Shown here piece by piece: positions 1 through 64,000 of a stretch of DNA of 64,000 bases. The first letter of the stretch is position 1. Each line of letters begins with the position of its first letter. A program made the translations under genes and the position numbers. Under the pieces are notes generated by a model, which saw nothing but the letters and a program-made list of their open reading frames with translations, was not told the origin of the DNA and made no database searches. Source of the DNA: Lutibacter sp. (GTDB taxonomy: Bacteria > Bacteroidota > Bacteroidia > Flavobacteriales > Flavobacteriaceae); the NCBI GenBank assembly GCA_002733665.1, contig NVWM01000002.1, forward strand, positions 62,001 through 126,000. Direction: 5' to 3'.

Positions 1-937
1 TTAACGCAGGAACCTCAATCAAAATCACTGCTAAACGATGATATAAATCTTCTCTAAATCGCCCTTCAGCAATTTCTTTTTTTAAATTTTTATTAGTCGC
101 CGCAACTATTCTCACATCAACTTTTATGTCTTTATCACTTCCTACTCTACTTATTTTATTTTCTTGTAATGCACGCAAAACTTTTGCTTGTGCAGACAAA
201 CTCATGTCTCCAATTTCGTCTAAAAAGATTGTTCCTCCATTGGCTGCTTCAAATTTTCCTGCTCTGTCTTTATTAGCTCCAGTAAAAGATCCTTTTACAT
301 GACCAAACAATTCGCTCTCTATCAATTCACTTGGAATTGCAGCACAGTTCACCTCAATAATTGGTGCTTTTGTACGATTACTTTTTTCGTGTAACCAATG
401 TGCTACGAGTTCTTTTCCAGTTCCATTTGGACCAGTAATTAAAACACGTGCATCAGTTATTGCGACCTTTTCAATCATTTCTTTGATATGAGTTATGGCT
501 TTACTCTCACCAATCATTTCATATTTCTTACTTACTTTTTTCTTTAATCGCTTATTCTCAACAACCAATTCTTTTCTATCTAAAGCATTACGAACGGTAT
601 TCAACAAACGATTTAAATCTGGTGGTTTTGAGATATAATCAAACGCACCTAAACGCATGGTATTTACGGCAGTATCTAAATCTCCGTGACCAGAAATCAT
701 AACCATCGGAATTTCAGGTTTTATCATTTTTGCTTTTTCTAATACCTCAACACCGTCCATCTTTGGCATTTTAATATCACATAAAACTAAATCGTAATCT
801 TCATTCTTTATTTTCTCAATCCCTTCCAATCCATCTTCTGCCTCCTCAACTTCATAAGCGTCATTTTCTTCAGAAATTATTTTTTTCAGCACTCTTCTAA
901 TTGCTGCTTCGTCTTCTATGATTAATATTTTTGCCAT
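1..937 (-). CDS. Sigma-54-dependent response regulator, NtrC/AtoC type (partial)
   Basis: Reads from the ATG at 937 off the left edge of the window, giving about 312 codons. The N-terminal receiver domain starts MAKILIIEDE and carries the acidic pocket, the phosphoacceptor Asp in the LVLCDIKMP context and the switch Lys in the ISKPP context. A sigma-54 AAA+ domain follows, with Walker A GPNGTGKE, a GSFTGA sigma-54 contact loop and the Walker B stretch GGTIFLDEIGDM. The family activates sigma-54 RNA polymerase after phosphorylation. GSFTGA replaces the commoner GAFTGA. The C-terminal DNA-binding helix lies outside the window. It sits 51 bp after the MscS gene and is probably co-transcribed with it. 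The family call is firm; the target genes are unknown. Confidence 0.93.
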   Translation of the reverse strand, partial: MAKILIIEDEAAIRRVLKKIISEENDAYEVEEAEDGLEGIEKIKNEDYDLVLCDIKMPKMDGVEVLEKAKMIKPEIPMVMISGHGDLDTAVNTMRLGAFDYISKPPDLNRLLNTVRNALDRKELVVENKRLKKKVSKKYEMIGESKAITHIKEMIEKVAITDARVLITGPNGTGKELVAHWLHEKSNRTKAPIIEVNCAAIPSELIESELFGHVKGSFTGANKDRAGKFEAANGGTIFLDEIGDMSLSAQAKVLRALQENKISRVGSDKDIKVDVRIVAATNKNLKKEIAEGRFREDLYHRLAVILIEVPAL

Positions 938-988
938 TTTATTTTAGATTTGTTTTGTTCAAATTCTATTGAATCAAAAACTTTGCCG

Positions 989-1813
989 TTATTTATTTAT
1001 AATATGTATATCTCTTTGTGGAAACGGAATTTGAATACCATTTTCTCTAAATTTTTTATCAATTTCAAAACGCATATCACTTTTGGGAATTGATGATACA
1101 AAACTATCATTCAATGTAAAAATCAACTTAAACATCAATGCGCTATCAGCAAAATCAGTAAATAAAACCATTGGTGCTGGATGATGAAATACTTTTGGAT
1201 GCGATAAAGCTACTTCTATTAAAATATTTTTAACCAACTCTGTATCACTTCCATAAGCGACTCCAACTTTTATATTTTCTCGAGTTTCTGATCCATTTTG
1301 TGTCCAATTATACAAACTGCTTGTTAAGTATAGATGATTTGGAATAATTAGCACTTTATTATCAAATGTTACTGCACGAGTTGTTCGCAATTTTATCTCT
1401 TCAACGCGACCAACTTTACCATCTAACTGAATAATATCTCCAACATGCACTGTTTGATCAGCCAAAATAAAAATTCCTGAAATAATATCTTGAAACAACG
1501 TTTGCATTGCCAGACCAACACCAATTAGAAGTGCTGCTGATGCTGTTAAAAGTGCTGTTAAATTAACTCCTGAATTTTGAAGTGCTACTAAAAATATTAT
1601 TGTGTAAATTATCCATCGCAAATAGTTAAATATCGAAATAAATTTAATGCTATCTTCCTTTGGTAATTTCCTTGAAACTAACCTTCGAATCAATCTTAAT
1701 ACTATCGCCGTAATTATTAGCACAATAATTACAATCAATAATGTTTTTACTGAAATATGTATTTTGTCACTTAATGAAAATGCATAATTTAAAAAATTCT
1801 TTATTTTTTCCAT
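989..1813 (-). CDS. Small-conductance mechanosensitive channel, MscS family
   Basis: 274 residues, the usual size of a minimal MscS. Hydrophobic segments lie at about residues 22-43, 62-80 and 85-115; the last is the Gly/Ala-rich pore helix (TASAALLIGVGLAMQ). The cytoplasmic beta domain follows, with the typical VGDIIQLDGKVGRVEEI stretch and the IIPN motif. The family releases solutes when membrane tension rises on osmotic downshock; action in the inner membrane is inferred. It begins 2 bp after the ABC permease stop and is followed by the sigma-54 regulator, so all four genes likely share one transcript. No defect is visible. Confidence 0.93.
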   Translation of the reverse strand: MEKIKNFLNYAFSLSDKIHISVKTLLIVIIVLIITAIVLRLIRRLVSRKLPKEDSIKFISIFNYLRWIIYTIIFLVALQNSGVNLTALLTASAALLIGVGLAMQTLFQDIISGIFILADQTVHVGDIIQLDGKVGRVEEIKLRTTRAVTFDNKVLIIPNHLYLTSSLYNWTQNGSETRENIKVGVAYGSDTELVKNILIEVALSHPKVFHHPAPMVLFTDFADSALMFKLIFTLNDSFVSSIPKSDMRFEIDKKFRENGIQIPFPQRDIHIINK

Positions 1814-1815
1814 AA

Positions 1816-3135
1816 TTAGTATTTAAGCCATTTATACAATTCTTTATAACTCGGTTTCTTGCCATACATCAATATTCCTACTCTATATATTTTTGCAGCA
1901 AACCAAATTACACCTACAAAAGTAACAATTAATAATAGCATAGAAATAGCAATTTGCCACCAAGGCACTCCAAACGGAATTCGCATTAACATTACAATTG
2001 GTGAAGTAAACGGAATCATTGAAAACACCGTTGCAACAGTACCATGAGGATCTCCAATAACTGACGAAAAACCGACATAAACACCTAACATTAAAGGCAG
2101 TATAACTGGTAACATAAATTGCTGTGTGTCGGTTTCATTATCTACTGCTGCACCTATTGCTGCAAAAATAGAACTGTATAATAAATAGCCTCCTAAAAAA
2201 TAAAATAGAAACATAAAAAACATTGTAAATAATGGCAACTTTAAAACTTCAGAAATCAATAGTTGTATTTCTCCTTCCATCGTACTTTTCATCATTTCCA
2301 TTTGTTCTGATGGCACTTGCATAGTACTAATATTTGATGACATTTCTACACCAAAAACTACAGAGGCAATGAGCATTAAAATAGACAATACAACACTCCA
2401 AATAAAGAATTGTAATAATCCAGCAGAAGCAGTACCTATCACTTTTCCGAGCATCAAATAAAACGGTTTTACTGATGATATAATGATTTCTATAATTCGA
2501 CTTGTTTTTTCTTCAATTACACTTCGCATAACCATATTGCCATAAATGATTACAAACATCATTAATAGGTATCCTGCACCAATCCCAAAACCCATTTTTA
2601 ATCCGTTGATGAGTTTTGAGGTTCGCTCTCCAGAAAAATTTGAGAGTTGCATATCAACATTAATTTTCGAGGCCTTTAATTTCTCAATATCTATTCCTAA
2701 ATTCTTTCTCTTTATTGTTTGAAGTTTGGCAGATATAACGCTTTCAAGATCTGCAATCAATATCATATTTGGAGAATTTTCTGAGAAAAATTGAATGTTT
2801 TTTGACAACTCATCAACTTCACTCTTCTTAGGTATATATAGCAAACCATAATGATTACTTTCTTGAGTAATGATCTTTGCTGTTTCTAAATCGACATCTG
2901 AAAGATTGATAAATTTGATTGTTTTATCTTCTTTAAAATTATCCGAAGAAAATAAATGTGATGCATCAATATACGTTACTGTTCTTTTTTGTTCTAAACT
3001 GTTTTTAGTTAAAAAAGCAACCAAAGCTATCATTCCTATCATCAATAACGGACTCAAAAACGTCATAATAACAAACGTTTTGTTGCGCACCTTTGCGATA
3101 AATTCTCGTTTTATAATTAATAGTAATTTATTCAT
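1816..3135 (-). CDS. ABC-2 type transporter permease (NatB-like)
   Basis: 439 residues. One N-terminal membrane helix after the charged start (MNKLLLIIKREF) leads to a large extracytoplasmic loop of about 130 residues. A cluster of five or so helices follows in the C-terminal half, including the conserved segment RSVIEEKTSRIIEIIISSVKP just after the second helix. This layout is typical of the NatB/YhaP class of ABC-2 permeases. The start overlaps the ATPase stop by 4 bp, so the two are translationally coupled and form one exporter. The substrate cannot be read from sequence; sodium or lipid/peptide export has been proposed for relatives. Confidence 0.92.
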   Translation of the reverse strand: MNKLLLIIKREFIAKVRNKTFVIMTFLSPLLMIGMIALVAFLTKNSLEQKRTVTYIDASHLFSSDNFKEDKTIKFINLSDVDLETAKIITQESNHYGLLYIPKKSEVDELSKNIQFFSENSPNMILIADLESVISAKLQTIKRKNLGIDIEKLKASKINVDMQLSNFSGERTSKLINGLKMGFGIGAGYLLMMFVIIYGNMVMRSVIEEKTSRIIEIIISSVKPFYLMLGKVIGTASAGLLQFFIWSVVLSILMLIASVVFGVEMSSNISTMQVPSEQMEMMKSTMEGEIQLLISEVLKLPLFTMFFMFLFYFLGGYLLYSSIFAAIGAAVDNETDTQQFMLPVILPLMLGVYVGFSSVIGDPHGTVATVFSMIPFTSPIVMLMRIPFGVPWWQIAISMLLLIVTFVGVIWFAAKIYRVGILMYGKKPSYKELYKWLKY

Positions 3136-4067
3136 TTTTTAGCATTCTTATTTACGGCTTGAATAAAAATTTCATTGGCATTTGGTATCACTTCAGCAAA
3201 ATGAGAAATCGTTCCTTTAGACGAAAGGTAATGTAATAAATCATTTGATGCTTCTCCATTTTTTATTTTTACTTTTAATACCAATTCGTTATCTAACACT
3301 TTCATATTTGAGGGTAATACAACAAATTTTTTTGCGATTTCTTTTTCTACTGAATTGTTATCTGAAGTATGTATTGCAATTTCATAAGTGTTTGATTTAA
3401 ACTCACGTTTAATATCACTCAATTTTCCATCTAAGATTTTATTTGATTTATCTATCAAAGCAATATGTTCACATAACTCCTCTACCGACTCCATTCTATG
3501 TGTTGAAAAGACAACTGTAGATCCTTCATCCCTTAATTGCAAAATTTCATCTTTAATTAAGTTTGCATTTATTGGATCAAAACCACTAAAAGGCTCATCA
3601 AAAATTAACAATTTAGGTTTGTGCATAACCGTAATAATAAACTGAACTTTTTGCGCCATTCCTTTAGAAAGTTCCTGTACTTTTTTGTTCCACCAATCAC
3701 CAATATCAAACTTATCAAACCAATATTTCAACTGAATTTTAGCATCCTGCTTTGACATTCCTTTTAATTGTGCCAAATACAACGCTTGCTCCCCAACTTT
3801 CATACTTTTATACAATCCGCGTTCTTCTGGCAAATATCCTATATATCTAACATCATCTAATTCTAACGGTTTTCCATCTAAATATATCGTTCCATTATCT
3901 GGAAGTGCAATTTGATTGATAATCCGTATCAATGTTGTTTTTCCGGCTCCATTTGGGCCTAAAAGCCCAAAAATACTGCCTTTTGGAACTGAAATAGATA
4001 CATTGTTCAATGCAGTAAAATCTCCATAATTTTTAAAAATATTTTCTGCAACTAATAAATTACTCAT
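3132..4067 (-). CDS. ABC transporter ATP-binding protein (NatA-like)
   Basis: 311 residues. Walker A is GPNGAGKT near residue 38, the signature is LSKGMAQK, Walker B is LLIFDEPFSGFDP, and the switch His is in STHR. About 80 residues after the nucleotide-binding fold form the accessory C-terminal domain seen in NatA/CcmA-like ATPases (DUF4162 type). It powers the permease encoded immediately downstream, with which it overlaps by 4 bp. This is the first gene of the leftward unit and is divergent from the MarR gene, so the 152-bp gap carries the control region of both directions. Confidence 0.95.
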   Translation of the reverse strand: MSNLLVAENIFKNYGDFTALNNVSISVPKGSIFGLLGPNGAGKTTLIRIINQIALPDNGTIYLDGKPLELDDVRYIGYLPEERGLYKSMKVGEQALYLAQLKGMSKQDAKIQLKYWFDKFDIGDWWNKKVQELSKGMAQKVQFIITVMHKPKLLIFDEPFSGFDPINANLIKDEILQLRDEGSTVVFSTHRMESVEELCEHIALIDKSNKILDGKLSDIKREFKSNTYEIAIHTSDNNSVEKEIAKKFVVLPSNMKVLDNELVLKVKIKNGEASNDLLHYLSSKGTISHFAEVIPNANEIFIQAVNKNAKK

Positions 4068-4154
4068 TTATATTATTTGTTTTTTCAAAGATACATTTTT
4101 GATATAGACTCTTTATAGACATTCAATTAATTTATGATAAAATTAATCTATTTA

Positions 4155-4197
4155 TTATGCGTGCATAACTTTTTGCTAAAATACTATGCGCGCATAA
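4155..4197. promoter_or_regulatory. Twin palindromic operators, probably for the MarR regulator
   Basis: Two near-identical palindromes, TTATGCGTGCATAA (4155-4168) and TATGCGCGCATA (4185-4196), have centres 29 bp apart, close to three helical turns. They lie between the divergent ABC and MarR genes; the second is just upstream of the -7 element of the MarR gene. MarR dimers bind palindromes of this size, so autorepression of the beta-oxidation operon is a natural reading (inference). Confidence 0.7.
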
Positions 4198-4207
4198 CAT
4201 TTTTTTA

Positions 4208-4215
4208 TATATTTG
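4208..4215 (+). promoter_or_regulatory. -7 promoter element TATATTTG before the MarR gene
   Basis: Exact match to the Bacteroidota TAnnTTTG element. Only four bases separate it from the ATG at 4220, so a transcript starting about 5-7 bases further on would be leaderless or nearly so. No clear TTG is seen at the usual -33 position; the palindrome occupies that area. Confidence 0.6.
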
Positions 4216-4219
4216 TGAA

Positions 4220-4672
4220 ATGCTAAAAGGAAAATCAATAGATCATCATTTAAGAGCTACATGGCAAGCAGTTGCAAAAATGTATAATGAGCAAGCAGAA
4301 AAGTTTGACAGCACAATGGCAATGGCATTTGTAATTTTAAATATTGATTATGAAAACGGAACTCCATCTACGGCTTTAGGTCCTTTAATGGGAATGGAAG
4401 CAACAAGTTTATCACGCATTTTAAAATCGATGGAAGAAAAAGGTGCAATATATCGTGAGAAAAATCCAAATGATGGACGTGGAGTACTAATCAAACTAAC
4501 AGATTCAGGGAAAGAAAAGAGAGAAGACGCAAAAATAGCTGTTTTAAAATTTAATGATATCGTACGCCAAAATGTAACAGAAGAAGAGTTGAGTGCGTTC
4601 TTTAAAGTTACCGAAACAATAAATCATTTAATAGCAAAAGACTCTATTTTTTCTAAAAAAAAAGCAAGTTAA
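4220..4672 (+). CDS. MarR family transcriptional regulator
   Basis: 150 residues. The winged-helix core is visible: a recognition-helix region around GMEATSLSRILKSMEEKGAI and a wing ending DGRGVLIKLTDSGKE, which is the MarR signature. The dimerisation helices are at both ends. It stands 45 bp ahead of the beta-oxidation genes on the same strand, so it is likely the local repressor, released by an acyl-CoA or fatty acid as for FadR-like MarR proteins (inference). Twin palindromes lie directly upstream. The ATG at 4220 is preferred because it is the first one after a good -7 element. Confidence 0.92.
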   Translation: MLKGKSIDHHLRATWQAVAKMYNEQAEKFDSTMAMAFVILNIDYENGTPSTALGPLMGMEATSLSRILKSMEEKGAIYREKNPNDGRGVLIKLTDSGKEKREDAKIAVLKFNDIVRQNVTEEELSAFFKVTETINHLIAKDSIFSKKKAS

Positions 4673-4717
4673 TAAAATAATATTCTTATAATTAATAAGA
4701 TTAAATCAACCATAAAA

Positions 4718-7120
4718 ATGAAAAGAAGCATCAAAAAAGTAGCAGTAATAGGATCTGGAATAATGGGTTCTGGTATTGCTTGTCATTTTGCCAATATTGG
4801 CGTTGAAGTATTACTATTTGACATTGTTCCTAGAGAACTAAATGACAAAGAAAAAGCAAAAGGGTTGACTTTAGAAGATAAGGTTGTAAGAAACCGAATG
4901 GTAAACGACAGTTTAACTGCATCTTTAAAATCAAAACCTTCACCTATATATAATAAGAAATTTGCAAGTAGAATTACTACTGGAAATTTAGAAGATGATT
5001 TACACAAAATTAAAGATGTAGATTGGATTATTGAAGTAGTTGTTGAAAGACTAGATATTAAACAAAAAGTTTTTGAAAGTATAGAAAAACATAGAACTCC
5101 AGGAACATTAGTTACTTCAAATACTTCTGGAATACCTATTGCTTTTATGAACAAAGGTAGAAGTGAAGATTTTCAAAATCACTTTGCAGTAACTCACTTT
5201 TTTAATCCACCAAGATATTTAAAATTATTTGAGGTTGTACCTGGACCTAACTGTAAACAAGAAGTTACAGACTTTTTAATGTTATATGGAGAGAAATTTT
5301 TAGGAAAAACTTCTGTATTAGCAAAAGATACTCCTGCATTTATTGGTAATCGAATTGGTATTTTTGGTATCATGAGTTTATTTCATGTAGTTAAAGAAAT
5401 GGGATTAACCGTAGAAGAAGTAGATAAGTTATCAGGACCAGTAATTGGCCGTCCAAAATCTGCAACTTTTAGAACAATTGATGTAGTAGGTTTAGATACG
5501 TTAGTACATACAGCAAATGGTGTAAAAGACAATTGCCCTAATGATGAAATGAAAGAACAATTTGTAATTCCAGATTTTGTTAACAAAATGATGGAGAACA
5601 AATGGTTAGGGTCAAAAACCAAACAAGGTTTCTATAAAAGAGTTACCAATGCAGAAGGCAAGAAAGAGATTCTATCTTTAGATATGAATACTTTAGAGTA
5701 CAAAAGCCAAGAAAAAGTTCGATTTGCAACTTTAGGGTTGACTAAAACTATTGATAATGTTACTGATAGATTTCCTATTTTAATTAACGGAAAAGATAAA
5801 GCTGGAGAATTTTATCGCAAATCATTTACAGCACTTTTTGCATATGTTCAAAATAGGATTCCAGAAATATCTGATGAATTATATAGAATCGATGATGGAT
5901 TAAGAGCTGGTTTTGGTTGGGAACATGGACCATTTCAAATTTGGGATGCAGTTGGTATTGCAAAAGCAGTAGAATTAATGAAAGGCGAAGGTCATGAAGT
6001 GGCATCATGGGTTACAGATATGTTAAAAGACGGCAATGATAGTTTTTATACTGTAAAAGATGGTGCAAAATACTATTATGATATTCCAACAAAAAAATAT
6101 GTAAAAATTCCTGGTCAAGACGCATTTATTATTTTAGATAATATTCGTGAAGCAAAACAAATTTGGTCAAATTCAGAAGCGTCTATCCAACATTTAGGTG
6201 ATGGAGTATTAAATGTAGAATTTAGATCTAAAATGAATTCGCTTGGAGGAGGTGTTTTAGAAGCAATTAATAAAGGGATTGATTTAGCAGAACAAGAATA
6301 CGAAGCAGTAATTTTAGGAAATCAAGCAGCAAACTTCTCAGTTGGTGCAAATTTAGCGATGGCTTTAATGACTGCAATTGAGCAAGATTATGATCAACTA
6401 AACTTTGGTGTTAAATATTTTCAAGATACTGTAATGCGTTTACGTTACTCTTCTATTCCAACTTTAATGACTCCTAGAGGAATGACCTTTGGCGGTGCAT
6501 GTGAAATGGGAATGCATGTAGATAAAGTTATCGCAGCAGCAGAAACTTATACTGGTTTAGTAGAATTTGGTGTAGGAATTATACCTGCAGGTTGTGGTAC
6601 AAAAGAAGTTACAAAAAGAGTTTCTGATCTTTGGATTAAAGACGATGTGAAATTAAATAGATTACGTGATGCATTTATTAATATAGCAACTGCAAAAGTA
6701 GCAACTTCTGCTTACGAAGCTTTTGATATGAACTATTATCAACATGGAAAAGATTTAGTTGTAGTTAATGAAAATCGTCAAATAGCTACTGCAAAACGCC
6801 ATGCAATACAAATGCTTGAAGATGGTTACACACAACCAACACCACAAAAAATTAGAGTTTTAGGACAACAAGCTTTAGGAATGTTTTTAGTTGGAACAGA
6901 TTCTTTAAAAGAAGGACATTACGCTTCTGATCACGATCAAAAGATAGCTAATAAATTAGGTTACATTATGGCTGGTGGTGATTTATCAGAGCCTACAGAT
7001 GTTAGCGAACAATATCTATTAGATCTAGAACGTGAAGCAATTATGAGTTTATTTACAGAACGTAAAACTTTAGAAAGAATTCAACATACTTTGAAAACTG
7101 GGAAACCATTAAGAAATTAA
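4718..7120 (+). CDS. 3-hydroxyacyl-CoA dehydrogenase / enoyl-CoA hydratase, FadN-like
   Basis: 800 residues. The N-terminal NAD-binding fold has GSGIMGSGIACHFAN (residues about 11-25) and the dehydrogenase signature with the HFFNPP segment near residue 155. The dehydrogenase C-terminal domains follow. The last 300 residues form an enoyl-CoA hydratase/isomerase (crotonase) domain with the oxyanion-hole stretch RGMTFGGACEMGMH. This order, dehydrogenase first, matches B. subtilis FadN rather than E. coli FadB/FadJ. It carries out hydration of enoyl-CoA and oxidation of 3-hydroxyacyl-CoA in beta-oxidation. It is followed after 4 bp by the thiolase, so they are one operon. Confidence 0.95.
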   Translation: MKRSIKKVAVIGSGIMGSGIACHFANIGVEVLLFDIVPRELNDKEKAKGLTLEDKVVRNRMVNDSLTASLKSKPSPIYNKKFASRITTGNLEDDLHKIKDVDWIIEVVVERLDIKQKVFESIEKHRTPGTLVTSNTSGIPIAFMNKGRSEDFQNHFAVTHFFNPPRYLKLFEVVPGPNCKQEVTDFLMLYGEKFLGKTSVLAKDTPAFIGNRIGIFGIMSLFHVVKEMGLTVEEVDKLSGPVIGRPKSATFRTIDVVGLDTLVHTANGVKDNCPNDEMKEQFVIPDFVNKMMENKWLGSKTKQGFYKRVTNAEGKKEILSLDMNTLEYKSQEKVRFATLGLTKTIDNVTDRFPILINGKDKAGEFYRKSFTALFAYVQNRIPEISDELYRIDDGLRAGFGWEHGPFQIWDAVGIAKAVELMKGEGHEVASWVTDMLKDGNDSFYTVKDGAKYYYDIPTKKYVKIPGQDAFIILDNIREAKQIWSNSEASIQHLGDGVLNVEFRSKMNSLGGGVLEAINKGIDLAEQEYEAVILGNQAANFSVGANLAMALMTAIEQDYDQLNFGVKYFQDTVMRLRYSSIPTLMTPRGMTFGGACEMGMHVDKVIAAAETYTGLVEFGVGIIPAGCGTKEVTKRVSDLWIKDDVKLNRLRDAFINIATAKVATSAYEAFDMNYYQHGKDLVVVNENRQIATAKRHAIQMLEDGYTQPTPQKIRVLGQQALGMFLVGTDSLKEGHYASDHDQKIANKLGYIMAGGDLSEPTDVSEQYLLDLEREAIMSLFTERKTLERIQHTLKTGKPLRN

Positions 7121-7124
7121 AATT

Positions 7125-8309
7125 ATGAAAACAGCATATATAGTAAAAGGATACAGAACAGCAGTTGGAAAAGCACCAAAAGGCGTTTTCAGATTTAAAA
7201 AACCTGATGAGTTAGCTGCAGAAACAATAGAGTACTTACTAAAACAAGTACCAGAATTAGATAAAACACGTATTGACGATGTTATAGTTGGTAATGCAAT
7301 GCCAGAAGCAGAGCAAGGTTTAAACATGGGAAGATTAATTTCGCTTATGGGATTAAAAATAAATGACGTTGCAGGTGTTACTGTAAATCGTTACTGTGCC
7401 TCTGGTTTAGAAACTATCAGTATTGCAACTGCAAAAATTCAAAGTGGAATGGCAGACTGTATAATTGCTGGTGGTGTAGAGAGTATGAGTTACATTCCGA
7501 TGGGAGGTTATCGTGCTGTCCCAAATTATAACGCTGCCAAAGAAGGAAACGAAGAGTATTATTGGGGAATGGGCTTAACAGCCGAAGCCGTTGCAAATGA
7601 GTTTAAAGTTTCTCGTGAAGATCAAGATGAGTTTTCTTACAATTCTCACATGAAAGCTTTAAAGGCACAAACAAAAGATCTTTTTCAAGATGATATTGCT
7701 CCAATTAATGTAGAACAAATTTTCTTAGATGACCAAGGTAAAAAGCAAACAAAAAATTATACCGTTACTAAAGACGAGGGACCTAGAAAAGGAACTTCAA
7801 AAGAAGTCTTAGCAAAATTAAGACCTGTTTTTGCTGCTGACGGAAGTGTTACTGCTGGGAATTCATCGCAAATGAGTGATGGAGCGTCGTTTGTTTTAGT
7901 TATGAGCGAAAAAATGGTAAAAGAATTAAACCTTGAACCAGTAGCAAGAATGGTATCCTTTGCAGCTGTAGGTTTAGAACCAAGAATTATGGGAATGGGA
8001 CCTGTAAAAGCAGTTCCAAAAGTATTAGAACGTGCTGGAATGAGCCTTAAAGACATTGATTTATTTGAGTTAAACGAAGCATTTGCATCTCAATCTTTAG
8101 CTGTAATGCGTGAATTAGATTTAAACCAAGATATCGTAAACGTAAATGGCGGAGCAATTGCGATGGGACATCCGTTAGGTTGTACAGGTGCCAAATTATC
8201 TGTACAATTATTTAATGAAATGAGACGACGCAAAAACAAATATGGTATTGTTACTATGTGTGTTGGTACTGGTCAAGGTGCAGCAGGAATCTATGAATTA
8301 TTGAAATAA
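7125..8309 (+). CDS. fadA: Acetyl-CoA acyltransferase (3-ketoacyl-CoA thiolase)
   Basis: 394 residues, the normal length of a thiolase. The nucleophilic Cys is in [12 protein letters not shown] near residue 89. The NEAFA motif, the [14 protein letters not shown] signature and the second active-site Cys in [13 protein letters not shown] are all present. The enzyme cleaves 3-ketoacyl-CoA to acetyl-CoA and a shortened acyl-CoA. Its position between the FadN-like protein and the acyl-CoA dehydrogenase fixes its role as the thiolase of beta-oxidation rather than of polyhydroxybutyrate or mevalonate synthesis. The symbol is by function; fadI would be equally fair. Confidence 0.95.
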
Positions 8310-8346
8310 ATTTAAAAATACACAAACACGATTAAATAAAAATAAC

Positions 8347-10158
8347 ATGATGAGTGATAATAAGGAACTATTAAGAGGAGGACAGTTTTTAGTAAAAGAA
8401 ACAAAGTGTGAAGATGTATTCACACCAGAAGATTTTAATGAAGACCAATTAATGATGAAAGAATCAATAATGGAATTTGTTGATCGTGAAATTTGGCCTA
8501 ACAAAGCACGTTTTGAACAAAAAGACTATGCGTTGACTGAAGAGTTAATGAAAAAAGCAGGTGACCTTGGCTTTTTAAGCGTTTCTGTTCCTGAAGAATA
8601 TGGAGGAATGGGAATGGGTTTTGTTTCTACTATGCTAACATGTGATTATATTTCAGGAGCTACTGGATCATTTAGCACTGCCTTTGGAGCACATACAGGT
8701 ATTGGAACCATGCCAATCACACTTTATGGTACAGAAGATCAAAAACAAAAATACGTCCCAAAATTAGCTTCTGGAGAATGGATGGGTTCTTATTGTTTGA
8801 CTGAACCTAGCGCAGGTAGTGACGCAAACTCAGGAAAAACAAAAGCCGTTTTAACTGATGATGGTAAACATTACCTAATCACTGGAAATAAAATGTGGAT
8901 TTCAAATGCTGGTTTTTGTAATATAATGATCGTATTTGCTCGTGTTGAAGATGATAAAAACATTACTGGTTTTATTGTTGAATATGATAAAAATAATCCT
9001 AATGGAATTACGATGGGAGAAGAAGAACACAAATTAGGTATTCGTGCTTCTTCTACACGCCAAGTTTTTTATAACGAAACAAAAGTTCCCGTTGAAAATA
9101 TGCTTTCAACAAGAGGTAACGGTTTCAAAATTGCAATGAATGCATTAAATGTTGGCCGTATCAAATTAGCTGCTGCTTGTTTAGATGCACAGCGAAGAGT
9201 TATTGGCGAATCAATTAAATATGCTAATGAACGTATTCAATTTAAAACACCTATTTCAAAATTTGGAGCAATAAGACAAAAAATTGCTGAAATGGCAACT
9301 AATACTTGGGTTGGAGAATCTGCTAGTTATCGTGCTGCAAAAAACATTGAAGATCGTATTGAACTAAGGATGAATAACGGAAAAGATACACATCAAGAAG
9401 CAGAATTAAAAGGAGTTGAAGAATATGCAATTGAATGTTCTATCCTAAAAGTTGCCGTTTCTGAACACGTACAAAAATGTACAGATGAAGGAATTCAAAT
9501 TTTTGGAGGTATGGGATTCTCTGAAGAAACACCTATAGAATCTGCTTGGAGAGATGCACGTATTGCAAGAATATACGAAGGCACAAATGAAATTAACCGT
9601 ATGCTAAGTATTGGTATGCTAATTAAAAAAGCAATGAAAGGTCATGTAGATTTATTAGGCCCTGCTACCGCAGTTGCAAGTGAATTAACAAGCATCCCTT
9701 CATTTGACAAACCAGATTATTCTGCTTTGTTTTCTGAAGAAAAAAATATCATTGCCAATCTTAAAAAATTATTTTTAATGGTTGCCGGTGCAGCACTTCA
9801 GAAATATGGTCAGGAAATTGAAGAACATCAACAGTTAATGTTGGCTTGTTCGGATATATTGATACAAATTTATATGGCTGAATCTGCTATTTTAAGAGCT
9901 GAAAAATTAGCGAAAAAAGAAGGTGAAGATAAAGTCAAAGAACAAATAGCAATGGCTAAGTTAAACTTATTTTACGCTATTGATGTAATTGAAACAGCAG
10001 GTAAACACTCTATTATTTCATTTACACAAGACGATGAACAGCGCATGATGCTTATGGGTTTAAAACGCTATATAAAATATACCAATATGCCTAATATCAT
10101 TAAACTTAGAAATATTATTGCAGATAAGGTTACTAAAGAGAATAAATACTGTTTTTAA
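8347..10158 (+). CDS. Acyl-CoA dehydrogenase
   Basis: 603 residues, longer than the 380-residue short- and medium-chain enzymes because of a C-terminal extension of about 170 residues, as in very-long-chain (ACADVL-like) enzymes. The FAD-binding middle domain has YCLTEPSAGSDA and WISNAG. The C-terminal helical domain has IFGGMGFSEETP and the catalytic Glu in IYEGTNEINRM. It makes the first oxidation of beta-oxidation, passing electrons to ETF. The start could equally be the second Met at 8350. It is the last gene of the operon and is followed by a strong terminator. Confidence 0.95.
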   Translation: MMSDNKELLRGGQFLVKETKCEDVFTPEDFNEDQLMMKESIMEFVDREIWPNKARFEQKDYALTEELMKKAGDLGFLSVSVPEEYGGMGMGFVSTMLTCDYISGATGSFSTAFGAHTGIGTMPITLYGTEDQKQKYVPKLASGEWMGSYCLTEPSAGSDANSGKTKAVLTDDGKHYLITGNKMWISNAGFCNIMIVFARVEDDKNITGFIVEYDKNNPNGITMGEEEHKLGIRASSTRQVFYNETKVPVENMLSTRGNGFKIAMNALNVGRIKLAAACLDAQRRVIGESIKYANERIQFKTPISKFGAIRQKIAEMATNTWVGESASYRAAKNIEDRIELRMNNGKDTHQEAELKGVEEYAIECSILKVAVSEHVQKCTDEGIQIFGGMGFSEETPIESAWRDARIARIYEGTNEINRMLSIGMLIKKAMKGHVDLLGPATAVASELTSIPSFDKPDYSALFSEEKNIIANLKKLFLMVAGAALQKYGQEIEEHQQLMLACSDILIQIYMAESAILRAEKLAKKEGEDKVKEQIAMAKLNLFYAIDVIETAGKHSIISFTQDDEQRMMLMGLKRYIKYTNMPNIIKLRNIIADKVTKENKYCF

Positions 10159-10180
10159 TAACTGATATTTTTTTAAACTA

Positions 10181-10212
10181 AAATCCCAAAGCGAATGCTT
10201 TGGGATTTTTTT
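10181..10212 (+). terminator. Rho-independent terminator after the beta-oxidation operon
   Basis: A perfect 12-bp stem (AAATCCCAAAGC / GCTTTGGGATTT) with a GAAT loop, followed by a T run. Confidence 0.9.
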
Positions 10213-10253
10213 GTTACTTTTGATTGATTCTAATTTTTCTTAAAATAAAACTA

Positions 10254-11561
10254 ATGAAATACAATATTATATTGATCATACTCTTTACTTCTTTTTTCGG
10301 ATATTCTCAACCAAACACAGATGTTTTTCTGTTCGATTTAGCAATAAAAAACGGAAACCTCACCGTATCTAACTTCAAAAACATTTCTGATAATGACGGT
10401 TACGACAATCAACCTTCGTTTATAGATAATAATACACTATTATATGCTGGAACACGAAACGGACAAACTGATATCATAAAATATGATATTGAAACTGGAA
10501 GAAAAAAATGGATTTCTGCCACCGAAGGAAGTGAATATTCTCCATTAAAAATTCCAAATAAAAATAGAGCATCTGCCATTCGATTAGAAAAAGATGGCTC
10601 TCAAAAACTATATAGTTATAATTTAAAAAAGAATGTCTCAAAGCCATTAGTTGATGATATTATCATTGGCTATCACACATGGTTTGACAATAAAACATTA
10701 ATCTCATCGGTTTTAGAAGATGGAGGGCTCTCTCTTTTCATAACTGATATTAATACGTCAAAAAATAATAAAGTTGACACCAATATTGGGCGCTCTTTAC
10801 ATAAAATTCCTAATAGTAATTTAGTTAGTTATATTAGTAAAGCAACTGAAAATTGGGAGATTCGTTCTTTAAATCCCATCAATAGCAACACTAAATTTAT
10901 TGTAAATACACTTGCAAATTCTGAAGATATTTGTTGGACTATCAACGGAACAATCTTGATGGGAAAAGGTGATATTCTTTATAAATATAATCCGAAGGAG
11001 GATAAAAATTGGGTGAAAATTACTTCGCTTAAAAAATATGGAATTACAAATATCACAAGACTTGCAACAAGCCCAAATGGCAGTAAAATCAGTATTGTTG
11101 GAGAGCCAATAATAGTTGATCCAAATGAAGAAATAATTGTAAATGTTGATGAAAAATTAGAGCCAACATTAGAAAATATATCTTGGATTTCTGGTAATTG
11201 GAAAGGCGAAGCATTTGGTGGAATTACAGAAGAAAATTGGAGTGAACCTCTAGGGGGTTCTATGATGGCAACGTTTAAATTGGTGACTGATAATAAAGTT
11301 AAATTTTACGAAATCGAAATCATTAGAGAAGTTGAAAACTCCTTAATTCTACAGTTAAAACATTTTCATAACGATTTAAAAGGTTGGGAAACTAAAGATG
11401 AAACTGTAGATTTTCCTCTTAAAGAAATTACAGCTAATAAAGTGGTTTTTGAAGGAATGTCTTTTGAAAAAATTAGCGAAAATGAAATGAATGTTTATGT
11501 CGATATTCATAAGAAAAATGGTGCTGTTGAAACCTTAAAGTTCAATTACACTAAAGACTAA
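10254..11561 (+). CDS. Secreted TolB-like beta-propeller protein with C-terminal DUF6265 domain
   Basis: 435 residues from the ATG at 10254, chosen over an upstream TTG because it begins a clean signal peptide (MKYNIILIILFTSFFGYSQ). Residues about 35-300 show repeated propeller-blade strands of the PD40/TolB kind (such as DGYDNQPSFIDNNTLLYAG, PNGSKISIVG). From about residue 325 (LENISWISGNWKGEAFG) there is a DUF6265-like domain, predicted as a lipocalin-like barrel. Function is unknown. A TACTTTTG -7 element lies at 10215-10222. The CAT-like gene follows after 34 bp. Confidence 0.8.
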   Translation: MKYNIILIILFTSFFGYSQPNTDVFLFDLAIKNGNLTVSNFKNISDNDGYDNQPSFIDNNTLLYAGTRNGQTDIIKYDIETGRKKWISATEGSEYSPLKIPNKNRASAIRLEKDGSQKLYSYNLKKNVSKPLVDDIIIGYHTWFDNKTLISSVLEDGGLSLFITDINTSKNNKVDTNIGRSLHKIPNSNLVSYISKATENWEIRSLNPINSNTKFIVNTLANSEDICWTINGTILMGKGDILYKYNPKEDKNWVKITSLKKYGITNITRLATSPNGSKISIVGEPIIVDPNEEIIVNVDEKLEPTLENISWISGNWKGEAFGGITEENWSEPLGGSMMATFKLVTDNKVKFYEIEIIREVENSLILQLKHFHNDLKGWETKDETVDFPLKEITANKVVFEGMSFEKISENEMNVYVDIHKKNGAVETLKFNYTKD

Positions 11562-11595
11562 ATTAGATTATATTAAAAAGACATATTCTTAAATA

Positions 11596-12219
11596 ATGAA
11601 ACAACTTTTAAATATTGATACTTGGGATCGCAAAGATCATTTCAATTTTTTCAACCAATTCGACAGCCCATATTTTGGTGTTACCATTGACGTTGATTGT
11701 ACAAAAGCCTATCTAAAAGCAAAAGAGCAAAACATCCCTTTTTCAATCTATTATTTGCACAAATCAATTACTGCAGCAAACAATATAGAACCTTTTCGGT
11801 ATAGAATTATTGATGGAAAAGTATATATCTATGATACAATAAATGCATCGCCAACAGTCAACAGACCAAACAATACTTTTGGATTTTCTTATATCAAATA
11901 TCATGAAGATTTAAAAGAATTTACTGAAATAGCAAAAAAGGAAACGAAAAGAGTACGAAATACAAAAGGTTTAGACCCTTCAACTTCTGGTGATAATGTA
12001 ATTCAATATTCATCTTTACCTTGGCTAAAATTTACCTCTCTTTCACATGCTCAAAATTCTTTATTTCCAGATAGTTGCCCTAAAATATCTTTTGGAAAAA
12101 TGACTCTAGTCGGAACTAAAAGAACAATGCCAATGTCTGTACACGTACACCATGCTTTAATGGATGGTTATGAAGTGGGATTGTATGTTGAAGACTTTCA
12201 AAAATTAATGAATCAATAA
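11596..12219 (+). CDS. Chloramphenicol acetyltransferase-family protein (CatA fold)
   Basis: 207 residues, the normal size of type A CATs. The active-site motif HVHHALMDG (residues 183-191) holds the catalytic His186 and the structural Asp190 in the HxxxD spacing of this family. The upstream SPWxKFTS-like strand (LPWLKFTSLSH) is also present. The family transfers acetyl from acetyl-CoA to chloramphenicol or other hydroxylated acceptors. There is no mobile element or integron context, so this looks like a resident chromosomal homologue; resistance is not demonstrated. It runs into a terminator shared with dnaK. Confidence 0.85.
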   Translation: MKQLLNIDTWDRKDHFNFFNQFDSPYFGVTIDVDCTKAYLKAKEQNIPFSIYYLHKSITAANNIEPFRYRIIDGKVYIYDTINASPTVNRPNNTFGFSYIKYHEDLKEFTEIAKKETKRVRNTKGLDPSTSGDNVIQYSSLPWLKFTSLSHAQNSLFPDSCPKISFGKMTLVGTKRTMPMSVHVHHALMDGYEVGLYVEDFQKLMNQ

Positions 12220-12220
12220 A

Positions 12221-12247
12221 AAAACGCGCTCAAATTGAGCGCGTTTT
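12221..12247. terminator. Bidirectional terminator between the CAT-like gene and dnaK
   Basis: Perfect palindrome around ACGCGCTCAA/TTGAGCGCGT flanked by A and T runs on both sides, in the gap between convergent genes; it can serve both. Confidence 0.9.
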
Positions 12248-12270
12248 AAAAAATTTATAGATTAAGAAAA

Positions 12271-14163
12271 TTATTTCTCTTCTTCTACCTCTTCAAAATC
12301 AACATCTTGCACATCTTCTTCTGCTGCTTCAGCATTTGCTTCTGGTGCTCCTTGCTCAGCTTGAGCGGCTTGTTGCATCTCTTCAGAAGCAGCTTGCCAT
12401 GCTCCATTTATCGTTTCCATTGCAGCATCAATCTGTGCAATATCTTTAGATTCATGAGCTGTTTTCAATTCAGTGAGTGCTGCTTCGATTGGTCCTTTCT
12501 TATCATCAGATAATTTCTCTCCAAATTCTTTCAATTGCTTTTCTGTTTGGAAAATCATTGAATCTGCACCATTGATTTTTTCAGCTGTTTCTTTTGCTTC
12601 TTTATCTGCATCAGCATTTGCTTCTGCTTCTTGCTTCATTTTTTGGATTTCTTCATCTGTCAATCCAGAAGATGCTTCAATACGGATATTATGCTCTTTT
12701 CCTGTTCCTTTATCTTTCGCAGAAACATTAATAAGACCATTTGCATCAATATCAAAAGTTACTTCAATTTGAGGAACTCCTCTTTGTGCTGGTGGAAGAC
12801 CATCTAAATGGAAACGTCCAATTGTATTATTATCTACTGCCATAGCACGCTCACCTTGTAATACGTGAATCTCTACTGATGGCTGATTATCAACTGCAGT
12901 TGAAAATACTTGAGATTTCTTTGTTGGAATCGTCGTATTTGCTTCAATTAACTTTGTAAATACATTACCCATAGTTTCAATACCAAGAGATAATGGAGTA
13001 ACATCTAATAACAATACATCTTTTACATCTCCAGTTAAAACTCCTCCTTGAATTGCTGCACCAACGGCAACAACCTCATCAGGATTCACACCTTTTGATG
13101 GTGATTTTCCAAAGAATTTTTCTACTGCTGCTTGTACTGCAGGAATACGTGTTGAACCTCCAACTAAAATTACTTCATCGATATCACTTTTTGATAATCC
13201 AGCTGCTTTTAATGCTTTCTCACATGGCTTGATTGTTCTTTTGATTAAATCGTCAATTAATTTTTCAAAACTTGCTTTTGTTAATTTACGTACCAAGTGT
13301 TTTGGTCCACTTGCAGTTGCTGTAACGTAAGGCAAATTGATTTCTGTTTCTGAAGAAGAAGATAACTCAATTTTTGCTTTTTCAGCAGCTTCTTTCAAAC
13401 GCTGCAATGCCATTGGATCTTCACGTAAATCTATGTTTTCTTCAGCTTTAAATTCTTCAGCCAACCAATTAATGATTTTTTCATCTACATCATCTCCTCC
13501 AAGGTGTGTATCACCATCTGTAGATAATACTTCAAAAACTCCGTCACCTAATTCTAGGATAGAGACATCATGTGTTCCTCCACCAAAATCAAATACAACG
13601 ATTTTTTTATCATCATGTTTTTTATCCATTCCATAAGCCAAAGCTGCTGCTGTTGGCTCATTGATTATACGTGCAACTTTTAATCCTGCAATCTCTCCAG
13701 CTTCTTTAGTTGCTTGACGCTGTGCATCGTTAAAATATGCTGGAACTGTTACTACAGCTTCAGATACTTCATGACCTAAATAGTCTTCAGCTGTCTTCTT
13801 CATTTTCTGTAATACCATAGCAGAAATTTCTTGTGGCGTATATAAACGACCATCAATATCTACTCTTGGAGTATCATTATCTCCTTTTACTACTTTGTAA
13901 GGTACACGTTTGATTTCCTTCGAACATTCAGAGAATTTATTCCCCATAAAACGTTTGATAGAATAAACCGTTTTTAACGGATTTGTAACTGCTTGACGCT
14001 TTGCTGGATCACCAACTTTACGCTCGCCTCCTTCAATAAAGGCAACAATAGAAGGTGTTGTTCTTTTCCCTTCTGCATTTGGGATTACAACTGGCTCATT
14101 TCCTTCCATTACAGAAACACATGAATTTGTTGTACCTAAATCGATTCCTATTATTTTACTCAT
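12271..14163 (-). CDS. dnaK: Chaperone DnaK (Hsp70)
   Basis: 630 residues. The N-terminal ATPase starts [16 protein letters not shown] and has the [17 protein letters not shown] and [14 protein letters not shown] signatures and the third signature [14 protein letters not shown]. The substrate-binding domain and helical lid follow, ending in an acidic tail EEVEEEK that stands for the usual EEVD-like end. It folds proteins in the cytoplasm with DnaJ and GrpE, neither of which is in this window. The gene stands alone. Its upstream region carries a motif also found before htpG. Confidence 0.98.
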
Positions 14164-14212
14164 AATTTTATATTTTAATTGTGTTGATATTTTTTTTCTA
14201 ACATTTTATACA

Positions 14213-14247
14213 AGTCAATCATTATGCCAACAGATTTTTTATGCCAA
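14213..14247 (-). promoter_or_regulatory. Repeated TTGGCATAA boxes upstream of dnaK
   Basis: On the minus strand TTGGCATAA occurs twice with a 17-bp period (14247-14239 and 14230-14222). The copy nearer the gene continues as an 18-mer, TTGGCATAATGATTGACT, ending 49 bases before the ATG. The 18-mer resembles TTGGTATTTTTTTTGACT before htpG. Spacing GG-N10-GA recalls a sigma-54 site but lacks the usual GC at -12. Confidence 0.5.
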
Positions 14248-14366
14248 CTTGTCACATTTAAAATACAGATTCATCCATTTGTCATTTTATTTCAATAAAA
14301 TTTAGTTATCATCGCAACATATTTTACTTATATTATATATTAGCACTCTAAAAAATCAACTAACAA

Positions 14367-15791
14367 ATGGAATGTATTTCAGTTTTTGATATGCTTAAAA
14401 TAGGTGTTGGACCTTCAAGTTCACACACTCTAGGACCTTGGAGAGCTGCTGAGCGATGGATTAAGCATCTTAATGATAATTTGCTGTTAGATAAAATAAC
14501 ATCTATAAAAGTAGATTTATACGGCTCATTATCTCTTACAGGAAAAGGACATGCAACAGATTTTGCCGTCATATTAGGTTTGTCTGGAAAAGATCCTGAA
14601 ACTATACCTGTAGATACTATCGATTCAATCATCAAAGAAACAAAAGAATCAAATAAACTAAACTTTAATAACTATAAGAATATTGATTTTAATAGTTCAG
14701 AATCTATTATTTTTAATAGAGATTTCCTTCCGTATCATTCTAATGGAATAAAATTTACAGGTTTTGAAAATGAAACTGAAATATCTTCAGAAATCTATTA
14801 TTCTATTGGTGGTGGATTTGTAGTACAGGAAGAAAGAACAGTTTCTAAAAAGAAAGACAAACTCTATAATTCTTTTCCATTTCCAATTCAAACTGCAAAA
14901 GAATTGGAAGAATATTGCAAAAAAGAGAATACTCCAATTTCCGAAATTGTTTTAAAAAACGAACTCTCTTTAAAATCTGAAAAAGAAATTGATGCTGAAC
15001 TTTTACGCATTTGGAATACAATGCTTGAATGTATGTATCTAGGTTGTCATACAGAAGGTACTTTACCTGGAGGATTGAATGTGAGAAGAAGAGCCTTTGA
15101 CATACATCAGAGATTAAAAGGAGAAACACCTTATTCTAATCATCAAGAATGGATACATTCAATAAGAAATACTGAAGTGAAATTTAGACAAATTCTAAAA
15201 TGGGTTAGTTGTTTTGCACTAAGTGTAAATGAAGTAAATGCTTCTTTAGGACGTGTCGTAACTGCACCAACAAACGGAAGTGCTGGAGTAATTCCTGCAG
15301 TTCTAATGTACTATTTAGTTATTGAAGATCATACTGCCAATTTTGAGCATATTAAAAAATTCTTATTAGTAGCAGGTGAAATAGGAAGTATCGTAAAGAA
15401 AGGTGCCACCATATCTGCAGCGATGGGAGGCTGCCAAGCAGAAATTGGGGTTTCTTCTGCAATGGCTGCAGGAGCTTTAACTGAATTATTAGGTGGAACT
15501 CCTGAGCAAGTCTTAATGGCAAGTGAAATTGCTATGGAACATCATCTTGGTTTAACCTGTGATCCTATTGGAGGTTTAGTCCAAATACCATGTATAGAAC
15601 GTAATGCAATGGGAGCAATAAAAGCTATTAATGCCGCTGAATTGGCTTTAGAATCTGATGTGAAAAATGCCAAAGTTCCTTTTGATAAAGTAATTTCTAC
15701 GATGTGGAAAACTTCACTAGATATGAATACAAAATATAAAGAAACTTCTGAAGGAGGGCTGGCTGTAAGTGTAAACATTTCAGATTGTTAA
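14367..15791 (+). CDS. sdaA: L-serine ammonia-lyase (single-chain, iron-sulfur)
   Basis: 474 residues. The N-terminal beta domain begins with the family's conserved segment [17 protein letters not shown]. The C-terminal alpha domain carries three Cys expected to bind the 4Fe-4S cluster: [16 protein letters not shown] and IPCIERN. The enzyme converts L-serine to pyruvate and ammonia in the cytosol. Both domains are fused, as in E. coli SdaA. It is divergent from dnaK across 203 bp. No partner gene is adjacent; DUF2853 downstream has its own -7 element. Confidence 0.95.
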
Positions 15792-15822
15792 GGTTTTTTT
15801 TTAAGAAATGAATAATATTCTT

Positions 15823-15830
15823 TATATTTG
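15823..15830 (+). promoter_or_regulatory. -7 promoter element TATATTTG before the DUF2853 gene
   Basis: Exact TAnnTTTG match 34 bases before the ATG at 15865; no clear TTG at -33. Confidence 0.6.
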
Positions 15831-15864
15831 GAAAACGATTAACCATTAATTAAAACTTCAAGAC

Positions 15865-16206
15865 ATGAGTAAATTTGACGAAAAAGTAGCGAAATACAAA
15901 AAATTTATGGACGATAGAGATTTTCGTTCTAACGATGATTTGCTAAGAGCTGTAACAAAAGGATTAGGACCATCAATTTATAAAGCAGATGCTGAAACAG
16001 TTTCTGGTTCAGACCCTAAAGAATTAGCAACTGTGAAAAATAACTTTTTAATTAAAAAATTAGGCTTAGCAGATGATGCTAAATTAGATGCTGGAATTGC
16101 TGAAGTAATGGATAGAATTGGAAAATCTGAAAGAAATAAATACAGAGCTGTTGTATATTATATGCTTATGAAAAAATTTGACAAAGAATCTGTTTACGGA
16201 TTCTAA
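15865..16206 (+). CDS. DUF2853 family protein
   Basis: 113 residues, cytoplasmic, charged and helical, with the DUF2853 pattern: an N-terminal KVAKYKKFMDDRDF helix, the central VTKGLGPSIYKADAETVSGSD loop, and a C-terminal MDRIGKSERNKYRAVVYYML helix. The family is common in Bacteroidota and proteobacteria and has a solved all-helical fold, but no known function. It is a single-gene unit with its own promoter and a strong terminator. Confidence 0.9.
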   Translation: MSKFDEKVAKYKKFMDDRDFRSNDDLLRAVTKGLGPSIYKADAETVSGSDPKELATVKNNFLIKKLGLADDAKLDAGIAEVMDRIGKSERNKYRAVVYYMLMKKFDKESVYGF

Positions 16207-16224
16207 TATTACTAGATCTAACTT

Positions 16225-16264
16225 AAAAAAAGACCGATTTTATATAAAATCGGTCTTTTTTTTT
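16225..16264. terminator. Terminator between DUF2853 and yaaA genes
   Basis: Perfect stem AGACCGATTTTA / TAAAATCGGTCT (16231-16242, 16245-16256), A run before and T run after. It lies between convergent genes and can serve both. Confidence 0.9.
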
Positions 16265-17021
16265 ATCTAGTAAATACTAATTCTTTTTCTGTAGATAATT
16301 TACTGTCAAACCTGTACTTATCAGTATTAAATCCTTTTATACCTTCAACAGTTTCTATGTTGTTTTGAATAATATAGCGCGTCATTGATCCTCTTGCTAA
16401 CTTCGCAAAGATTGCGATTGTTTTATACGCTCCATTTTTATATTCTTTAAAAATTGGTGTAATAATAGGAACCTTCAACTCTTTAGGTTTAATCACCTTA
16501 AAATATTCATTACTTGCAAGGTTCACAAACAATTCATCATCAGTCATTTCATTATTTAAAGCATTGGTAATTGTACTTCCCCAAAATTGATAAAGAGTAT
16601 CCTTTCTACCAACTTTTAACTTTGTACTCATTTCCAATCGATATGCTTGTATCAAATCTAATGGTTTTAATATTCCGTATTGTCCAGAAAGTATGCGCAA
16701 CTTATCTTGTAGTTGCGGCATCTTTTCTTGTGAGATAGAATCAACATCCAATCCACGATACACATCACCTGTAAAAGCATAGATTGCCTGTTTTGCGTTT
16801 TCTAAACTAAAAGGTAAATTCCATTCTTGGTTACGCTCATAATTCAACTGACCTAAGTTTGTCGAAATATGCATTAATTCAGCTAATTTTTTTACAGATT
16901 TCTTTTTTAAAACAGTATTTAACTTTGCTGCTTCTTGCAAAAAAATACTACTTGTATGTAACGAAGTTGGAGCTTTTGACTCAAAATCTAATGATTTTGC
17001 AGGTGAAATAACTATTTTCAT
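16263..17021 (-). CDS. yaaA: Peroxide stress protein YaaA (DUF328 / UPF0246)
   Basis: 252 residues, normal length. The N-terminus MKIVISPAKSLDF is the family signature. The middle has QAIYAFTGDVYRGLD and the LRILSGQYGILKPLDLIQAYRLEM block, and the C-terminal half has the LASNEYFK segment. E. coli YaaA lowers free iron and protects from oxidative damage, and the fold binds DNA. It is likely the last gene of a PASTA-rluD-yaaA unit (35-bp gap). Confidence 0.93.
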   Translation of the reverse strand: MKIVISPAKSLDFESKAPTSLHTSSIFLQEAAKLNTVLKKKSVKKLAELMHISTNLGQLNYERNQEWNLPFSLENAKQAIYAFTGDVYRGLDVDSISQEKMPQLQDKLRILSGQYGILKPLDLIQAYRLEMSTKLKVGRKDTLYQFWGSTITNALNNEMTDDELFVNLASNEYFKVIKPKELKVPIITPIFKEYKNGAYKTIAIFAKLARGSMTRYIIQNNIETVEGIKGFNTDKYRFDSKLSTEKELVFTR

Positions 17022-17056
17022 TAATGCTAATTTATTATTTTATTTAAAAACTCATT

Positions 17057-18079
17057 TTACTCATTCTGATTCACAGTATAGTTTCTCCATTTTTCGACAC
17101 ATTGTCTTATATCCTCAGGGATTTCAGAATTAAACTGCATGAACTTTCCTGTTGTAGGATGCGTAAAACCTAAAGTTTTAGCGTGTAAGGCTTGCCTTGG
17201 TAATACTTTAAAACAATTATCTACAAACTGCTTGTACTTCGTAAACGTGGTTCCTTTTAAAATGCGCTCACCTCCATAACGCTCATCATTAAAAAGTGTG
17301 TGACCAATATGTTTAAAATGTGCTCTAATTTGATGCGTTCTTCCAGTTTCTAGCTTGCATTCAACCAACGTTACATAACTAAAACGTTCCAATACTTTAT
17401 AGTGTGTAACAGCATGTTTTCCAAAATCACCTTCTGGAAAAACATCCATTTGCAAACGATTTTTTAAGCTACGTCCAATATTTCCTTGAATAGTCCCGTC
17501 TTCTTGATCTATATTTCCCCAAACTAATGCGTAGTACAATCTTTCTGTCGTACGATCAAAAAATTGTTTTGATAGATGCGCCATCGCAAGTTCAGTTTTT
17601 GCTACAACCAACAATCCACTTGTGTCTTTATCGATTCTATGTACCAATCCTGGACGTTCGTTGCTATTGGTTGGTAAATTTTCGATGTGATGAATCAATC
17701 CATTTACTAATGTTCCTGAGTAATTACCATGACCTGGATGGACTACCATTCCTGCAATTTTATTTACAACCATTACATCATCATCTTCATATACTATATC
17801 AATCGGAATGTCTTCGGCAACCAATAGATTTTCATGAGGAGGATATGTTAATACTACACGTACAACATCATTTCCTTTCACTTTATAACTTGATTTAACT
17901 GGAATTTCATTCACCAAAACATTTCCTGCTTTGGCTGCTAATTGAATTTTATTTCGTGTAGCATTTTCAATGAAATTCATCAAAAACTTATCTACACGAA
18001 GTGGTTCTTGACCTTCGTGTGCCGTATATTTAAAATGCTCATATAACTCTTCATTTTCTAATGCTTCCTCTTCTTTCAT
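17057..18079 (-). CDS. RluA/RluD family 23S rRNA pseudouridine synthase
   Basis: 340 residues. An N-terminal S4 RNA-binding domain (about residues 24-85, LRVDKFLMNFIENATRNKIQ) is followed by the pseudouridine synthase core, with the catalytic Asp in HRIDKDTSGLLVVAKT and the GRTHQIRAH motif. RluD-type enzymes modify helix 69 of 23S rRNA. The PASTA gene ends 24 bp upstream. The neighbourhood (PASTA protein, this gene, divergent ddl and coaD) is one I recall as common in Flavobacteriaceae. Confidence 0.94.
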   Translation of the reverse strand: MKEEEALENEELYEHFKYTAHEGQEPLRVDKFLMNFIENATRNKIQLAAKAGNVLVNEIPVKSSYKVKGNDVVRVVLTYPPHENLLVAEDIPIDIVYEDDDVMVVNKIAGMVVHPGHGNYSGTLVNGLIHHIENLPTNSNERPGLVHRIDKDTSGLLVVAKTELAMAHLSKQFFDRTTERLYYALVWGNIDQEDGTIQGNIGRSLKNRLQMDVFPEGDFGKHAVTHYKVLERFSYVTLVECKLETGRTHQIRAHFKHIGHTLFNDERYGGERILKGTTFTKYKQFVDNCFKVLPRQALHAKTLGFTHPTTGKFMQFNSEIPEDIRQCVEKWRNYTVNQNE

Positions 18080-18103
18080 GTGTTTTCTTTCTATTAGTCG
18101 AAT

Positions 18104-18661
18104 TTAACGGCCATTTCCGTCACCTAATTTCAAATTTACTACAGAGTTTTTAGGCAACTTCGTCCCAACTTCTATAGCCTTACCTTTATGATACAATCCT
18201 CTGACAACATCTTTAGCAATATCTGGAATATATTTTGGGTTATTTCCTATTCTAAAACCTACCGATATCAAAACAGTTTCAGCATTTCTGCGCGATTTTC
18301 TTAACACATCTGGAATGATAACATTTTGATATGTTGGTCTATTTATTTTTAGATAAATTTTTCTACTTTCCTTTACAAAATCTCCGGCTTCAGGATCTTG
18401 CTCAATAACTGAAAGTGGCGGATAATCAGGATTATAATTAGCAGAATCAACTATTTTTAATTTCAAATCTAATTCTTCTAACTTTACTTTAACTTCGCTT
18501 ATTGTTAACTTTGATAAATCCGGAACTTCAATTTTTTGACTGTGATTTGTCGTAATTTTCATCCATTGCATCAATATTACAACAAACACCAACAACCCAA
18601 TAATTGCAACTCCTAATTGCTTCAAAAAAGTCTTACTTTTCACAAAATTTAATAAACTCAT
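18104..18661 (-). CDS. PASTA domain-containing membrane protein
   Basis: 185 residues. A short cytoplasmic N-terminus, one membrane helix at about 17-35 (VAIIGLLVFVVILMQWM), then two PASTA repeats (from about VPDLSKLTISEVKVKLEELDL and IIPDVLRKSRRNAETVLISVGF). PASTA domains bind peptidoglycan-related ligands in Ser/Thr kinases and PBPs. There is no kinase or transpeptidase domain here, so it is probably a small periplasmic binding or scaffold protein. Divergence from ddl fits a link to the cell wall (inference). Confidence 0.9.
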   Translation of the reverse strand: MSLLNFVKSKTFLKQLGVAIIGLLVFVVILMQWMKITTNHSQKIEVPDLSKLTISEVKVKLEELDLKLKIVDSANYNPDYPPLSVIEQDPEAGDFVKESRKIYLKINRPTYQNVIIPDVLRKSRRNAETVLISVGFRIGNNPKYIPDIAKDVVRGLYHKGKAIEVGTKLPKNSVVNLKLGDGNGR

Positions 18662-18679
18662 ATCCTCTTTTTATTTCAA

Positions 18680-18687
18680 CAAAGATA
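18680..18687 (-). promoter_or_regulatory. -7 promoter element TATCTTTG before the PASTA gene
   Basis: TAnnTTTG on the minus strand, 18 bases before the ATG at 18661; no good -33 TTG. Confidence 0.5.
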
Positions 18688-18735
18688 TAAAACGTATTTT
18701 TATCCCTTTAAATTATATTTAATAAATTTTTAAAC

Positions 18736-18843
18736 GTCAGTTCGAGTGATTTTAGGAGTGATAACGAGGAAAATTGTATCGAGAACAGTTGCTTTAAATA
18801 GTTCTCGATAAAAAATTCTTATTAGAATTTCACTCGAACTGAC
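18736..18843. repeat. 108-bp nested palindromic intergenic repeat
   Basis: Outer arms GTCAGTTCGAGTGA (18736-18749) and TCACTCGAACTGAC (18830-18843) are perfect 14-bp inverted repeats. Inner arms TATCGAGAAC (18777-18786) and GTTCTCGATA (18801-18810) are also perfect. It lies between the divergent PASTA and ddl genes and belongs to the same TCGAG-rich family as the repeats near 19.9 and 24.4 kb. Confidence 0.8.
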
Positions 18844-18854
18844 ATTTTAACTAT

Positions 18855-18862
18855 TACTTTTG
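18855..18862 (+). promoter_or_regulatory. -7 promoter element TACTTTTG before ddl
   Basis: TAnnTTTG match 17 bases before the ATG at 18880. The palindromic repeat ends 12 bp upstream and takes up the -33 area. Confidence 0.55.
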
Positions 18863-18879
18863 TTATTTACACAAAAAAC

Positions 18880-19857
18880 ATGAAAAAAAATATTGCCGTT
18901 GTGATGGGCGGATACTCATCAGAATACTTAATTTCCTTAAAAAGTGGAGCCGTAGTTTGCGAAAACTTGGATAGTGATAAATATACAATTTTCCCTATTC
19001 ATATTTTTAAAGATCGATGGGTTTTAGTTCAAAATGAAGTTGAATATCCTATTAACAAACATGATTTTTCAGCAACAATAGACAATCAAAAAATAATATT
19101 TGATTGTGTTTTTAATGCCATTCATGGAAGTCCTGGAGAAGATGGGCAATTGATTTCTTATCTTGAATTACTTGAAATACCGCATACTTCTGCACCATCA
19201 TATCAAATGGCACTCACTTTTAATAAAAGAGATTGCCTAAGTGTATTAAAGCCTTATGGAATTAAAATGGCAACATCTTTTCATCTTAATTTAGGCGATA
19301 CTGTAAATGAAAATGATATTGTTGACAAAGTTGGCTTGCCATGTTTTGTAAAAGCAAATAAAGCAGGAAGTAGTTTTGGAATTACCAAAGTGTATAAAAA
19401 AGAGCAACTTAAGGATGCCATTAAAATATCATTAAAAGAAGATGACGAAATAATTATTGAATCTTTTCTTGACGGAACTGAAGTTTCGGTTGGAGTAATT
19501 ACTTATAAGAATGAAGTTACCGTTCTTCCAATTACAGAAATAGTTTCTGAAAATGATTTCTTTGATTACGAAGCAAAATATCTTGGAGAATCGCAAGAAA
19601 TTACGCCTGCAAGAATATCAGAAAAAGAAAAAAAACGTGTTGACGAAGTTGCAAAACGTGTATATGAAGTGTTGAAAATGAGTGGCTTTTCACGAAGCGA
19701 ATATATTTTGATTGATGGCGAACCGCATTTGATAGAAATGAACACAGTTCCAGGACTAACAAACGAAAGTATTTTACCTCAACAAGCAGCAGAAGCAGGA
19801 ATATCTTTAGAGGTTTTATTCGGAAATGCAATTGAAGAAGCAGTAAGTAGTAAGTAG
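18880..19857 (+). CDS. ddl: D-alanine--D-alanine ligase
   Basis: 325 residues, normal for Ddl. The N-terminal GGYSSEYLISLKSG and NAIHGSPGEDGQLISYLE motifs, the ATP-grasp core (FVKANKAGSSFGITKV, EIIIESFLDGTEVSVGV) and the metal-binding end LIEMNTVPGLTNESILPQQA are all present. It makes D-Ala-D-Ala for peptidoglycan in the cytosol. The DGQ segment of the N-terminal domain suggests the usual D-Ala type rather than a vancomycin-resistance D-Lac ligase, but this is not certain. coaD follows after a repeat-rich gap. Confidence 0.96.
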   Translation: MKKNIAVVMGGYSSEYLISLKSGAVVCENLDSDKYTIFPIHIFKDRWVLVQNEVEYPINKHDFSATIDNQKIIFDCVFNAIHGSPGEDGQLISYLELLEIPHTSAPSYQMALTFNKRDCLSVLKPYGIKMATSFHLNLGDTVNENDIVDKVGLPCFVKANKAGSSFGITKVYKKEQLKDAIKISLKEDDEIIIESFLDGTEVSVGVITYKNEVTVLPITEIVSENDFFDYEAKYLGESQEITPARISEKEKKRVDEVAKRVYEVLKMSGFSRSEYILIDGEPHLIEMNTVPGLTNESILPQQAAEAGISLEVLFGNAIEEAVSSK

Positions 19858-19871
19858 TAAGCAAAATAAAC

Positions 19872-20040
19872 ATTGTCATTCTGAACTGTCACATTGAGCG
19901 TCGGTCACTGAGCGGAGTCGAAATGAGTCGAGATGAAAGTGAAGAATCTAAATTTCACAATACAGATTCTTCGTTACACTCAGAATGACAAAACCAAACA
20001 CTAAAGTCAATTGTCATTTTGAGCGCAGCCGAGAAATCTC
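19872..20040. repeat. Palindromic intergenic repeats between ddl and coaD
   Basis: TTGTCATTCTGA (19873-19884) pairs with TCAGAATGACAA (19980-19991), and AGAATCT (19943-19949) with AGATTCT (19964-19970). A second partial copy (TTGTCATTTTGAGCGCAGCCGAG) starts at 20011. The GTCATTCTGAGCG...GAGTCGA wording resembles a repeat I have seen in many Bacteroidota genomes. Apart from this repeat and a TATATTTA near-consensus element at about 20047 for coaD, the 216-bp gap is empty. Confidence 0.75.
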
Positions 20041-20073
20041 AATTTTGTATATTTACAATTATAAACACCAATT

Positions 20074-20529
20074 ATGAGAAGAGCAATTTTTCCAGGATCT
20101 TTTGATCCTATTACCTTAGGACATTACGATATTATTGAACGTGGTGTAACACTTTTTGACGAAGTGATTGTCGCTATTGGTGTAAATGCTGATAAAAAAT
20201 ATATGTTTACGTTGGAAGAACGCATGAATTTTATCAAAGAATCTTTTAAAGACGAACCTAAAATTACTGTTGTAAGCTATAAAGGTTTAACGGTAGATTT
20301 TTGCTTGAAAAATAACGTAAAATTTATTCTTCGTGGACTTCGTAATCCTGCAGATTTTGAGTTTGAAAAAGCAATTGCACATACAAACAGAGACCTTGCT
20401 CCTATTGAAACTGTCTTTTTATTAACCGCAGCCAAAACTTCTTATATCGCTTCTTCTATTGTACGTGACGTTATTAGAAATAATGGTGATTACACGAAGT
20501 TGGTTCCTAAAACTGTGAGGGTAAAGTAG
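20074..20529 (+). CDS. coaD: Pantetheine-phosphate adenylyltransferase
   Basis: 151 residues. The nucleotidyltransferase motif FPGSFDPITLGHYDII is at the N-terminus, RGLRNPADFEFE in the middle, and the C-terminal TAAKTSYIASSIVRD segment is the family's version of the second (S/T)xxxSS motif. It makes dephospho-CoA, the penultimate step of coenzyme A synthesis. Length and motifs are normal. It is probably co-transcribed with ddl or driven by a weak promoter in the repeat-rich gap. Confidence 0.97.
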   Translation: MRRAIFPGSFDPITLGHYDIIERGVTLFDEVIVAIGVNADKKYMFTLEERMNFIKESFKDEPKITVVSYKGLTVDFCLKNNVKFILRGLRNPADFEFEKAIAHTNRDLAPIETVFLLTAAKTSYIASSIVRDVIRNNGDYTKLVPKTVRVK

Positions 20530-20646
20530 CTTCATATTTAAGCAAAATCAAATGTCGGGCGAAAGTCGGGTAAAATTCATTTTAAATAATTGTCTAACCT
20601 AAAAACTGAATGTAACATTGTAGTGAAATTACAAAATATACATACA

Positions 20647-21414
20647 ATGAAACAGCCAGAATTAGGAAAGAAAATTTCAGAGCTTAGAAAATCAAAAGGC
20701 TTAACCCAAGAAGAACTTGTTGATAAATGCAACATAAATGTTCGTACTATCCAGCGTATTGAAGCTGGAGATGTAACTCCAAGAAGATATACTATAAATG
20801 CGATATTAGAAGCCTTAGATTATAATTTTGAGTCAATTGAGTTAATAGAATCTACTAAACATCGACAGTTATTCTTAAAACTTGCTTGGATTTTTGGAAT
20901 CGTTTTTTTTATTATTGGTTTTTTTGAATTTGCTGCGGATTACAATCGATTTTATACGAATGAAATTTTGTTTTCCAAGCCAGTTTATATTGTTATTAAA
21001 TTAACAGTACTCATTAGTTACCTCATTTTTATTTATGGGTTTGTAATTATAAGTGACCTATTTAAAAACTCTATTTTAAAAATCACATCTTATATTCTTG
21101 GTTTTATGCTAATACTAGCAATTGGATATGATATTTCATCTTTATTCTACAAACTTATTTCTCCAGAAATAATACTTCCTTTAGAGGCAATTTCGTTTGG
21201 ATTTATTCAAATAATTTTCGGAATTTCACTTATTAAATTACAAAAAAGTATAGGTAACATTTCGCTAGTTGCTGGGATTACAGAAATTATTACTGGTATT
21301 TTACTTGTAACAGTAATTTTTGCAATAGCAGGATTGATAGTTTATATACCTGCAATAATCTTTGAAGTAATTATTCTCTATAAAGCTTTTGAATTAACAA
21401 AGAAAAGTATTTAA
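20647..21414 (+). CDS. XRE-type HTH regulator fused to a membrane domain
   Basis: 255 residues from the ATG at 20647, preferred over an upstream in-frame ATG because the HTH begins right after it. Residues about 5-65 are a Cro/C1-type helix-turn-helix (LTQEELVDKCNINVRTIQRIEAG). After a linker come about six hydrophobic helices (from WIFGIVFFIIGFFEFA to the end). Such HTH-membrane fusions are widespread in Flavobacteriia but their signals are unknown. The serine hydrolase starts 23 bp downstream, so the pair is probably one unit. Confidence 0.85.
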   Translation: MKQPELGKKISELRKSKGLTQEELVDKCNINVRTIQRIEAGDVTPRRYTINAILEALDYNFESIELIESTKHRQLFLKLAWIFGIVFFIIGFFEFAADYNRFYTNEILFSKPVYIVIKLTVLISYLIFIYGFVIISDLFKNSILKITSYILGFMLILAIGYDISSLFYKLISPEIILPLEAISFGFIQIIFGISLIKLQKSIGNISLVAGITEIITGILLVTVIFAIAGLIVYIPAIIFEVIILYKAFELTKKSI

Positions 21415-21437
21415 ACATCATCCATTAGATTATATCA

Positions 21438-22625
21438 ATGAAGAAAATTCTAAAACTTGCAATTTTTATAATTGTCTTAATACTTTTATATTTTTTATTT
21501 GAACCAGTTGCAAATTATAATATCGGAAAAAAAAGCATCCCAAACCTAGAGAATTTAACTATTGAGAAAAAAACTGGTTTTAGTAAGGCAGATTCTATAT
21601 TAAAATTAGAATATCTCAAACTGAACACTCCTGCTATTTCAGTTGCTGTTGGAAGGAACAATAAAGTAATTTGGTCAAATCAAATCGGTTATTCTGATAT
21701 AGAAAATAAGGTTAAAGTCAATTCTTTAACTAAATTTAGAATTGGGAGTACTTCAAAAGCATTAACATCAGCAGGTATTGGTATTCTTTTACAAGAGAAT
21801 AAATTAAATCTTAATTCTCTCGTTAAAGATTTCGTGCCTTATGCTAGTGCAAATTTATCAAACTTAACTTTAGCACAAATTGCTTCTCATACTTCAGGTA
21901 TTAGGAATTATAAAACTTGTTTCTGCTTTCCTATTTGGGAGTATTATAATAATGACGAATACCAATCGGTAAAAAAAAGTGTTGGAATTTTCAATGGAGA
22001 CAAACTACTTTTTCAACCAGGAACTGACTTTAGTTACAGCAGTTACAACTTCGCTCTTTTAAGTGCTATGATAGAAGGTTCATCTGAAATTAATTTTATT
22101 GATTTTATGTCTGACAATATATTTAAGCCTTTAGACTTACAACACACTTCGACTGAAAAAGCATCTAAAATTAAAAACATTGCTACGTTTTATGATTTTG
22201 AAGATAATAATTACGTAGCGTCTTTTAAAGTAAATAACAGTAATAAAATAGCAGGAGGAGGATTCATCTCAACACCAATTGATTTAGTAAAGTTTGGGAA
22301 TGCATTACTAAACAATCAAATTATAAATAACACCACTACCACTACTCTTTTTACTCCTGTAAAATTAAAAAACGGAACTATAAATAAGCAAAACTATGCT
22401 ATTGGTTGGCGAAATGATATAAGCACAAAAGTCTTTAGTGATAAAAGAAAAACCAATATAATACATCATGGAGGCGTTGCAGTTGGGTCAACATCCCTTT
22501 TGATTTTAGTACCAGAATATAATATTACCGTTGCTATATTAATAAATAATAATAGTAAATCATTTAACTTATTTGATACAGCATACAAGTTTATTGAATT
22601 ATTTACTACTGAAAACAAGCAGTAA
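21438..22625 (+). CDS. Serine hydrolase of the beta-lactamase / class C PBP fold
   Basis: 395 residues with an N-terminal membrane anchor (about 5-22, LKLAIFIIVLILLYFLF). The catalytic SxxK is in RIGSTSKALTSAG. The second motif, normally Y-x-N, reads YSS in DFSYSSYNFALL, so the usual Asn is a Ser. HHGG near the C-terminus is the third motif. Relatives act on beta-lactams, D-amino peptides or esters; the substrate here is unknown. It follows the XRE-membrane regulator closely. The stop lies back-to-back with the convergent SulP gene. Confidence 0.85.
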   Translation: MKKILKLAIFIIVLILLYFLFEPVANYNIGKKSIPNLENLTIEKKTGFSKADSILKLEYLKLNTPAISVAVGRNNKVIWSNQIGYSDIENKVKVNSLTKFRIGSTSKALTSAGIGILLQENKLNLNSLVKDFVPYASANLSNLTLAQIASHTSGIRNYKTCFCFPIWEYYNNDEYQSVKKSVGIFNGDKLLFQPGTDFSYSSYNFALLSAMIEGSSEINFIDFMSDNIFKPLDLQHTSTEKASKIKNIATFYDFEDNNYVASFKVNNSNKIAGGGFISTPIDLVKFGNALLNNQIINNTTTTTLFTPVKLKNGTINKQNYAIGWRNDISTKVFSDKRKTNIIHHGGVAVGSTSLLILVPEYNITVAILINNNSKSFNLFDTAYKFIELFTTENKQ

Positions 22626-24293
22626 TTACAACTTATATTCTGACAATGACTTCGTAAACGCTTCTGGATTTTCTGCCAAGTGATATCTTGGATCATCAAT
22701 GGCTTCTTCAATCACCTCTCTAAATTTAGGACTTGACTTGTATAATAAAATCTTACAATCTTCACTCAAATGCTTTAATTTGATTGTTTTTCCTTCGGCT
22801 TCGTATTTGTTTACCAAACTAAATATTGCCTCTAATGCAGAGTGATCACTAATACGTGCTTCAACAAAATCAATCTCAACATTTTGTGGATCGTTCTTTA
22901 CATCAAACTTATCATTAAATGCTGTTATAGAACCAAAGAATAAAGGTCCCCAAATTTCATATACTTTCGTTCCGTCAGGCTTCATGCGCTTACGTGCACG
23001 AATACGTCTTGCGCTTTCCCAAGCAAAAACCAATGCACTTACAATAACTCCTGCAACTACAGCAATCGCTAAATCAAAAATAACTGTCAATGCAGAAACC
23101 AATATCAATACAAAAACATCAGACTTTGGAATCTTATTCATGATTCTAAAACTAGACCAAGCAAAAGTTCCTATTACAACCATAAACATAACTCCTACCA
23201 ATGCAGAGATTGGTACTTGTTCTATCAATCCTGAAGCAAACAAAATAAAGGCTAACAAGGTTAACGCAGCAACAATACCAGACAATCTACCTCTACCTCC
23301 ACCTTTTATATTAATTAATGATTGCCCAATCATGGCACATCCTCCCATTCCTCCGAAAAGTCCTGTAACGATATTTGCGCCTCCTTGAGCCAAACATTCT
23401 TTATTAGAATTTCCTCTAGTCTCAGTCAATTCATCAATTAAATTTAATGTCATTAAAGACTCTATCAAACCAATTGCTGCAAGTATTAATGCATAAGGAA
23501 AGATGAATTTTAATGTTTCAAAATTGAAAGGAACTTTGTTAAATATATCAAATTGAAATGATGGTAAACCTCCTTTTAGACCGTCTCCTCCTCCATCAGT
23601 AATAAAACTACCAACTGTTGCAACATCTAAATTTCCAAATATTACAATACCAGACACAACTAAAATTGCAATCAATGCTTCAGGTAATTTTTTTGTGATT
23701 TTGGGTAAACCAAACATGATTAACATAGTTAATCCTACAAGACCCAACATCACCCAAAATTCTATTTTTTCTGATAAATTTTTAAATAATTCTACAAACC
23801 AAGTTCCCATATCTCCCCAAAAAGAAATATTCTCAGGAATTATAGTTGGAAACATAGCCAATTGCGATATGAAAATCACAATCGCCAAACCATTCACAAA
23901 TCCCATCATTACAGGATGTGGAATCAATCTTACAAATTTACCAAGTTTAAAAACTCCAGCCAACATCTGTATAACTCCCATCAAAATAACGGTTGCAAAA
24001 AGATAATATAAACCTAATTGTTCTCCTTCTACTCCCATAGAATTTCCTTTGGCAACCAACGCTACCATTACAACTGCCAATGCTCCTGTTGCTCCACTTA
24101 TCATTCCTGGACGTCCTCCAAAAATAGAAGTAATCAAGCCAATCATGAAGGCGGCATACAAACCAACTAAAGGATCTACTCCTGCAACAAATGCAAACGC
24201 AACTGCCTCTGGAACCAATGCTAAGGCAACTGTCAATCCACTTAAAATATCGTTTTTAGCGTTCGCTGTTCTTCTTCTAATAAACTCTGTCAT
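22626..24293 (-). CDS. SulP family anion transporter with STAS domain
   Basis: 555 residues. About ten to twelve membrane helices start with the segment LSGLTVALALVPEAVAFAF, the SulP entry motif. A Gly-rich QGGANIVTGLFGGMGGCAMIGQSLIN region follows in the centre. The last 100 residues form a STAS domain (VEIDFVEARISDHSALEAI). SulP proteins carry sulfate, bicarbonate or dicarboxylates; the short periplasmic signature does not decide which. No carbonic anhydrase or sulfate genes are adjacent. The gene stands alone. Confidence 0.93.
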   Translation of the reverse strand: MTEFIRRRTANAKNDILSGLTVALALVPEAVAFAFVAGVDPLVGLYAAFMIGLITSIFGGRPGMISGATGALAVVMVALVAKGNSMGVEGEQLGLYYLFATVILMGVIQMLAGVFKLGKFVRLIPHPVMMGFVNGLAIVIFISQLAMFPTIIPENISFWGDMGTWFVELFKNLSEKIEFWVMLGLVGLTMLIMFGLPKITKKLPEALIAILVVSGIVIFGNLDVATVGSFITDGGGDGLKGGLPSFQFDIFNKVPFNFETLKFIFPYALILAAIGLIESLMTLNLIDELTETRGNSNKECLAQGGANIVTGLFGGMGGCAMIGQSLINIKGGGRGRLSGIVAALTLLAFILFASGLIEQVPISALVGVMFMVVIGTFAWSSFRIMNKIPKSDVFVLILVSALTVIFDLAIAVVAGVIVSALVFAWESARRIRARKRMKPDGTKVYEIWGPLFFGSITAFNDKFDVKNDPQNVEIDFVEARISDHSALEAIFSLVNKYEAEGKTIKLKHLSEDCKILLYKSSPKFREVIEEAIDDPRYHLAENPEAFTKSLSEYKL

Positions 24294-24370
24294 AATGGTT
24301 TGATTTTCAAAAGCGGCAAAAATAAGGTATTAACCTGATTATCTTGCAATAAAAAATTTATTAATCAATC

Positions 24371-24432
24371 TGTCCGTTCGAGCGCAGTCGAGAACTATTT
24401 GCAGTTATAAACAAGGTCTCGACTGCGCTCGA
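24371..24432. repeat. Palindromic intergenic repeat after the NUDIX gene
   Basis: Perfect 16-bp arms TCGAGCGCAGTCGAGA (24378-24393) and TCTCGACTGCGCTCGA (24417-24432) with a 23-base loop. It lies just after the NUDIX stop, upstream of the SulP gene, where the hairpin could end transcription. Same family as the repeats at 18.7 and 19.9 kb. Confidence 0.8.
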
Positions 24433-24440
24433 CCAGACAC

Positions 24441-25034
24441 TTAATTAAATAGCAATTTGATATTTCCATACGTGTTTTTTAAAGCTTCTTTGGTTTCTCT
24501 TTCATTTTTAAAAACAACTTCTGTAATTCCTTCTTCTAGTTGAGGTTTTAACGTTCCAGAATAATTAGTATTCATCAAATACCAATACGTAATTTTCAAA
24601 GTTTCCCGTCCATTTCTCTGAAAAATATGATAGGTTTTTTGAAGTTTTTTATCAATCTTCAATTTATTTACACCGCATTCTTCTTCAACTTCTCGGATTG
24701 CTGCTTCTTTTTTTGATTCTCCCTTCTCAATTTTACCTTTTGGTAAATCCCATTTTTCAAATCTATAGATAAAAAGCGTTTCCTCATTCTTGTTTTTCAC
24801 CAACCCTCCTGCGGCTCTTTCAATTTTAAAAAACCATTTAAACTCTTTCCAAAGCAGCTTTAAATCTGCATTATATAAGTAAATTACACTAAATTTCTTT
24901 GACTTTGCTATTTCCAAAACCGATTCTATGGTAATATCATCCTTATAAAAAAAACTATCTTCTGATAAATTATCAAGACTGTTTGTTAATAAAATTGGAA
25001 TTTCGTTATAGAAAATTGTGTACATTTGCGACAT
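24441..25034 (-). CDS. NUDIX hydrolase
   Basis: 197 residues from the ATG at 25034 (the frame stays open upstream, but inside pyrE). The NUDIX box is complete: GKIEKGESKKEAAIREVEEECG, matching GX5EX7REXXEEXG. The 90 residues before it have no clear family. Substrate is unknown; NUDIX enzymes cleave nucleoside diphosphates linked to other groups. The start codon overlaps the divergent pyrE start in a single CATG, a configuration I discuss as a finding. A further in-frame ATG at 25025 is possible. Confidence 0.88.
   Translation of the reverse strand: MSQMYTIFYNEIPILLTNSLDNLSEDSFFYKDDITIESVLEIAKSKKFSVIYLYNADLKLLWKEFKWFFKIERAAGGLVKNKNEETLFIYRFEKWDLPKGKIEKGESKKEAAIREVEEECGVNKLKIDKKLQKTYHIFQRNGRETLKITYWYLMNTNYSGTLKPQLEEGITEVVFKNERETKEALKNTYGNIKLLFN
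25021..25028 (+). promoter_or_regulatory. -7 promoter element TACATTTG for pyrE
   Basis: Exact TAnnTTTG match four bases before the chosen pyrE ATG at 25033. A TTG lies 23 bases upstream, at the long end of the flavobacterial spacing. Transcripts would have almost no leader. On the other strand TATCTTTG (25051-25044) lies 9 bases before the NUDIX start. Confidence 0.55.
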
Positions 25035-25674
25035 GATAAAGAACAAAGATACTGCAAAAAAAACTGCTGAATTATTATTGCAAATCAAGGCTATAAAATT
25101 ACAACCAAACGACCCTTTTACTTGGGCTTCTGGATGGAAATCACCTATATATTGTGACAATAGAACAACACTTTCTTTTCCTCTGATTAGGACTTTTTTA
25201 AGGCAAGAAATAGCAAATCTTGTTATTGAAAAATATGGAAAACCGGATGTAATTGCTGGTGTTGCAACTGGCGCAATTGCACTTGGAGTTTTGGTTGCTG
25301 AAGAACTTGGCTTACCTTTTGTATATGTAAGACCAGAAGCAAAAAAACACGGAAGACAAAATCAAGTAGAAGGAATGCTAGAAAGCGGTTCAAATGTTGT
25401 GGTTATTGAAGACTTAATAAGCACAGGAAAAAGTAGTTTGAATGCTGTAAAGGCACTGAAAAAAGCAAATGCAACAGTAAAAGGAATGATTGCAATTTTT
25501 TCTTACGGATTTGAAGTTGCTGACAAAAATTTCAAAAAAGACAATGTAGAATTAACTATTTTAAGTAATTATGAATCGTTACTTGAACAAGCGAGTAAAA
25601 CAAATTATATTTCAGAAAAAGATATAGATACACTTAACGATTGGAGAGAAAATCCAAGTGAGTGGAAACAATAA
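25033..25674 (+). CDS. pyrE: Orotate phosphoribosyltransferase
   Basis: 213 residues from the ATG at 25033, rather than an ATG 15 bases upstream that lies before the -7 element. The PRPP-binding motif is VVVIEDLISTGKSSLNAV, and the substrate loop and ASGWKSPIYCDNR segment are typical of PyrE. It joins orotate to PRPP in de novo UMP synthesis. pyrR and pyrB lie 15 kb away; the remaining pathway genes are not in the window. The SRPBCC gene follows after 24 bp. Confidence 0.97.
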   Translation: MIKNKDTAKKTAELLLQIKAIKLQPNDPFTWASGWKSPIYCDNRTTLSFPLIRTFLRQEIANLVIEKYGKPDVIAGVATGAIALGVLVAEELGLPFVYVRPEAKKHGRQNQVEGMLESGSNVVVIEDLISTGKSSLNAVKALKKANATVKGMIAIFSYGFEVADKNFKKDNVELTILSNYESLLEQASKTNYISEKDIDTLNDWRENPSEWKQ

Positions 25675-25698
25675 TATTTATCTAATAAAACAACTAAA

Positions 25699-26088
25699 AT
25701 GAACTTAAAATCTAATAGTATTATAAGTCAAAAATCGCAAAAAGAATTGTTCGAATTTTTAACAGATTTAAATAATTTCGAACAGTTAATGCCTGAAAAT
25801 ATTCAAAAATTTGAAGTAGAAGGAGAGTCTTTTATTTTTGGATTAAAAGGAATGCCAGAAATTAGATTAGTTTTAAAAGAGAGAACGGAATACAGCCAAA
25901 TTGTTTTGGGTGCTGCAAGTAGTAAATTACCATTTACCTTAACAGTAAATATTGAAGAAATTGATGAAACAATGTGCGAATCTACATTTGATTTTGAGGG
26001 AAGTTTTAATCCTATGATGGCGATGATGATTAAAAAGCCTTTACAGAAATTTATCGATACACTATCCGAAAATATTGAGAGACTTTAG
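25699..26088 (+). CDS. SRPBCC family protein
   Basis: 129 residues. The pattern of an N-terminal helix (SQKELFEFLTDLNNFEQLMP), an antiparallel sheet with alternating hydrophobic residues and a long C-terminal helix (PLQKFIDTLSENIERL) is that of the START/Bet v1-like SRPBCC fold, which binds lipids or other hydrophobic ligands. No catalytic residues can be named. It is co-directional with pyrE and often found beside it in Flavobacteriaceae as far as I recall; its role is unknown. Confidence 0.75.
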   Translation: MNLKSNSIISQKSQKELFEFLTDLNNFEQLMPENIQKFEVEGESFIFGLKGMPEIRLVLKERTEYSQIVLGAASSKLPFTLTVNIEEIDETMCESTFDFEGSFNPMMAMMIKKPLQKFIDTLSENIERL

Positions 26089-26095
26089 AGCAGAT

Positions 26096-26130
26096 AATAG
26101 CCATTTTCGATAGTATTAAAATGGCATTTT
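26096..26130. terminator. Hairpin between SRPBCC gene and birA
   Basis: GCCATTTT (26100-26107) pairs with AAAATGGC (26118-26125), loop of 10, with T run after; located between convergent genes. Confidence 0.7.
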
Positions 26131-26140
26131 AAATTAACCC

Positions 26141-26878
26141 TTAACTTAATTTAACCAACTGAATTTCTTTTAAAGAAAATTCTTTAATTGTTTCATTTTC
26201 CAACTCAACTTGAAGCCTTCCTTCTATAGAAACACCAACGATTTTTCCCATAAAAATAGTTTTTTCTTCATCTCGAAACATTGTTGGGATATTGATTTTA
26301 TACAATCGTTTTAGGTACAAGTTATCAATTTGTTCAAAATTATTTACATTTAATAATCCAACATATTTTTTAATGTTATTTACTACAACTTCTAATAATT
26401 CCTCCAAATTAAAATTTTTATCAGAAATTAATTTCATCGAAGTAGCATTTGGCAAGTTTTTAAAAACCGTTTGATTTACATTCAAACCTATTCCGACAAT
26501 AGAATGTTTAATATTTGACTTTTTGACTGAGTTTTCTATCAAAATTCCGCAAATTTTTTGTTGCTCTGCCAGAATGTCGTTAGGCCATTTTATAGTTATT
26601 TTGATCGATAAAAAAATTGATAACGTGTCATAAACTGCCAAAGAAATGGCTTTACTAATCCAAAACTGATTTTTCACATCAAACTCTCTAAACTTAGTTA
26701 AAATACTGAATGTTAGATTGTTGTTTTTTTTAGATGTCCATGCCGAAGCCATTTGTCCTCTACCTTCCGTTTGATTATTGGTAATTACAACTGTATAGTC
26801 ATCAACATCATTTTCTTGACACATTTTTTTTAAAAACGTGTTGGTTGAGTTGATGGCATCAAGTTTGATTATCTTCAT
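26141..26878 (-). CDS. birA: Biotin--[acetyl-CoA-carboxylase] ligase
   Basis: 245 residues, a monofunctional (group I) ligase with no N-terminal HTH, so it should not act as the biotin repressor. The biotin/AMP-binding motif QTEGRGQMASAW (about residues 36-47), the KWPNDILA core and the GIGLNVNQ segment are present, and the small C-terminal SH3-like domain follows. It charges biotin onto carrier lysines; one substrate, pyruvate carboxylase, is encoded at 54272-57724. Confidence 0.95.
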   Translation of the reverse strand: MKIIKLDAINSTNTFLKKMCQENDVDDYTVVITNNQTEGRGQMASAWTSKKNNNLTFSILTKFREFDVKNQFWISKAISLAVYDTLSIFLSIKITIKWPNDILAEQQKICGILIENSVKKSNIKHSIVGIGLNVNQTVFKNLPNATSMKLISDKNFNLEELLEVVVNNIKKYVGLLNVNNFEQIDNLYLKRLYKINIPTMFRDEEKTIFMGKIVGVSIEGRLQVELENETIKEFSLKEIQLVKLS

Positions 26879-26933
26879 AGAAGTAATATATTACTATCGT
26901 TATTTTTATAGGGCAATAACCATAAAAAAATAA

Positions 26934-26941
26934 TAACTTTG
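26934..26941 (+). promoter_or_regulatory. -7 promoter element TAACTTTG before rsfS
   Basis: TAnnTTTG match 22 bases before the rsfS ATG, in the short gap divergent from birA. Confidence 0.55.
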
Positions 26942-26963
26942 TAACAAAATTAAACATTTTTTA

Positions 26964-27329
26964 ATGACGGAGAAAAAAGCAAATGCTGATCAATTAATAA
27001 CTGAAATAATAAAAGGAATAGAAGAAGTAAAAGGTACTGATATTCAGTTATTTGATTTAAGAGATATTGAAAATACAGTTACTGATTACTTTATAATTTG
27101 TTCAGGAAATTCTAACACACAAGTGAGTGCAATTTCTGGTTCGGTTCAAAAAATAGTTAGTAAAGAACTTAAGGACAAGCCATGGCACATAGAGGGAGAA
27201 TCAAATGCAGAATGGATTTTGATGGATTATGTAAATGTAGTTGTACATGTTTTTCAAAAACATACTCGAGAATTTTATGATATTGAAAGTCTTTGGGGAG
27301 ATGCCAAAATAACAGTAATATCTGCATAA
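26964..27329 (+). CDS. rsfS: Ribosome silencing factor RsfS
   Basis: 121 residues. The DUF143/Oligomerisation fold is clear: DIENTVTDYFIICSGNSNTQVSAI, then the KPWHIEGESNAEWILMDYVNVVVHVF block and the REFYDIESLWGDA end. RsfS binds ribosomal protein L14 and blocks subunit joining in poor nutrient conditions. It is the first gene of a rightward series, with ftsH starting 30 bp later, an arrangement I recall as common in Flavobacteriia. Confidence 0.96.
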   Translation: MTEKKANADQLITEIIKGIEEVKGTDIQLFDLRDIENTVTDYFIICSGNSNTQVSAISGSVQKIVSKELKDKPWHIEGESNAEWILMDYVNVVVHVFQKHTREFYDIESLWGDAKITVISA

Positions 27330-27359
27330 AAATCAATAAAGCACTATCAAATTCAATAG

Positions 27360-29414
27360 ATGAGTAAACAAAACACACCAAAAAAAGGCAATAAAGAGCA
27401 AGTTAAACTTCCAAAGTTTAACTTCAGTTGGTTATATATAATTCCTATCCTATTCATTTTATCATACATGATGTTTGGTAGTGATAACAATACTGATGGA
27501 AAGGTAAGTTTCACTAAATTTAAATCATATATAAATGCCAATGATATTGAAGAAATTATTATTTTAAAAAACCTTGGAACTGCTCAAGTTTTCTTAAAAA
27601 AAGAGGCTTTAGACAAGGAAGAATACAAAAAATACAACAAGAAAAAAGGATTGTTTAGTATCTCTAAAGAACCTAATTTTATTGTTACATATGGAGATAT
27701 TCAAAATTTTGAAAATTATCTAACTGAAACCAAGCGAGATAAAAATTTAGATTTTATACACGACAACAAAGTTATTGATAGCACTTTTGGAGATATCTTA
27801 ATTAATTTCCTTCCGTTTTTAATACTTATTGGATTATGGTTATTCTTTATGAAACGCATGTCTGGAGGTGGTGCTGGAGGCGGCGGTAGTCAAATATTCA
27901 ATATTGGGAAATCAAAAGCAAAACTATTTGATAAAGATCAAAAGGTACAAACATCATTTAAAGATGTAGCTGGCCTACAAGGTGCAAAAGAGGAAGTTCA
28001 AGAAATTGTAGATTTCCTTAAAAACCCTGAAAAATACACAGCTCTTGGAGGTAAAATACCTAAAGGAGCATTACTTGTGGGACCTCCAGGAACTGGTAAA
28101 ACTTTACTAGCCAAAGCAGTTGCTGGCGAAGCAGACGTCCCATTTTTCTCACTTTCAGGATCTGATTTTGTAGAAATGTTTGTTGGTGTAGGTGCATCAC
28201 GTGTTCGTGATTTATTTAAACAAGCAGCACAAAAATCACCTTCAATTATTTTCATTGATGAGATTGATGCAATCGGTAGAGCTCGTGGAAAAAGTAATAT
28301 GACAGGAGGAAATGATGAAAGGGAAAATACTTTAAATCAACTACTTACCGAAATGGATGGTTTTGATACAGACACAAATGTTATTGTAATTGCTGCAACA
28401 AATAGAGCTGATGTTTTAGATAAAGCATTGATGAGAGCAGGACGATTTGATCGACAAATTTATGTTGATTTACCTGATTTGAATGAGCGTAAAGAAATAT
28501 TTGAAGTTCATATAAAACCTTTAAAATTAGATAAAGATGTTGATTTAGAGTTCTTGTCAAAACAAACTCCTGGTTTTTCTGGTGCAGACATTGCAAATCT
28601 ATGTAATGAAGCAGCATTAATGGCAGCAAGACAGGATAAAAAAGCAGTACATCATCAAGACTTTTTAGATGCAACTGACAGAATAGTTGGTGGATTAGAA
28701 AAGAAAAATAAACTGATTACTGTAAAAGAAAAAACAACTGTTGCATACCATGAAGCAGGTCACGCTACTGTTGGTTGGATGCTTGAATATGCAGCACCTT
28801 TGGTAAAAGTCACTATAGTTCCTCGTGGTCAATCTTTAGGAGCGGCTTGGTACTTACCTGAAGAGAGAATGCTTGTTGAAAAGCAACAAATGTTTGACGA
28901 AATGTGTATGACTCTTGGTGGAAGAGCTGCTGAAAAAGTAATGTTTGATGTTATAACAACTGGCGCTTTGAGTGATTTAGAAAAAGTAACCAAGCAAGCA
29001 AAAGCAATGGTTACTATTTATGGGTTGAGCGATAAAATAGGAAACTTAAGCTATTACGATTCTTCAGGTCAAAGTGAATATGGATTCACAAAGCCATACA
29101 GTGAAAAAACAGCACAAATAATAGATGAAGAAATTTCCCTATTGATTGAAAACCAATATCAAAGGGCAATTAAAGTTATTACTGAAAATAAAGATAAATT
29201 AGTCGAATTGGCAGAATTACTTTTAGAAAAAGAAGTTATTTTTGGAGAGGATTTGGTTAAAATATTTGGAGAAAGACCTTTTAAAAAATCACCTATTGCT
29301 ATAAGTAATTCAAAGAAAAAAGAGGCAGAAAAAGAAAAGCAAATAATTAAAGAAAAAAAAGAGGCTGAAGAAAAACTTGACAAAACTGATGATAATTCAG
29401 ATAAAAATGAATAA
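27360..29414 (+). CDS. ftsH: ATP-dependent zinc metalloprotease FtsH
   Basis: 684 residues. Two membrane helices (about 23-40 and 143-164) enclose a periplasmic domain. A Gly-rich linker ([10 protein letters not shown]) leads to the AAA+ domain, with Walker A GPPGTGKT near residue 241 and Walker B IIFIDEID near 296, and the second region of homology GRFDRQIY. The zinc-binding HEAGH is at about residue 465. The tail is Lys/Glu-rich. It degrades misfolded membrane and regulatory proteins at the inner membrane. It is flanked by rsfS and the LUD gene on the same strand. Confidence 0.97.
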
Positions 29415-29463
29415 ATTAACGGAATTATTATTGAAACGCCCTCATAAAACCAATATAGAGTAA

Positions 29464-30048
29464 ATGAATTTTTTTAATAAGTTATTCAAAAGTTCAGAGA
29501 AATTAAAAGAAAGAGAAATTAAGAACCAGAAAGTTTCTCTATCCTTAGATGATTCTTTTGTTCATAATTTTATAAAACTTGGAGGGAAATTCTTGTACTG
29601 CCTTAAAAAAGAAGATGTTACTGCTAATATTCAGAATATTATAAAAGAAAATAATTGGGAGACCATTTCTTATAAAAATAAAGATTTAGCCAAATTAATC
29701 AGTTCTATTGATATTAAAACCAAATCAGATTTCGATAAAAATATCCCTTTTTTAACAACTTGTGAACATCTCATTTCAGAAAATGGAAGTATTCTTTTTT
29801 CCTCAAAACAAATTGAAGACAAACGACTTTCCTCACTCACAAATGATTTTATTGTTCATGCAACAACAAGCCAAATCGTAAAAAATATGGGAGACAGTTT
29901 AACAGGAATTAGAGTGAAGCATAAAAACAATTTGCCAGCAAATATTAGTTCTATCAAAAATTATGGAAACAAAAATGAAGATAGCTTTATGAGTTATGGC
30001 AATAGCAATTCAAAGAATTTATATTTATTATTATTAGAAGATTTATAA
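29464..30048 (+). CDS. LUD domain protein (LutC/YkgG-like)
   Basis: 194 residues. The C-terminal half shows the LUD pattern: a TTCEHLISENGSILFSSKQ strand-helix and a DFIVHATTSQIVKNMGDSL stretch. The N-terminal lysine-rich region resembles LutC. Canonical LutC works with LutA and LutB in lactate oxidation, but no such genes are adjacent; the stand-alone gene between ftsH and cdsA likely has another, unknown role. Confidence 0.8.
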   Translation: MNFFNKLFKSSEKLKEREIKNQKVSLSLDDSFVHNFIKLGGKFLYCLKKEDVTANIQNIIKENNWETISYKNKDLAKLISSIDIKTKSDFDKNIPFLTTCEHLISENGSILFSSKQIEDKRLSSLTNDFIVHATTSQIVKNMGDSLTGIRVKHKNNLPANISSIKNYGNKNEDSFMSYGNSNSKNLYLLLLEDL

Positions 30049-30051
30049 CGG

Positions 30052-30864
30052 ATGAACAATTTTACTAAACGTATTTTATCTGGAATCATCTTCGTAACTG
30101 TACTTGTTTTTTCAATTTCTTATAGCAAAATAAGTTTCTTAACGACATTTTTCGTATTAATGATGCTATGTCTTTATGAGTTTTGCAAAATGATAAAATT
30201 AAAAAGTGTGTTTCCATATGTATTAGGCTTCTTAGCATACCTTTTCGGAAACGTCTTAAATGTTGAAGATGTGCCTTCAAAAGTGATTTTTAAATATGTT
30301 GGCGTGACTCTTTTTCTAACTTTGTTCTGCTCATTTGCTTGGGTTCTACTTGCCAAGAAAGAAGAAATCATAAGTCATCTAGGTAAAATATTCTTATCAC
30401 TCATTTACATTGTAGTTCCATTTATTTTAATGGCACAAATACCATTTTTAAATAATGATTTTAGATACGCAAGCACTACAATATTAGGCGTTTTTCTATT
30501 AATTTGGAGTAGTGATAGTTTTGCTTATTTAATTGGTAAAAACTTTGGTAAAACAAAGCTCTTAGAACGAATATCACCAAATAAAACAGTAGAAGGGTTT
30601 ATTGGAGGCTTCATTGCTTGTGTTGCAGGAAGTTTAATTATTGCTCAGTATTTCACTGTACTTTCATTAACACAATGGATTGTAATTTCTATTCTTATAA
30701 GCGTTTTTGGAGTGCTTGGAGATTTAATAGAATCAATGTTTAAAAGGCAAGCTGGAATAAAAGATAGTAGTAACCTTATTCCTGGTCATGGCGGTTTTTT
30801 AGATCGTTTCGATAGTGTTATCTTTGCTGCACCGTTTATATTTATTTACTTACAAATAGTTTAA
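30052..30864 (+). CDS. cdsA: Phosphatidate cytidylyltransferase
   Basis: 270 residues with about seven membrane helices. The C-terminal signature is present: SPNKTVEGFIGG followed by GDLIESMFKRQAGIKDSSNLIPGHGGFLDRFDS, with the conserved acidic metal ligands. It makes CDP-diacylglycerol from phosphatidate and CTP at the inner membrane. psd lies 15 bp downstream, so a phospholipid pair is encoded here; a phosphatidylserine synthase gene is not in the window. Confidence 0.96.
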   Translation: MNNFTKRILSGIIFVTVLVFSISYSKISFLTTFFVLMMLCLYEFCKMIKLKSVFPYVLGFLAYLFGNVLNVEDVPSKVIFKYVGVTLFLTLFCSFAWVLLAKKEEIISHLGKIFLSLIYIVVPFILMAQIPFLNNDFRYASTTILGVFLLIWSSDSFAYLIGKNFGKTKLLERISPNKTVEGFIGGFIACVAGSLIIAQYFTVLSLTQWIVISILISVFGVLGDLIESMFKRQAGIKDSSNLIPGHGGFLDRFDSVIFAAPFIFIYLQIV

Positions 30865-30879
30865 AAAATCAAATTAAAA

Positions 30880-31530
30880 ATGTTTCATAAAGAAGGCTAT
30901 AAAATCATTTTAATATCAACAATTATATTATTAGTTGCTATTTTAACAATTGATAAATTCATTGAAATCGATTGGCTGAGAATGTCTATTTCAATGATTT
31001 TTGTTATTTTTTATATTTTGGTGTTACAATTTTTTAGAGATCCAAAAAGAAATACAATACAAAGCAATAAGCATATACTTTCTCCTGTTGACGGGAAGGT
31101 TGTTGTAATAGAAGAAGTGTTTGAACCAGAATTTTTTAAAGACAAACGGCTTCAAGTTTCTATTTTCATGTCTCCTTTGAATGTTCATGTTACTCGATAT
31201 CCAATGAGTGGAAATGTGGTCTATAGTAAATATCATCCTGGAAAATATCTTGTCGCTTGGCATCCAAAAGCATCTACAGAAAACGAACGAACAACAATAG
31301 TTGTAAAAAATGATACTTTTGGAAAAATTTTATATCGTCAAATTGCTGGTGCTGTTGCAAAGCGTATCGTAAATTATGCGAAAGTAGATGAGAGTGCAGT
31401 ACAAGGAGCAGATGCTGGGTTTATTAAATTTGGCTCTCGTGTTGATTTATTTTTACCACTTGACACAAAAATAAATGTAACTCTTGAACAGAAAGTAAAA
31501 GGTGGAGAAGATATAATCGCCTCATTATAA
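30880..31530 (+). CDS. psd: Phosphatidylserine decarboxylase proenzyme (short, PSD-A type)
   Basis: 216 residues, as in the short archaeal/Bacteroidota class. Two N-terminal membrane helices (about 8-50), then the catalytic core with the PVDGKV segment and HVTRYPMSG. The self-cleavage site is FGS (Ser near residue 186) in KFGSRVDLFLP, which yields the pyruvoyl group on the alpha chain. It converts phosphatidylserine to phosphatidylethanolamine. It follows cdsA by 15 bp. Confidence 0.95.
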   Translation: MFHKEGYKIILISTIILLVAILTIDKFIEIDWLRMSISMIFVIFYILVLQFFRDPKRNTIQSNKHILSPVDGKVVVIEEVFEPEFFKDKRLQVSIFMSPLNVHVTRYPMSGNVVYSKYHPGKYLVAWHPKASTENERTTIVVKNDTFGKILYRQIAGAVAKRIVNYAKVDESAVQGADAGFIKFGSRVDLFLPLDTKINVTLEQKVKGGEDIIASL

Positions 31531-31561
31531 TCTCACTTTAATCATTATCATTTCTTTTTAT

Positions 31562-31569
31562 TACTTTTG
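31562..31569 (+). promoter_or_regulatory. -7 promoter element TACTTTTG before the ACBP gene
   Basis: TAnnTTTG match 17 bases before the ATG at 31587, in the 56-bp gap after psd; suggests independent expression of ACBP and the YceI lipoprotein. Confidence 0.55.
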
Positions 31570-31586
31570 AAGAAGCAAACTAACCA

Positions 31587-31853
31587 ATGAAAGATTTAGA
31601 CACTAAATTTAAAAAAGCCTATTTGTTAGCTTCAGAAACTGATAAAAAATTACCGCCAGATATTATGCTACAATTTTATGCATACTATAAACAAGCAACT
31701 CAAGGTAATGATTATAAAAAAGGAAATGATAACGAAAATTTAAGAAATGCTTTTAAATTAAATGCTTGGTTTCAACTAAGTCACTTAACCGAAGAGGAAG
31801 CTAAAAAAGAATATATAAGACTCGTTAACAAGCACTTAAAATCTAAAAAATAA
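31587..31853 (+). CDS. Acyl-CoA-binding protein (ACBP)
   Basis: 88 residues, the size of a single ACBP four-helix bundle. The conserved core LPPDIMLQFYAYYKQATQGN and the KLNAWFQLSHLTEEEAKKEYI end are clear; Tyr, Lys and Trp residues that contact the CoA head are in place. It binds long-chain acyl-CoA in the cytosol and buffers it for lipid synthesis or degradation, fitting the nearby phospholipid genes. ACBP is mainly eukaryotic; in bacteria it is patchy but known in Flavobacteriia. No sign of recent transfer in base usage. Confidence 0.93.
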   Translation: MKDLDTKFKKAYLLASETDKKLPPDIMLQFYAYYKQATQGNDYKKGNDNENLRNAFKLNAWFQLSHLTEEEAKKEYIRLVNKHLKSKK

Positions 31854-31859
31854 TACAAT

Positions 31860-32471
31860 ATGAATAATAAAATAATTTTCTTGTCAATTTTAAGCTTACT
31901 ATTATTTTCTTGTAAGACCGACGTAAAAAAAGGTGAAAATAATACTGCTAAAGAAAAAGTTTATTCAATAGAAGCACTAACAACTAAAGTTGGCTGGACT
32001 GCCTATAAAACTACTGACAAAGTTGCTGTAAATGGTGAATTTACCAAAGTAAATATTACTCCGAAAAAAGCATCAACTGCAAAAGAAGTTTTGAACGGCT
32101 TAGAGTTTTCTATTCCAGTAAGTAGTATTTTTAGTAATAACGAAGTGAGAGATACTAAACTAAAGCAGTTCTTTTTTGGAGTGATGGATAATACAGAACT
32201 ATTATCTGGAACTGTAGTCACAACTTCTGATAATAAAGGTACTGCAACTATAACAATGAATGGAGTTAAAAATTCATTTCCTATCGAATATATGATAAGT
32301 GGTCAAATGATAACATTATCAGGAACATTAAATTTAGCTGATTTCAATGCTAATAGCGCCATTGAAAGCCTAAACAAAGCTTGCCTTGATCTACACAAAG
32401 GTGCTGACGGAATTAGCAAAACATGGAGCGAAGTAGAAATTGAAGTTGCAACATATCTTAAAGTTGAATAA
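31860..32471 (+). CDS. YceI-like lipoprotein
   Basis: 203 residues. A lipoprotein signal peptide ends at LLFSCKTD (lipobox Cys near residue 18). The mature part shows the YceI lipocalin-like barrel (VGWTAYKTTDKVAVNGEF, with the SSIFSNNEVRDTKLKQFFFG stretch). YceI proteins bind isoprenoids or other hydrophobic molecules in the periplasm. It starts 6 bp after the ACBP stop, so the pair is co-transcribed. Confidence 0.9.
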   Translation: MNNKIIFLSILSLLLFSCKTDVKKGENNTAKEKVYSIEALTTKVGWTAYKTTDKVAVNGEFTKVNITPKKASTAKEVLNGLEFSIPVSSIFSNNEVRDTKLKQFFFGVMDNTELLSGTVVTTSDNKGTATITMNGVKNSFPIEYMISGQMITLSGTLNLADFNANSAIESLNKACLDLHKGADGISKTWSEVEIEVATYLKVE

Positions 32472-32495
32472 TCAATTTCCAAAAAAAAATACTCA

Positions 32496-32530
32496 AAAAA
32501 AAAACTCTCATTTCTGAGAGTTTTTTTGTT
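32496..32530. terminator. Terminator between YceI gene and DUF349 gene
   Basis: Hairpin AAACTCTCA / TGAGAGTTT with A run before and T run after, in the gap between convergent genes; ends read by eye. Confidence 0.85.
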
Positions 32531-32544
32531 TATATAATTTCTTA

Positions 32545-34461
32545 CTAATAATCTAAATTAGATAAGTAGCGTAATTTAGACTTCAAATCATCTAAATTAC
32601 TTTTATGGTTATCTATACTCTTGACAACGTTTTTCAACAACGGATTGTCAGATTTAGCATTGGCAAAGAAACTTATATTAGTTTCTAACTGTTGAATTTC
32701 ACGAATAGATTCATCAATTTTCTTTCTAATATATATTTGTTCACTATCCAACTTCCTTAGATTATTTTGAGCCAACAAACCTTCCATTTGGTTCTCAAAC
32801 TTTATCATCTCTTTTTGTTTATTATCTATCGAAAGGTTAGAAAAAAGATTGTCAACTACTTTTGAAAATTTAGCCTCGATATGACGCATACTATGGGGAA
32901 CTCGCCCTAAAGAACGCCAATCTTTTATATAGTTTTTAACACTATCCAAATCAACTTTGTCACTTGCTTCTACTTTTTTATTTATAGTCTCAAGTAGTGA
33001 TTTTTTATTCTCAAAAATTTCTTGCTCCTCTTTACTTCCTGCATTTTGATATGTGTGAAATCTATCAAAATAGTGATTACATGCTCCTTTAAATTGATTC
33101 CAAATTTTATCTGAATACTTTCTTGGAACGTGCCCAATTTTTCTCCAATCTGCTTGGATTTTTTTCATTACATCTGTCACCTCTTTCCATTCTTCACTAT
33201 CTTTTAAAGACTCTGCTTGCTCAATAAGTTTCATCTTTTTATCAAGATTCTCTTGTTGGACACCTTTAATGTTCTTATAAAAAGTGTTTTTATTTCTATT
33301 GAATTTACGCGTAGCTTCTTTAAATTGATTCCAAATTTTATCACTCTCTGATTTTGGAACATTACCTGCTTTAAAGAACTTCTCACGCAAGCCTTCAATT
33401 ACCTTTATACTTTGTTGCCAATCACTATGTTTACTGTTTTTAGAGGTGTCTATTGCATTAATCTCTGCAATTATTTCTATTTTTTTAACAATGTTCTCTT
33501 CGTATTTACCTCTTAGTTTCTTGAAATTTTCATGACGTTTATCATGGATCTTTTTTGTTGCTGCACTAAATTTATCCCAAATATCATCTCTAAATTCACG
33601 AGCTACAGGACCAATCTCTTCCTTCCATCTTTTATGTATAACCTGTAATTGCTTAAATGCGTAATTTACATCTTCATTTACGGCAAGTGTTTCAACTTGA
33701 ACAATTAATTTTAGTTTTTCTTCCAAATTATGTTTGAAATCTAAATCTCTAAAATCATTACTCATATGCAATAAATCATAAAAACGCTCAACATGATGAT
33801 GGAAAGTTTTCCAAGTATCATTATACCGCTCTCTAACTACTGGACCAATTTTTTTCCATTTTGTTTGAATATCACGAAACTGATTATACATTGTCTTAGG
33901 CTCTGCATTTTCTATCAAATCCTTTAACTGCTCAATAACACTCATACGCAACTCAAGATTATCTTTTAATTCAGACTCTAAATTCTTATAGTATTTTGTA
34001 CGCGCATCACGAAAATCTTTAATCAATCCATTAAATTGATTTTTTAAAGGATTAGTATAACTAAAGTTGATGCTTTCACCTCCTTGTTCTAAAAAAACTG
34101 CTTTTTTTCCTGCTAATAATTTTGAAAATTGCTCATCAAATGAATTTTTGATAGCATTTGCCTGTTTATTTATTTTCTGAATTTGATTGTTTTTAAAAAG
34201 TTTATCAAAACTATCAACAAGACTTTCAAGTGACATGCCTTCATAGTTCGGAACTTCTTCTTTATGCTCTACAACTTTTTCAGAAGTTTCAGCAATTTTT
34301 TCTTCAATTTCATCTACCACTTCAACTTCTGATTTTTTGTCAGAAATTATAGGAGTTTCAATTGTCTCAGTAGGAGTTTCTTGTTTAGCAACTTGAGTTT
34401 TAGTTGCTTCTGTTTCTTCATTAAGGTCTTGAAGATTACCATCATTTGTATCTAACATCAT
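32545..34461 (-). CDS. DUF349 repeat protein
   Basis: 638 residues, acidic N-terminus (about 1-75, Glu/Thr-rich, likely disordered), then a series of about six coiled-coil DUF349 units, each marked by a W-x-K-I-G-P or similar motif (WKKIGPVVRERYND, WKEEIGPVARE, WRKIGHVPRKYSD, WRSLGRVPHSMR). DUF349 is found in many bacteria, some linked with cell division or stress, but no function is proved. Last gene of the leftward DUF368-aroE unit after a 126-bp gap holding two small palindromes (34507-34525, 34533-34548). Confidence 0.9.
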   Translation of the reverse strand: MMLDTNDGNLQDLNEETEATKTQVAKQETPTETIETPIISDKKSEVEVVDEIEEKIAETSEKVVEHKEEVPNYEGMSLESLVDSFDKLFKNNQIQKINKQANAIKNSFDEQFSKLLAGKKAVFLEQGGESINFSYTNPLKNQFNGLIKDFRDARTKYYKNLESELKDNLELRMSVIEQLKDLIENAEPKTMYNQFRDIQTKWKKIGPVVRERYNDTWKTFHHHVERFYDLLHMSNDFRDLDFKHNLEEKLKLIVQVETLAVNEDVNYAFKQLQVIHKRWKEEIGPVAREFRDDIWDKFSAATKKIHDKRHENFKKLRGKYEENIVKKIEIIAEINAIDTSKNSKHSDWQQSIKVIEGLREKFFKAGNVPKSESDKIWNQFKEATRKFNRNKNTFYKNIKGVQQENLDKKMKLIEQAESLKDSEEWKEVTDVMKKIQADWRKIGHVPRKYSDKIWNQFKGACNHYFDRFHTYQNAGSKEEQEIFENKKSLLETINKKVEASDKVDLDSVKNYIKDWRSLGRVPHSMRHIEAKFSKVVDNLFSNLSIDNKQKEMIKFENQMEGLLAQNNLRKLDSEQIYIRKKIDESIREIQQLETNISFFANAKSDNPLLKNVVKSIDNHKSNLDDLKSKLRYLSNLDY

Positions 34462-34587
34462 ATAATGTTTAAAGGATCCGTGAAAAATTAGTCATAAATA
34501 AAAACAAAACTTACATCGTAAGTTTATGTTCAATCTATACTTATAGATACAAAAATACTTAAAAAGTTGCGTAATTCTAACGTAAAA

Positions 34588-35337
34588 TTAAGAATTCCAA
34601 ATCTCCCAAGATTTTTCAGCCTGAAGTTCTAGCATTTCCAATCCGTTTTTAATAATTGTGCCTTGTTGTTTTCCTTGTTTTAAGAACTTTGTTTCTGAAG
34701 GATTGTAGATTAAATCGTATAAAAAATGGGTATCTGTAAGAAATTCATAAGGAATATCTGGACATTTTTGAATATCTGGATGCACTCCAAGAGGCGTACA
34801 GTTGATAATCAACTGATGATCTTCAATAATTGCTTTTGACAAGTTTTTATACGAAAATACATCTTCAGAAATTGGGTTTCTTGAAACAAATTGAAAGTCA
34901 ATATTTAATTTGTTTAGCACAAATGCAATGGCTTTTGACGCACCTCCTGTACCTAGAATCAATGCTTTTTTATGGTGCGATTTCAACAATGGCCTTAATG
35001 AATTTTCAAAACCATAAACGTCTGTATTAAAGCCTATTAATTCGCTATCACTTGTAACTTTAATAGTGTTTACAGCGCCTATTTCTTGTGCATCATTATC
35101 GAGTTTTGAAAGATATTTAATGATCGACTCCTTATAAGGAATTGTTACGTTAAAGCCTCCAAATTCTTCTTCTCTATGGTACGTTATAAATGGAAATTCG
35201 GAAATTTCTGGCAAATCATAATTACGATATTTATGGTTTTCTAATTTAAGTTTTTCAAACTTCTCAAGAAAATATCCTTGAGAGAAAGAATAAAAAATAT
35301 TCTTTCCTATCAATCCGAATTTTGTTTTTTCTTGCAT
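34588..35337 (-). CDS. aroE: Shikimate dehydrogenase
   Basis: 249 residues, somewhat shorter than E. coli AroE (272). The shikimate-binding N-terminal part has FSQGYFLEKF, the FNVTIPYK motif with its catalytic Lys, and NTD in NTDVYGFE. The NADP-binding GTGGASKAIAFVL loop follows, then the C-terminal NGLEMLELQAEKSWEIW helix. It reduces 3-dehydroshikimate in aromatic amino-acid synthesis. It lies 4 bp after the second DUF368 gene. Confidence 0.96.
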   Translation of the reverse strand: MQEKTKFGLIGKNIFYSFSQGYFLEKFEKLKLENHKYRNYDLPEISEFPFITYHREEEFGGFNVTIPYKESIIKYLSKLDNDAQEIGAVNTIKVTSDSELIGFNTDVYGFENSLRPLLKSHHKKALILGTGGASKAIAFVLNKLNIDFQFVSRNPISEDVFSYKNLSKAIIEDHQLIINCTPLGVHPDIQKCPDIPYEFLTDTHFLYDLIYNPSETKFLKQGKQQGTIIKNGLEMLELQAEKSWEIWNS

Positions 35338-35341
35338 TAAT

Positions 35342-36349
35342 CTATGTTGTTTTTCGTTTAGAATAAAAATCTAAAAATAATAACAGTCCAATTCCCAATA
35401 AAATAAAGAAAATGGCTATCCATGTTTCAGAAGATGAAATTTCGGGAAGGTATCGTTGATAGTTTTCAATTACTTTATCTCCATTACTATCCTGTAAAAC
35501 TATACCATTTTCAGCCTTATAAACCTCTCTTTTCCAAGGCCACACAATCCCTAAAGATCCTGTGATAAAACCAATGATAACCGCAGTAACAATTTGATTC
35601 CATCGTTTTAAAACATATCCCAAAATATGTGAAGTGAAGACCAATCCAAAGGCAGAACCTCCAGTAAATGTTGCAACAATTTTTAAATATCGAATACGAA
35701 CTGAATCTTTTAAAAAATCGAAATTACCAGAAAAAATATCTGTAATTGTTTTGTAAAGCATCGTTACAGAATCAACTAAAAGCAATACGTAATTTCCTAA
35801 AAGAATAAGGATAAATGAACCTGAAAGTCCTGGTAATGTCATTCCTGCAACACCTACCATTCCACAGAAGAAAACAAACCAAAGATTATCATTTTCTTTT
35901 GCTGGACTCATTAAACTAATAGAAACACCTATGATTACACCAATTATTGTTGCAAATCCACCAGTTTTGGTCCATTTAAAATCTTTCCCTATATAATAAA
36001 TTGAACCTAAAATCATTCCAAAGAAAGCACTCCAAACATAGAGTTCAAAATTGCGAATAAAATAGTCTAACAATATAGAAATGCTGAAAAAACTGAACAT
36101 ACTTCCAGACATCACAAGTAACATAAATTGTCCGTTTATATATTGATAAAAAGATTTGAAACGTCCACTAAAGAGTAATTTTAAAGCCTTGCCATTAATT
36201 TTTTGAAAAGAGTAAATTAATTCTTCATAAAAATCGAGAACAAAAGCAACTGTACCTCCAGAAACTCCTGGAATTTTATTGGCTGCTCCCATTGAAAGTC
36301 CTTTTAAGAACAATAATATCTTATCAATAAAATTACGTTCTTTACTCAT
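35342..36349 (-). CDS. DUF368 membrane protein, undecaprenyl-phosphate translocase-like (copy 2)
   Basis: 335 residues with about eight to ten hydrophobic helices. Family marks: GAANKIPGVSGGTVAFVLDFYEELI at the N-terminus and the related TLPGLSGSFILILLGNY in the middle. DUF368 proteins (PopT) were recently shown to return undecaprenyl phosphate across the membrane for cell-wall synthesis. The C-terminal part before the last helix is longer than in copy 1. The start overlaps the end of the other DUF368 gene by 8 bp, so both are translated from one message. Confidence 0.9.
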   Translation of the reverse strand: MSKERNFIDKILLFLKGLSMGAANKIPGVSGGTVAFVLDFYEELIYSFQKINGKALKLLFSGRFKSFYQYINGQFMLLVMSGSMFSFFSISILLDYFIRNFELYVWSAFFGMILGSIYYIGKDFKWTKTGGFATIIGVIIGVSISLMSPAKENDNLWFVFFCGMVGVAGMTLPGLSGSFILILLGNYVLLLVDSVTMLYKTITDIFSGNFDFLKDSVRIRYLKIVATFTGGSAFGLVFTSHILGYVLKRWNQIVTAVIIGFITGSLGIVWPWKREVYKAENGIVLQDSNGDKVIENYQRYLPEISSSETWIAIFFILLGIGLLLFLDFYSKRKTT

Positions 36350-37268
36350 TTTTTATTGCAATTTTTTCTAAAATAAGAATCATCAAAAATCCAAGAATTG
36401 CAAGTATAATTGCAAATATTAATTGATTTTCTCCATCAAATGAAAAAGGAGAAATACTCTGCTCATTAAGTGGCACTTTAATTCCGTGAGAATTGGTACG
36501 CCAAGTTAGTGTTTCTTTCCAAGGCCAAATCTTATTCAATGACCCTAAAACAAATCCTGTTAAGACAGCTAATGTCATGTTTTTATAATGATTAAAAAAC
36601 CATTTTATAACTCTTGAAAATGTCAATAATCCAACAATTGCACCAGCACCAATTATAGCTATCAATTTAAAATCACGACTGTGAACGGCTTCTAAAACTG
36701 GTTTATAAGCTCCTAATAAAACTAAAATAAATGCTCCTGAAATTCCAGGTAAAATCATTGCACAAATTGCAAGGGCACCAGCAAAAAACAAAAATATTGG
36801 AGATGAGCCTTCTGACATTAATGGTTGTAATGTTGTAATCCAGTATGCTAAAATTGCTGCTAAAATGAGTATAAAAACTGTTAGCACATTCCATTTTGTA
36901 ATTTGCTTACCTATATATAGGATACTTGCCAAAACCAATCCGAAGAAAAAAGACCACACTAAAATTGGATGATTTTCGAGCAACCACGAAATTAATTTTG
37001 CCAACGAAACCACACTAATTCCTATTCCTACTAATAAAGATGCTAAAAAATTACCGTTTATTTTCTGCCAAAAGGCTTTGATTCCATCTGTTTTTAAGAG
37101 TTTTAAAGTCTTCAAATTTACAGATGCTATAGACGTTAAAAGTTCTTCGTAAATTCCTGAAATAAAAGCAATTGTACCTCCAGACACTCCAGGAACTACA
37201 TCTGCTGCTCCCATAGCCATTCCTTTTAAAGTAACAATAAAATAATCTAAAAAGTTTCTGTTTTGCAT
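36342..37268 (-). CDS. DUF368 membrane protein, undecaprenyl-phosphate translocase-like (copy 1)
   Basis: 308 residues from the ATG at 37268, chosen because it is the first Met before the family start (MQNRNFLDYFIVTLKGMAMGAADVVPGVSGG) and lies 20 bases after a good -7 element; the frame is open further upstream but not coding. About eight helices; paired PGVSGG and PGISGAF motifs as in copy 2. Same proposed role, recycling of the C55-phosphate carrier. First gene of a leftward unit with the second DUF368 gene, aroE and probably DUF349. Confidence 0.9.
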   Translation of the reverse strand: MQNRNFLDYFIVTLKGMAMGAADVVPGVSGGTIAFISGIYEELLTSIASVNLKTLKLLKTDGIKAFWQKINGNFLASLLVGIGISVVSLAKLISWLLENHPILVWSFFFGLVLASILYIGKQITKWNVLTVFILILAAILAYWITTLQPLMSEGSSPIFLFFAGALAICAMILPGISGAFILVLLGAYKPVLEAVHSRDFKLIAIIGAGAIVGLLTFSRVIKWFFNHYKNMTLAVLTGFVLGSLNKIWPWKETLTWRTNSHGIKVPLNEQSISPFSFDGENQLIFAIILAILGFLMILILEKIAIKNE

Positions 37269-37287
37269 CTGTATAATAATTGTTATA

Positions 37288-37320
37288 CAAATGTACATTT
37301 TCTTTCTTAAGGAAACACAA
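37288..37320 (-). promoter_or_regulatory. Promoter of the DUF368-aroE operon
   Basis: Minus-strand -7 element TACATTTG (37295-37288) with TTG (37320-37318) 22 bases upstream: a full match to the flavobacterial TTG-N17-23-TAnnTTTG pattern. 19 bases lie between the element and the ATG at 37268. Confidence 0.7.
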
Positions 37321-37443
37321 GAGTTCTTATTTGAAAATGTATAGGCTGACAAAACTTGACTTTCTTGTTTTTTATAACTAACTTTACATATCGTACGATA
37401 AAGTTCATTAAAACAGAACATTATCTTAACCATTAGCAAATAT

Positions 37444-37737
37444 ATGAATAAGACGATATTTTTGATATTATTAATCATAGCAGCCTCCTGCAATAATTCT
37501 TCGGGAAAGAAGAATAGTGTTGACAATTCAATCGAAGAAAACAAAATTGAATCTAAGGAAACAGTTAATATTAGAGATTTTGATAATGAACTAAGATTGT
37601 TTTTAGACTTTTATCAAGGTATGAACTTTAAAGAATTTAGACAAAGGTCGATTAAAGAGGTTAATGATAAAAGATTATATTATAGAAACAAGGATTCAAA
37701 AAACAGGAAGGAAATGAATTGTTTTTTGCATCCTTAA
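37444..37737 (+). pseudogene. Hypothetical lipoprotein, N-terminal part of a frameshifted gene
   Basis: 97 codons before a stop. The lipoprotein signal ends at IIAASCNNSSGKK (Cys near residue 16). The last dozen residues (after KDSK) look unrelated to the rest. A run of six A bases (37698-37703) marks the place where the reading must move by -1 to join the next frame; in frame it reads A AAA AAC, a slippery-type heptamer. The rejoined protein would have about 280 residues. Function unknown; I do not recognise a family. It is bounded by TTAGCAAAT (37433-37441). Confidence 0.55.
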
Positions 37738-38285
37738 TGGACTCTTCTGATTTTAATAATTCAAGGCTAATTGCCGATAATTCTGATTTATCGTATGATT
37801 TTAATACTCGATTATTTTTTCCAATTACGACTTCCGAAAATTCATATTTTGCAAAATTAACAACTGAATTTAATTCACAAGAATTAACTTCAATTTCGCT
37901 TTTAGGACCTTGTTTCAATTTACCAGTAAATAATGAGTATGAAAAAGAAAGAATACTTAAAATAACAAAAGAGTTTAAAGATGAAATAATAGAACTCTTT
38001 TCAATGAAATATGGTAAACCAAAAATTTCAAAGAGACAACTTGACCCTGAAAACCCTCTTGATTCTTTTGTTCTAGAACAAAAATTTGACAAGAAAATTT
38101 ACACATTCAATACAAGTAAAAAAACCATTGAGATTTCAGTTCAATGCTGTGCATCTTTTCAAACAGAAATAAAATATATTTTGACTTCCGAATACGATCG
38201 TATAAAGACGGAAATCCTTCTTGGAGAAAAGAGAAGAATTGAAAACAATCAAAATGCCAAGAATAAAACTCTTGAAGAAATTTAA
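37719..38285 (+). pseudogene. Hypothetical protein, C-terminal part of the frameshifted lipoprotein
   Basis: 188 codons beginning at a TTG, with no ATG or ribosome site of its own; the same frame is open back to 37686. It continues the upstream lipoprotein sequence (QEGNELFFASLMDSSDFNN) after a -1 shift near 37700. The part is rich in beta-strand-like alternation and ends with a charged helix. It may be a broken gene, a sequencing error in the A run, or a programmed frameshift. A nested palindrome starts 8 bp after the stop. Confidence 0.55.
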
Positions 38286-38292
38286 AATATAC

Positions 38293-38510
38293 ATTTGCTA
38301 ACACCGGTTATAATTCATTGTGGCATTGAAACTGAAATGAAATTTAGAACTATATTTAAACTTTAAAATAAATTATGAAACATTCGTTGTCACAGTTTTT
38401 ATTTGGCTTAAAAAGTACCTCAGCACCTTTGCGGTCAGATTTCGGCACACTCGGAGTGAAAGCCAAACAAAACTGTCAATCCACAACGAAATCATAACCA
38501 TAACCGATAC
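38293..38510. repeat. Nested palindromic element after the broken lipoprotein gene
   Basis: The 314-bp gap before the TPR gene holds no gene. Within it CGGTTAT (38305-38311) pairs with ATAACCG (38500-38506), TTCATTGTGG (38314-38323) with CCACAACGAA (38481-38490, 9 of 10), and TTTGGCTT (near 38402-38409) with AAGCCAAA (near 38460-38467). The start ATTTGCTAA mirrors TTAGCAAAT just upstream of the gene. Overall shape recalls a large attC-like stem, though no integron attC consensus end is present. Confidence 0.5.
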
Positions 38511-38599
38511 ATAAAATTACACAATACGCAATAATTATGTTCTATTAAGAGTATGATTGTTTAAAAAAAGTAGGATTCACTAATTGCTCTTAAAGTTGA

Positions 38600-39991
38600 T
38601 TAACTCCCAAACTTAGTAATCACAATCTTCACAGCATTCAATTCAAAAACAGCTGGGAATATTTCTTTCATCACAGTGTGGTATTCATAGTCTGTTTTTA
38701 AAGCTCTCTGTAAGAACTTTTTTCCGTCAGCGTTTTTACCTAACACATAACATAAACATGCTATTCTATACTCAACCTCAGCGTAATGAGGAAATATTTC
38801 AATGGCTTTAGACATCACCAACAATGAGTCATCAAACTCACCAATAAAGTTTAAAACGTCTGATAATCCTAAATAAATATCTAAGTTATCATCGCCATTA
38901 TCTATACAACTATAAAAACCACTTGCAGCCTCTTCAAATAAGTTTAATTTCAAACATATCTCAGAATACATACGCCAATACAACGTATTTGAATCATCTA
39001 TAGACAATGCTTTGTTGATATAATACAATGATTTTTGGTAGTTTTTTTCATCATAATACAATTTCGTTAGCGCAAGCCAACCTTTGTCTAGCAAAGGGTC
39101 TTCTTTTACCGTCTTTTTATAATATTGTACTGATAAATCTTTGTCTCCCAATTTATTATAACATTCGCCAATTCTATAATAAGCAAATGCTGTAGGATCT
39201 TCCAATTCATTGGTGATAAGATAACTTTCAATCGCCTCTTCTTCTCTATTTAACTTTTCAAATGTTTTTGCTTTTTCAAGATATGCACCCACAAAATATT
39301 CATCAATAACAACAGCATAATCAAAAGCTCTTAAAGCTTCATTATACTGCTTTAAAACAAAATGTTGCCTTCCTAGTTGATGCCAAGCAACTTCTGAATA
39401 AGGATCCTTATCAATAAATTTATTTAAATACTCTATTGCTTCTTCATGTTGATTTTGCATTTCAAAACAATAAACCACATTGTATAAAGATGAATAATCA
39501 TCAAAATCTACTTCTAAACATCTCGCAAAATTTAAGCGAGCACTATCAAAATTATCTAAATACAGATATTCCATCCCTAATAAAGCTAATATATCTGCTT
39601 CTTCAGTTGCGAATATCAATGCTTTTTTCAAACATTCAATTGCTTTTATATGATCATTTTTTTGCGAAAAGATACTTGCTTTTTGAATATAAACCTCTTC
39701 ATTATTAGGTTCTATTGCTTCTATTTCATTTAATATAATAGTTGCTTTTTCAAAATTATTATTAAAAACATATAATTCTGCAAGTAACAATTTTAAACTT
39801 ATTGAAGATGGATGTTGTTCTAAACCAAGTTTAATTGCCTTGTCAGCCAAAGATGGACGTCCAATATCCAAATAATAATGAATGATTCCTTCAAACTCTG
39901 TTGCGTCAAAAAAGTAAACACTATTAGTTTTTAGCATCGATTCAAATTTCGAAAGCGACAGTTTATTATTTTTATTGAAATTTTGTTGCAT
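38600..39991 (-). CDS. Tetratricopeptide repeat protein
   Basis: 463 residues, soluble, made almost entirely of 34-residue TPR units: about eleven in a row from residue 40 (such as ALIFATEEADILALLGMEYLYLDNFDSA and EVAWHQLGRQHFVLKQYNEALRAFDYA). No signal peptide. TPR superhelices bind partner proteins; no partner is suggested by the neighbours. It is divergent from pyrR across a 287-bp region with one strong hairpin. Ends without a clear terminator. Confidence 0.9.
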   Translation of the reverse strand: MQQNFNKNNKLSLSKFESMLKTNSVYFFDATEFEGIIHYYLDIGRPSLADKAIKLGLEQHPSSISLKLLLAELYVFNNNFEKATIILNEIEAIEPNNEEVYIQKASIFSQKNDHIKAIECLKKALIFATEEADILALLGMEYLYLDNFDSARLNFARCLEVDFDDYSSLYNVVYCFEMQNQHEEAIEYLNKFIDKDPYSEVAWHQLGRQHFVLKQYNEALRAFDYAVVIDEYFVGAYLEKAKTFEKLNREEEAIESYLITNELEDPTAFAYYRIGECYNKLGDKDLSVQYYKKTVKEDPLLDKGWLALTKLYYDEKNYQKSLYYINKALSIDDSNTLYWRMYSEICLKLNLFEEAASGFYSCIDNGDDNLDIYLGLSDVLNFIGEFDDSLLVMSKAIEIFPHYAEVEYRIACLCYVLGKNADGKKFLQRALKTDYEYHTVMKEIFPAVFELNAVKIVITKFGS

Positions 39992-40138
39992 AGGCTTAAA
40001 TCAATATTTTAAAAGTACACCAAGTAATTTTCTTTTTTAATAAATAATTGATTTGTTTTTAACAATTTAATTAACAATGAACTTATCTATACTTTTTGTG
40101 TTTAAGCGAAAATTAGAGATTTTCAAGTTATATAAAGG

Positions 40139-40178
40139 TTTTTTTGAGCTTTATAGCATCGCTACAAAGCTCAAAAAA
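40139..40178. terminator. Strong hairpin between the TPR gene and pyrR
   Basis: TTTTTTGAGCTTT-TAGC pairs with GCTA-AAAGCTCAAAAAA, flanked by T and A runs on both strands. It lies between divergent genes and upstream of the pyrR promoter, so it does not end either; it could insulate them or be a remnant. Confidence 0.5.
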
Positions 40179-40243
40179 GGCAAAATTTAATTTAAAAAGA
40201 ATAATTTTTTAAGCAAATAGAAAAAGTTTAAATGAGTTCTACG

Positions 40244-40251
40244 TATATTTG
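40244..40251 (+). promoter_or_regulatory. -7 promoter element TATATTTG before pyrR
   Basis: Exact TAnnTTTG match 27 bases before the ATG at 40279. No TTG at -33. The short leader leaves no room for a PyrR attenuator. Confidence 0.6.
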
Positions 40252-40278
40252 TACTCCAAACAAGGTTTGGTAACTCTT

Positions 40279-40821
40279 ATGAATCAGAAAATTTTACTCA
40301 ACTCAACTGAAATTCATATAATTTTACATCGATTGGCATGTCAGTTAATCGAAAATCACGACGATTTTTCTAATACAGTACTTATTGGTTTACAGCCTCG
40401 AGGTATTTTTCTTGCTGAAAGATTAACAGAAATATTAAAGAATGAGTATTCTATTAAGAATATTAAATCAGGAACTCTAGATATTACTTTTTATCGCGAT
40501 GATTTTCGCCGGAGAGATGAACCTCTTGAAGCAAACAAAACCAATATTGATTTTACTATAGAAAACAAAAACGTTGTCTTTATTGATGATGTTTTATATT
40601 CTGGGCGAAGTATTAGAGCCGCATTATCAGCAATACAATCTTTTGGAAGACCAACTAAAATTGAACTTTTAGTATTGATTGACCGTAGGTTTAGCCGTCA
40701 TTTACCTATTCAACCAAATTATAAAGGTCGACAAATTGATGTAATCAATAATGAAAAAGTGATAGTAAAATGGAAAGAGCAAGAAGGAGAGGACATCATC
40801 TATTTAATAAAAAACGATTAA
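40279..40821 (+). CDS. pyrR: Bifunctional PyrR: pyrimidine operon regulator / uracil phosphoribosyltransferase
   Basis: 180 residues from the ATG at 40279 (an upstream TTG in frame lies inside the -7 element and is rejected). The PRPP loop is VVFIDDVLYSGRSIRAAL; DITFYRDDF and LVLIDRRFSRHLPIQP are PyrR marks. In Gram-positives it binds pyr mRNA and senses UMP; it also has uracil phosphoribosyltransferase activity. It is first in a five-gene unit with pyrB 1 bp downstream. No RNA target structure is visible here. Confidence 0.95.
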   Translation: MNQKILLNSTEIHIILHRLACQLIENHDDFSNTVLIGLQPRGIFLAERLTEILKNEYSIKNIKSGTLDITFYRDDFRRRDEPLEANKTNIDFTIENKNVVFIDDVLYSGRSIRAALSAIQSFGRPTKIELLVLIDRRFSRHLPIQPNYKGRQIDVINNEKVIVKWKEQEGEDIIYLIKND

Positions 40822-40822
40822 A

Positions 40823-41752
40823 ATGAGTCAGTTAAGTGTGCAACATTTACTCGGAATAAAATATCTTACTAAAAATGATATTGAGTTGATTTTTCAAACT
40901 GCCGATCATTTTAAAGAAGTTTTAAACAGACCTATTAAAAAAGTCCCTTCGCTTAGAGATATCACAATTGCCAATTTATTTTTTGAAAACAGTACACGTA
41001 CAAAACTTTCTTTTGAATTGGCTGAAAAAAGATTATCTGCTGATATAATTAATTTTTCTGCGAGCCAATCATCAGTAAAAAAAGGAGAAACGCTTATAGA
41101 TACTGTAAACAATATTTTATCAATGAAAGTTGATATTATTGTGATGCGTCATCCAAATGTTGGCGCTGGAGTTTTCTTGTCTCAACACGTTGACGCAAAG
41201 ATAATTAACGCAGGAGACGGAACTCACGAACACCCAACTCAAGCCTTGCTTGACTCCTACTCTATCAGAGAAAGATTAGGAAATGTAAAAGACAAAAAAG
41301 TAGTAATTGTTGGTGATATATTACATTCAAGAGTTGCACTTTCTAATATTTTTGCACTCAAACTTCAAGGTGCAGAAGTAAAAGTTTGTGGACCAACAAC
41401 TTTGATTCCAAAACACATTGCAAGCTTAGGTGTAACTGTAGAAACAAATCTTAAAAAAGCATTGGAATGGTGTGATGTTGCCAATGTTCTTCGTGTACAA
41501 CATGAACGTATGGATGTGAGTTACTTCCCTTCAACAAGAGAATACACACAACTATTTGGCATCAATAAACAAATCTTAGACAGTCTTGGCAAGAAAATTG
41601 TAATTATGCATCCAGGACCAATAAATAGAGGTGTTGAAATCACAAGTGATGTTGCAGATTCTAATCAATCAATCATCTTAAATCAAGTTGAAAATGGTGT
41701 TGCTATTAGAATGGCAATCATTTATTTATTGGCACAGCAAATTAAAAGATAA
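40823..41752 (+). CDS. pyrB: Aspartate carbamoyltransferase catalytic subunit
   Basis: 309 residues, normal length. Carbamoyl-phosphate motif FFENSTRTKLSFELA, the HPTQALLDSYSIRE motif and the VGDILHSRVALSNI segment are all present; the aspartate loop has MHPGPINRGVE. It condenses carbamoyl phosphate and aspartate, the committed step of pyrimidine synthesis. No regulatory subunit (pyrI) gene is adjacent, so regulation by CTP may be lacking and PyrR may do this instead (inference). Confidence 0.97.
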   Translation: MSQLSVQHLLGIKYLTKNDIELIFQTADHFKEVLNRPIKKVPSLRDITIANLFFENSTRTKLSFELAEKRLSADIINFSASQSSVKKGETLIDTVNNILSMKVDIIVMRHPNVGAGVFLSQHVDAKIINAGDGTHEHPTQALLDSYSIRERLGNVKDKKVVIVGDILHSRVALSNIFALKLQGAEVKVCGPTTLIPKHIASLGVTVETNLKKALEWCDVANVLRVQHERMDVSYFPSTREYTQLFGINKQILDSLGKKIVIMHPGPINRGVEITSDVADSNQSIILNQVENGVAIRMAIIYLLAQQIKR

Positions 41753-41754
41753 CG

Positions 41755-42090
41755 ATGCACATAGATAACAAAGAGACATATTTAGTTCTTACACCAACCG
41801 AAAGTTCTACAAGAGATTTTTACAATACGCTTACCAAAGAAATTACATCGCTAAAAGAGAATCATATTCTTATTGATTTTTCTGATAAGTTTAACATAGA
41901 GGCTTCAGAAATTTTATTATTTTTGGATATAGCAAATGAAAAACGTGAAAATGGCACGTCATTTGTATTGATAATAACAGGAGTTAACATTGATGACGTT
42001 CCAGACGAAATAAATGTTGTTCCAACAATGATTGAGGCTCTTGACACATTAGAAATGGATGCAATTGAGCGAGATTTAATGGATTTTTAA
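41755..42090 (+). CDS. STAS-like small protein
   Basis: 111 residues without signal peptide. The pattern of alternating strands and helices (HILIDFSDKFNIEASEILLFLDIANEKR then SFVLIITG) resembles the anti-sigma-factor-antagonist/STAS fold. A phosphorylatable Ser like that of SpoIIAA is not certain. It lies 2 bp after pyrB and 12 bp before the T9SS mini-protein. Function unknown; it may simply follow rnz in the lineage. Confidence 0.65.
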   Translation: MHIDNKETYLVLTPTESSTRDFYNTLTKEITSLKENHILIDFSDKFNIEASEILLFLDIANEKRENGTSFVLIITGVNIDDVPDEINVVPTMIEALDTLEMDAIERDLMDF

Positions 42091-42102
42091 AAATTATATT
42101 TA

Positions 42103-42450
42103 TTGATGAAAAAATTACTTTTGATAGCATTACTTTTTATTTATGCATCTTCGTTTGCACAGCAAACAAAGATAGTTGGTGACGCAAATCAAAAAACAAT
42201 TTCAAAAGTAATTGCGAATCCAAATCCGTTTACAAATAGTACAGATATCTCTTTCTACAACAAGAAAAGTCAAAAAGTAATATTGACAATCAAAAATCTA
42301 CTTGGAAAGACCGTAAGTACATTTACTGTTAACTCAAAAAAAGGGAATAATAGCATTCCATTTTATAGAGATGGTTTAAACTCTGGAATTTACATTTACT
42401 CTATTCAAACCGATGAAGAAATTATATCTAAAAGACTTATAATTAGATGA
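42103..42450 (+). CDS. Tiny T9SS type A sorting-domain protein
   Basis: 115 residues. A signal peptide of about 19 residues (MMKKLLLIALLFIYASSFAQ) is followed almost at once by a T9SS C-terminal sorting domain: NPNPFTNSTDISFY, then KVILTIKNLLGKTVSTF and the end GLNSGIYIYSIQTDEEIISKRLIIR. CTDs normally follow large passenger domains; here no passenger is present, only about 20 residues. It should be led across the outer membrane and cleaved or anchored, leaving almost nothing. The stop overlaps the rnz start by 4 bp (ATGA). Confidence 0.85.
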   Translation: MMKKLLLIALLFIYASSFAQQTKIVGDANQKTISKVIANPNPFTNSTDISFYNKKSQKVILTIKNLLGKTVSTFTVNSKKGNNSIPFYRDGLNSGIYIYSIQTDEEIISKRLIIR

Positions 42451-43361
42451 GTTTAAAGGTAACTATTCTTGGTTGTCATAGTGCTACTCCACGAACTTCA
42501 GCACATCCTACATCTCAACTTCTTGAAATTCAGAATCGCTTTTTCTTAATTGATTGTGGCGAAGGAACTCAAGTTCAACTAAGAAAATACAAAATAAAAT
42601 TTTCTAAAATCAAGCATATTTTTATTTCTCATTTACATGGTGATCATATTTTTGGTTTGATTGGTTTAATCTCAACATTTAGATTACTAAATAGAAATGC
42701 AAAACTACATGTATACGGACCAAAAGGGATTAAAGAATTTATTGTAACTCAACTCCGTCTTTCACATTCTTTTGCAGGATATCCTATTGAATTTCACGAA
42801 CTCATTTCTAAAGAAAGTGAATTGATTTATGAAGATGAAAAAGTAACTGTTCATACGATTCCATTATCACACCGTATTTATACAAATGGATTTTTATTCA
42901 GAGAAAAAATTGGTGAGCGAAAATTGAATATATCGGCTATTAAAAAGCATTCAGAAATTGAGATTTGTGATTATCAAAACCTTAAAAACGGGAATGATTA
43001 TCAATTAGAAAATGGAGAAATAATTCCCAATGAAAATTTAACTTCTAATCCATTAAAACCTCTAAGTTATGCGTTTTGTAGCGACACTTCTTACAAAGAG
43101 GATATCGTTCCAATTATTAAAAATGTAGATTTATTATACCACGAAACTACATTTCTAAACGATAAAAAAGACCTTGCAAAAACCACAAAACATAGTACTG
43201 CTCTACAAGCTGCAAAAATTGCCAAATTAGCCAACGTTGACAAACTAATAATTGGTCATTATTCAAGTAGATACAAAGATATTGAAGCTTTCAAGACTGA
43301 AGCACAAGAAGTATTTCATAATACTGAATTGGCTATTGAAGGTAAAACTTTCGAATTATAA
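42447..43361 (+). CDS. rnz: Ribonuclease Z
   Basis: 304 residues. Metallo-beta-lactamase fold: HLHGDHIFGLIGL binds two zinc ions; further ligands are in PLSHR, FCSDTSY and the last GHYSSRY. The exosite arm (residues about 150-200) is in the usual place. It cuts the 3' trailer of tRNA precursors. The start codon overlaps the T9SS mini-protein stop, so the two are coupled, an odd match for a tRNA enzyme. Last gene of the pyrR unit. Confidence 0.96.
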   Translation: MSLKVTILGCHSATPRTSAHPTSQLLEIQNRFFLIDCGEGTQVQLRKYKIKFSKIKHIFISHLHGDHIFGLIGLISTFRLLNRNAKLHVYGPKGIKEFIVTQLRLSHSFAGYPIEFHELISKESELIYEDEKVTVHTIPLSHRIYTNGFLFREKIGERKLNISAIKKHSEIEICDYQNLKNGNDYQLENGEIIPNENLTSNPLKPLSYAFCSDTSYKEDIVPIIKNVDLLYHETTFLNDKKDLAKTTKHSTALQAAKIAKLANVDKLIIGHYSSRYKDIEAFKTEAQEVFHNTELAIEGKTFEL

Positions 43362-43392
43362 TTTTCTTCAAATCCCTGTAATTTTTTTCTTT

Positions 43393-43430
43393 TGTTAAAG
43401 GTATGTTAAAGTGATGTTAACGTCCGTAAC
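43393..43430 (+). promoter_or_regulatory. Three 11-bp direct repeats TGTTAA before the receptor gene
   Basis: TGTTAAAG, TGTTAAAG and TGTTAACG start at 43393, 43404 and 43415 (period exactly 11), followed by a weaker CGTAACA. They end about 35 bp upstream of the -7 element. This spacing is that of OmpR/PhoB-type activators; TGTTAA is the complement of the TTAACA core of PhoP boxes. Confidence 0.6.
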
Positions 43431-43459
43431 ATTATAGTTTACCTATCGTCATATCATCA

Positions 43460-43467
43460 TACATTTG
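43460..43467 (+). promoter_or_regulatory. -7 promoter element TACATTTG before the receptor gene
   Basis: Exact TAnnTTTG match 19 bases before the ATG at 43487; no TTG at -33, as expected for an activator-dependent promoter. An alternative ECF-like reading, GTAAC (43426)-N17-GTC (43448), also exists but has one base less than the ECF sites at 58.7 kb. Confidence 0.55.
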
Positions 43468-43486
43468 CAAACCAAAATTATCAAAG

Positions 43487-45861
43487 ATGAAAAACATACT
43501 AACTATTTTTATACTATTAATAAGCATAACTCTTTTCGCTCAAAACCCTAAGATAGGTGGTATAACAGGAAAAGTAATTGATGCATCTACTCAAGAGACA
43601 TTACCTTATGTAAGTATTGTAATTAAAGACACTAAAGATACTATACTAACAGGAGGAATTACAAACGACAAAGGAGAATTTGAAATAAAGCAAATACCTT
43701 CAGGAGAAAACAATATTGAAATCCAATTTATTGGTTATAAAACTGAAACTAGAAAAATTAACTTTGCAAGAAAATCTTCAAAACATACTTTAGGAACAAT
43801 TGGTTTAAATGAAGATACAGCTCAACTTGATGAAGTTGTAATTGTTGCTGAAATCTCTACTGTGGTTCAAAAAATTGACAGAAAAGTTATTAATGTTGGT
43901 AAAGATTTAACATCTGCAGGCACTACTGCATCTGAACTTTTAAACAACGTTCAATCTGTAAGTGTAGATTCACAAACAGGAAACATAAGTCTTAGAGGAA
44001 ATGAAAACGTACGAGTTTTAGTTGATGGGAAGCCTACAAATATTAGTGCAGCGCAATTATTAAAACAAATTCCATCAACGTCTATCAAACAAATTGAGTT
44101 AATCACCAATCCTTCTGCAAAATACAATCCTGAAGGAATGAGTGGAATGATAAATATCATCCTTCACAAGAATGCAAATCAAGGGTTTAACGGAAGTGTA
44201 AATACGGGAATTACTCGTGGTCATAATACGCGTTTTAATGGCTCAATTGATATGAATTACAAAACAGGAAAGGTAAATTTCTACACCAATTATGGCTATA
44301 ATTCTGGAAAGAGTGATAACAATGGACAGGTAGAGCGGTTTGACAATAACTCTCTGCAAAAATTTATTTTTGATAGTGATAGTGATTCGCATTTATTAAA
44401 ATTTGGTGCAGATGTCTATATCAATGATAAAAACACTTTTTCTGCTTACACCACTCAAAATCGTTCTAATAGTTCTATGTTAGGGAGCACAATCATTACT
44501 GAAAATGGAACTTTAGTCAATGACAGCTTTAACACTTCAGATTCCGAAAGTGATAGCGAAACTTATAATTTTAATTACAAAACGGAGTTTGCAAAAGAAG
44601 GACATGACTTAGAATTTGAAGCCAACTTTTCAACATCAGAAAGTCCTGAAGAAGCGACTAGTGGTGACGCTGTTGATTTAACAGATTTAATCAACAATTA
44701 TTCTAGTGATGTTAAAAACAAAAGAAAAAACAACCTTTATAATTTAGATTATACAAACCCAATTTCAAAAGATGGAAGTTAGAGTTAGGATTAGAATTAA
44801 GAACTAACGAATCAAAAAACAGCATTAGCACAAGTCAAAGTAATGTTGAATCACAACAAGGATTAAAATACACGCGTGATATTTATTCAGGATATGCAAC
44901 ATATGGTCATAAATTTGACAAATTAACGGTACAAATTGGTGCACGTCTAGAACAATATGAAATTGATGCTACTTTTAATAATGGTCCAGAAACACAAATT
45001 GTAACTGATGAAATATTTTCACTTTATCCTTCAACTTTTTTAACATACAACCCAAGTGAAAAAAATCAATGGCAAGTGAGTTATAGCCGTAGAGTTGACA
45101 GACCTTCTTTAGGGCAAATAAATCCTATTAGAGAATGGAGCACACCAAGAATTACATCTGTTGGAAATCCTAATTTAAAACCTCAATTTACCAATTCATA
45201 TGAGTTAAATTATACTCGCAAGATTAAGAAAGGATCTCTTTCTTTTGGAACTTTCTACAGAAGAGTAAATGACAATATTACACGAGTTTTAAGTCTTGAC
45301 CCTTTAGATATAGATGGTAACAATGTGTTAATTTCATATAATAATACTGATTCAAGTAATAGATATGGTTTTGAAGCATCTTTTAATTATGGTATCACAA
45401 AATGGTGGAGAGTCAATGCAAGTACTGATTTATATACTCAAAAAGAATCTGGAATCGTCAATGGTGACAATTTAGAAGTAACAAATAATGCTTTTAATGC
45501 TCGTATTAGTAATAATTTTAAAGCAACTAAAAATTTACGTTTCCAACTCTTTGCAATGTATAGAGGCGGAGGACAAAACCTTCAATTTAAAGTAGAACCT
45601 ATGTCAATGGTAAATATTGGCTCGAGTTTAAATGTTTTGAAAGGAAAAGGTACCATTAATTTTAGAGTGAATGATATATTTAGCGGAATGAAATTTGCTT
45701 TCGAATCTGTAAATCCATATCCATCAAAAGGACAATTTAATTGGGAAAGTCAAACAGCATATTTAGGTTTCTCTTACCGATTTGGAGGCGGAAAAAATAA
45801 AGCATTACGTAGAAAAAATAGAGATAATAATGAAACACAAGGAAGCGGAGGCTTCATGTAA
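43487..45861 (+). pseudogene. TonB-dependent outer-membrane receptor (OMP_b-brl_3 type), frameshifted
   Basis: The first frame gives 431 residues: signal peptide MKNILTIFILLISITLFAQ, a CarboxypepD_reg-like domain (about 23-108), a TonB plug (about 125-225) and the first barrel strands, then TAG at 44780. Adding one A in GATGGAAGTTAG (44771-44782) restores DGKLELGLELRTNES and keeps the frame open to 45861, with the barrel and a C-terminal stretch ending in a Phe-rich strand. The complete protein would be about 791 residues, normal for this family. It imports an unknown ligand. No slippery site is seen, so either mutation or sequence error. Confidence 0.85.
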
Positions 45862-45885
45862 AGGTAGTTTTAGTTAAGTTGATTT

Positions 45886-45926
45886 GGAAGGCTTTATATC
45901 ATTACGATATAGAGCCTTCCTATTTT
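45886..45926. terminator. Terminator between the receptor gene and the KAS III gene
   Basis: GGAAGGCTTTATATC (45886-45900) pairs with GATATAGAGCCTTCC (45906-45920) with one mismatch; T-rich after. Lies between convergent genes. Confidence 0.75.
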
Positions 45927-45929
45927 ATA

Positions 45930-46937
45930 TTACCAACGGATAATCACACTTCCCCAAGTAAATCCACTTCCAAAGGCTGCTAAAACAACCAAATCATTGT
46001 CTTTTATTTTACCTTTTTCCCAAGCTTCGGTCAATGCAATAATTACAGATGCAGCTGTTGTATTTCCATATTTCATGATATTGTTATATACCTTATCATC
46101 ACTCAAATTAAATTTCCTTTGAATAAACTGTGCTATCCTTAAATTCGCTTGGTGAGGAATTAACATATCTATGTCATCCTTTTCTAAATTATTTGCTTCT
46201 AAGCCTTCAACAATAGCCTCAGAAAAACGAACTACAGCATGCTTAAATACAAATGTACCGTTCATATAAGGGTAATATGAAACATCTTCTGGATCATTCT
46301 CTTTTAATATTTCTGGAATCCATCTTTGTGTTGCTGGTCCATCAAGCATCAATTCTCGTGCATGTTTTCCTTCTGAATGCAAATGCGTTGATAAAATTCC
46401 TTTTCCTTTTTCTTCACTTCTTGATAAAACGGCTGCTCCAGCACCATCGCCAAAAATAACAGTTACACCTCTTCCTCGAGTAGAACGCTCTAATCCTCCT
46501 GAATGATTTTCAGAACCAATCACCAATATATTTTTATACATCCCTGTTTTTATAAACTGATCTGCAACTGACATTGAATAAATAAATCCTGAACATTGAT
46601 TTCTGACATCCAAAGCACCAACTGTTGGCATATCAAGCATATCTTGTACACGAACTCCACCTCCTGGAAAATACATGTCTGGACTTAAAGTAGCAAAAAC
46701 AATAAAATCTATATCATCTTTAGTCAAACCAGCACGTTCAATAGCAATTTTTGCTGCTTTTGCTCCCATTACAGATGTTGAGTCATCTGTTTTTGGGTCT
46801 ATCCATCTACGTTCTTTTATTCCTGTCCTTTCCTGTATCCACTCATCATTAGTGTCCATCCATTGAGATAAATCATCATTGGTTACTATATTGTCAGGAA
46901 CATAAAACCCTAATCCTGTTATTTTTGAACTATACAT
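45930..46937 (-). CDS. fabH: 3-oxoacyl-ACP synthase III (FabH-like)
   Basis: 335 residues. The triad is complete: Cys115 in VRNQCSGFIYS, His in PHQANLRI, and Asn in YGNTTAAS. N-terminal segment ITGLGFYVPDNIVTNDDL is typical. FabH starts fatty-acid chains from acetyl-CoA or branched acyl-CoA; Flavobacteriia often hold two or more copies, and this one is not beside plsX or rpmF, so it may serve a special pathway rather than be the main FabH. A -7 element TAAATTTG lies at 46978-46971. Confidence 0.88.
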   Translation of the reverse strand: MYSSKITGLGFYVPDNIVTNDDLSQWMDTNDEWIQERTGIKERRWIDPKTDDSTSVMGAKAAKIAIERAGLTKDDIDFIVFATLSPDMYFPGGGVRVQDMLDMPTVGALDVRNQCSGFIYSMSVADQFIKTGMYKNILVIGSENHSGGLERSTRGRGVTVIFGDGAGAAVLSRSEEKGKGILSTHLHSEGKHARELMLDGPATQRWIPEILKENDPEDVSYYPYMNGTFVFKHAVVRFSEAIVEGLEANNLEKDDIDMLIPHQANLRIAQFIQRKFNLSDDKVYNNIMKYGNTTAASVIIALTEAWEKGKIKDNDLVVLAAFGSGFTWGSVIIRW

Positions 46938-47049
46938 ATTCTATATTTTTATTATTAATCATTTGAATATCAAATTTACTAAATAATTATAAACCTATAA
47001 CTAATATTTCACAATTCACAATAACTGTCATCTTGTCACAAATCAATAT

Positions 47050-47067
47050 TTGGTATTTTTTTTGACT
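47050..47067 (+). promoter_or_regulatory. TTGGTAT-N5-TTGACT box before htpG
   Basis: TTGGTATTTTTTTTGACT ends 40 bases before the ATG. It aligns without gaps to TTGGCATAATGATTGACT, which ends 49 bases before the dnaK ATG. The T run makes the middle part uninformative. Confidence 0.45.
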
Positions 47068-47107
47068 ACTCTATTTTATATAAAACTAATAAAAAAACAA
47101 AAACAAT

Positions 47108-49018
47108 ATGGCAACTGGAAACATTAATGTAACAGCAGAAAATATTTTCCCTATTATAAAAAAATTCTTGTATTCTGATCATGAAATCTTTTTACGCGAA
47201 TTAATTTCAAATGCAACTGATGCAACATTGAAACTTAAACACCTATCTACACTAGGTGAGGCTAAAGGTGATGTTGGTATTCCAATGATTGAAATAAAGA
47301 TTGATAAAGAGAAAAAAGAGATTCGAATTATAGATCAAGGAGTTGGAATGGATGCTGAAGAAGTTGAAAAATACATCAATCAAGTAGCATTCTCAGGTGC
47401 AGAAGAGTTTGTAGAAAAATACAAAGACGCTGATACTGGAATTATCGGTCATTTTGGTCTTGGATTTTATTCTGCATTTATGGTTGCAGAACGCGTTGAA
47501 ATTTTTACAAAATCGTTCAAAGAAGGTTCACAAGCAGTTCGCTGGGAATGTGATGGAAGTCCACAATATACTCTTGAAGATACTGATAGAACTGAAAGAG
47601 GAACTGAAATCGTTTTACATATCGATGAAGACTCAACAGAGTTTTTAGAAGAATTTAAAATTAAAGAATTATTATCGAAGTATAATAAGTTTATGCCTAT
47701 TCCAATCAAGTTTGGAACAAAAGAAGTAAACGATCCAGCGCATACTCCAGAAACTACAAAAGACAAAGAAGGTAAAGAAACAACTGAACCTCAAAAAATG
47801 ATTACTGTTGATGATATCATCAACAACCCAAATCCTGCTTGGACAAAACAACCGAGCGAATTGAATGATGAGGATTATAAATCTTTCTATCGCGAATTGT
47901 ATCCAATGCAATTTGAAGAACCATTATTCAATATTCATTTGAATGTTGATTATCCGTTTAACTTGACTGGAATTCTATATTTTCCAAAGATTAGCAAAAA
48001 TATAGATCCACAAAAAGACAAAATACAATTGTATCAAAATCAAGTGTTTGTAACTGATAATGTTGAGGGAATTGTTCCTGACTTTTTACAAATGCTTCGT
48101 GGAGTTATTGATTCTCCAGATATTCCATTAAATGTGTCTCGTAGTTATTTACAGGCTGATGGCGCAGTAAAAAAGATATCTTCTTATATCACACGTAAAG
48201 TTGCTGATAAATTGGTAAGTCTGTTTAAAAACGATAGAAAAGCATTTGAAGAAAAATGGCAAGACATCAAGATTATTATTGAATATGGAATGCTATCAGA
48301 AGATAAATTCTTTGAAAAATCAGAGAAGTTTGCTTTATATCCAACTATCGATAATGAGTATTTTATTTGGGATGAATTGATAGAAAAAATCAAAGACAAC
48401 CAAACTGACAAAGATGGTAAAACAGTTATTTTATATGCATCTGACAAGAACACACAACACAGTTACATACAAGCGGCAAAGGATAAAGGTTACGAAGTAT
48501 TATTATTAGACTCTCCTATTGTTTCTCACTTGATTCAAAAGATGGAAACAAGTAAAGAAAATATTTCTTTTGTACGTGTAGATGGTGATCATATTGATAA
48601 TTTAATCAAGAAGGATGATGTTAAAATCTCTAAATTATCTGATGAAGAACAAGCAAGTTTAAAAACTGTGCTGGAGTCAAACATTCCTAAAGAAACGTAT
48701 ACTGTTCAATTAGAAGCGATGGATTCTACTGCCAATCCTTTTATAATTACGCAACCAGAATTTATGCGCCGTATGAAAGAAATGCAAGCGTCTGGCGGCG
48801 GCGGCGGAATGATGGGAATGAGCAATTTTCCTGACATGTATAATTTAGTTGTAAATACTAACAATGAATTGGTTAGTGAAATTCTAAATACTAAAACTGC
48901 TAAAAAACAAGAACGCCTTATTAAGCAAACTTTTGATTTAGCCAAGTTATCTCAAAACCTATTACATGGTGAAGAATTAACTGAGTTTATCAAACGCAGT
49001 TATGAACTAATAAAATAA
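47108..49018 (+). CDS. htpG: Chaperone HtpG (Hsp90)
   Basis: 636 residues. The N-terminal GHKL ATPase has IFLRELISNATDA, IRIIDQGVGMDAEEV and IGHFGLGFYSAFMVAE. The middle domain has the NVSRSYLQAD catalytic-loop segment, and a C-terminal dimerisation domain follows, with a Gly-rich insert (SGGGGGMMGM). It is an ATP-driven cytosolic chaperone active in heat stress. Single gene with its own upstream box and terminator. Confidence 0.97.
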   Translation: MATGNINVTAENIFPIIKKFLYSDHEIFLRELISNATDATLKLKHLSTLGEAKGDVGIPMIEIKIDKEKKEIRIIDQGVGMDAEEVEKYINQVAFSGAEEFVEKYKDADTGIIGHFGLGFYSAFMVAERVEIFTKSFKEGSQAVRWECDGSPQYTLEDTDRTERGTEIVLHIDEDSTEFLEEFKIKELLSKYNKFMPIPIKFGTKEVNDPAHTPETTKDKEGKETTEPQKMITVDDIINNPNPAWTKQPSELNDEDYKSFYRELYPMQFEEPLFNIHLNVDYPFNLTGILYFPKISKNIDPQKDKIQLYQNQVFVTDNVEGIVPDFLQMLRGVIDSPDIPLNVSRSYLQADGAVKKISSYITRKVADKLVSLFKNDRKAFEEKWQDIKIIIEYGMLSEDKFFEKSEKFALYPTIDNEYFIWDELIEKIKDNQTDKDGKTVILYASDKNTQHSYIQAAKDKGYEVLLLDSPIVSHLIQKMETSKENISFVRVDGDHIDNLIKKDDVKISKLSDEEQASLKTVLESNIPKETYTVQLEAMDSTANPFIITQPEFMRRMKEMQASGGGGGMMGMSNFPDMYNLVVNTNNELVSEILNTKTAKKQERLIKQTFDLAKLSQNLLHGEELTEFIKRSYELIK

Positions 49019-49120
49019 GAAGATTTTTGTTCAGTATTTTATAAAAAACTACAAAAACAAACTTATAAAATTAATCAGCGAAGCTAAATGGTGAAATAAT
49101 TTCAACATTATTGTTATTCT

Positions 49121-49155
49121 AAAAACCTCTTTGTTATCTTGCAAAGAGGTTTTTC
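49121..49155 (+). terminator. Terminator after htpG
   Basis: AAAACCTCTTTG / CAAAGAGGTTTTT hairpin, about 100 bp after the htpG stop; the remaining 264-bp gap otherwise holds only the next promoter. Confidence 0.8.
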
Positions 49156-49244
49156 TTGTTTTCACAAACTAATCGAAAGTACCTCTTCACTCAACGAAAC
49201 GTATAGTTCACTCATTATTGATTTTAAAATATCCTATACATATA

Positions 49245-49252
49245 TAAGTTTG
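49245..49252 (+). promoter_or_regulatory. -7 promoter element TAAGTTTG before the secreted-protein operon
   Basis: TAnnTTTG match 30 bases before the ATG at 49283, with TTG 24 bases upstream (49218-49220). Confidence 0.5.
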
Positions 49253-49282
49253 ATGTAAGTTTAACTATAAAATCTATTTATT

Positions 49283-49756
49283 ATGAAAAATCAAATTAAC
49301 AAAACAAGTTTAGGGAATTTCAAAAGAAATCAATTCAAGAATTCAAGAAAAAAAATTAGTTTATGGAGTAAAATTGGTCTAGTATGTATAGCGCTATTTT
49401 CACTTAGCACAATACAAGCACAAACTTCAGAAACAACTTCAACACAACAAGAAAAAAACATGACGGTTCAAGGAAACGTTTCTAACGAGATAGGACCATT
49501 AGTTGGAGTTAATATTGTTTTACAAGGAACAACTACAGGTACAACAACAAATTCTAAAGGCGATTTTAAATTTCCAAAAGCGTTAAAAAAGGGAGATGTT
49601 TTAGTTTTTAGTTCTGTAGGATTAATGTCACAAAAAGTTATTATTAAAAATACAAGTTCTGCTTCAAATATCGAGTTAAAAGTTGATATGGAATTAACGG
49701 AAATAATTCTTGTAGGTAAAGCTTCAAGTAAGAAAGTGTATAAATCAAAAAGATAA
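49283..49756 (+). CDS. Stand-alone CarboxypepD_reg-like secreted protein
   Basis: 157 residues. Long N-terminal basic stretch then a membrane segment ending at STIQAQ, as a signal peptide with an extended n-region. The mature part (about 60-140) is one CarboxypepD_reg-like domain (VQGNVSNEIGPLVGVNIVLQGTT, KGDFKFPKALKKGDVLVFSSVGL), the domain that usually begins SusC/TonB receptors. Neither plug nor barrel follows; the tail is Lys/Ser-rich. It may mimic or bind the receptor system (inference). First in a unit with the transglutaminase gene. Confidence 0.82.
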   Translation: MKNQINKTSLGNFKRNQFKNSRKKISLWSKIGLVCIALFSLSTIQAQTSETTSTQQEKNMTVQGNVSNEIGPLVGVNIVLQGTTTGTTTNSKGDFKFPKALKKGDVLVFSSVGLMSQKVIIKNTSSASNIELKVDMELTEIILVGKASSKKVYKSKR

Positions 49757-49758
49757 TT

Positions 49759-50766
49759 TTGAAAAAAATCATTATTGTATTTTCGTTTTTATTTTTCAAT
49801 ATTATCAATGCTCAAGTAAATGATTTTAAAAACATTGATTTTACGAGAGCTGATAATATTGCGAAGTTAAACGAAGGAGAAAATTTACAAAACTTATCGC
49901 TTCTTAGTTATAAACTTACTTCAAAACTCCCAACTGACGTTGAGAAGTTCAGAGCAATTTACTCTTGGGTTTGTAACAATATTCGTGGTGATTATTATCA
50001 ACATAGTAAAGTTCTAAGAAAAATTAAAAAATTTCAAAACGATAGTATCCGTCTTATGAAATGGAATGAAGACTACAAAAAAGTAGCCTTTAAGAAATTA
50101 TTGAAGCATAAGAAAACAATGTGTACTGGATATTCTTATATAGTTAAGGAACTTGCTTTTTTAGCAGATATAGAATGTGAAATTATTAATGGATACGGAA
50201 GAGATATTGAATCAAATGTTGACAGTTTAGAACTGGCAAATCATTCTTGGAATGCAGTAAAATTGAAAGATAAGTGGTACTTATGTGATGCGACTTGGTC
50301 GAGCGGATATATAAACGAAAAGAATACATTTGTAAGTGATTATAATGATGGATATTTTTTAGCCGATCCTATTATGTTTTCTACAAATCATTATCCTTTA
50401 GATGAAGAATGGCTGTTAAATAGCCAAACAACAAGTACAGCGTTTGTTACTTCACCTTTAGTTTATACAGAAGCATTTGAACAAAAAGTTTTTCCTTTAA
50501 GTCCTTCAGTAATGCATCTTGAAATTAACAGGAAGGATGAAGTTAGTTTTAGACTTAAAACTCTTAAAGATATTCCTTTAGAGAATATTTCTTTAGTCAT
50601 TTTTTCAGGACCTATTGAAAAAAATCTTGAAATTTATGACATTAAGAATGAAAACGGGATTATAGAATTCAAAAATAAATTTAATTGGGTTGGGTTTTAT
50701 GATGTTCATTTAAAGATTTATGAAGATATTATTGCTACATATACTGTAAAAGTGACGAATGAATAA
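49759..50766 (+). CDS. Secreted transglutaminase-like protein
   Basis: 335 residues, starting at a TTG only 2 bp after the previous stop; no ATG gives the signal peptide (KKIIIVFSFLFFNIINAQ), so TTG is accepted. The transglutaminase/protease core has Cys in KKTMCTGYSYIVKEL, His in ANHSWNAVKL and Asp in YLCDATWSSG, a full triad. A beta-sandwich-like C-terminal part follows. Such kyphoscoliosis-peptidase-like proteins act outside the cytoplasm on proteins, with unknown targets. Its stop region overlaps the next gene by 8 bp. Confidence 0.85.
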   Translation: MKKIIIVFSFLFFNIINAQVNDFKNIDFTRADNIAKLNEGENLQNLSLLSYKLTSKLPTDVEKFRAIYSWVCNNIRGDYYQHSKVLRKIKKFQNDSIRLMKWNEDYKKVAFKKLLKHKKTMCTGYSYIVKELAFLADIECEIINGYGRDIESNVDSLELANHSWNAVKLKDKWYLCDATWSSGYINEKNTFVSDYNDGYFLADPIMFSTNHYPLDEEWLLNSQTTSTAFVTSPLVYTEAFEQKVFPLSPSVMHLEINRKDEVSFRLKTLKDIPLENISLVIFSGPIEKNLEIYDIKNENGIIEFKNKFNWVGFYDVHLKIYEDIIATYTVKVTNE

Positions 50767-51178
50767 ATCATCCAAACAGTTGAAAATAAAAAAAACTCCA
50801 TTTTTTTTATTCGGATTAATTATAGTGTTTTATTCATTTAATATTCGAAAAGAAATAGAAGTTGGTAGATATATTTCTACAGACAAACTACAGTATATAA
50901 CGATTAAAAATAAGTCAATGTTTGAATATAATAGTTACCTATACTATTCACCATATACCATAAAAGAGAAGCGAAAAAAAGATATTAATCCAAATTGGTG
51001 CGGTTCAATAGGTTATTGGGGAAATGGAAAAGGTTTTGGAAAATATTCAATAAAAAAGGATTCATTAATATTGGAATTTGATTTTAGTTTTTCAAAAATA
51101 TCTATTGAAAGAATGGATGACAAGAAAAATAAAACAATGTCTTTTCACATTTCAGATTTGGAAAAATTGATTAAATAA
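50759..51178 (+). CDS. Hypothetical protein with one membrane segment
   Basis: 139 residues; a basic N-terminus and a hydrophobic segment at about 14-28 (FFLFGLIIVFYSFNI) as anchor or signal. The rest is rich in Ile, Ser and Lys and contains CGSIGYWGNGKGFGKYS. I do not recognise a family. It overlaps the transglutaminase gene by 8 bp, so it is coupled to it and probably acts with it. Confidence 0.6.
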   Translation: MNKSSKQLKIKKTPFFLFGLIIVFYSFNIRKEIEVGRYISTDKLQYITIKNKSMFEYNSYLYYSPYTIKEKRKKDINPNWCGSIGYWGNGKGFGKYSIKKDSLILEFDFSFSKISIERMDDKKNKTMSFHISDLEKLIK

Positions 51179-51282
51179 AACGTTTACAAAAACTTGCATG
51201 AATAATTGTTAGTTTGCATTTATTCGAAACACATCTTTCAGTATTTTACAACTCTTCAAATCTGCAATTGAATAATAAAACT

Positions 51283-51290
51283 TATTTTTG
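51283..51290 (+). promoter_or_regulatory. -7 promoter element TATTTTTG before the DUF885 gene
   Basis: TAnnTTTG match 22 bases before the chosen ATG at 51313. Confidence 0.5.
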
Positions 51291-51312
51291 TAGTAAATCA
51301 AATACATCAAAA

Positions 51313-53091
51313 ATGAAAAAAATATTATTGTTCAGTATCCTACTGACACTTACATTCACTTCTTGTAAAAAAGAAACTGAAAAAACTAACACAGAAGCAA
51401 TCAGTAAAGAATTTAATGAATTACTCGAAAACTACAGTGAAGAGAGTTATAAGTTATTCCCATTAAACGCAACATTTGCAGGTGACAACAGATACAACGA
51501 TAAATTACCAAATGATTTATCTGATGAGTTTTCAGCAAAATTAAAATCATTTTACTCAGACACTAAAAACAGTTTGTCAAAATTCAATGATGCTGATTTA
51601 TCAGATTCTGAAAAAATGAGTAAAGCCGTTTTAACTTGGGATTGTAACATTAACTTAGAAAGATTGAACTTCCGAGAAGACTTAACTCCTATCAACCAAA
51701 TATGGACGATGAACTTGATGTTCGGTCAATTGGCAAGTGGTTCTGGAGCACAACCTTTTGCTACAGTTGAAGATTATAATAACTGGCTTAAAAGAGTTGA
51801 CAGTTATTTAGATTGGATGAACAGCACAGAAGAAAGAATGAAAGAAGGAATTACATTAGGTCATGTATTGCCAAAATCATTGATAAAAAAAGTAATTCCT
51901 CAATTAGCATCATTAACTGGTAATGTTGAAGATCATTTGTTTTATCAGCCAATAAAAAACTTACCTGAAGGTTTTTCTGATGATGAGAGAAAAGTGTTGA
52001 CCAAATCCTATACAGATATGGTTGAAAACAAAATTGTTCCTGCTTATAAAAAATTACACGCTTTTATGAGTACAGATTACTTAAATGCAGGAAGAACTTC
52101 AAGTGGAATTGATGACACTCCAAATGGAGAAGCTTATTATAAACATCAAATAAAAACATACACAACGACAAAGATGACAGCTGATGAAATTCATCAACTT
52201 GGATTGAGTGAAGTAGCAAGAATATTGTCGGAAATGGAAAAAGTAAAAGAGCAAGTTGGTTTTAAAGGCGATATAAAATCTTTCTTTAATGATTTAAGAG
52301 GAAATAAAGTTCTGATGCCTTATACAGAACCTCAACAAGTGATTGACAATTTCAATGCTATTCATGATAAAATGAAACCACAAATTGAAAAATTATTTGA
52401 TGTAAAACCAAAAACAGCATTTGAAGTTAGAAGAACAGAAGCATTTAGAGAAGCATCAGCAAGTGCAGAGTATAATCAAGGTTCTTTAGACGGCACAAGG
52501 CCTGGAATCTTTTATGCTCCAGTTCCAGACGTAACAAAATATAATGTATTGGCAGATGAAGCCTTATTTTTACATGAAGCAATTCCTGGGCATCACTATC
52601 AAATTTCATTGCAACAAGAGAATGAAAACTTACCAACATTTAGAAAAACAATTTATTATAGTGCCTATGGAGAAGGTTGGGCTTTATATACTGAGTCACT
52701 TGGAAGTGAATTAGGATTATATACAGACCCTTATCAATATTTCGGAATGCTTGGTATGGAAATGCACAGAGCAATAAGACTTGTAGTAGATACAGGAATT
52801 CACTCAAAAGGATGGTCTAGAGAAAAAGCAATTCAATATTCCCTTGATAATGAAGCTGAATCTGCAGCAAGTATTGAAAGAGAGATTGAACGTTATATGG
52901 CAAATGCAGGTCAAGCACTATCTTACAAAATTGGACAATTAAAAATTAGAGAATTGCGTACTAAGGCTGAAAAAACTTTAGGAGATAAATTCGATATAAA
53001 AGAATTTCATAACCAAGTTTTAGAAACAGGTAATATTCCATTGCAATTATTAGAAAATAAAATAGACAAATGGATATCTTCTAAAAAATAA
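51313..53091 (+). CDS. DUF885 family metallopeptidase lipoprotein
   Basis: 592 residues from the ATG at 51313, chosen since it starts a lipoprotein signal (MKKILLFSILLTLTFTSCKK) and follows a -7 element; an in-frame ATG 99 bases upstream is less likely. The zinc motif HEAIPGHHYQ is near residue 421 and the later GEGWALYTESLG supplies a further Glu, as in the M32-like DUF885 family. Members are secreted or lipid-anchored peptidases. The gene stands alone, closed by a strong terminator. Confidence 0.9.
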   Translation: MKKILLFSILLTLTFTSCKKETEKTNTEAISKEFNELLENYSEESYKLFPLNATFAGDNRYNDKLPNDLSDEFSAKLKSFYSDTKNSLSKFNDADLSDSEKMSKAVLTWDCNINLERLNFREDLTPINQIWTMNLMFGQLASGSGAQPFATVEDYNNWLKRVDSYLDWMNSTEERMKEGITLGHVLPKSLIKKVIPQLASLTGNVEDHLFYQPIKNLPEGFSDDERKVLTKSYTDMVENKIVPAYKKLHAFMSTDYLNAGRTSSGIDDTPNGEAYYKHQIKTYTTTKMTADEIHQLGLSEVARILSEMEKVKEQVGFKGDIKSFFNDLRGNKVLMPYTEPQQVIDNFNAIHDKMKPQIEKLFDVKPKTAFEVRRTEAFREASASAEYNQGSLDGTRPGIFYAPVPDVTKYNVLADEALFLHEAIPGHHYQISLQQENENLPTFRKTIYYSAYGEGWALYTESLGSELGLYTDPYQYFGMLGMEMHRAIRLVVDTGIHSKGWSREKAIQYSLDNEAESAASIEREIERYMANAGQALSYKIGQLKIRELRTKAEKTLGDKFDIKEFHNQVLETGNIPLQLLENKIDKWISSKK

Positions 53092-53112
53092 CGATAATAA
53101 TCATTATTCATT

Positions 53113-53153
53113 AAAAACGACATTAGTATTCAGAATACTAATGTCGTTTTTTG
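53113..53153 (+). terminator. Terminator after the DUF885 gene
   Basis: Perfect 18-bp stem AAAACGACATTAGTATTC / GAATACTAATGTCGTTTT (53114-53131, 53133-53150) with T run after; its near-absent loop suggests strong folding. Confidence 0.9.
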
Positions 53154-53204
53154 TTTTATCAGCGAATTCATTCTATCTTTAAAAAAAATAACAACACTAC
53201 TTCA

Positions 53205-54266
53205 ATGGATAAAAAATTGATGTCAAAGAAAAAACCTGCTTATCCTATAAATAAGCAGTTATCTGACTATTTAACCGAACATAGTAGAAACATAAAGATT
53301 CCTATTTATTACGAAGATTTATTGCGTTTTCAAGGTGCTGTAGAGATTTATGATAAGCATGGAAATGAAACGCTGTGGATTAGCACTTACTTCGCAGAAC
53401 ACGAAAGAGAAGAAATAGAAATGAGCCTAAAACGCGTGTACACGATTTTACATGCAGATGGTAGTGATGAAGCCTTACAATATATTACGATTGATGCTAT
53501 TGACTTTTGCACGTTTGGAAATACAAAACCTTTCCGTATAAAAGTTAGAAATATTCTTAATGATAATTATGTATATCTATACATCAAAAAAGCAGATGCC
53601 TCTCGGATTTATGGTTTAGAATTAGAACACCTTTTATCTCCAAATCATATCAATTTCTTGGTTCATGGTGATACGATCATTGAAGAACATATTTCTGGAA
53701 TTCCAGGAGATACATTTATCAATGAAAATCTTGATAGTTGTTCAGACCAAGACAAAATGGCAATCGCTAAAGAGTTCGTAAAGTTTAATGAACGCTGTTT
53801 TATTAGACTTCTTGGAGATATGCGTTCTTATAATTATGTGTTTGTACTTACACATGATTTTGACCGAATAGATTATAGAATAAGAGCAATAGATTTTGAT
53901 CAACAATCATTTGAAGGAAATTCAAAGGTTTACAAACCTCAATTTTTAAAAGAGAATAATGAGTTAGTAGAAATGACTTTGAACTTGTTGCAAGAAGAAT
54001 CGATGGAACAATATAAAAATGAAGAGCGATCATTATTGGCAAAAAGAGCTTCGAGTGAATATGATAGATTGAGTAGTTTATTAGATTGTATGAAAAACGA
54101 TACGCTTTCTACACCAGCAAAAATTAAAGAATTAAAAGTTGAACTGTTTTCTTTGACCAAAGATGTACGTTTCAGAAGAGCAAAAAATATGGGAGACATT
54201 GTATCTAGCGCATTAGATTTTGTTAAACGTAATTATGAAAATATTAATCCGTATATAATTAGGTAG
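53205..54266 (+). CDS. Uncharacterised protein, possible kinase fold, next to pyruvate carboxylase
   Basis: 353 residues from the ATG at 53205, preferred to an upstream ATG that overlaps the DUF885 terminator. I do not recognise a named family. About residues 200-232 read LLGDMRSYNYVF and, 20 residues on, RAIDFDQQSFEG. This D-x4-N then DFD arrangement resembles a catalytic loop and metal site of kinase-like folds, but it is only a weak pattern. The C-terminal third is helical and basic. pyc begins 5 bp downstream, so they share a transcript. Confidence 0.6.
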   Translation: MDKKLMSKKKPAYPINKQLSDYLTEHSRNIKIPIYYEDLLRFQGAVEIYDKHGNETLWISTYFAEHEREEIEMSLKRVYTILHADGSDEALQYITIDAIDFCTFGNTKPFRIKVRNILNDNYVYLYIKKADASRIYGLELEHLLSPNHINFLVHGDTIIEEHISGIPGDTFINENLDSCSDQDKMAIAKEFVKFNERCFIRLLGDMRSYNYVFVLTHDFDRIDYRIRAIDFDQQSFEGNSKVYKPQFLKENNELVEMTLNLLQEESMEQYKNEERSLLAKRASSEYDRLSSLLDCMKNDTLSTPAKIKELKVELFSLTKDVRFRRAKNMGDIVSSALDFVKRNYENINPYIIR

Positions 54267-54271
54267 ATAAA

Positions 54272-57200
54272 ATGAAAATAAAAAAAATTCTTGTTGCCAA
54301 TAGAGGCGAAATTGCCATTAGAATACTTAGAGCATGTACAGAAATTAATATTCAAACTGTTGCTATATATACTTACGAAGACAGGTATTCTCAACACCGC
54401 TACAAAGCGGACGAATCTTATCAAATAGGTTTAGACAATCAACCTTTAAAACCTTATTTAGATATTGAAGAGATTATTAATCTTGCAAAAAACAAGAATG
54501 TAAATGCCATTCATCCAGGATATGGGTTTTTATCAGAAAATTCTGAATTTGCTCGTAAATGCGCTGAAAATGACATCATTTTTATTGGTCCAAATCCAAA
54601 AGTTATGGATTTGCTTGGCGATAAAATTACTGCAAAAAAAATAGCTCTTAAATGCAATGTGCCAATTATTGAAAGCAATAAGAAAAAACTTACTTCTTTA
54701 AAAGTTGCGTTATCAGAAGCCTCTGAAATTGGTTATCCGCTGATGCTAAAAGCCGCTTCTGGAGGAGGCGGAAGAGGAATGCGTATAATTCGCGTTCCTG
54801 AAGACTTGGAAATGAATTTTGATTCTGCAAGAAACGAATCAAAAAATGCTTTTGGTGATGATACTATGTTTTTAGAAAAATATGTAGACAACCCTAAACA
54901 TCTTGAAGTTCAAATAGTTGCCGACAACTACGGAAATATTCGCCATTTATTTGAACGCGATTGTTCTGTACAACGTCGCCATCAAAAAGTAGTAGAAATT
55001 GCACCTTCTCATAATGTTTCTGATATTGTAAAAAAGAGTTTGTATAAATATGCTCTAGCGATTGCTAAAGAAGTGAATTATAATAATATCGGTACAGTTG
55101 AATTTTTGGTTGATAAAAATGACACCGTTTATTTTATTGAAGTAAACCCAAGAATACAAGTCGAACATACTGTAACCGAGATGGTTACTGGAATTGATTT
55201 GGTTAAAACGCAAATTTTTATTGCTGGAGGGTATAAACTAGATAGTACGCAAATAAAAATTTATGCTCAAGAATCTCTTGGAACTTACGGTTTTGCGTTG
55301 CAATGTAGAATCACAACTGAAGATCCTGAAAATAATTTCACTCCAGATTATGGCACTATAACTACTTATAGAAGTGCTGCAGGTATGGGAATTAGACTTG
55401 ATGCTGGAAGCGTATATCAATCTGCAAAAATAAGTCCATTCTTTGATTCAATGTTAGTAAAAGTATCTGCTCATGGCAGAACTTTAGATGGTGCAACACG
55501 AAAAATGGTAAGAGCACTCAAAGAATTCAGAATTAGAGGTGTAAAAACCAATATCCGCTTTTTGCAAAATGTGATTCAACATGAAACATTTAAAGATGGT
55601 AAAGTAACTGTCAATTTCATTCAGAATACACCTTCTTTATTCAAAATAAAATTATCACAAGACAGAGCAACAAAACTCACAAGATATTTAGGTGAAGTTA
55701 TAGTAAATGGAAATCCTGATATAAAATTTATCGATAAAAATAAAGAATTACGAACGCCAAAAATTCCGAGTTACAATCCACTTTCTGAATATCCACAAGG
55801 AACAAAAGATATGCTTACAGAAATGGGAGCAGAAAAGTTTTGTAATTGGCTTAAAAACGAAAACAAAATTCATTTTACGGATACTACAATGCGAGATGCG
55901 CATCAATCTTTATTAGCAACTCGTATGCGAACGATTGACATGTGTAAAGTTGCAGAAAGTTTTGCAAAAAACCATGCAAATACATTTAGTATGGAAGTTT
56001 GGGGAGGCGCAACGTTTGACGTCTGCTTACGTTTTTTACATGAAAGCCCTTGGACTCGCTTGAGAGATCTTCGAAAAGCAATACCAAACATTTTACTTCA
56101 AATGCTATTAAGAGGCTCAAACGGTGTTGGTTACAAAGCATATCCTGATAATTTGATTGAAAAGTTTGTTATAAAATCTTGGGAAAATGGTATTGACATT
56201 TTTAGAATTTTTGATTCATTAAATTGGGTGAAAGCGATGGAACCAAGCATCAAGTATGTACGCAATCAAACTGGCGGAATTGCACAAGCTGCAATCAGTT
56301 ATACAGGAGATTTACTAGACAAAAACAATACTAAATACAATTTAAAATATTACACACAACTTGCAAAAGACTTGGAAAATGCTGGAGCACATATGATTGC
56401 AATTAAAGATATGGCTGGATTATTAAAGCCTTATGCTGCTGCTGAATTGATTCCAGCGATAAAAGATACGGTCAATATTCCCATTCATTTACATACACAT
56501 GACACCTCATCTTTACAGTCTGCAACCTATCTAAAAGCAATAGAAAATGGTGTTGATGTTGTTGATGTTGCCCTTGGCGGATTGTCAGGATTGACTTCAC
56601 AGCCAAATTTCAATTCTATTGTAGAAATGTTGAAACATAACGAGCGCTCTCATGATTTTGATTTGAATACATTAAATCAATTTTCAAATTATTGGGAAGA
56701 TATAAGAGAATATTACTATCCTTTTGAATCTGGATTAAAATCTGGAACCGCCGAAGTTTTTCAACACGAAATTCCAGGAGGACAATACTCAAATTTACGT
56801 CCGCAAGCAACAGCTTTAGGTCTAGGAGATCGATTTGATGATGTTAAAAAAATGTATCATAATGTAAATGAAATGTTTGGGAATCTAATAAAAGTTACTC
56901 CAAGTTCTAAAGTTGTTGGTGATATGGCAATATTTATGGTTACCAATAATTTGACACCAAATGATGTAATGGAACGAGGACATGAAATTTCTTTTCCAGA
57001 ATCCGTTATAAGTTTTTTTAAGGGAGATTTAGGTCAACCTGTTGGTGGATTCCCTAAGAAACTTCAAAAAATAATTTTAAGAGATAAAAAGCCTTATACA
57101 AATAGACCGAATGCTCATTTAGAACCTATAGATTTTGATGTTGCGTATAAAGTTTTTGAGAAAAAGTTTCAAAAAGGATTTACAAGACCTATAGAATTTG

Positions 57201-57724
57201 AAGATTTCTTGTCATATAGTTTATATCCAAAAGTTTTTGAAAAAGCCCATGAAATTTATAAAGAGTATGGAAATTTGGCAACAATACCAACTAAAAATTT
57301 CTTTTACGGAATGGATATCCGAGAAGAAATAATGGTTGAAATTCAGCCTGGAAAAACAGTTTTAGTAAAACTATTATCTGTTAGTAGTGCGAATGAAGAA
57401 GGTATTAAAACGGTCTTCTTTAAATTGAATGGAGAAAATAGATCTGTTGATATTAAAGACAAATCCCTAAACATTGAAAAAATAGAAAACACGAAAGTCG
57501 ATACCGAAAATGACAACGAAATTGGCGCTCCACTACAAGGATTACTTTATAAATTATTGGTAAAGAAAGGTGAAACAATAAAGGTAAATGACGCCTTATT
57601 TGTGATTGAAGCCATGAAAATGGAAACGACCGTTACTGCAACTAAAAGCGGAAAAGTTAAATCAATCACTATAATTGAAGGCAAAATGGTAATGCAAGAT
57701 GATTTAATTTTAACTGTAGAGTAG
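54272..57724 (+). CDS. pyc: Pyruvate carboxylase
   Basis: 1150 residues, full length. Biotin carboxylase (1-about 450: KILVANRGEIAIRILRAC, ATP-grasp loop AASGGGGRGMRI), carboxyltransferase (about 535-800: FTDTTMRDAHQSLLATRMRT), PYC tetramer domain, and a biotinyl domain with the acceptor Lys1116 in EAMKMETT. It makes oxaloacetate from pyruvate and bicarbonate, feeding the TCA cycle. Biotin ligase is encoded at 26141-26878. Co-transcribed with the preceding unknown gene. Confidence 0.97.
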   Translation: MKIKKILVANRGEIAIRILRACTEINIQTVAIYTYEDRYSQHRYKADESYQIGLDNQPLKPYLDIEEIINLAKNKNVNAIHPGYGFLSENSEFARKCAENDIIFIGPNPKVMDLLGDKITAKKIALKCNVPIIESNKKKLTSLKVALSEASEIGYPLMLKAASGGGGRGMRIIRVPEDLEMNFDSARNESKNAFGDDTMFLEKYVDNPKHLEVQIVADNYGNIRHLFERDCSVQRRHQKVVEIAPSHNVSDIVKKSLYKYALAIAKEVNYNNIGTVEFLVDKNDTVYFIEVNPRIQVEHTVTEMVTGIDLVKTQIFIAGGYKLDSTQIKIYAQESLGTYGFALQCRITTEDPENNFTPDYGTITTYRSAAGMGIRLDAGSVYQSAKISPFFDSMLVKVSAHGRTLDGATRKMVRALKEFRIRGVKTNIRFLQNVIQHETFKDGKVTVNFIQNTPSLFKIKLSQDRATKLTRYLGEVIVNGNPDIKFIDKNKELRTPKIPSYNPLSEYPQGTKDMLTEMGAEKFCNWLKNENKIHFTDTTMRDAHQSLLATRMRTIDMCKVAESFAKNHANTFSMEVWGGATFDVCLRFLHESPWTRLRDLRKAIPNILLQMLLRGSNGVGYKAYPDNLIEKFVIKSWENGIDIFRIFDSLNWVKAMEPSIKYVRNQTGGIAQAAISYTGDLLDKNNTKYNLKYYTQLAKDLENAGAHMIAIKDMAGLLKPYAAAELIPAIKDTVNIPIHLHTHDTSSLQSATYLKAIENGVDVVDVALGGLSGLTSQPNFNSIVEMLKHNERSHDFDLNTLNQFSNYWEDIREYYYPFESGLKSGTAEVFQHEIPGGQYSNLRPQATALGLGDRFDDVKKMYHNVNEMFGNLIKVTPSSKVVGDMAIFMVTNNLTPNDVMERGHEISFPESVISFFKGDLGQPVGGFPKKLQKIILRDKKPYTNRPNAHLEPIDFDVAYKVFEKKFQKGFTRPIEFEDFLSYSLYPKVFEKAHEIYKEYGNLATIPTKNFFYGMDIREEIMVEIQPGKTVLVKLLSVSSANEEGIKTVFFKLNGENRSVDIKDKSLNIEKIENTKVDTENDNEIGAPLQGLLYKLLVKKGETIKVNDALFVIEAMKMETTVTATKSGKVKSITIIEGKMVMQDDLILTVE

Positions 57725-57726
57725 TT

Positions 57727-58140
57727 TTAATTGAATTTTCTATCATGCCGATTTTTCAAATAACCTATCTGAATAGGAATCATAATGGCTAGAAATATAA
57801 AGCCATACATAGCCGTATTAGAAACATTTAAATTATAAGAAGTTTCAAATGATATAGCATTCGTGAATTTGCTCAAGTCAATATTAGATAAATATCCTTC
57901 ATTCATATTAACTCCTGTATTAAGAAGAAATATAGTCAAAGTAATAATTCCTGCAGAAATTAATAACCAAACTTTTTTAGAAATCAAAGGCTCAAAGGCA
58001 CGTTTTGCTTTTTTAAGTTCTAATGTGTTAATTGCATCCATAACATTCCCTGAAAAATCAGCCGAAGGCTTTTCAATAGGTGTTTCTTTTATCATTTTAT
58101 TGATAAAATCGTCTAATAAGTGGTTGTCTTTATCGTTCAT
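57727..58140 (-). CDS. Putative anti-sigma factor
   Basis: 137 residues from the ATG at 58140 (an earlier Met in frame lies within the sigma gene). The N-terminal part (IEKPSADFSGNVMDAI) resembles cytoplasmic regions of Bacteroidota anti-sigma partners. Two membrane helices follow, at about 60-77 and 108-128, with a short loop between. It overlaps the sigma-factor gene by 11 bp, the usual coupling for a sigma/anti-sigma pair. No zinc-binding HxxxCxxC motif is seen. The call rests on context. Confidence 0.7.
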   Translation of the reverse strand: MNDKDNHLLDDFINKMIKETPIEKPSADFSGNVMDAINTLELKKAKRAFEPLISKKVWLLISAGIITLTIFLLNTGVNMNEGYLSNIDLSKFTNAISFETSYNLNVSNTAMYGFIFLAIMIPIQIGYLKNRHDRKFN

Positions 58141-58711
58141 AACTGCTATATATTTCTGGTTCAACAGACTCTTTAAATATACTAAATAATTTCTTTCGTG
58201 CTCGGAATAGTTTTACTTTCACATTTCCTTCATTCACAGAAACTATATCTACTATTTCTTTAAGGCTCAATTCTTCAAAATAAAACAGATGCATAATAAT
58301 TCGTTCATCTTCAGGTAATTTATCCATGCATTCTTTTATAATAATACTTCTTTCTTTATTTTCAAGGCTATCAAAAATGTTTTCCACTTGAAAAATCTCA
58401 TTTGAAGTGATGTCATTTATTTCGACATCATTATTATACTTTGAATTCTTTTTAATTCTGTCAAGACATGTATTATAGGCAATTCTATAAATCCAAGTTG
58501 AAAATTTTGATTCTCCATTAAATTTTGACAATGACTTATATACCTTTATAAAAGTGTCTTGAGAAACCTCTTCAGATTCTTCTCGATGCTTCAACATTTT
58601 CAATGCTAGCGCAAATACCATATTTTGGTATCTCTCTACAATAATACCAAAGGAATTAGAATCACCTTTAAGTATTTTCTTTATATAATAATCGTCATCA
58701 TTATTTGCCAT
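58130..58711 (-). CDS. ECF-type RNA polymerase sigma factor
   Basis: 193 residues from the ATG at 58711; a GTG one codon earlier is less likely. Region 2 has NMVFALALKMLKHREESEEVSQDTFIKVYKSL and the FSTWIYRIAYNTCLDRIKK signature; region 4 has PEDERIIMHLFYFEELSLKEIVDIVSVNEGNVKVKLFRARKKL. It directs RNA polymerase to stress or envelope genes. The upstream promoter has the same sequence and spacing as that of the divergent DUF6249 gene, pointing to autoregulation. Confidence 0.95.
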   Translation of the reverse strand: MANNDDDYYIKKILKGDSNSFGIIVERYQNMVFALALKMLKHREESEEVSQDTFIKVYKSLSKFNGESKFSTWIYRIAYNTCLDRIKKNSKYNNDVEINDITSNEIFQVENIFDSLENKERSIIIKECMDKLPEDERIIMHLFYFEELSLKEIVDIVSVNEGNVKVKLFRARKKLFSIFKESVEPEIYSSYER

Positions 58712-58720
58712 CACATATAA

Positions 58721-58747
58721 GACTGTTATATATTAAAAAAGGTTACA
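58721..58747 (-). promoter_or_regulatory. ECF-type promoter for the sigma-factor gene
   Basis: Minus strand: TGTAACC (58747-58741), 17 bases, GTC (58723-58721). The GTC ends only 9 bases before the ATG at 58711, so the leader is very short. Same motif and spacing as on the plus strand. TGTAAC-N17-aGTC is close to the B. subtilis SigX-type TGTAAC-N17-CGWC pattern. Confidence 0.75.
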
Positions 58748-58780
58748 TATATATTGAAGAAAAAAATAATTAACTTTTTC

Positions 58781-58807
58781 TGTAACCTTATTCTCTCGAA
58801 CAAAGTC
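58781..58807 (+). promoter_or_regulatory. ECF-type promoter for the DUF6249 gene
   Basis: Plus strand: TGTAACC (58781-58787), 17 bases, GTC (58805-58807); 50 bases before the ATG at 58858. Mirror copy of the minus-strand site 34 bp away. Confidence 0.75.
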
Positions 58808-58857
58808 ATATACATGTAAACGAATTATAAAATTAATCATTTAAAAACAAATCAATC

Positions 58858-59202
58858 ATGGGATCAGAAGTAATTATAGTACCAATCATTTTCGGAATAC
58901 TCTTCGGAATCGTTTATTTATTCTTTTCAACAAGGAATAAAGAAAGAATGGCGCTAATCGAAAAAGGAATTGGAGCAGAAATATTTAATAAAGGAAATCG
59001 TCAAACAGCTCCTGTATGGAAAGTCTTTATCTTAAATCTTGCATTATTATTAATGGGAATAGGATTAGGAATTTTAGTAGCATCAATTATTGATCAAGTA
59101 ACAGACTTAGATAGTGATTCTATTTATCCAGGAATTATCTTCTTAACAGCAGGTGCAGGTTTATTTGCTGGATTTAAAATGACAAACAATTTAGACAAGT
59201 AA
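58858..59202 (+). CDS. DUF6249 family membrane protein
   Basis: 114 residues. Helix at about 5-23 (IIVPIIFGILFGIVYLFF), the cytoplasmic stretch STRNKERMALIEKGI typical of the family, then helices at about 52-75 and 90-106. Function unknown. It is the likely target of the adjacent ECF factor, sharing its promoter motif. In other Bacteroidota the gene often lies beside an ECF factor as I recall. A strong terminator follows. Confidence 0.8.
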   Translation: MGSEVIIVPIIFGILFGIVYLFFSTRNKERMALIEKGIGAEIFNKGNRQTAPVWKVFILNLALLLMGIGLGILVASIIDQVTDLDSDSIYPGIIFLTAGAGLFAGFKMTNNLDK

Positions 59203-59225
59203 CCAATCTTTATATTGCCGTCACG

Positions 59226-59256
59226 AAAAGCGCTCCAAATTTGGAGCGCTTTTTTA
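59226..59256. terminator. Terminator between DUF6249 gene and nuclease gene
   Basis: Perfect stem AAAAGCGCTCCAAA / TTTGGAGCGCTTTT with a T run; between convergent genes. Confidence 0.9.
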
Positions 59257-59277
59257 TTTTGTTATGTTTGATGATTT

Positions 59278-60057
59278 TTAAAACAAATCATTCAACACTT
59301 TTGCAAGTCTAATTCCTCCTATTTGCATTTGAGTTCGAACAATATTGAAATATTTATAAGAATATCGATAACGAAGATTCTCTTCCTTTTTCACATTCGC
59401 ATAAACATCGTTTGTTAAAACATGAACTTCATTTACCCAATCAATCACGGTTCCTTCTTGATATACTTTAACTTGATCCCTCGTAAGAACATCAGCATTC
59501 TCTGCCAATTCTTTATATCCCATATCATATCTTTCAATCATTTTATAATCCCAAACCGCATGTAAATTAGTATTCGAATAATGCCATTGCACTTTAAAAT
59601 CATTTCCTCCCCTATCTTCTGAAAGTCCTATATGCATTGGTTGATGCAAGTCACCAATAAGGTGGATTAATAATTTTAAATAGAACGCTTTATCCTCATC
59701 TGATGAATTCTCATCTTTAATTACTTTTTTACAATGCGCAATCCCAGTAACTAAATTTCCTTTCGGATTTGCTTTTGAAGCATCATAATTTTCATCCAAA
59801 GGCATATTTACATAATGCCAAGTATAAAATTCATTATATCTTTTATCAGATTTTATTTCATCACCATAAGTAGATAAAAATGCCAATGTTTTTTTCTTTA
59901 GCAACTTTTTCAACTTCCGTTTTGTCTTTGGCTTCAAATAGTCTTGAGCAATTTCACCAACCACTCTATGTCCTGTTGGTCCCCAAACTTTAGAAGCATT
60001 TGCTTGATATGAGAATGTTACCAAAACTACCAATAAGTATATAATTTTTGTTTTCAT
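59278..60057 (-). CDS. S1/P1 nuclease
   Basis: 259 residues. Signal peptide MKTKIIYLLVVLVTFSYQANAS; the mature protein begins close to the Trp in KVWGPTGHRVVGEIA, whose amino group and side chains bind zinc. Further ligands: WHYVNMP, HLIGDLHQPMH, GGND and HAVWDYKMI, a full trinuclear zinc set. Secreted enzymes of this family cut single-stranded DNA/RNA to recover phosphate and nucleosides. Divergent from the SPFH gene over 121 bp. Confidence 0.93.
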   Translation of the reverse strand: MKTKIIYLLVVLVTFSYQANASKVWGPTGHRVVGEIAQDYLKPKTKRKLKKLLKKKTLAFLSTYGDEIKSDKRYNEFYTWHYVNMPLDENYDASKANPKGNLVTGIAHCKKVIKDENSSDEDKAFYLKLLIHLIGDLHQPMHIGLSEDRGGNDFKVQWHYSNTNLHAVWDYKMIERYDMGYKELAENADVLTRDQVKVYQEGTVIDWVNEVHVLTNDVYANVKKEENLRYRYSYKYFNIVRTQMQIGGIRLAKVLNDLF

Positions 60058-60100
60058 CTGTAATATTATTTTCTGCTAAGTTAAAAAATAAATGTGATAA

Positions 60101-60123
60101 AATATTTGGAAAATACAAATATT
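60101..60123. promoter_or_regulatory. Inverted repeat AATATTTG-N7-CAAATATT at the SPFH promoter
   Basis: Perfect 8-bp arms (60101-60108 and 60116-60123). The left arm covers the -33 TTTG of the SPFH promoter, and the site also lies upstream of the divergent nuclease. It is a fit place for a dimeric repressor such as the RHH protein encoded at the end of the operon (inference). Confidence 0.5.
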
Positions 60124-60137
60124 ATGTTATATCTTTG
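60106..60137 (+). promoter_or_regulatory. Promoter of the SPFH operon
   Basis: TTG (60106-60108), 21 bases, TATCTTTG (60130-60137): full match to TTG-N17-23-TAnnTTTG. ATG follows 41 bases later. The leader has a direct repeat ATATCATTTTAA (about 60140 and 60151). Confidence 0.7.
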
Positions 60138-60178
60138 TGATATCATTTTAATATCATTTTAAACTAATCAAAACTATC

Positions 60179-61039
60179 ATGAAACAAGAAAAAATTATAA
60201 AAGTATCAAGTGGTTATTTAATGCTATTTGCACTCGCAGTCTTTATTGCAACAATTATTTATGGAATCACACAAGAAAATCCGTTTATTGTAATTCCACT
60301 AATAGTTCTATTTATTGCCACTATTCCAGGATTTTTCTTAGTAAACCCCAATACTTCAAAAGTATTATTACTGTTTGGAAAGTATATCGGAACAGTAAAA
60401 GAAAATGGGTTTTATTGGGCAAATCCATTATATAGAAAAAGAGGCATATCACTTCGTGCAAGCAACTTTGATAGCGAACGTGTAAAAGTAAATGATAAAT
60501 TGGGAAATCCGATCATGATAAGCACTATCTTAGTATGGAGAGTAAAAGACACCTTTAAGGCTGCATTTGACGTTGATAATTATGAAAATTTTGTGCGTGT
60601 ACAATCTGATGCTGCAGTAAGAAAATTAGCAAGTTTATATCCTTATGATAATTTTAAAGATGAGGGGAAAGAAGAAGAAATCACATCAAGAGCAAGTGTA
60701 AATGAAGTTAGTGAAGCACTAGAAAAGGAATTAGCCGAACGCTTATCAATGGCTGGAATTGAAGTTCTTGAAGCAAGAATCGGATATTTGGCATACGCTC
60801 AAGAAATAGCGAATGCAATGCTAAAACGCCAACAAGCAACTGCAATAGTTGCAGCAAGACATAAAATTGTTGAAGGTGCAGTAAGTATGGTAGAGATGGC
60901 TTTAGAAGAGTTAAGTAAAAAAGAAATTGTAGAATTGGATGAAGAGCGAAAAGCAGCAATGGTAAGTAACTTAATGGTTATTTTATGTTCTGACAAGGAA
61001 GTTGCACCAGTTTTAAATACAGGAACTTTAAATCATTAG
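60179..61039 (+). CDS. SPFH domain (Band 7) protein
   Basis: 286 residues. Two N-terminal membrane helices (about 13-28 and 36-55), then an SPFH domain (NPNTSKVLLLFGKYIGTVKENGFYWANPL, VNDKLGNPIMISTILVWRVKD) and an Ala/Glu-rich coiled coil (about 165-250). Members form oligomeric cages or belts at the membrane and often hold proteases or quality control factors (HflK/C, stomatin, flotillin). It leads a set of five micro-genes. No NfeD partner is adjacent. Confidence 0.92.
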   Translation: MKQEKIIKVSSGYLMLFALAVFIATIIYGITQENPFIVIPLIVLFIATIPGFFLVNPNTSKVLLLFGKYIGTVKENGFYWANPLYRKRGISLRASNFDSERVKVNDKLGNPIMISTILVWRVKDTFKAAFDVDNYENFVRVQSDAAVRKLASLYPYDNFKDEGKEEEITSRASVNEVSEALEKELAERLSMAGIEVLEARIGYLAYAQEIANAMLKRQQATAIVAARHKIVEGAVSMVEMALEELSKKEIVELDEERKAAMVSNLMVILCSDKEVAPVLNTGTLNH

Positions 61040-61043
61040 AATT

Positions 61044-61202
61044 ATGGCACAGTATAAAGTTTTATCAAAAAGTTTATTTAAAAAGGAAGATGCATTTATT
61101 GAATCTTTAAATATGGAAGCGAAAAATGGTTGGAAAGTAATCAGTGTTGGTTATAATGAAGGGCATATATCGAAAGTAGTATTAGAAAAGTCTAACTATT
61201 AA
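61044..61202 (+). CDS. Micro-protein, DUF4177-like (first copy)
   Basis: 52 residues beginning MAQYKVLSKSLFKKEDA; start 4 bp after the SPFH stop. The pattern YKV...FIESLNMEAKNGWKVISVGYNEGHISKVVLEK matches the small beta-alpha-beta DUF4177-type domain (Trp after Gly, then two strands). Function unknown. A similar gene of 54 residues follows after about 115 bp. Clearly coupled to the SPFH gene. Confidence 0.75.
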   Translation: MAQYKVLSKSLFKKEDAFIESLNMEAKNGWKVISVGYNEGHISKVVLEKSNY

Positions 61203-61316
61203 ATTGTGATTCAAATACTCTTATTTTTGATAGTGAATGCAATAAGTATTTTGTTTTAAAAAATAAAGATGTAAATATTTGGGAGTATCTTAGCATGCAG
61301 AATTAAAAACATACTT

Positions 61317-61481
61317 ATGAAAGAATATAAATTAATACGACAGAAAGCAACACCAATCAAAAAAGATGAAGATTTTGAAGCATTATTAAATAGTTATGCA
61401 AAAACTGGTTGGAAAACCATAAATGTTTTTAATCATAGAGGAGTTATCAAAGCTGTTTTAGAGCGCGATAAAAAAGAATAG
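61317..61481 (+). CDS. Micro-protein, DUF4177-like (second copy)
   Basis: 54 residues (MKEYKLIRQKATPIKKDEDF...). It resembles the first copy along its whole length: Y-K at the start, a central helix LLNSYAKTGWKTINVF and a last strand KAVLERDKK. Likely a tandem duplicate. Between the two lies about 114 bp with a start-less open frame (61199-61306) that reads like a PqqD-type fragment. Confidence 0.75.
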   Translation: MKEYKLIRQKATPIKKDEDFEALLNSYAKTGWKTINVFNHRGVIKAVLERDKKE

Positions 61482-61541
61482 AGTTTATGCTGAAAGTATT
61501 CACTGAAGAACAAGTATTAACAACTTATAAAATATCCTTAA

Positions 61542-61727
61542 ATGAAAAATAATTTTGGCCTTATAATTGGATTAACGGTTGGAACTGCTTTAACTATTTC
61601 CTTAGGTATTGCCCTCAATAATTTTGCAATTGGATTTTCAATTGGAAGTGGTGCTGGAGTAGCAATAGGAACTGCATTTAACTTACTAAACAAGAAAAAA
61701 AGTTGCAAGAAAAACGAAAACAAATGA
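61542..61727 (+). CDS. Glycine-zipper micro-protein (first)
   Basis: 61 residues. Almost all membrane-like: GLIIGLTVGTALTISLGIALNNFAIGFSIGSGAGVAIGTAF, with Gly and small residues at regular positions (glycine zipper), and a basic tail (NKKKSCKKNENK). Probably one or two packed helices in the membrane. The stop overlaps the next start by ATGA, so both are coupled. No function known. Confidence 0.7.
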   Translation: MKNNFGLIIGLTVGTALTISLGIALNNFAIGFSIGSGAGVAIGTAFNLLNKKKSCKKNENK

Positions 61728-61900
61728 AAAACGGCAACAAAATGGGTGTTGGTATAGCCCTTGGAATTGGTGTTGGAATTGCGATAGGGACATCACTTGG
61801 AAACGTTAGTATTGGAATTGCAGTCGGAGCAGCAATTGGTGTTGCATTTGGTGCGGCATTAAATGCAAAAGAAACCAAAGATAACTCTAATAAAGAATGA
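61724..61900 (+). CDS. Glycine-zipper micro-protein (second)
   Basis: 58 residues from the ATG at 61724, chosen over an upstream TTG because it overlaps the preceding stop (ATGA). GVGIALGIGVGIAIGTSLGNVSIGIAVGAAIGVAFGAAL is a glycine zipper close in sequence to the previous protein, with a charged end. The two may be a duplicated pair that pack together in the membrane. No function known. Confidence 0.7.
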   Translation: MKNGNKMGVGIALGIGVGIAIGTSLGNVSIGIAVGAAIGVAFGAALNAKETKDNSNKE

Positions 61901-61916
61901 TTTATTATTAAATGAC

Positions 61917-62078
61917 ATGGCAAAGAAAAAAGCATTTGCACTAAGAATAAACGAAGATATGCTTAAAGCAGTTGAAAAATGGGCTGCTGATGAGTTTAGA
62001 TCTACCAATGGTCAATTGGAATGGATACTAAACAAATGCCTAAAAGATGCAAAAAGACAACCAAAAAAGAAAGAATAA
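61917..62078 (+). CDS. Arc-like ribbon-helix-helix protein
   Basis: 53 residues from the ATG at 61917 (an earlier in-frame start is not credible). The strand KAFALRINEDMLKAVEKWAADEFRSTNGQLEWILNKCL shows the RHH order: basic beta strand, helix, turn, helix. Arc-like proteins bind palindromes or direct repeats as dimers of dimers. Last gene in the SPFH set; a toxin gene is not adjacent. It is the natural candidate to bind the inverted repeat at 60101-60123. Confidence 0.8.
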   Translation: MAKKKAFALRINEDMLKAVEKWAADEFRSTNGQLEWILNKCLKDAKRQPKKKE

Positions 62079-62210
62079 GATTTAGATTAAGAGAAGTTCA
62101 TTCTTTCATTTAAAAAAAATCTTTTACTTTTTTCTCTTTTTAGTTTTACCCTTACCTACTTTCAACTAATAAAAATATTCTTATCTTTCGCGTTCATTCA
62201 AACTTATATA

Positions 62211-63530
62211 ATGGAGAACGTACCTTTTTTTACAAACGATACAATTGTTTTTGGATTACTAATGCTATGCTTAGGATTTATTTTCTACACATCAGCAAAA
62301 AAAGATGGCTTTTGGTCTAAATTTTACAAAATTGTTCCAGCGTTATTTATGGCGTACATGTTGCCAGCATTCTTAACAACATTTGGATTGATTGCTCCAG
62401 AATGGGAAACAGTAAATGAAGTTGGTGAAATCACAGAACACTCGTCAAGTTTGTATTATATGTCAAGCCGTTATTTATTACCTGCAGCTTTGGTTTTAAT
62501 GACATTGAGCCTTGATTTAAAAGCTGTTTTTAACTTAGGTCCAAAGGCGTTGATTATGTTTTTTACTGGTACTGTTGGTATTATAATTGGAGGTCCAATC
62601 GCTATATTATTAATTTCTATGGTATCACCAGAAACCGTTGGAGGTGCTGGTCCAGAAGCAGTTTGGAGAGGGTTAGCAACACTAGCTGGAAGTTGGATTG
62701 GTGGAGGCGCAAATCAAACAGCGATGCTCGAGGTTTATGGTTATAATCAAAAATTATATGGAGGAATGGTGTTTGTTGATATTGTTGTTGCCAATATTTG
62801 GATGGCATTATTACTTATTGGGATTGGCAAAAAAGACCGCATCAATAAATGGCTAAAAGCAGATACATCTGCCATTGAAGCCTTAAAAGAAAAAGTTTCG
62901 AAATTTAGTGCAGATACTGAGCGAAACCCAAGTTTAACAGATTATATGGTTATGGGTGCAATAGCATTTGCTACTGTTGGATTTGCTCATTTGGCTGCAG
63001 GATATTTAAGTCCCTTTTTTAAAGATTTTGTAAACGGTTTAGAAAGCGAGACCTTTCGAAATTCAATGACCTTTTTAGGCTCTCCTTTCTTTTGGATGAT
63101 TAGTATTTCTACAATCATTGCAATAATATTATCATTTACAAAAGCACGAAATTTTGAAGGTGCAGGCGCTAGTAAAATTGGTAGTATATTTATCTATATA
63201 CTTGTTGTTTCTATTGGAATGAAAATGGACTTAACAATGATTTTTGACAACGTAGGATTGGTTGCAATTGGAGTTGTTTGGATGTTAATACATGCAGTTT
63301 TATTGGTTGGTGTTGCAAAACTTATTAGAGCACCATATTTCTTCCTTGCAGTAGGAAGTCAAGCAAATGTTGGTGGTGCAGCATCTGCACCAATAGTTGC
63401 TTCTGCATTTCACCCTTCACTTGCTACTGTTGGAGTTTTACTTGCTGTGTTTGGCTATGCTGTAGGTACTTTAGGCGCTATAATTTGTGCAGAATTAATG
63501 AGAATTGTTTCTCCTGGAATGTTATTATAA
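62211..63530 (+). CDS. DUF819 family membrane transporter
   Basis: 439 residues with about eleven hydrophobic helices. The centre has GSWIGGGANQTAM and the C-terminal half VGSQANVGGAASAPIVASAFHPSLATVGVLLAVFGYAVGT, the DUF819 (YjcL) signature. The two halves repeat with inverted topology, as in sodium/anion symporters. Substrate unknown. A 132-bp gap before it holds a near-consensus TATCTTTC; it is probably a separate unit. Confidence 0.88.
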   Translation: MENVPFFTNDTIVFGLLMLCLGFIFYTSAKKDGFWSKFYKIVPALFMAYMLPAFLTTFGLIAPEWETVNEVGEITEHSSSLYYMSSRYLLPAALVLMTLSLDLKAVFNLGPKALIMFFTGTVGIIIGGPIAILLISMVSPETVGGAGPEAVWRGLATLAGSWIGGGANQTAMLEVYGYNQKLYGGMVFVDIVVANIWMALLLIGIGKKDRINKWLKADTSAIEALKEKVSKFSADTERNPSLTDYMVMGAIAFATVGFAHLAAGYLSPFFKDFVNGLESETFRNSMTFLGSPFFWMISISTIIAIILSFTKARNFEGAGASKIGSIFIYILVVSIGMKMDLTMIFDNVGLVAIGVVWMLIHAVLLVGVAKLIRAPYFFLAVGSQANVGGAASAPIVASAFHPSLATVGVLLAVFGYAVGTLGAIICAELMRIVSPGMLL

Positions 63531-63581
63531 TTCAACAAAAAAAACAGATATTTGTATCTTTAAAATTTTGAACAAATCAAC

Positions 63582-64000
63582 ATGATTAAAAACATATTTA
63601 TAGTAGTTGTTTTAATGACAATTCTTTTTTCTTGCTCTAACAAGAAAAAAGGTGATATGACCGTACAGGGAACAATTACAAGACTTCAAAAAGGGACATT
63701 ATATCTTCAAAAAATGCAAGACACCTTGTTAGTTTCTGTAGATTCCATAACCTTAAAAGGCTCGAGCACTTTTATGCTTTCTGATCATGATACTGAACCT
63801 CAACTCTACTACTTAACCTTAAAAGAAAAAAGTGATGAGAAAATTGATTTTTTTGGCGAAAAAGGTATCATTACTATCAATACTAAATTAGAAAAATTCT
63901 ATTCCTCTGCTAAAATTGAAGGCTCCAAATCACATAAATTACTAGAAAAATATCGTGAAATGATGAGTAAATTTAGCGGAAAACGTTTAGATTTAATCAA
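63582..64000 (+). CDS. DUF4369 lipoprotein (partial)
   Basis: About 139 codons before the window ends. A lipoprotein signal stops at TILFSCSNKKKG (Cys near residue 18). The next 100 residues (MTVQGTITRLQKGTLYLQK... KIDFFGEKGIITINTKLEKFYSS) are a DUF4369 domain, which in Bacteroidota usually precedes a thioredoxin-like domain of a TlpA-type disulfide reductase. That C-terminal part cannot be seen. Confidence 0.85.
   Translation, partial: MIKNIFIVVVLMTILFSCSNKKKGDMTVQGTITRLQKGTLYLQKMQDTLLVSVDSITLKGSSTFMLSDHDTEPQLYYLTLKEKSDEKIDFFGEKGIITINTKLEKFYSSAKIEGSKSHKLLEKYREMMSKFSGKRLDLI

Follow-up and report, generated by a model that had tools for sequence, protein, structure and literature searches.

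The ECF sigma locus and its 146-bp gap

We analysed a stretch of 64,000 nucleotides of Lutibacter sp. (the window), in which two start codons, at 58711 on the reverse strand and at 58858 on the forward strand, bound a gap of 146 bp. On one side of the gap lie the genes of an ECF sigma factor and a presumed anti-sigma factor, and on the other lies the gene of a membrane protein of the DUF6249 family. The features are listed in Table 1.

Table 1. Features of the locus in the window, and a dispersed near-repeat word elsewhere in the same genome
Feature	Position	Strand	Remarks
Presumed anti-sigma factor gene, 137 aa	57727-58140	-	11-nt overlap with the sigma gene
ECF sigma factor gene, 193 aa, regions 2 and 4	58130-58711	-	9 nt between the -10 GTC and its ATG
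Predicted ECF promoter of the sigma/anti-sigma operon	58721-58747	-	-35 TGTAACC 58741-58747, N17, -10 GTC 58721-58723
A+T-rich (88%) stretch of 33 bp between the facing -35 boxes	58748-58780		possible shared upstream element
Predicted ECF promoter of DUF6249	58781-58807	+	-35 TGTAACC 58781-58787, N17, -10 GTC 58805-58807
Gene of DUF6249 (PF19762) membrane protein, 114 aa	58858-59202	+	50 nt between its -10 GTC and the start
Terminator-like hairpin with T tail, 3' of DUF6249	59225-59254	+	one found; shuffles mean 0.5
TGTCACCTTGAGCGCAGTCGAAAGGTC-type sites, own genome	C5:117635-117661, C6:46682-46708, C12:57437-57463, C30:91141-91167, C33:37717-37743, C33:47179-47205		

The sigma protein matched the Pfam families Sigma70_r2 (25-92) and Sigma70_r4_2 (125-176, both in a 194-residue frame) and nothing else. 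It also passed the cut-off of the superfamily model sigma70-ECF, and the possession of regions 2 and 4 alone places it among the ECF (group IV) factors. The overlapping gene downstream of it, which is kept in most relatives, encodes a membrane protein for which two hydrophobic helices are predicted, and we infer that this protein is the inhibitor of the sigma factor. The window copy matched no Pfam family and no recognised anti-sigma domain; one distant member matched RseA_N (E 0.0027), the sole family match among the members. The structural model of the window copy, made from an input lacking the initial Met, had a mean pLDDT of 71.6 and a pTM of 0.40 and was judged too weak for a fold search. 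The model of the DUF6249 protein had a predicted three-helix form (mean pLDDT 80.1, pTM 0.49), for which no PDB match reached E 0.001 (best 2.3), and a profile search against solved structures gave none up to E 0.1. Since a terminator-like hairpin sits after the gene, DUF6249 is probably transcribed alone.

The first-pass annotation had described two identical promoter boxes, TGTAACC-N17-GTC, on opposite strands of the gap, and we found both at the positions and with the spacing that it gave. AAC in the -35 box and GT in the -10 box are present on both sides. The base before GT is A, that is, the -10 box in the window is AGTC, while CGTC is found in most other genera of the family. The description of the arrangement as a mirror image holds for the boxes, but not for the two 17-nt spacers, which differ. 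The same annotation had considered that such a pair would hardly arise by chance. When the window was shuffled with its dinucleotides kept, the looser N14-20 form occurred on average 0.30 times per shuffle and at least twice in 6 of 100 shuffles, so that the pair is only moderately rare and the chance argument alone is weaker than claimed, although two matches would additionally need divergent placement in one gap. The genome of the window (2,706,449 bases in 37 contigs, 92.5% complete) has two copies of the exact N17 form, both in this gap; elsewhere the N16 form occurs once and the N18 form twice. Conservation is a much stronger argument than chance, and it is the sequence comparison that carries the case.

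Conservation of the boxes in the family and the phylum

Among 119 genomes searched, sigma matches (E up to 1e-25) were present in 45 and DUF6249 matches (E up to 1e-5) in 43. Both genes were found together in 42 genomes; three had only a weak sigma match (31-34% identity), and one had DUF6249 only. The lone DUF6249 gene (L145 1392-1787, relative G048) had no matching box in the 4.3 kb analysed around it.

We compared 30 sigma loci from genomes of the family, one of which is the window. The exact motif faced both genes in 27 of them, the window included. In the three exceptions DUF6249 lies away from the sigma gene, by about 1.1 kb (L136), 2.7 kb (L135) and 3.2 kb (L134), and the sigma boxes read TGTAACC-N16-GTC, CGTAACC-N17-GTC and CGTAACA-N17-GTC. 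The separated DUF6249 genes all keep the exact motif, and therefore the box travels with the genes and not merely with the gap. It had been stated at the outset that the reading would fall if neither box was conserved in relatives; both boxes are conserved down to a sigma identity of 38%. In the genus alignment (six sequences including the window), the sigma side shows no variation in GTAACC, GTC and the ATG, and the DUF6249 side shows none in GGTTACA and GAC. The six close relatives are metagenome assemblies labelled Flavobacteriaceae, Lutibacter, Urechidicola or Bacteroidetes. In the whole set of relatives, with three genomes counted twice and weak and collinear copies included, an upstream box matching at least 10 of 11 positions was present at 43/47 DUF6249 genes and 37/50 sigma genes, and at none in either reversed control.

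Two loci differ in gene content. In relative G070 (L144 999-1714) a tandem pair of DUF6249 copies is divergent from the sigma gene. In relative G019 (L156 1848-2135) the sigma ORF has only about 96 codons, beside an intact DUF6249 gene, an intact anti-sigma gene and two intact boxes; this ORF is either a broken gene or an assembly error.

DUF6249 was present in 85 of 296 genomes of the phylum, and an ECF sigma gene lay nearby in 30/30 of the phylum loci examined, in 27 of which the profile built from Flavobacteriaceae recovered the DUF6249 gene. The DUF6249 boxes reached at least 10/11 in 15 of these 27 and at least 9 in 22 (reversed upstream sequence, 0 and 3), and the sigma boxes did so in 13 and 18 of 30 loci, respectively (control, 0 and 3). 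The departures are of two kinds, namely lineages with a TGAAACC box and loci that lack a clear one (L157, L158, L170, L175, L176, L179 and L183); in L170, L175, L179 and L183 this holds on either side.

After removal of duplicates, 71 loci had both genes, of which 61 were divergent, 10 collinear and none convergent. Both boxes scored at least 8/11 in 59 of the 61 divergent loci, a score that can be reached by chance (shuffles average about 7.3). L116 and L175 fell below it on one side, and in L116 the DUF6249 start was probably mischosen by the script. Duplicate genomes were counted once in the 59-locus set (L117, L126 and L130 skipped). We regard the two boxes of the gap as genuine and as retained through long periods of evolution, and the compact module as widespread in the Bacteroidota.

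In all 10 collinear loci (L107, L137, L146, L147, L148, L151, L154, L164, L167 and L169) DUF6249 is the first gene, preceded by a box of at least 9, which scored 10 or 11 in seven of them. No close box was found before the sigma gene in these loci, where the best score was 6-8, except for a score of 9 in L169 at a distance of 219 nt. The box thus stands before the first gene alone, which is the pattern expected from autoregulation of an operon.

The single box of the collinear loci also bears on another explanation, namely that a separate DNA-binding regulator uses the inverted TGTAACC words as its operator and that they are not ECF promoters. Two inverted seven-base words do face each other across an A+T-rich stretch, as an operator might. 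The distance between the words, however, ranges from 0 to more than 3,000 bp, with 33 of the 58 measured loci at 21-33 bp. What is fixed instead is the spacing to GTC: in 55 of 59 divergent loci both sides have 16 nt before the four-base -10 box. We therefore give an operator hardly any credence.

Joint variation of the boxes and extent of the regulon

Across the 59 divergent loci the two boxes of a gap resemble each other. The third -35 base agreed between them in 57 loci (shuffle mean 43.3), the first two -10 bases in 48 (shuffle mean 20.1) and the spacer in 57 (shuffle mean 53.2). Because such shuffles ignore kinship, we traced the changes along a tree built from the sigma factors of 56 loci (110 branches), from which L170, L179 and L183, whose boxes are doubtful, were excluded although they belong to the 59. 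At -10 base 2 (GTC to ATC) each box changed three times, on the same three branches (L105, L171 and L184). At -10 base 1 the sigma box changed 16 times and the DUF6249 box 11 times; eight branches were shared, seven of them with the identical change (hypergeometric 4e-6), and one-sided changes numbered eight in the sigma box and three in the DUF6249 box. At -35 base 3 there was one shared change, which gave the TGAAACC clade of six. These comparisons indicate that the two boxes tend to vary together across the phylum.

We looked for residues of the sigma factor that track these changes. For the -10 change to CATC, no column was common to all three lineages and rare elsewhere. Residues tracking TGAAACC exist, and they are a lead only, because the TGAAACC loci form one clade on the tree. 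At the recognition-helix stretch this clade has PLGTVK (two sequences shown), where GNVKV, NNVKV and the like are found elsewhere. SigW of Bacillus subtilis reads TGAAAC, and the alignment to SigW has PVGTVK at this stretch.

The joint variation is of importance in judging whether the promoters are real but read by another ECF sigma factor, or by several with overlapping specificity. ECF promoters share AAC/CGT-like boxes (an excerpt of PMC8103513), and the genome has other ECF-like sigma candidates that may have the same specificity (27 scored at first look, one match at E 1e-25). On the other hand, the co-occurrence of sigma and DUF6249, the constant presence of an ECF sigma gene in the phylum loci, and the co-variation of the sigma's own box with that of the target speak against this. 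In addition, 16 family genomes without a sigma match had no excess of the motif, since TGTAACC-N16-CGTC occurred 7 times against 24 for the reversed pattern. Reading by another factor is thus quite improbable, and we infer that the sigma factor encoded beside the gap would read both boxes.

The first-pass annotation had also proposed a self-contained regulon. In 21 sigma-positive genomes of the family, TGTAACC-N16-CGTC had 53 matches, of which 37 belonged to the module and 16 did not, while the reversed pattern, a rough control because its base order differs, had 35. The one-mismatch pattern occurred 66 times in the own genome against 136 reversed, and 59 against 132 in one relative; only 10 of the 66 lay outside ORFs of at least 90 aa, and two of these were the module sites. 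Eight of the 16 non-module exact sites were checked, and all were placed, seven within ORFs and one between genes, where the distance to a start is 195 nt. Among 16 sites checked in the genus, 13 were placed (11 within ORFs, two intergenic), and the loci of the other three were cut by a contig end. Sites outside the module do not exceed reversed ones, and so there is no sign of further targets at exact or one-mismatch stringency; at this level the scan favours a small regulon and we rejected a wider one, with degenerate sites and the missing 7-8% of the genome lying outside its reach.

A broad regulon with degenerate sites, in which the two exact sites are merely the strongest promoters, is consequently somewhat unlikely, yet searches with the exact consensus are blind to degenerate sites. 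One exact TGTAACC-N17-GTC in relative G006 (L263 2882-2908) lies about 9-10 nt before an ORF of 164 aa and partly overlaps the end of another ORF. The 164-aa ORF may be an additional target in that one genome.

The near-repeat word TGTCACCTTGAGCGCAGTCGAAAGGTC and its variants are dispersed in the own genome outside the window (Table 1), and the word also occurs once in relative G010. It is one mismatch from the ECF pattern but apparently an unrelated repeat.

A predicted switch and its relation to known systems

The position of the sigma box suggests an unusual message. In published ECF complexes the third base of the -10 box lies at about -10 or -9 (excerpts of PMC8103513 and PMC6411747): the cytosine of the RpoE -10 box is at -10 (PMC8103513, in part) and the GTT of SigH at -11 to -9 (PMC6411747, in part). 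By analogy, the C of GTC here may be that base. With 9 nt between GTC and the sigma ATG, the leader is therefore predicted to be 0-1 nt long. With start codons chosen by script, the distance from the sigma box to the ATG was 9-15 nt in 49 of the 59 divergent loci, 3 nt in L171, whose start is uncertain, and 17-150 nt in nine, which include the TGAAACC clade (L161, L177, L181, L182 and L186); the distance from the DUF6249 box to its start was at least 25 nt in all, with a median of 46. The box position agrees with the earlier suggestion of an almost leaderless message, and we predict that the sigma message is leaderless or nearly so, probably starting at its AUG or a few nucleotides from it. 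This would be unusual in the phylum, in two studied members of which such short leaders are a minority: about 3.7% of leaders are below 10 nt in B. thetaiotaomicron (PMC7366714, in part), and 87% of predicted leaders exceed 10 nt in F. johnsoniae (PMC6847099, in part).

Taken together, the gap very probably holds two back-to-back promoters for the adjoining ECF sigma factor, by which the factor would regulate itself and switch on DUF6249. The first-pass annotation had read the boxes as the promoter of this factor, with autoregulation and DUF6249 as a direct target, and this reading gains support from boxes that are conserved, follow the genes and co-vary, and from the single box of the collinear loci. 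We propose the following mechanism. As is general for ECF factors, an envelope signal would free the sigma factor from its membrane-anchored partner. The freed factor would use both promoters, amplifying its own sigma/anti-sigma operon by positive feedback and inducing DUF6249, a small membrane protein that may act at the membrane as an effector or as a part of the feedback.

We also consider, as a speculation that is unlikely to hold in full, that the module is a closed one-target circuit in much of the Bacteroidota, in which DUF6249 belongs to a sensing or feedback loop and is not a conventional effector, each promoter affects the other because two polymerases share the A+T-rich stretch, and the sigma message is truly leaderless. 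If it is truly leaderless, its translation would not depend on the A-rich leaders by which most flavobacterial genes are tuned.

These findings would tie DUF6249, a family of unknown function, to a defined stress-type switch across the phylum. Given the likely promoter of the sigma factor, its regulon, its signal and the role of DUF6249 become testable, and the joint changes of the sigma factor and its two promoters offer a natural data set for the way in which ECF factors recognise DNA.

The module resembles autoregulated ECF sigma/anti-sigma modules as described in part in PMC8103513: the sigma factor has regions 2 and 4 only, a presumed anti-sigma gene overlaps it downstream, and its predicted own promoter has an AAC-type -35 and a GT-type -10 box. 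It differs from them in its single dedicated divergent target, DUF6249, with a matching box of its own, in the -10 AGTC (CGTC in most other genera of the family), and in the predicted leaderless or nearly leaderless sigma message.

Among solved sequences, B. subtilis SigW (PDB 5wuq) is the closest to the window sigma (E 6e-27). The window sigma scored 132.6 bits, below the cut-off of 209 of the SigW equivalog (NF007223). In type the window boxes match the SigW promoter, TGAAAC-N16-CGTA, whereas the third -35 base here is T, and A takes its place only in one clade of relatives.

Within the Bacteroidota, the EcfO-Reo and Das/Dma pairs of Bacteroides and Phocaeicola, which have a role in envelope stress, likewise consist of an ECF sigma gene adjoining an anti-sigma gene (excerpts of PMC9308784, PMC13114119 and PMC13088901). 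According to these excerpts their anti-sigma proteins span from the cytoplasm to an outer-membrane beta-barrel, whereas the presumed anti-sigma factor here has 137 aa, and the EcfO regulon includes NigD genes, whereas the target here is DUF6249.

In the literature searched, DUF6249 was mentioned only in work on bean kinases and was not linked to this promoter; work on ECF classification may include the group and its motif. The same literature, with the papers on the EcfO promoter and on ECF classification outside its scope, contained no TGTAAC motif with an ECF sigma factor in Bacteroidetes or Flavobacterium. The autoregulated ECF sigma/anti-sigma module is of an already known kind, and the new part seems to be DUF6249 as its dedicated, co-varying target.
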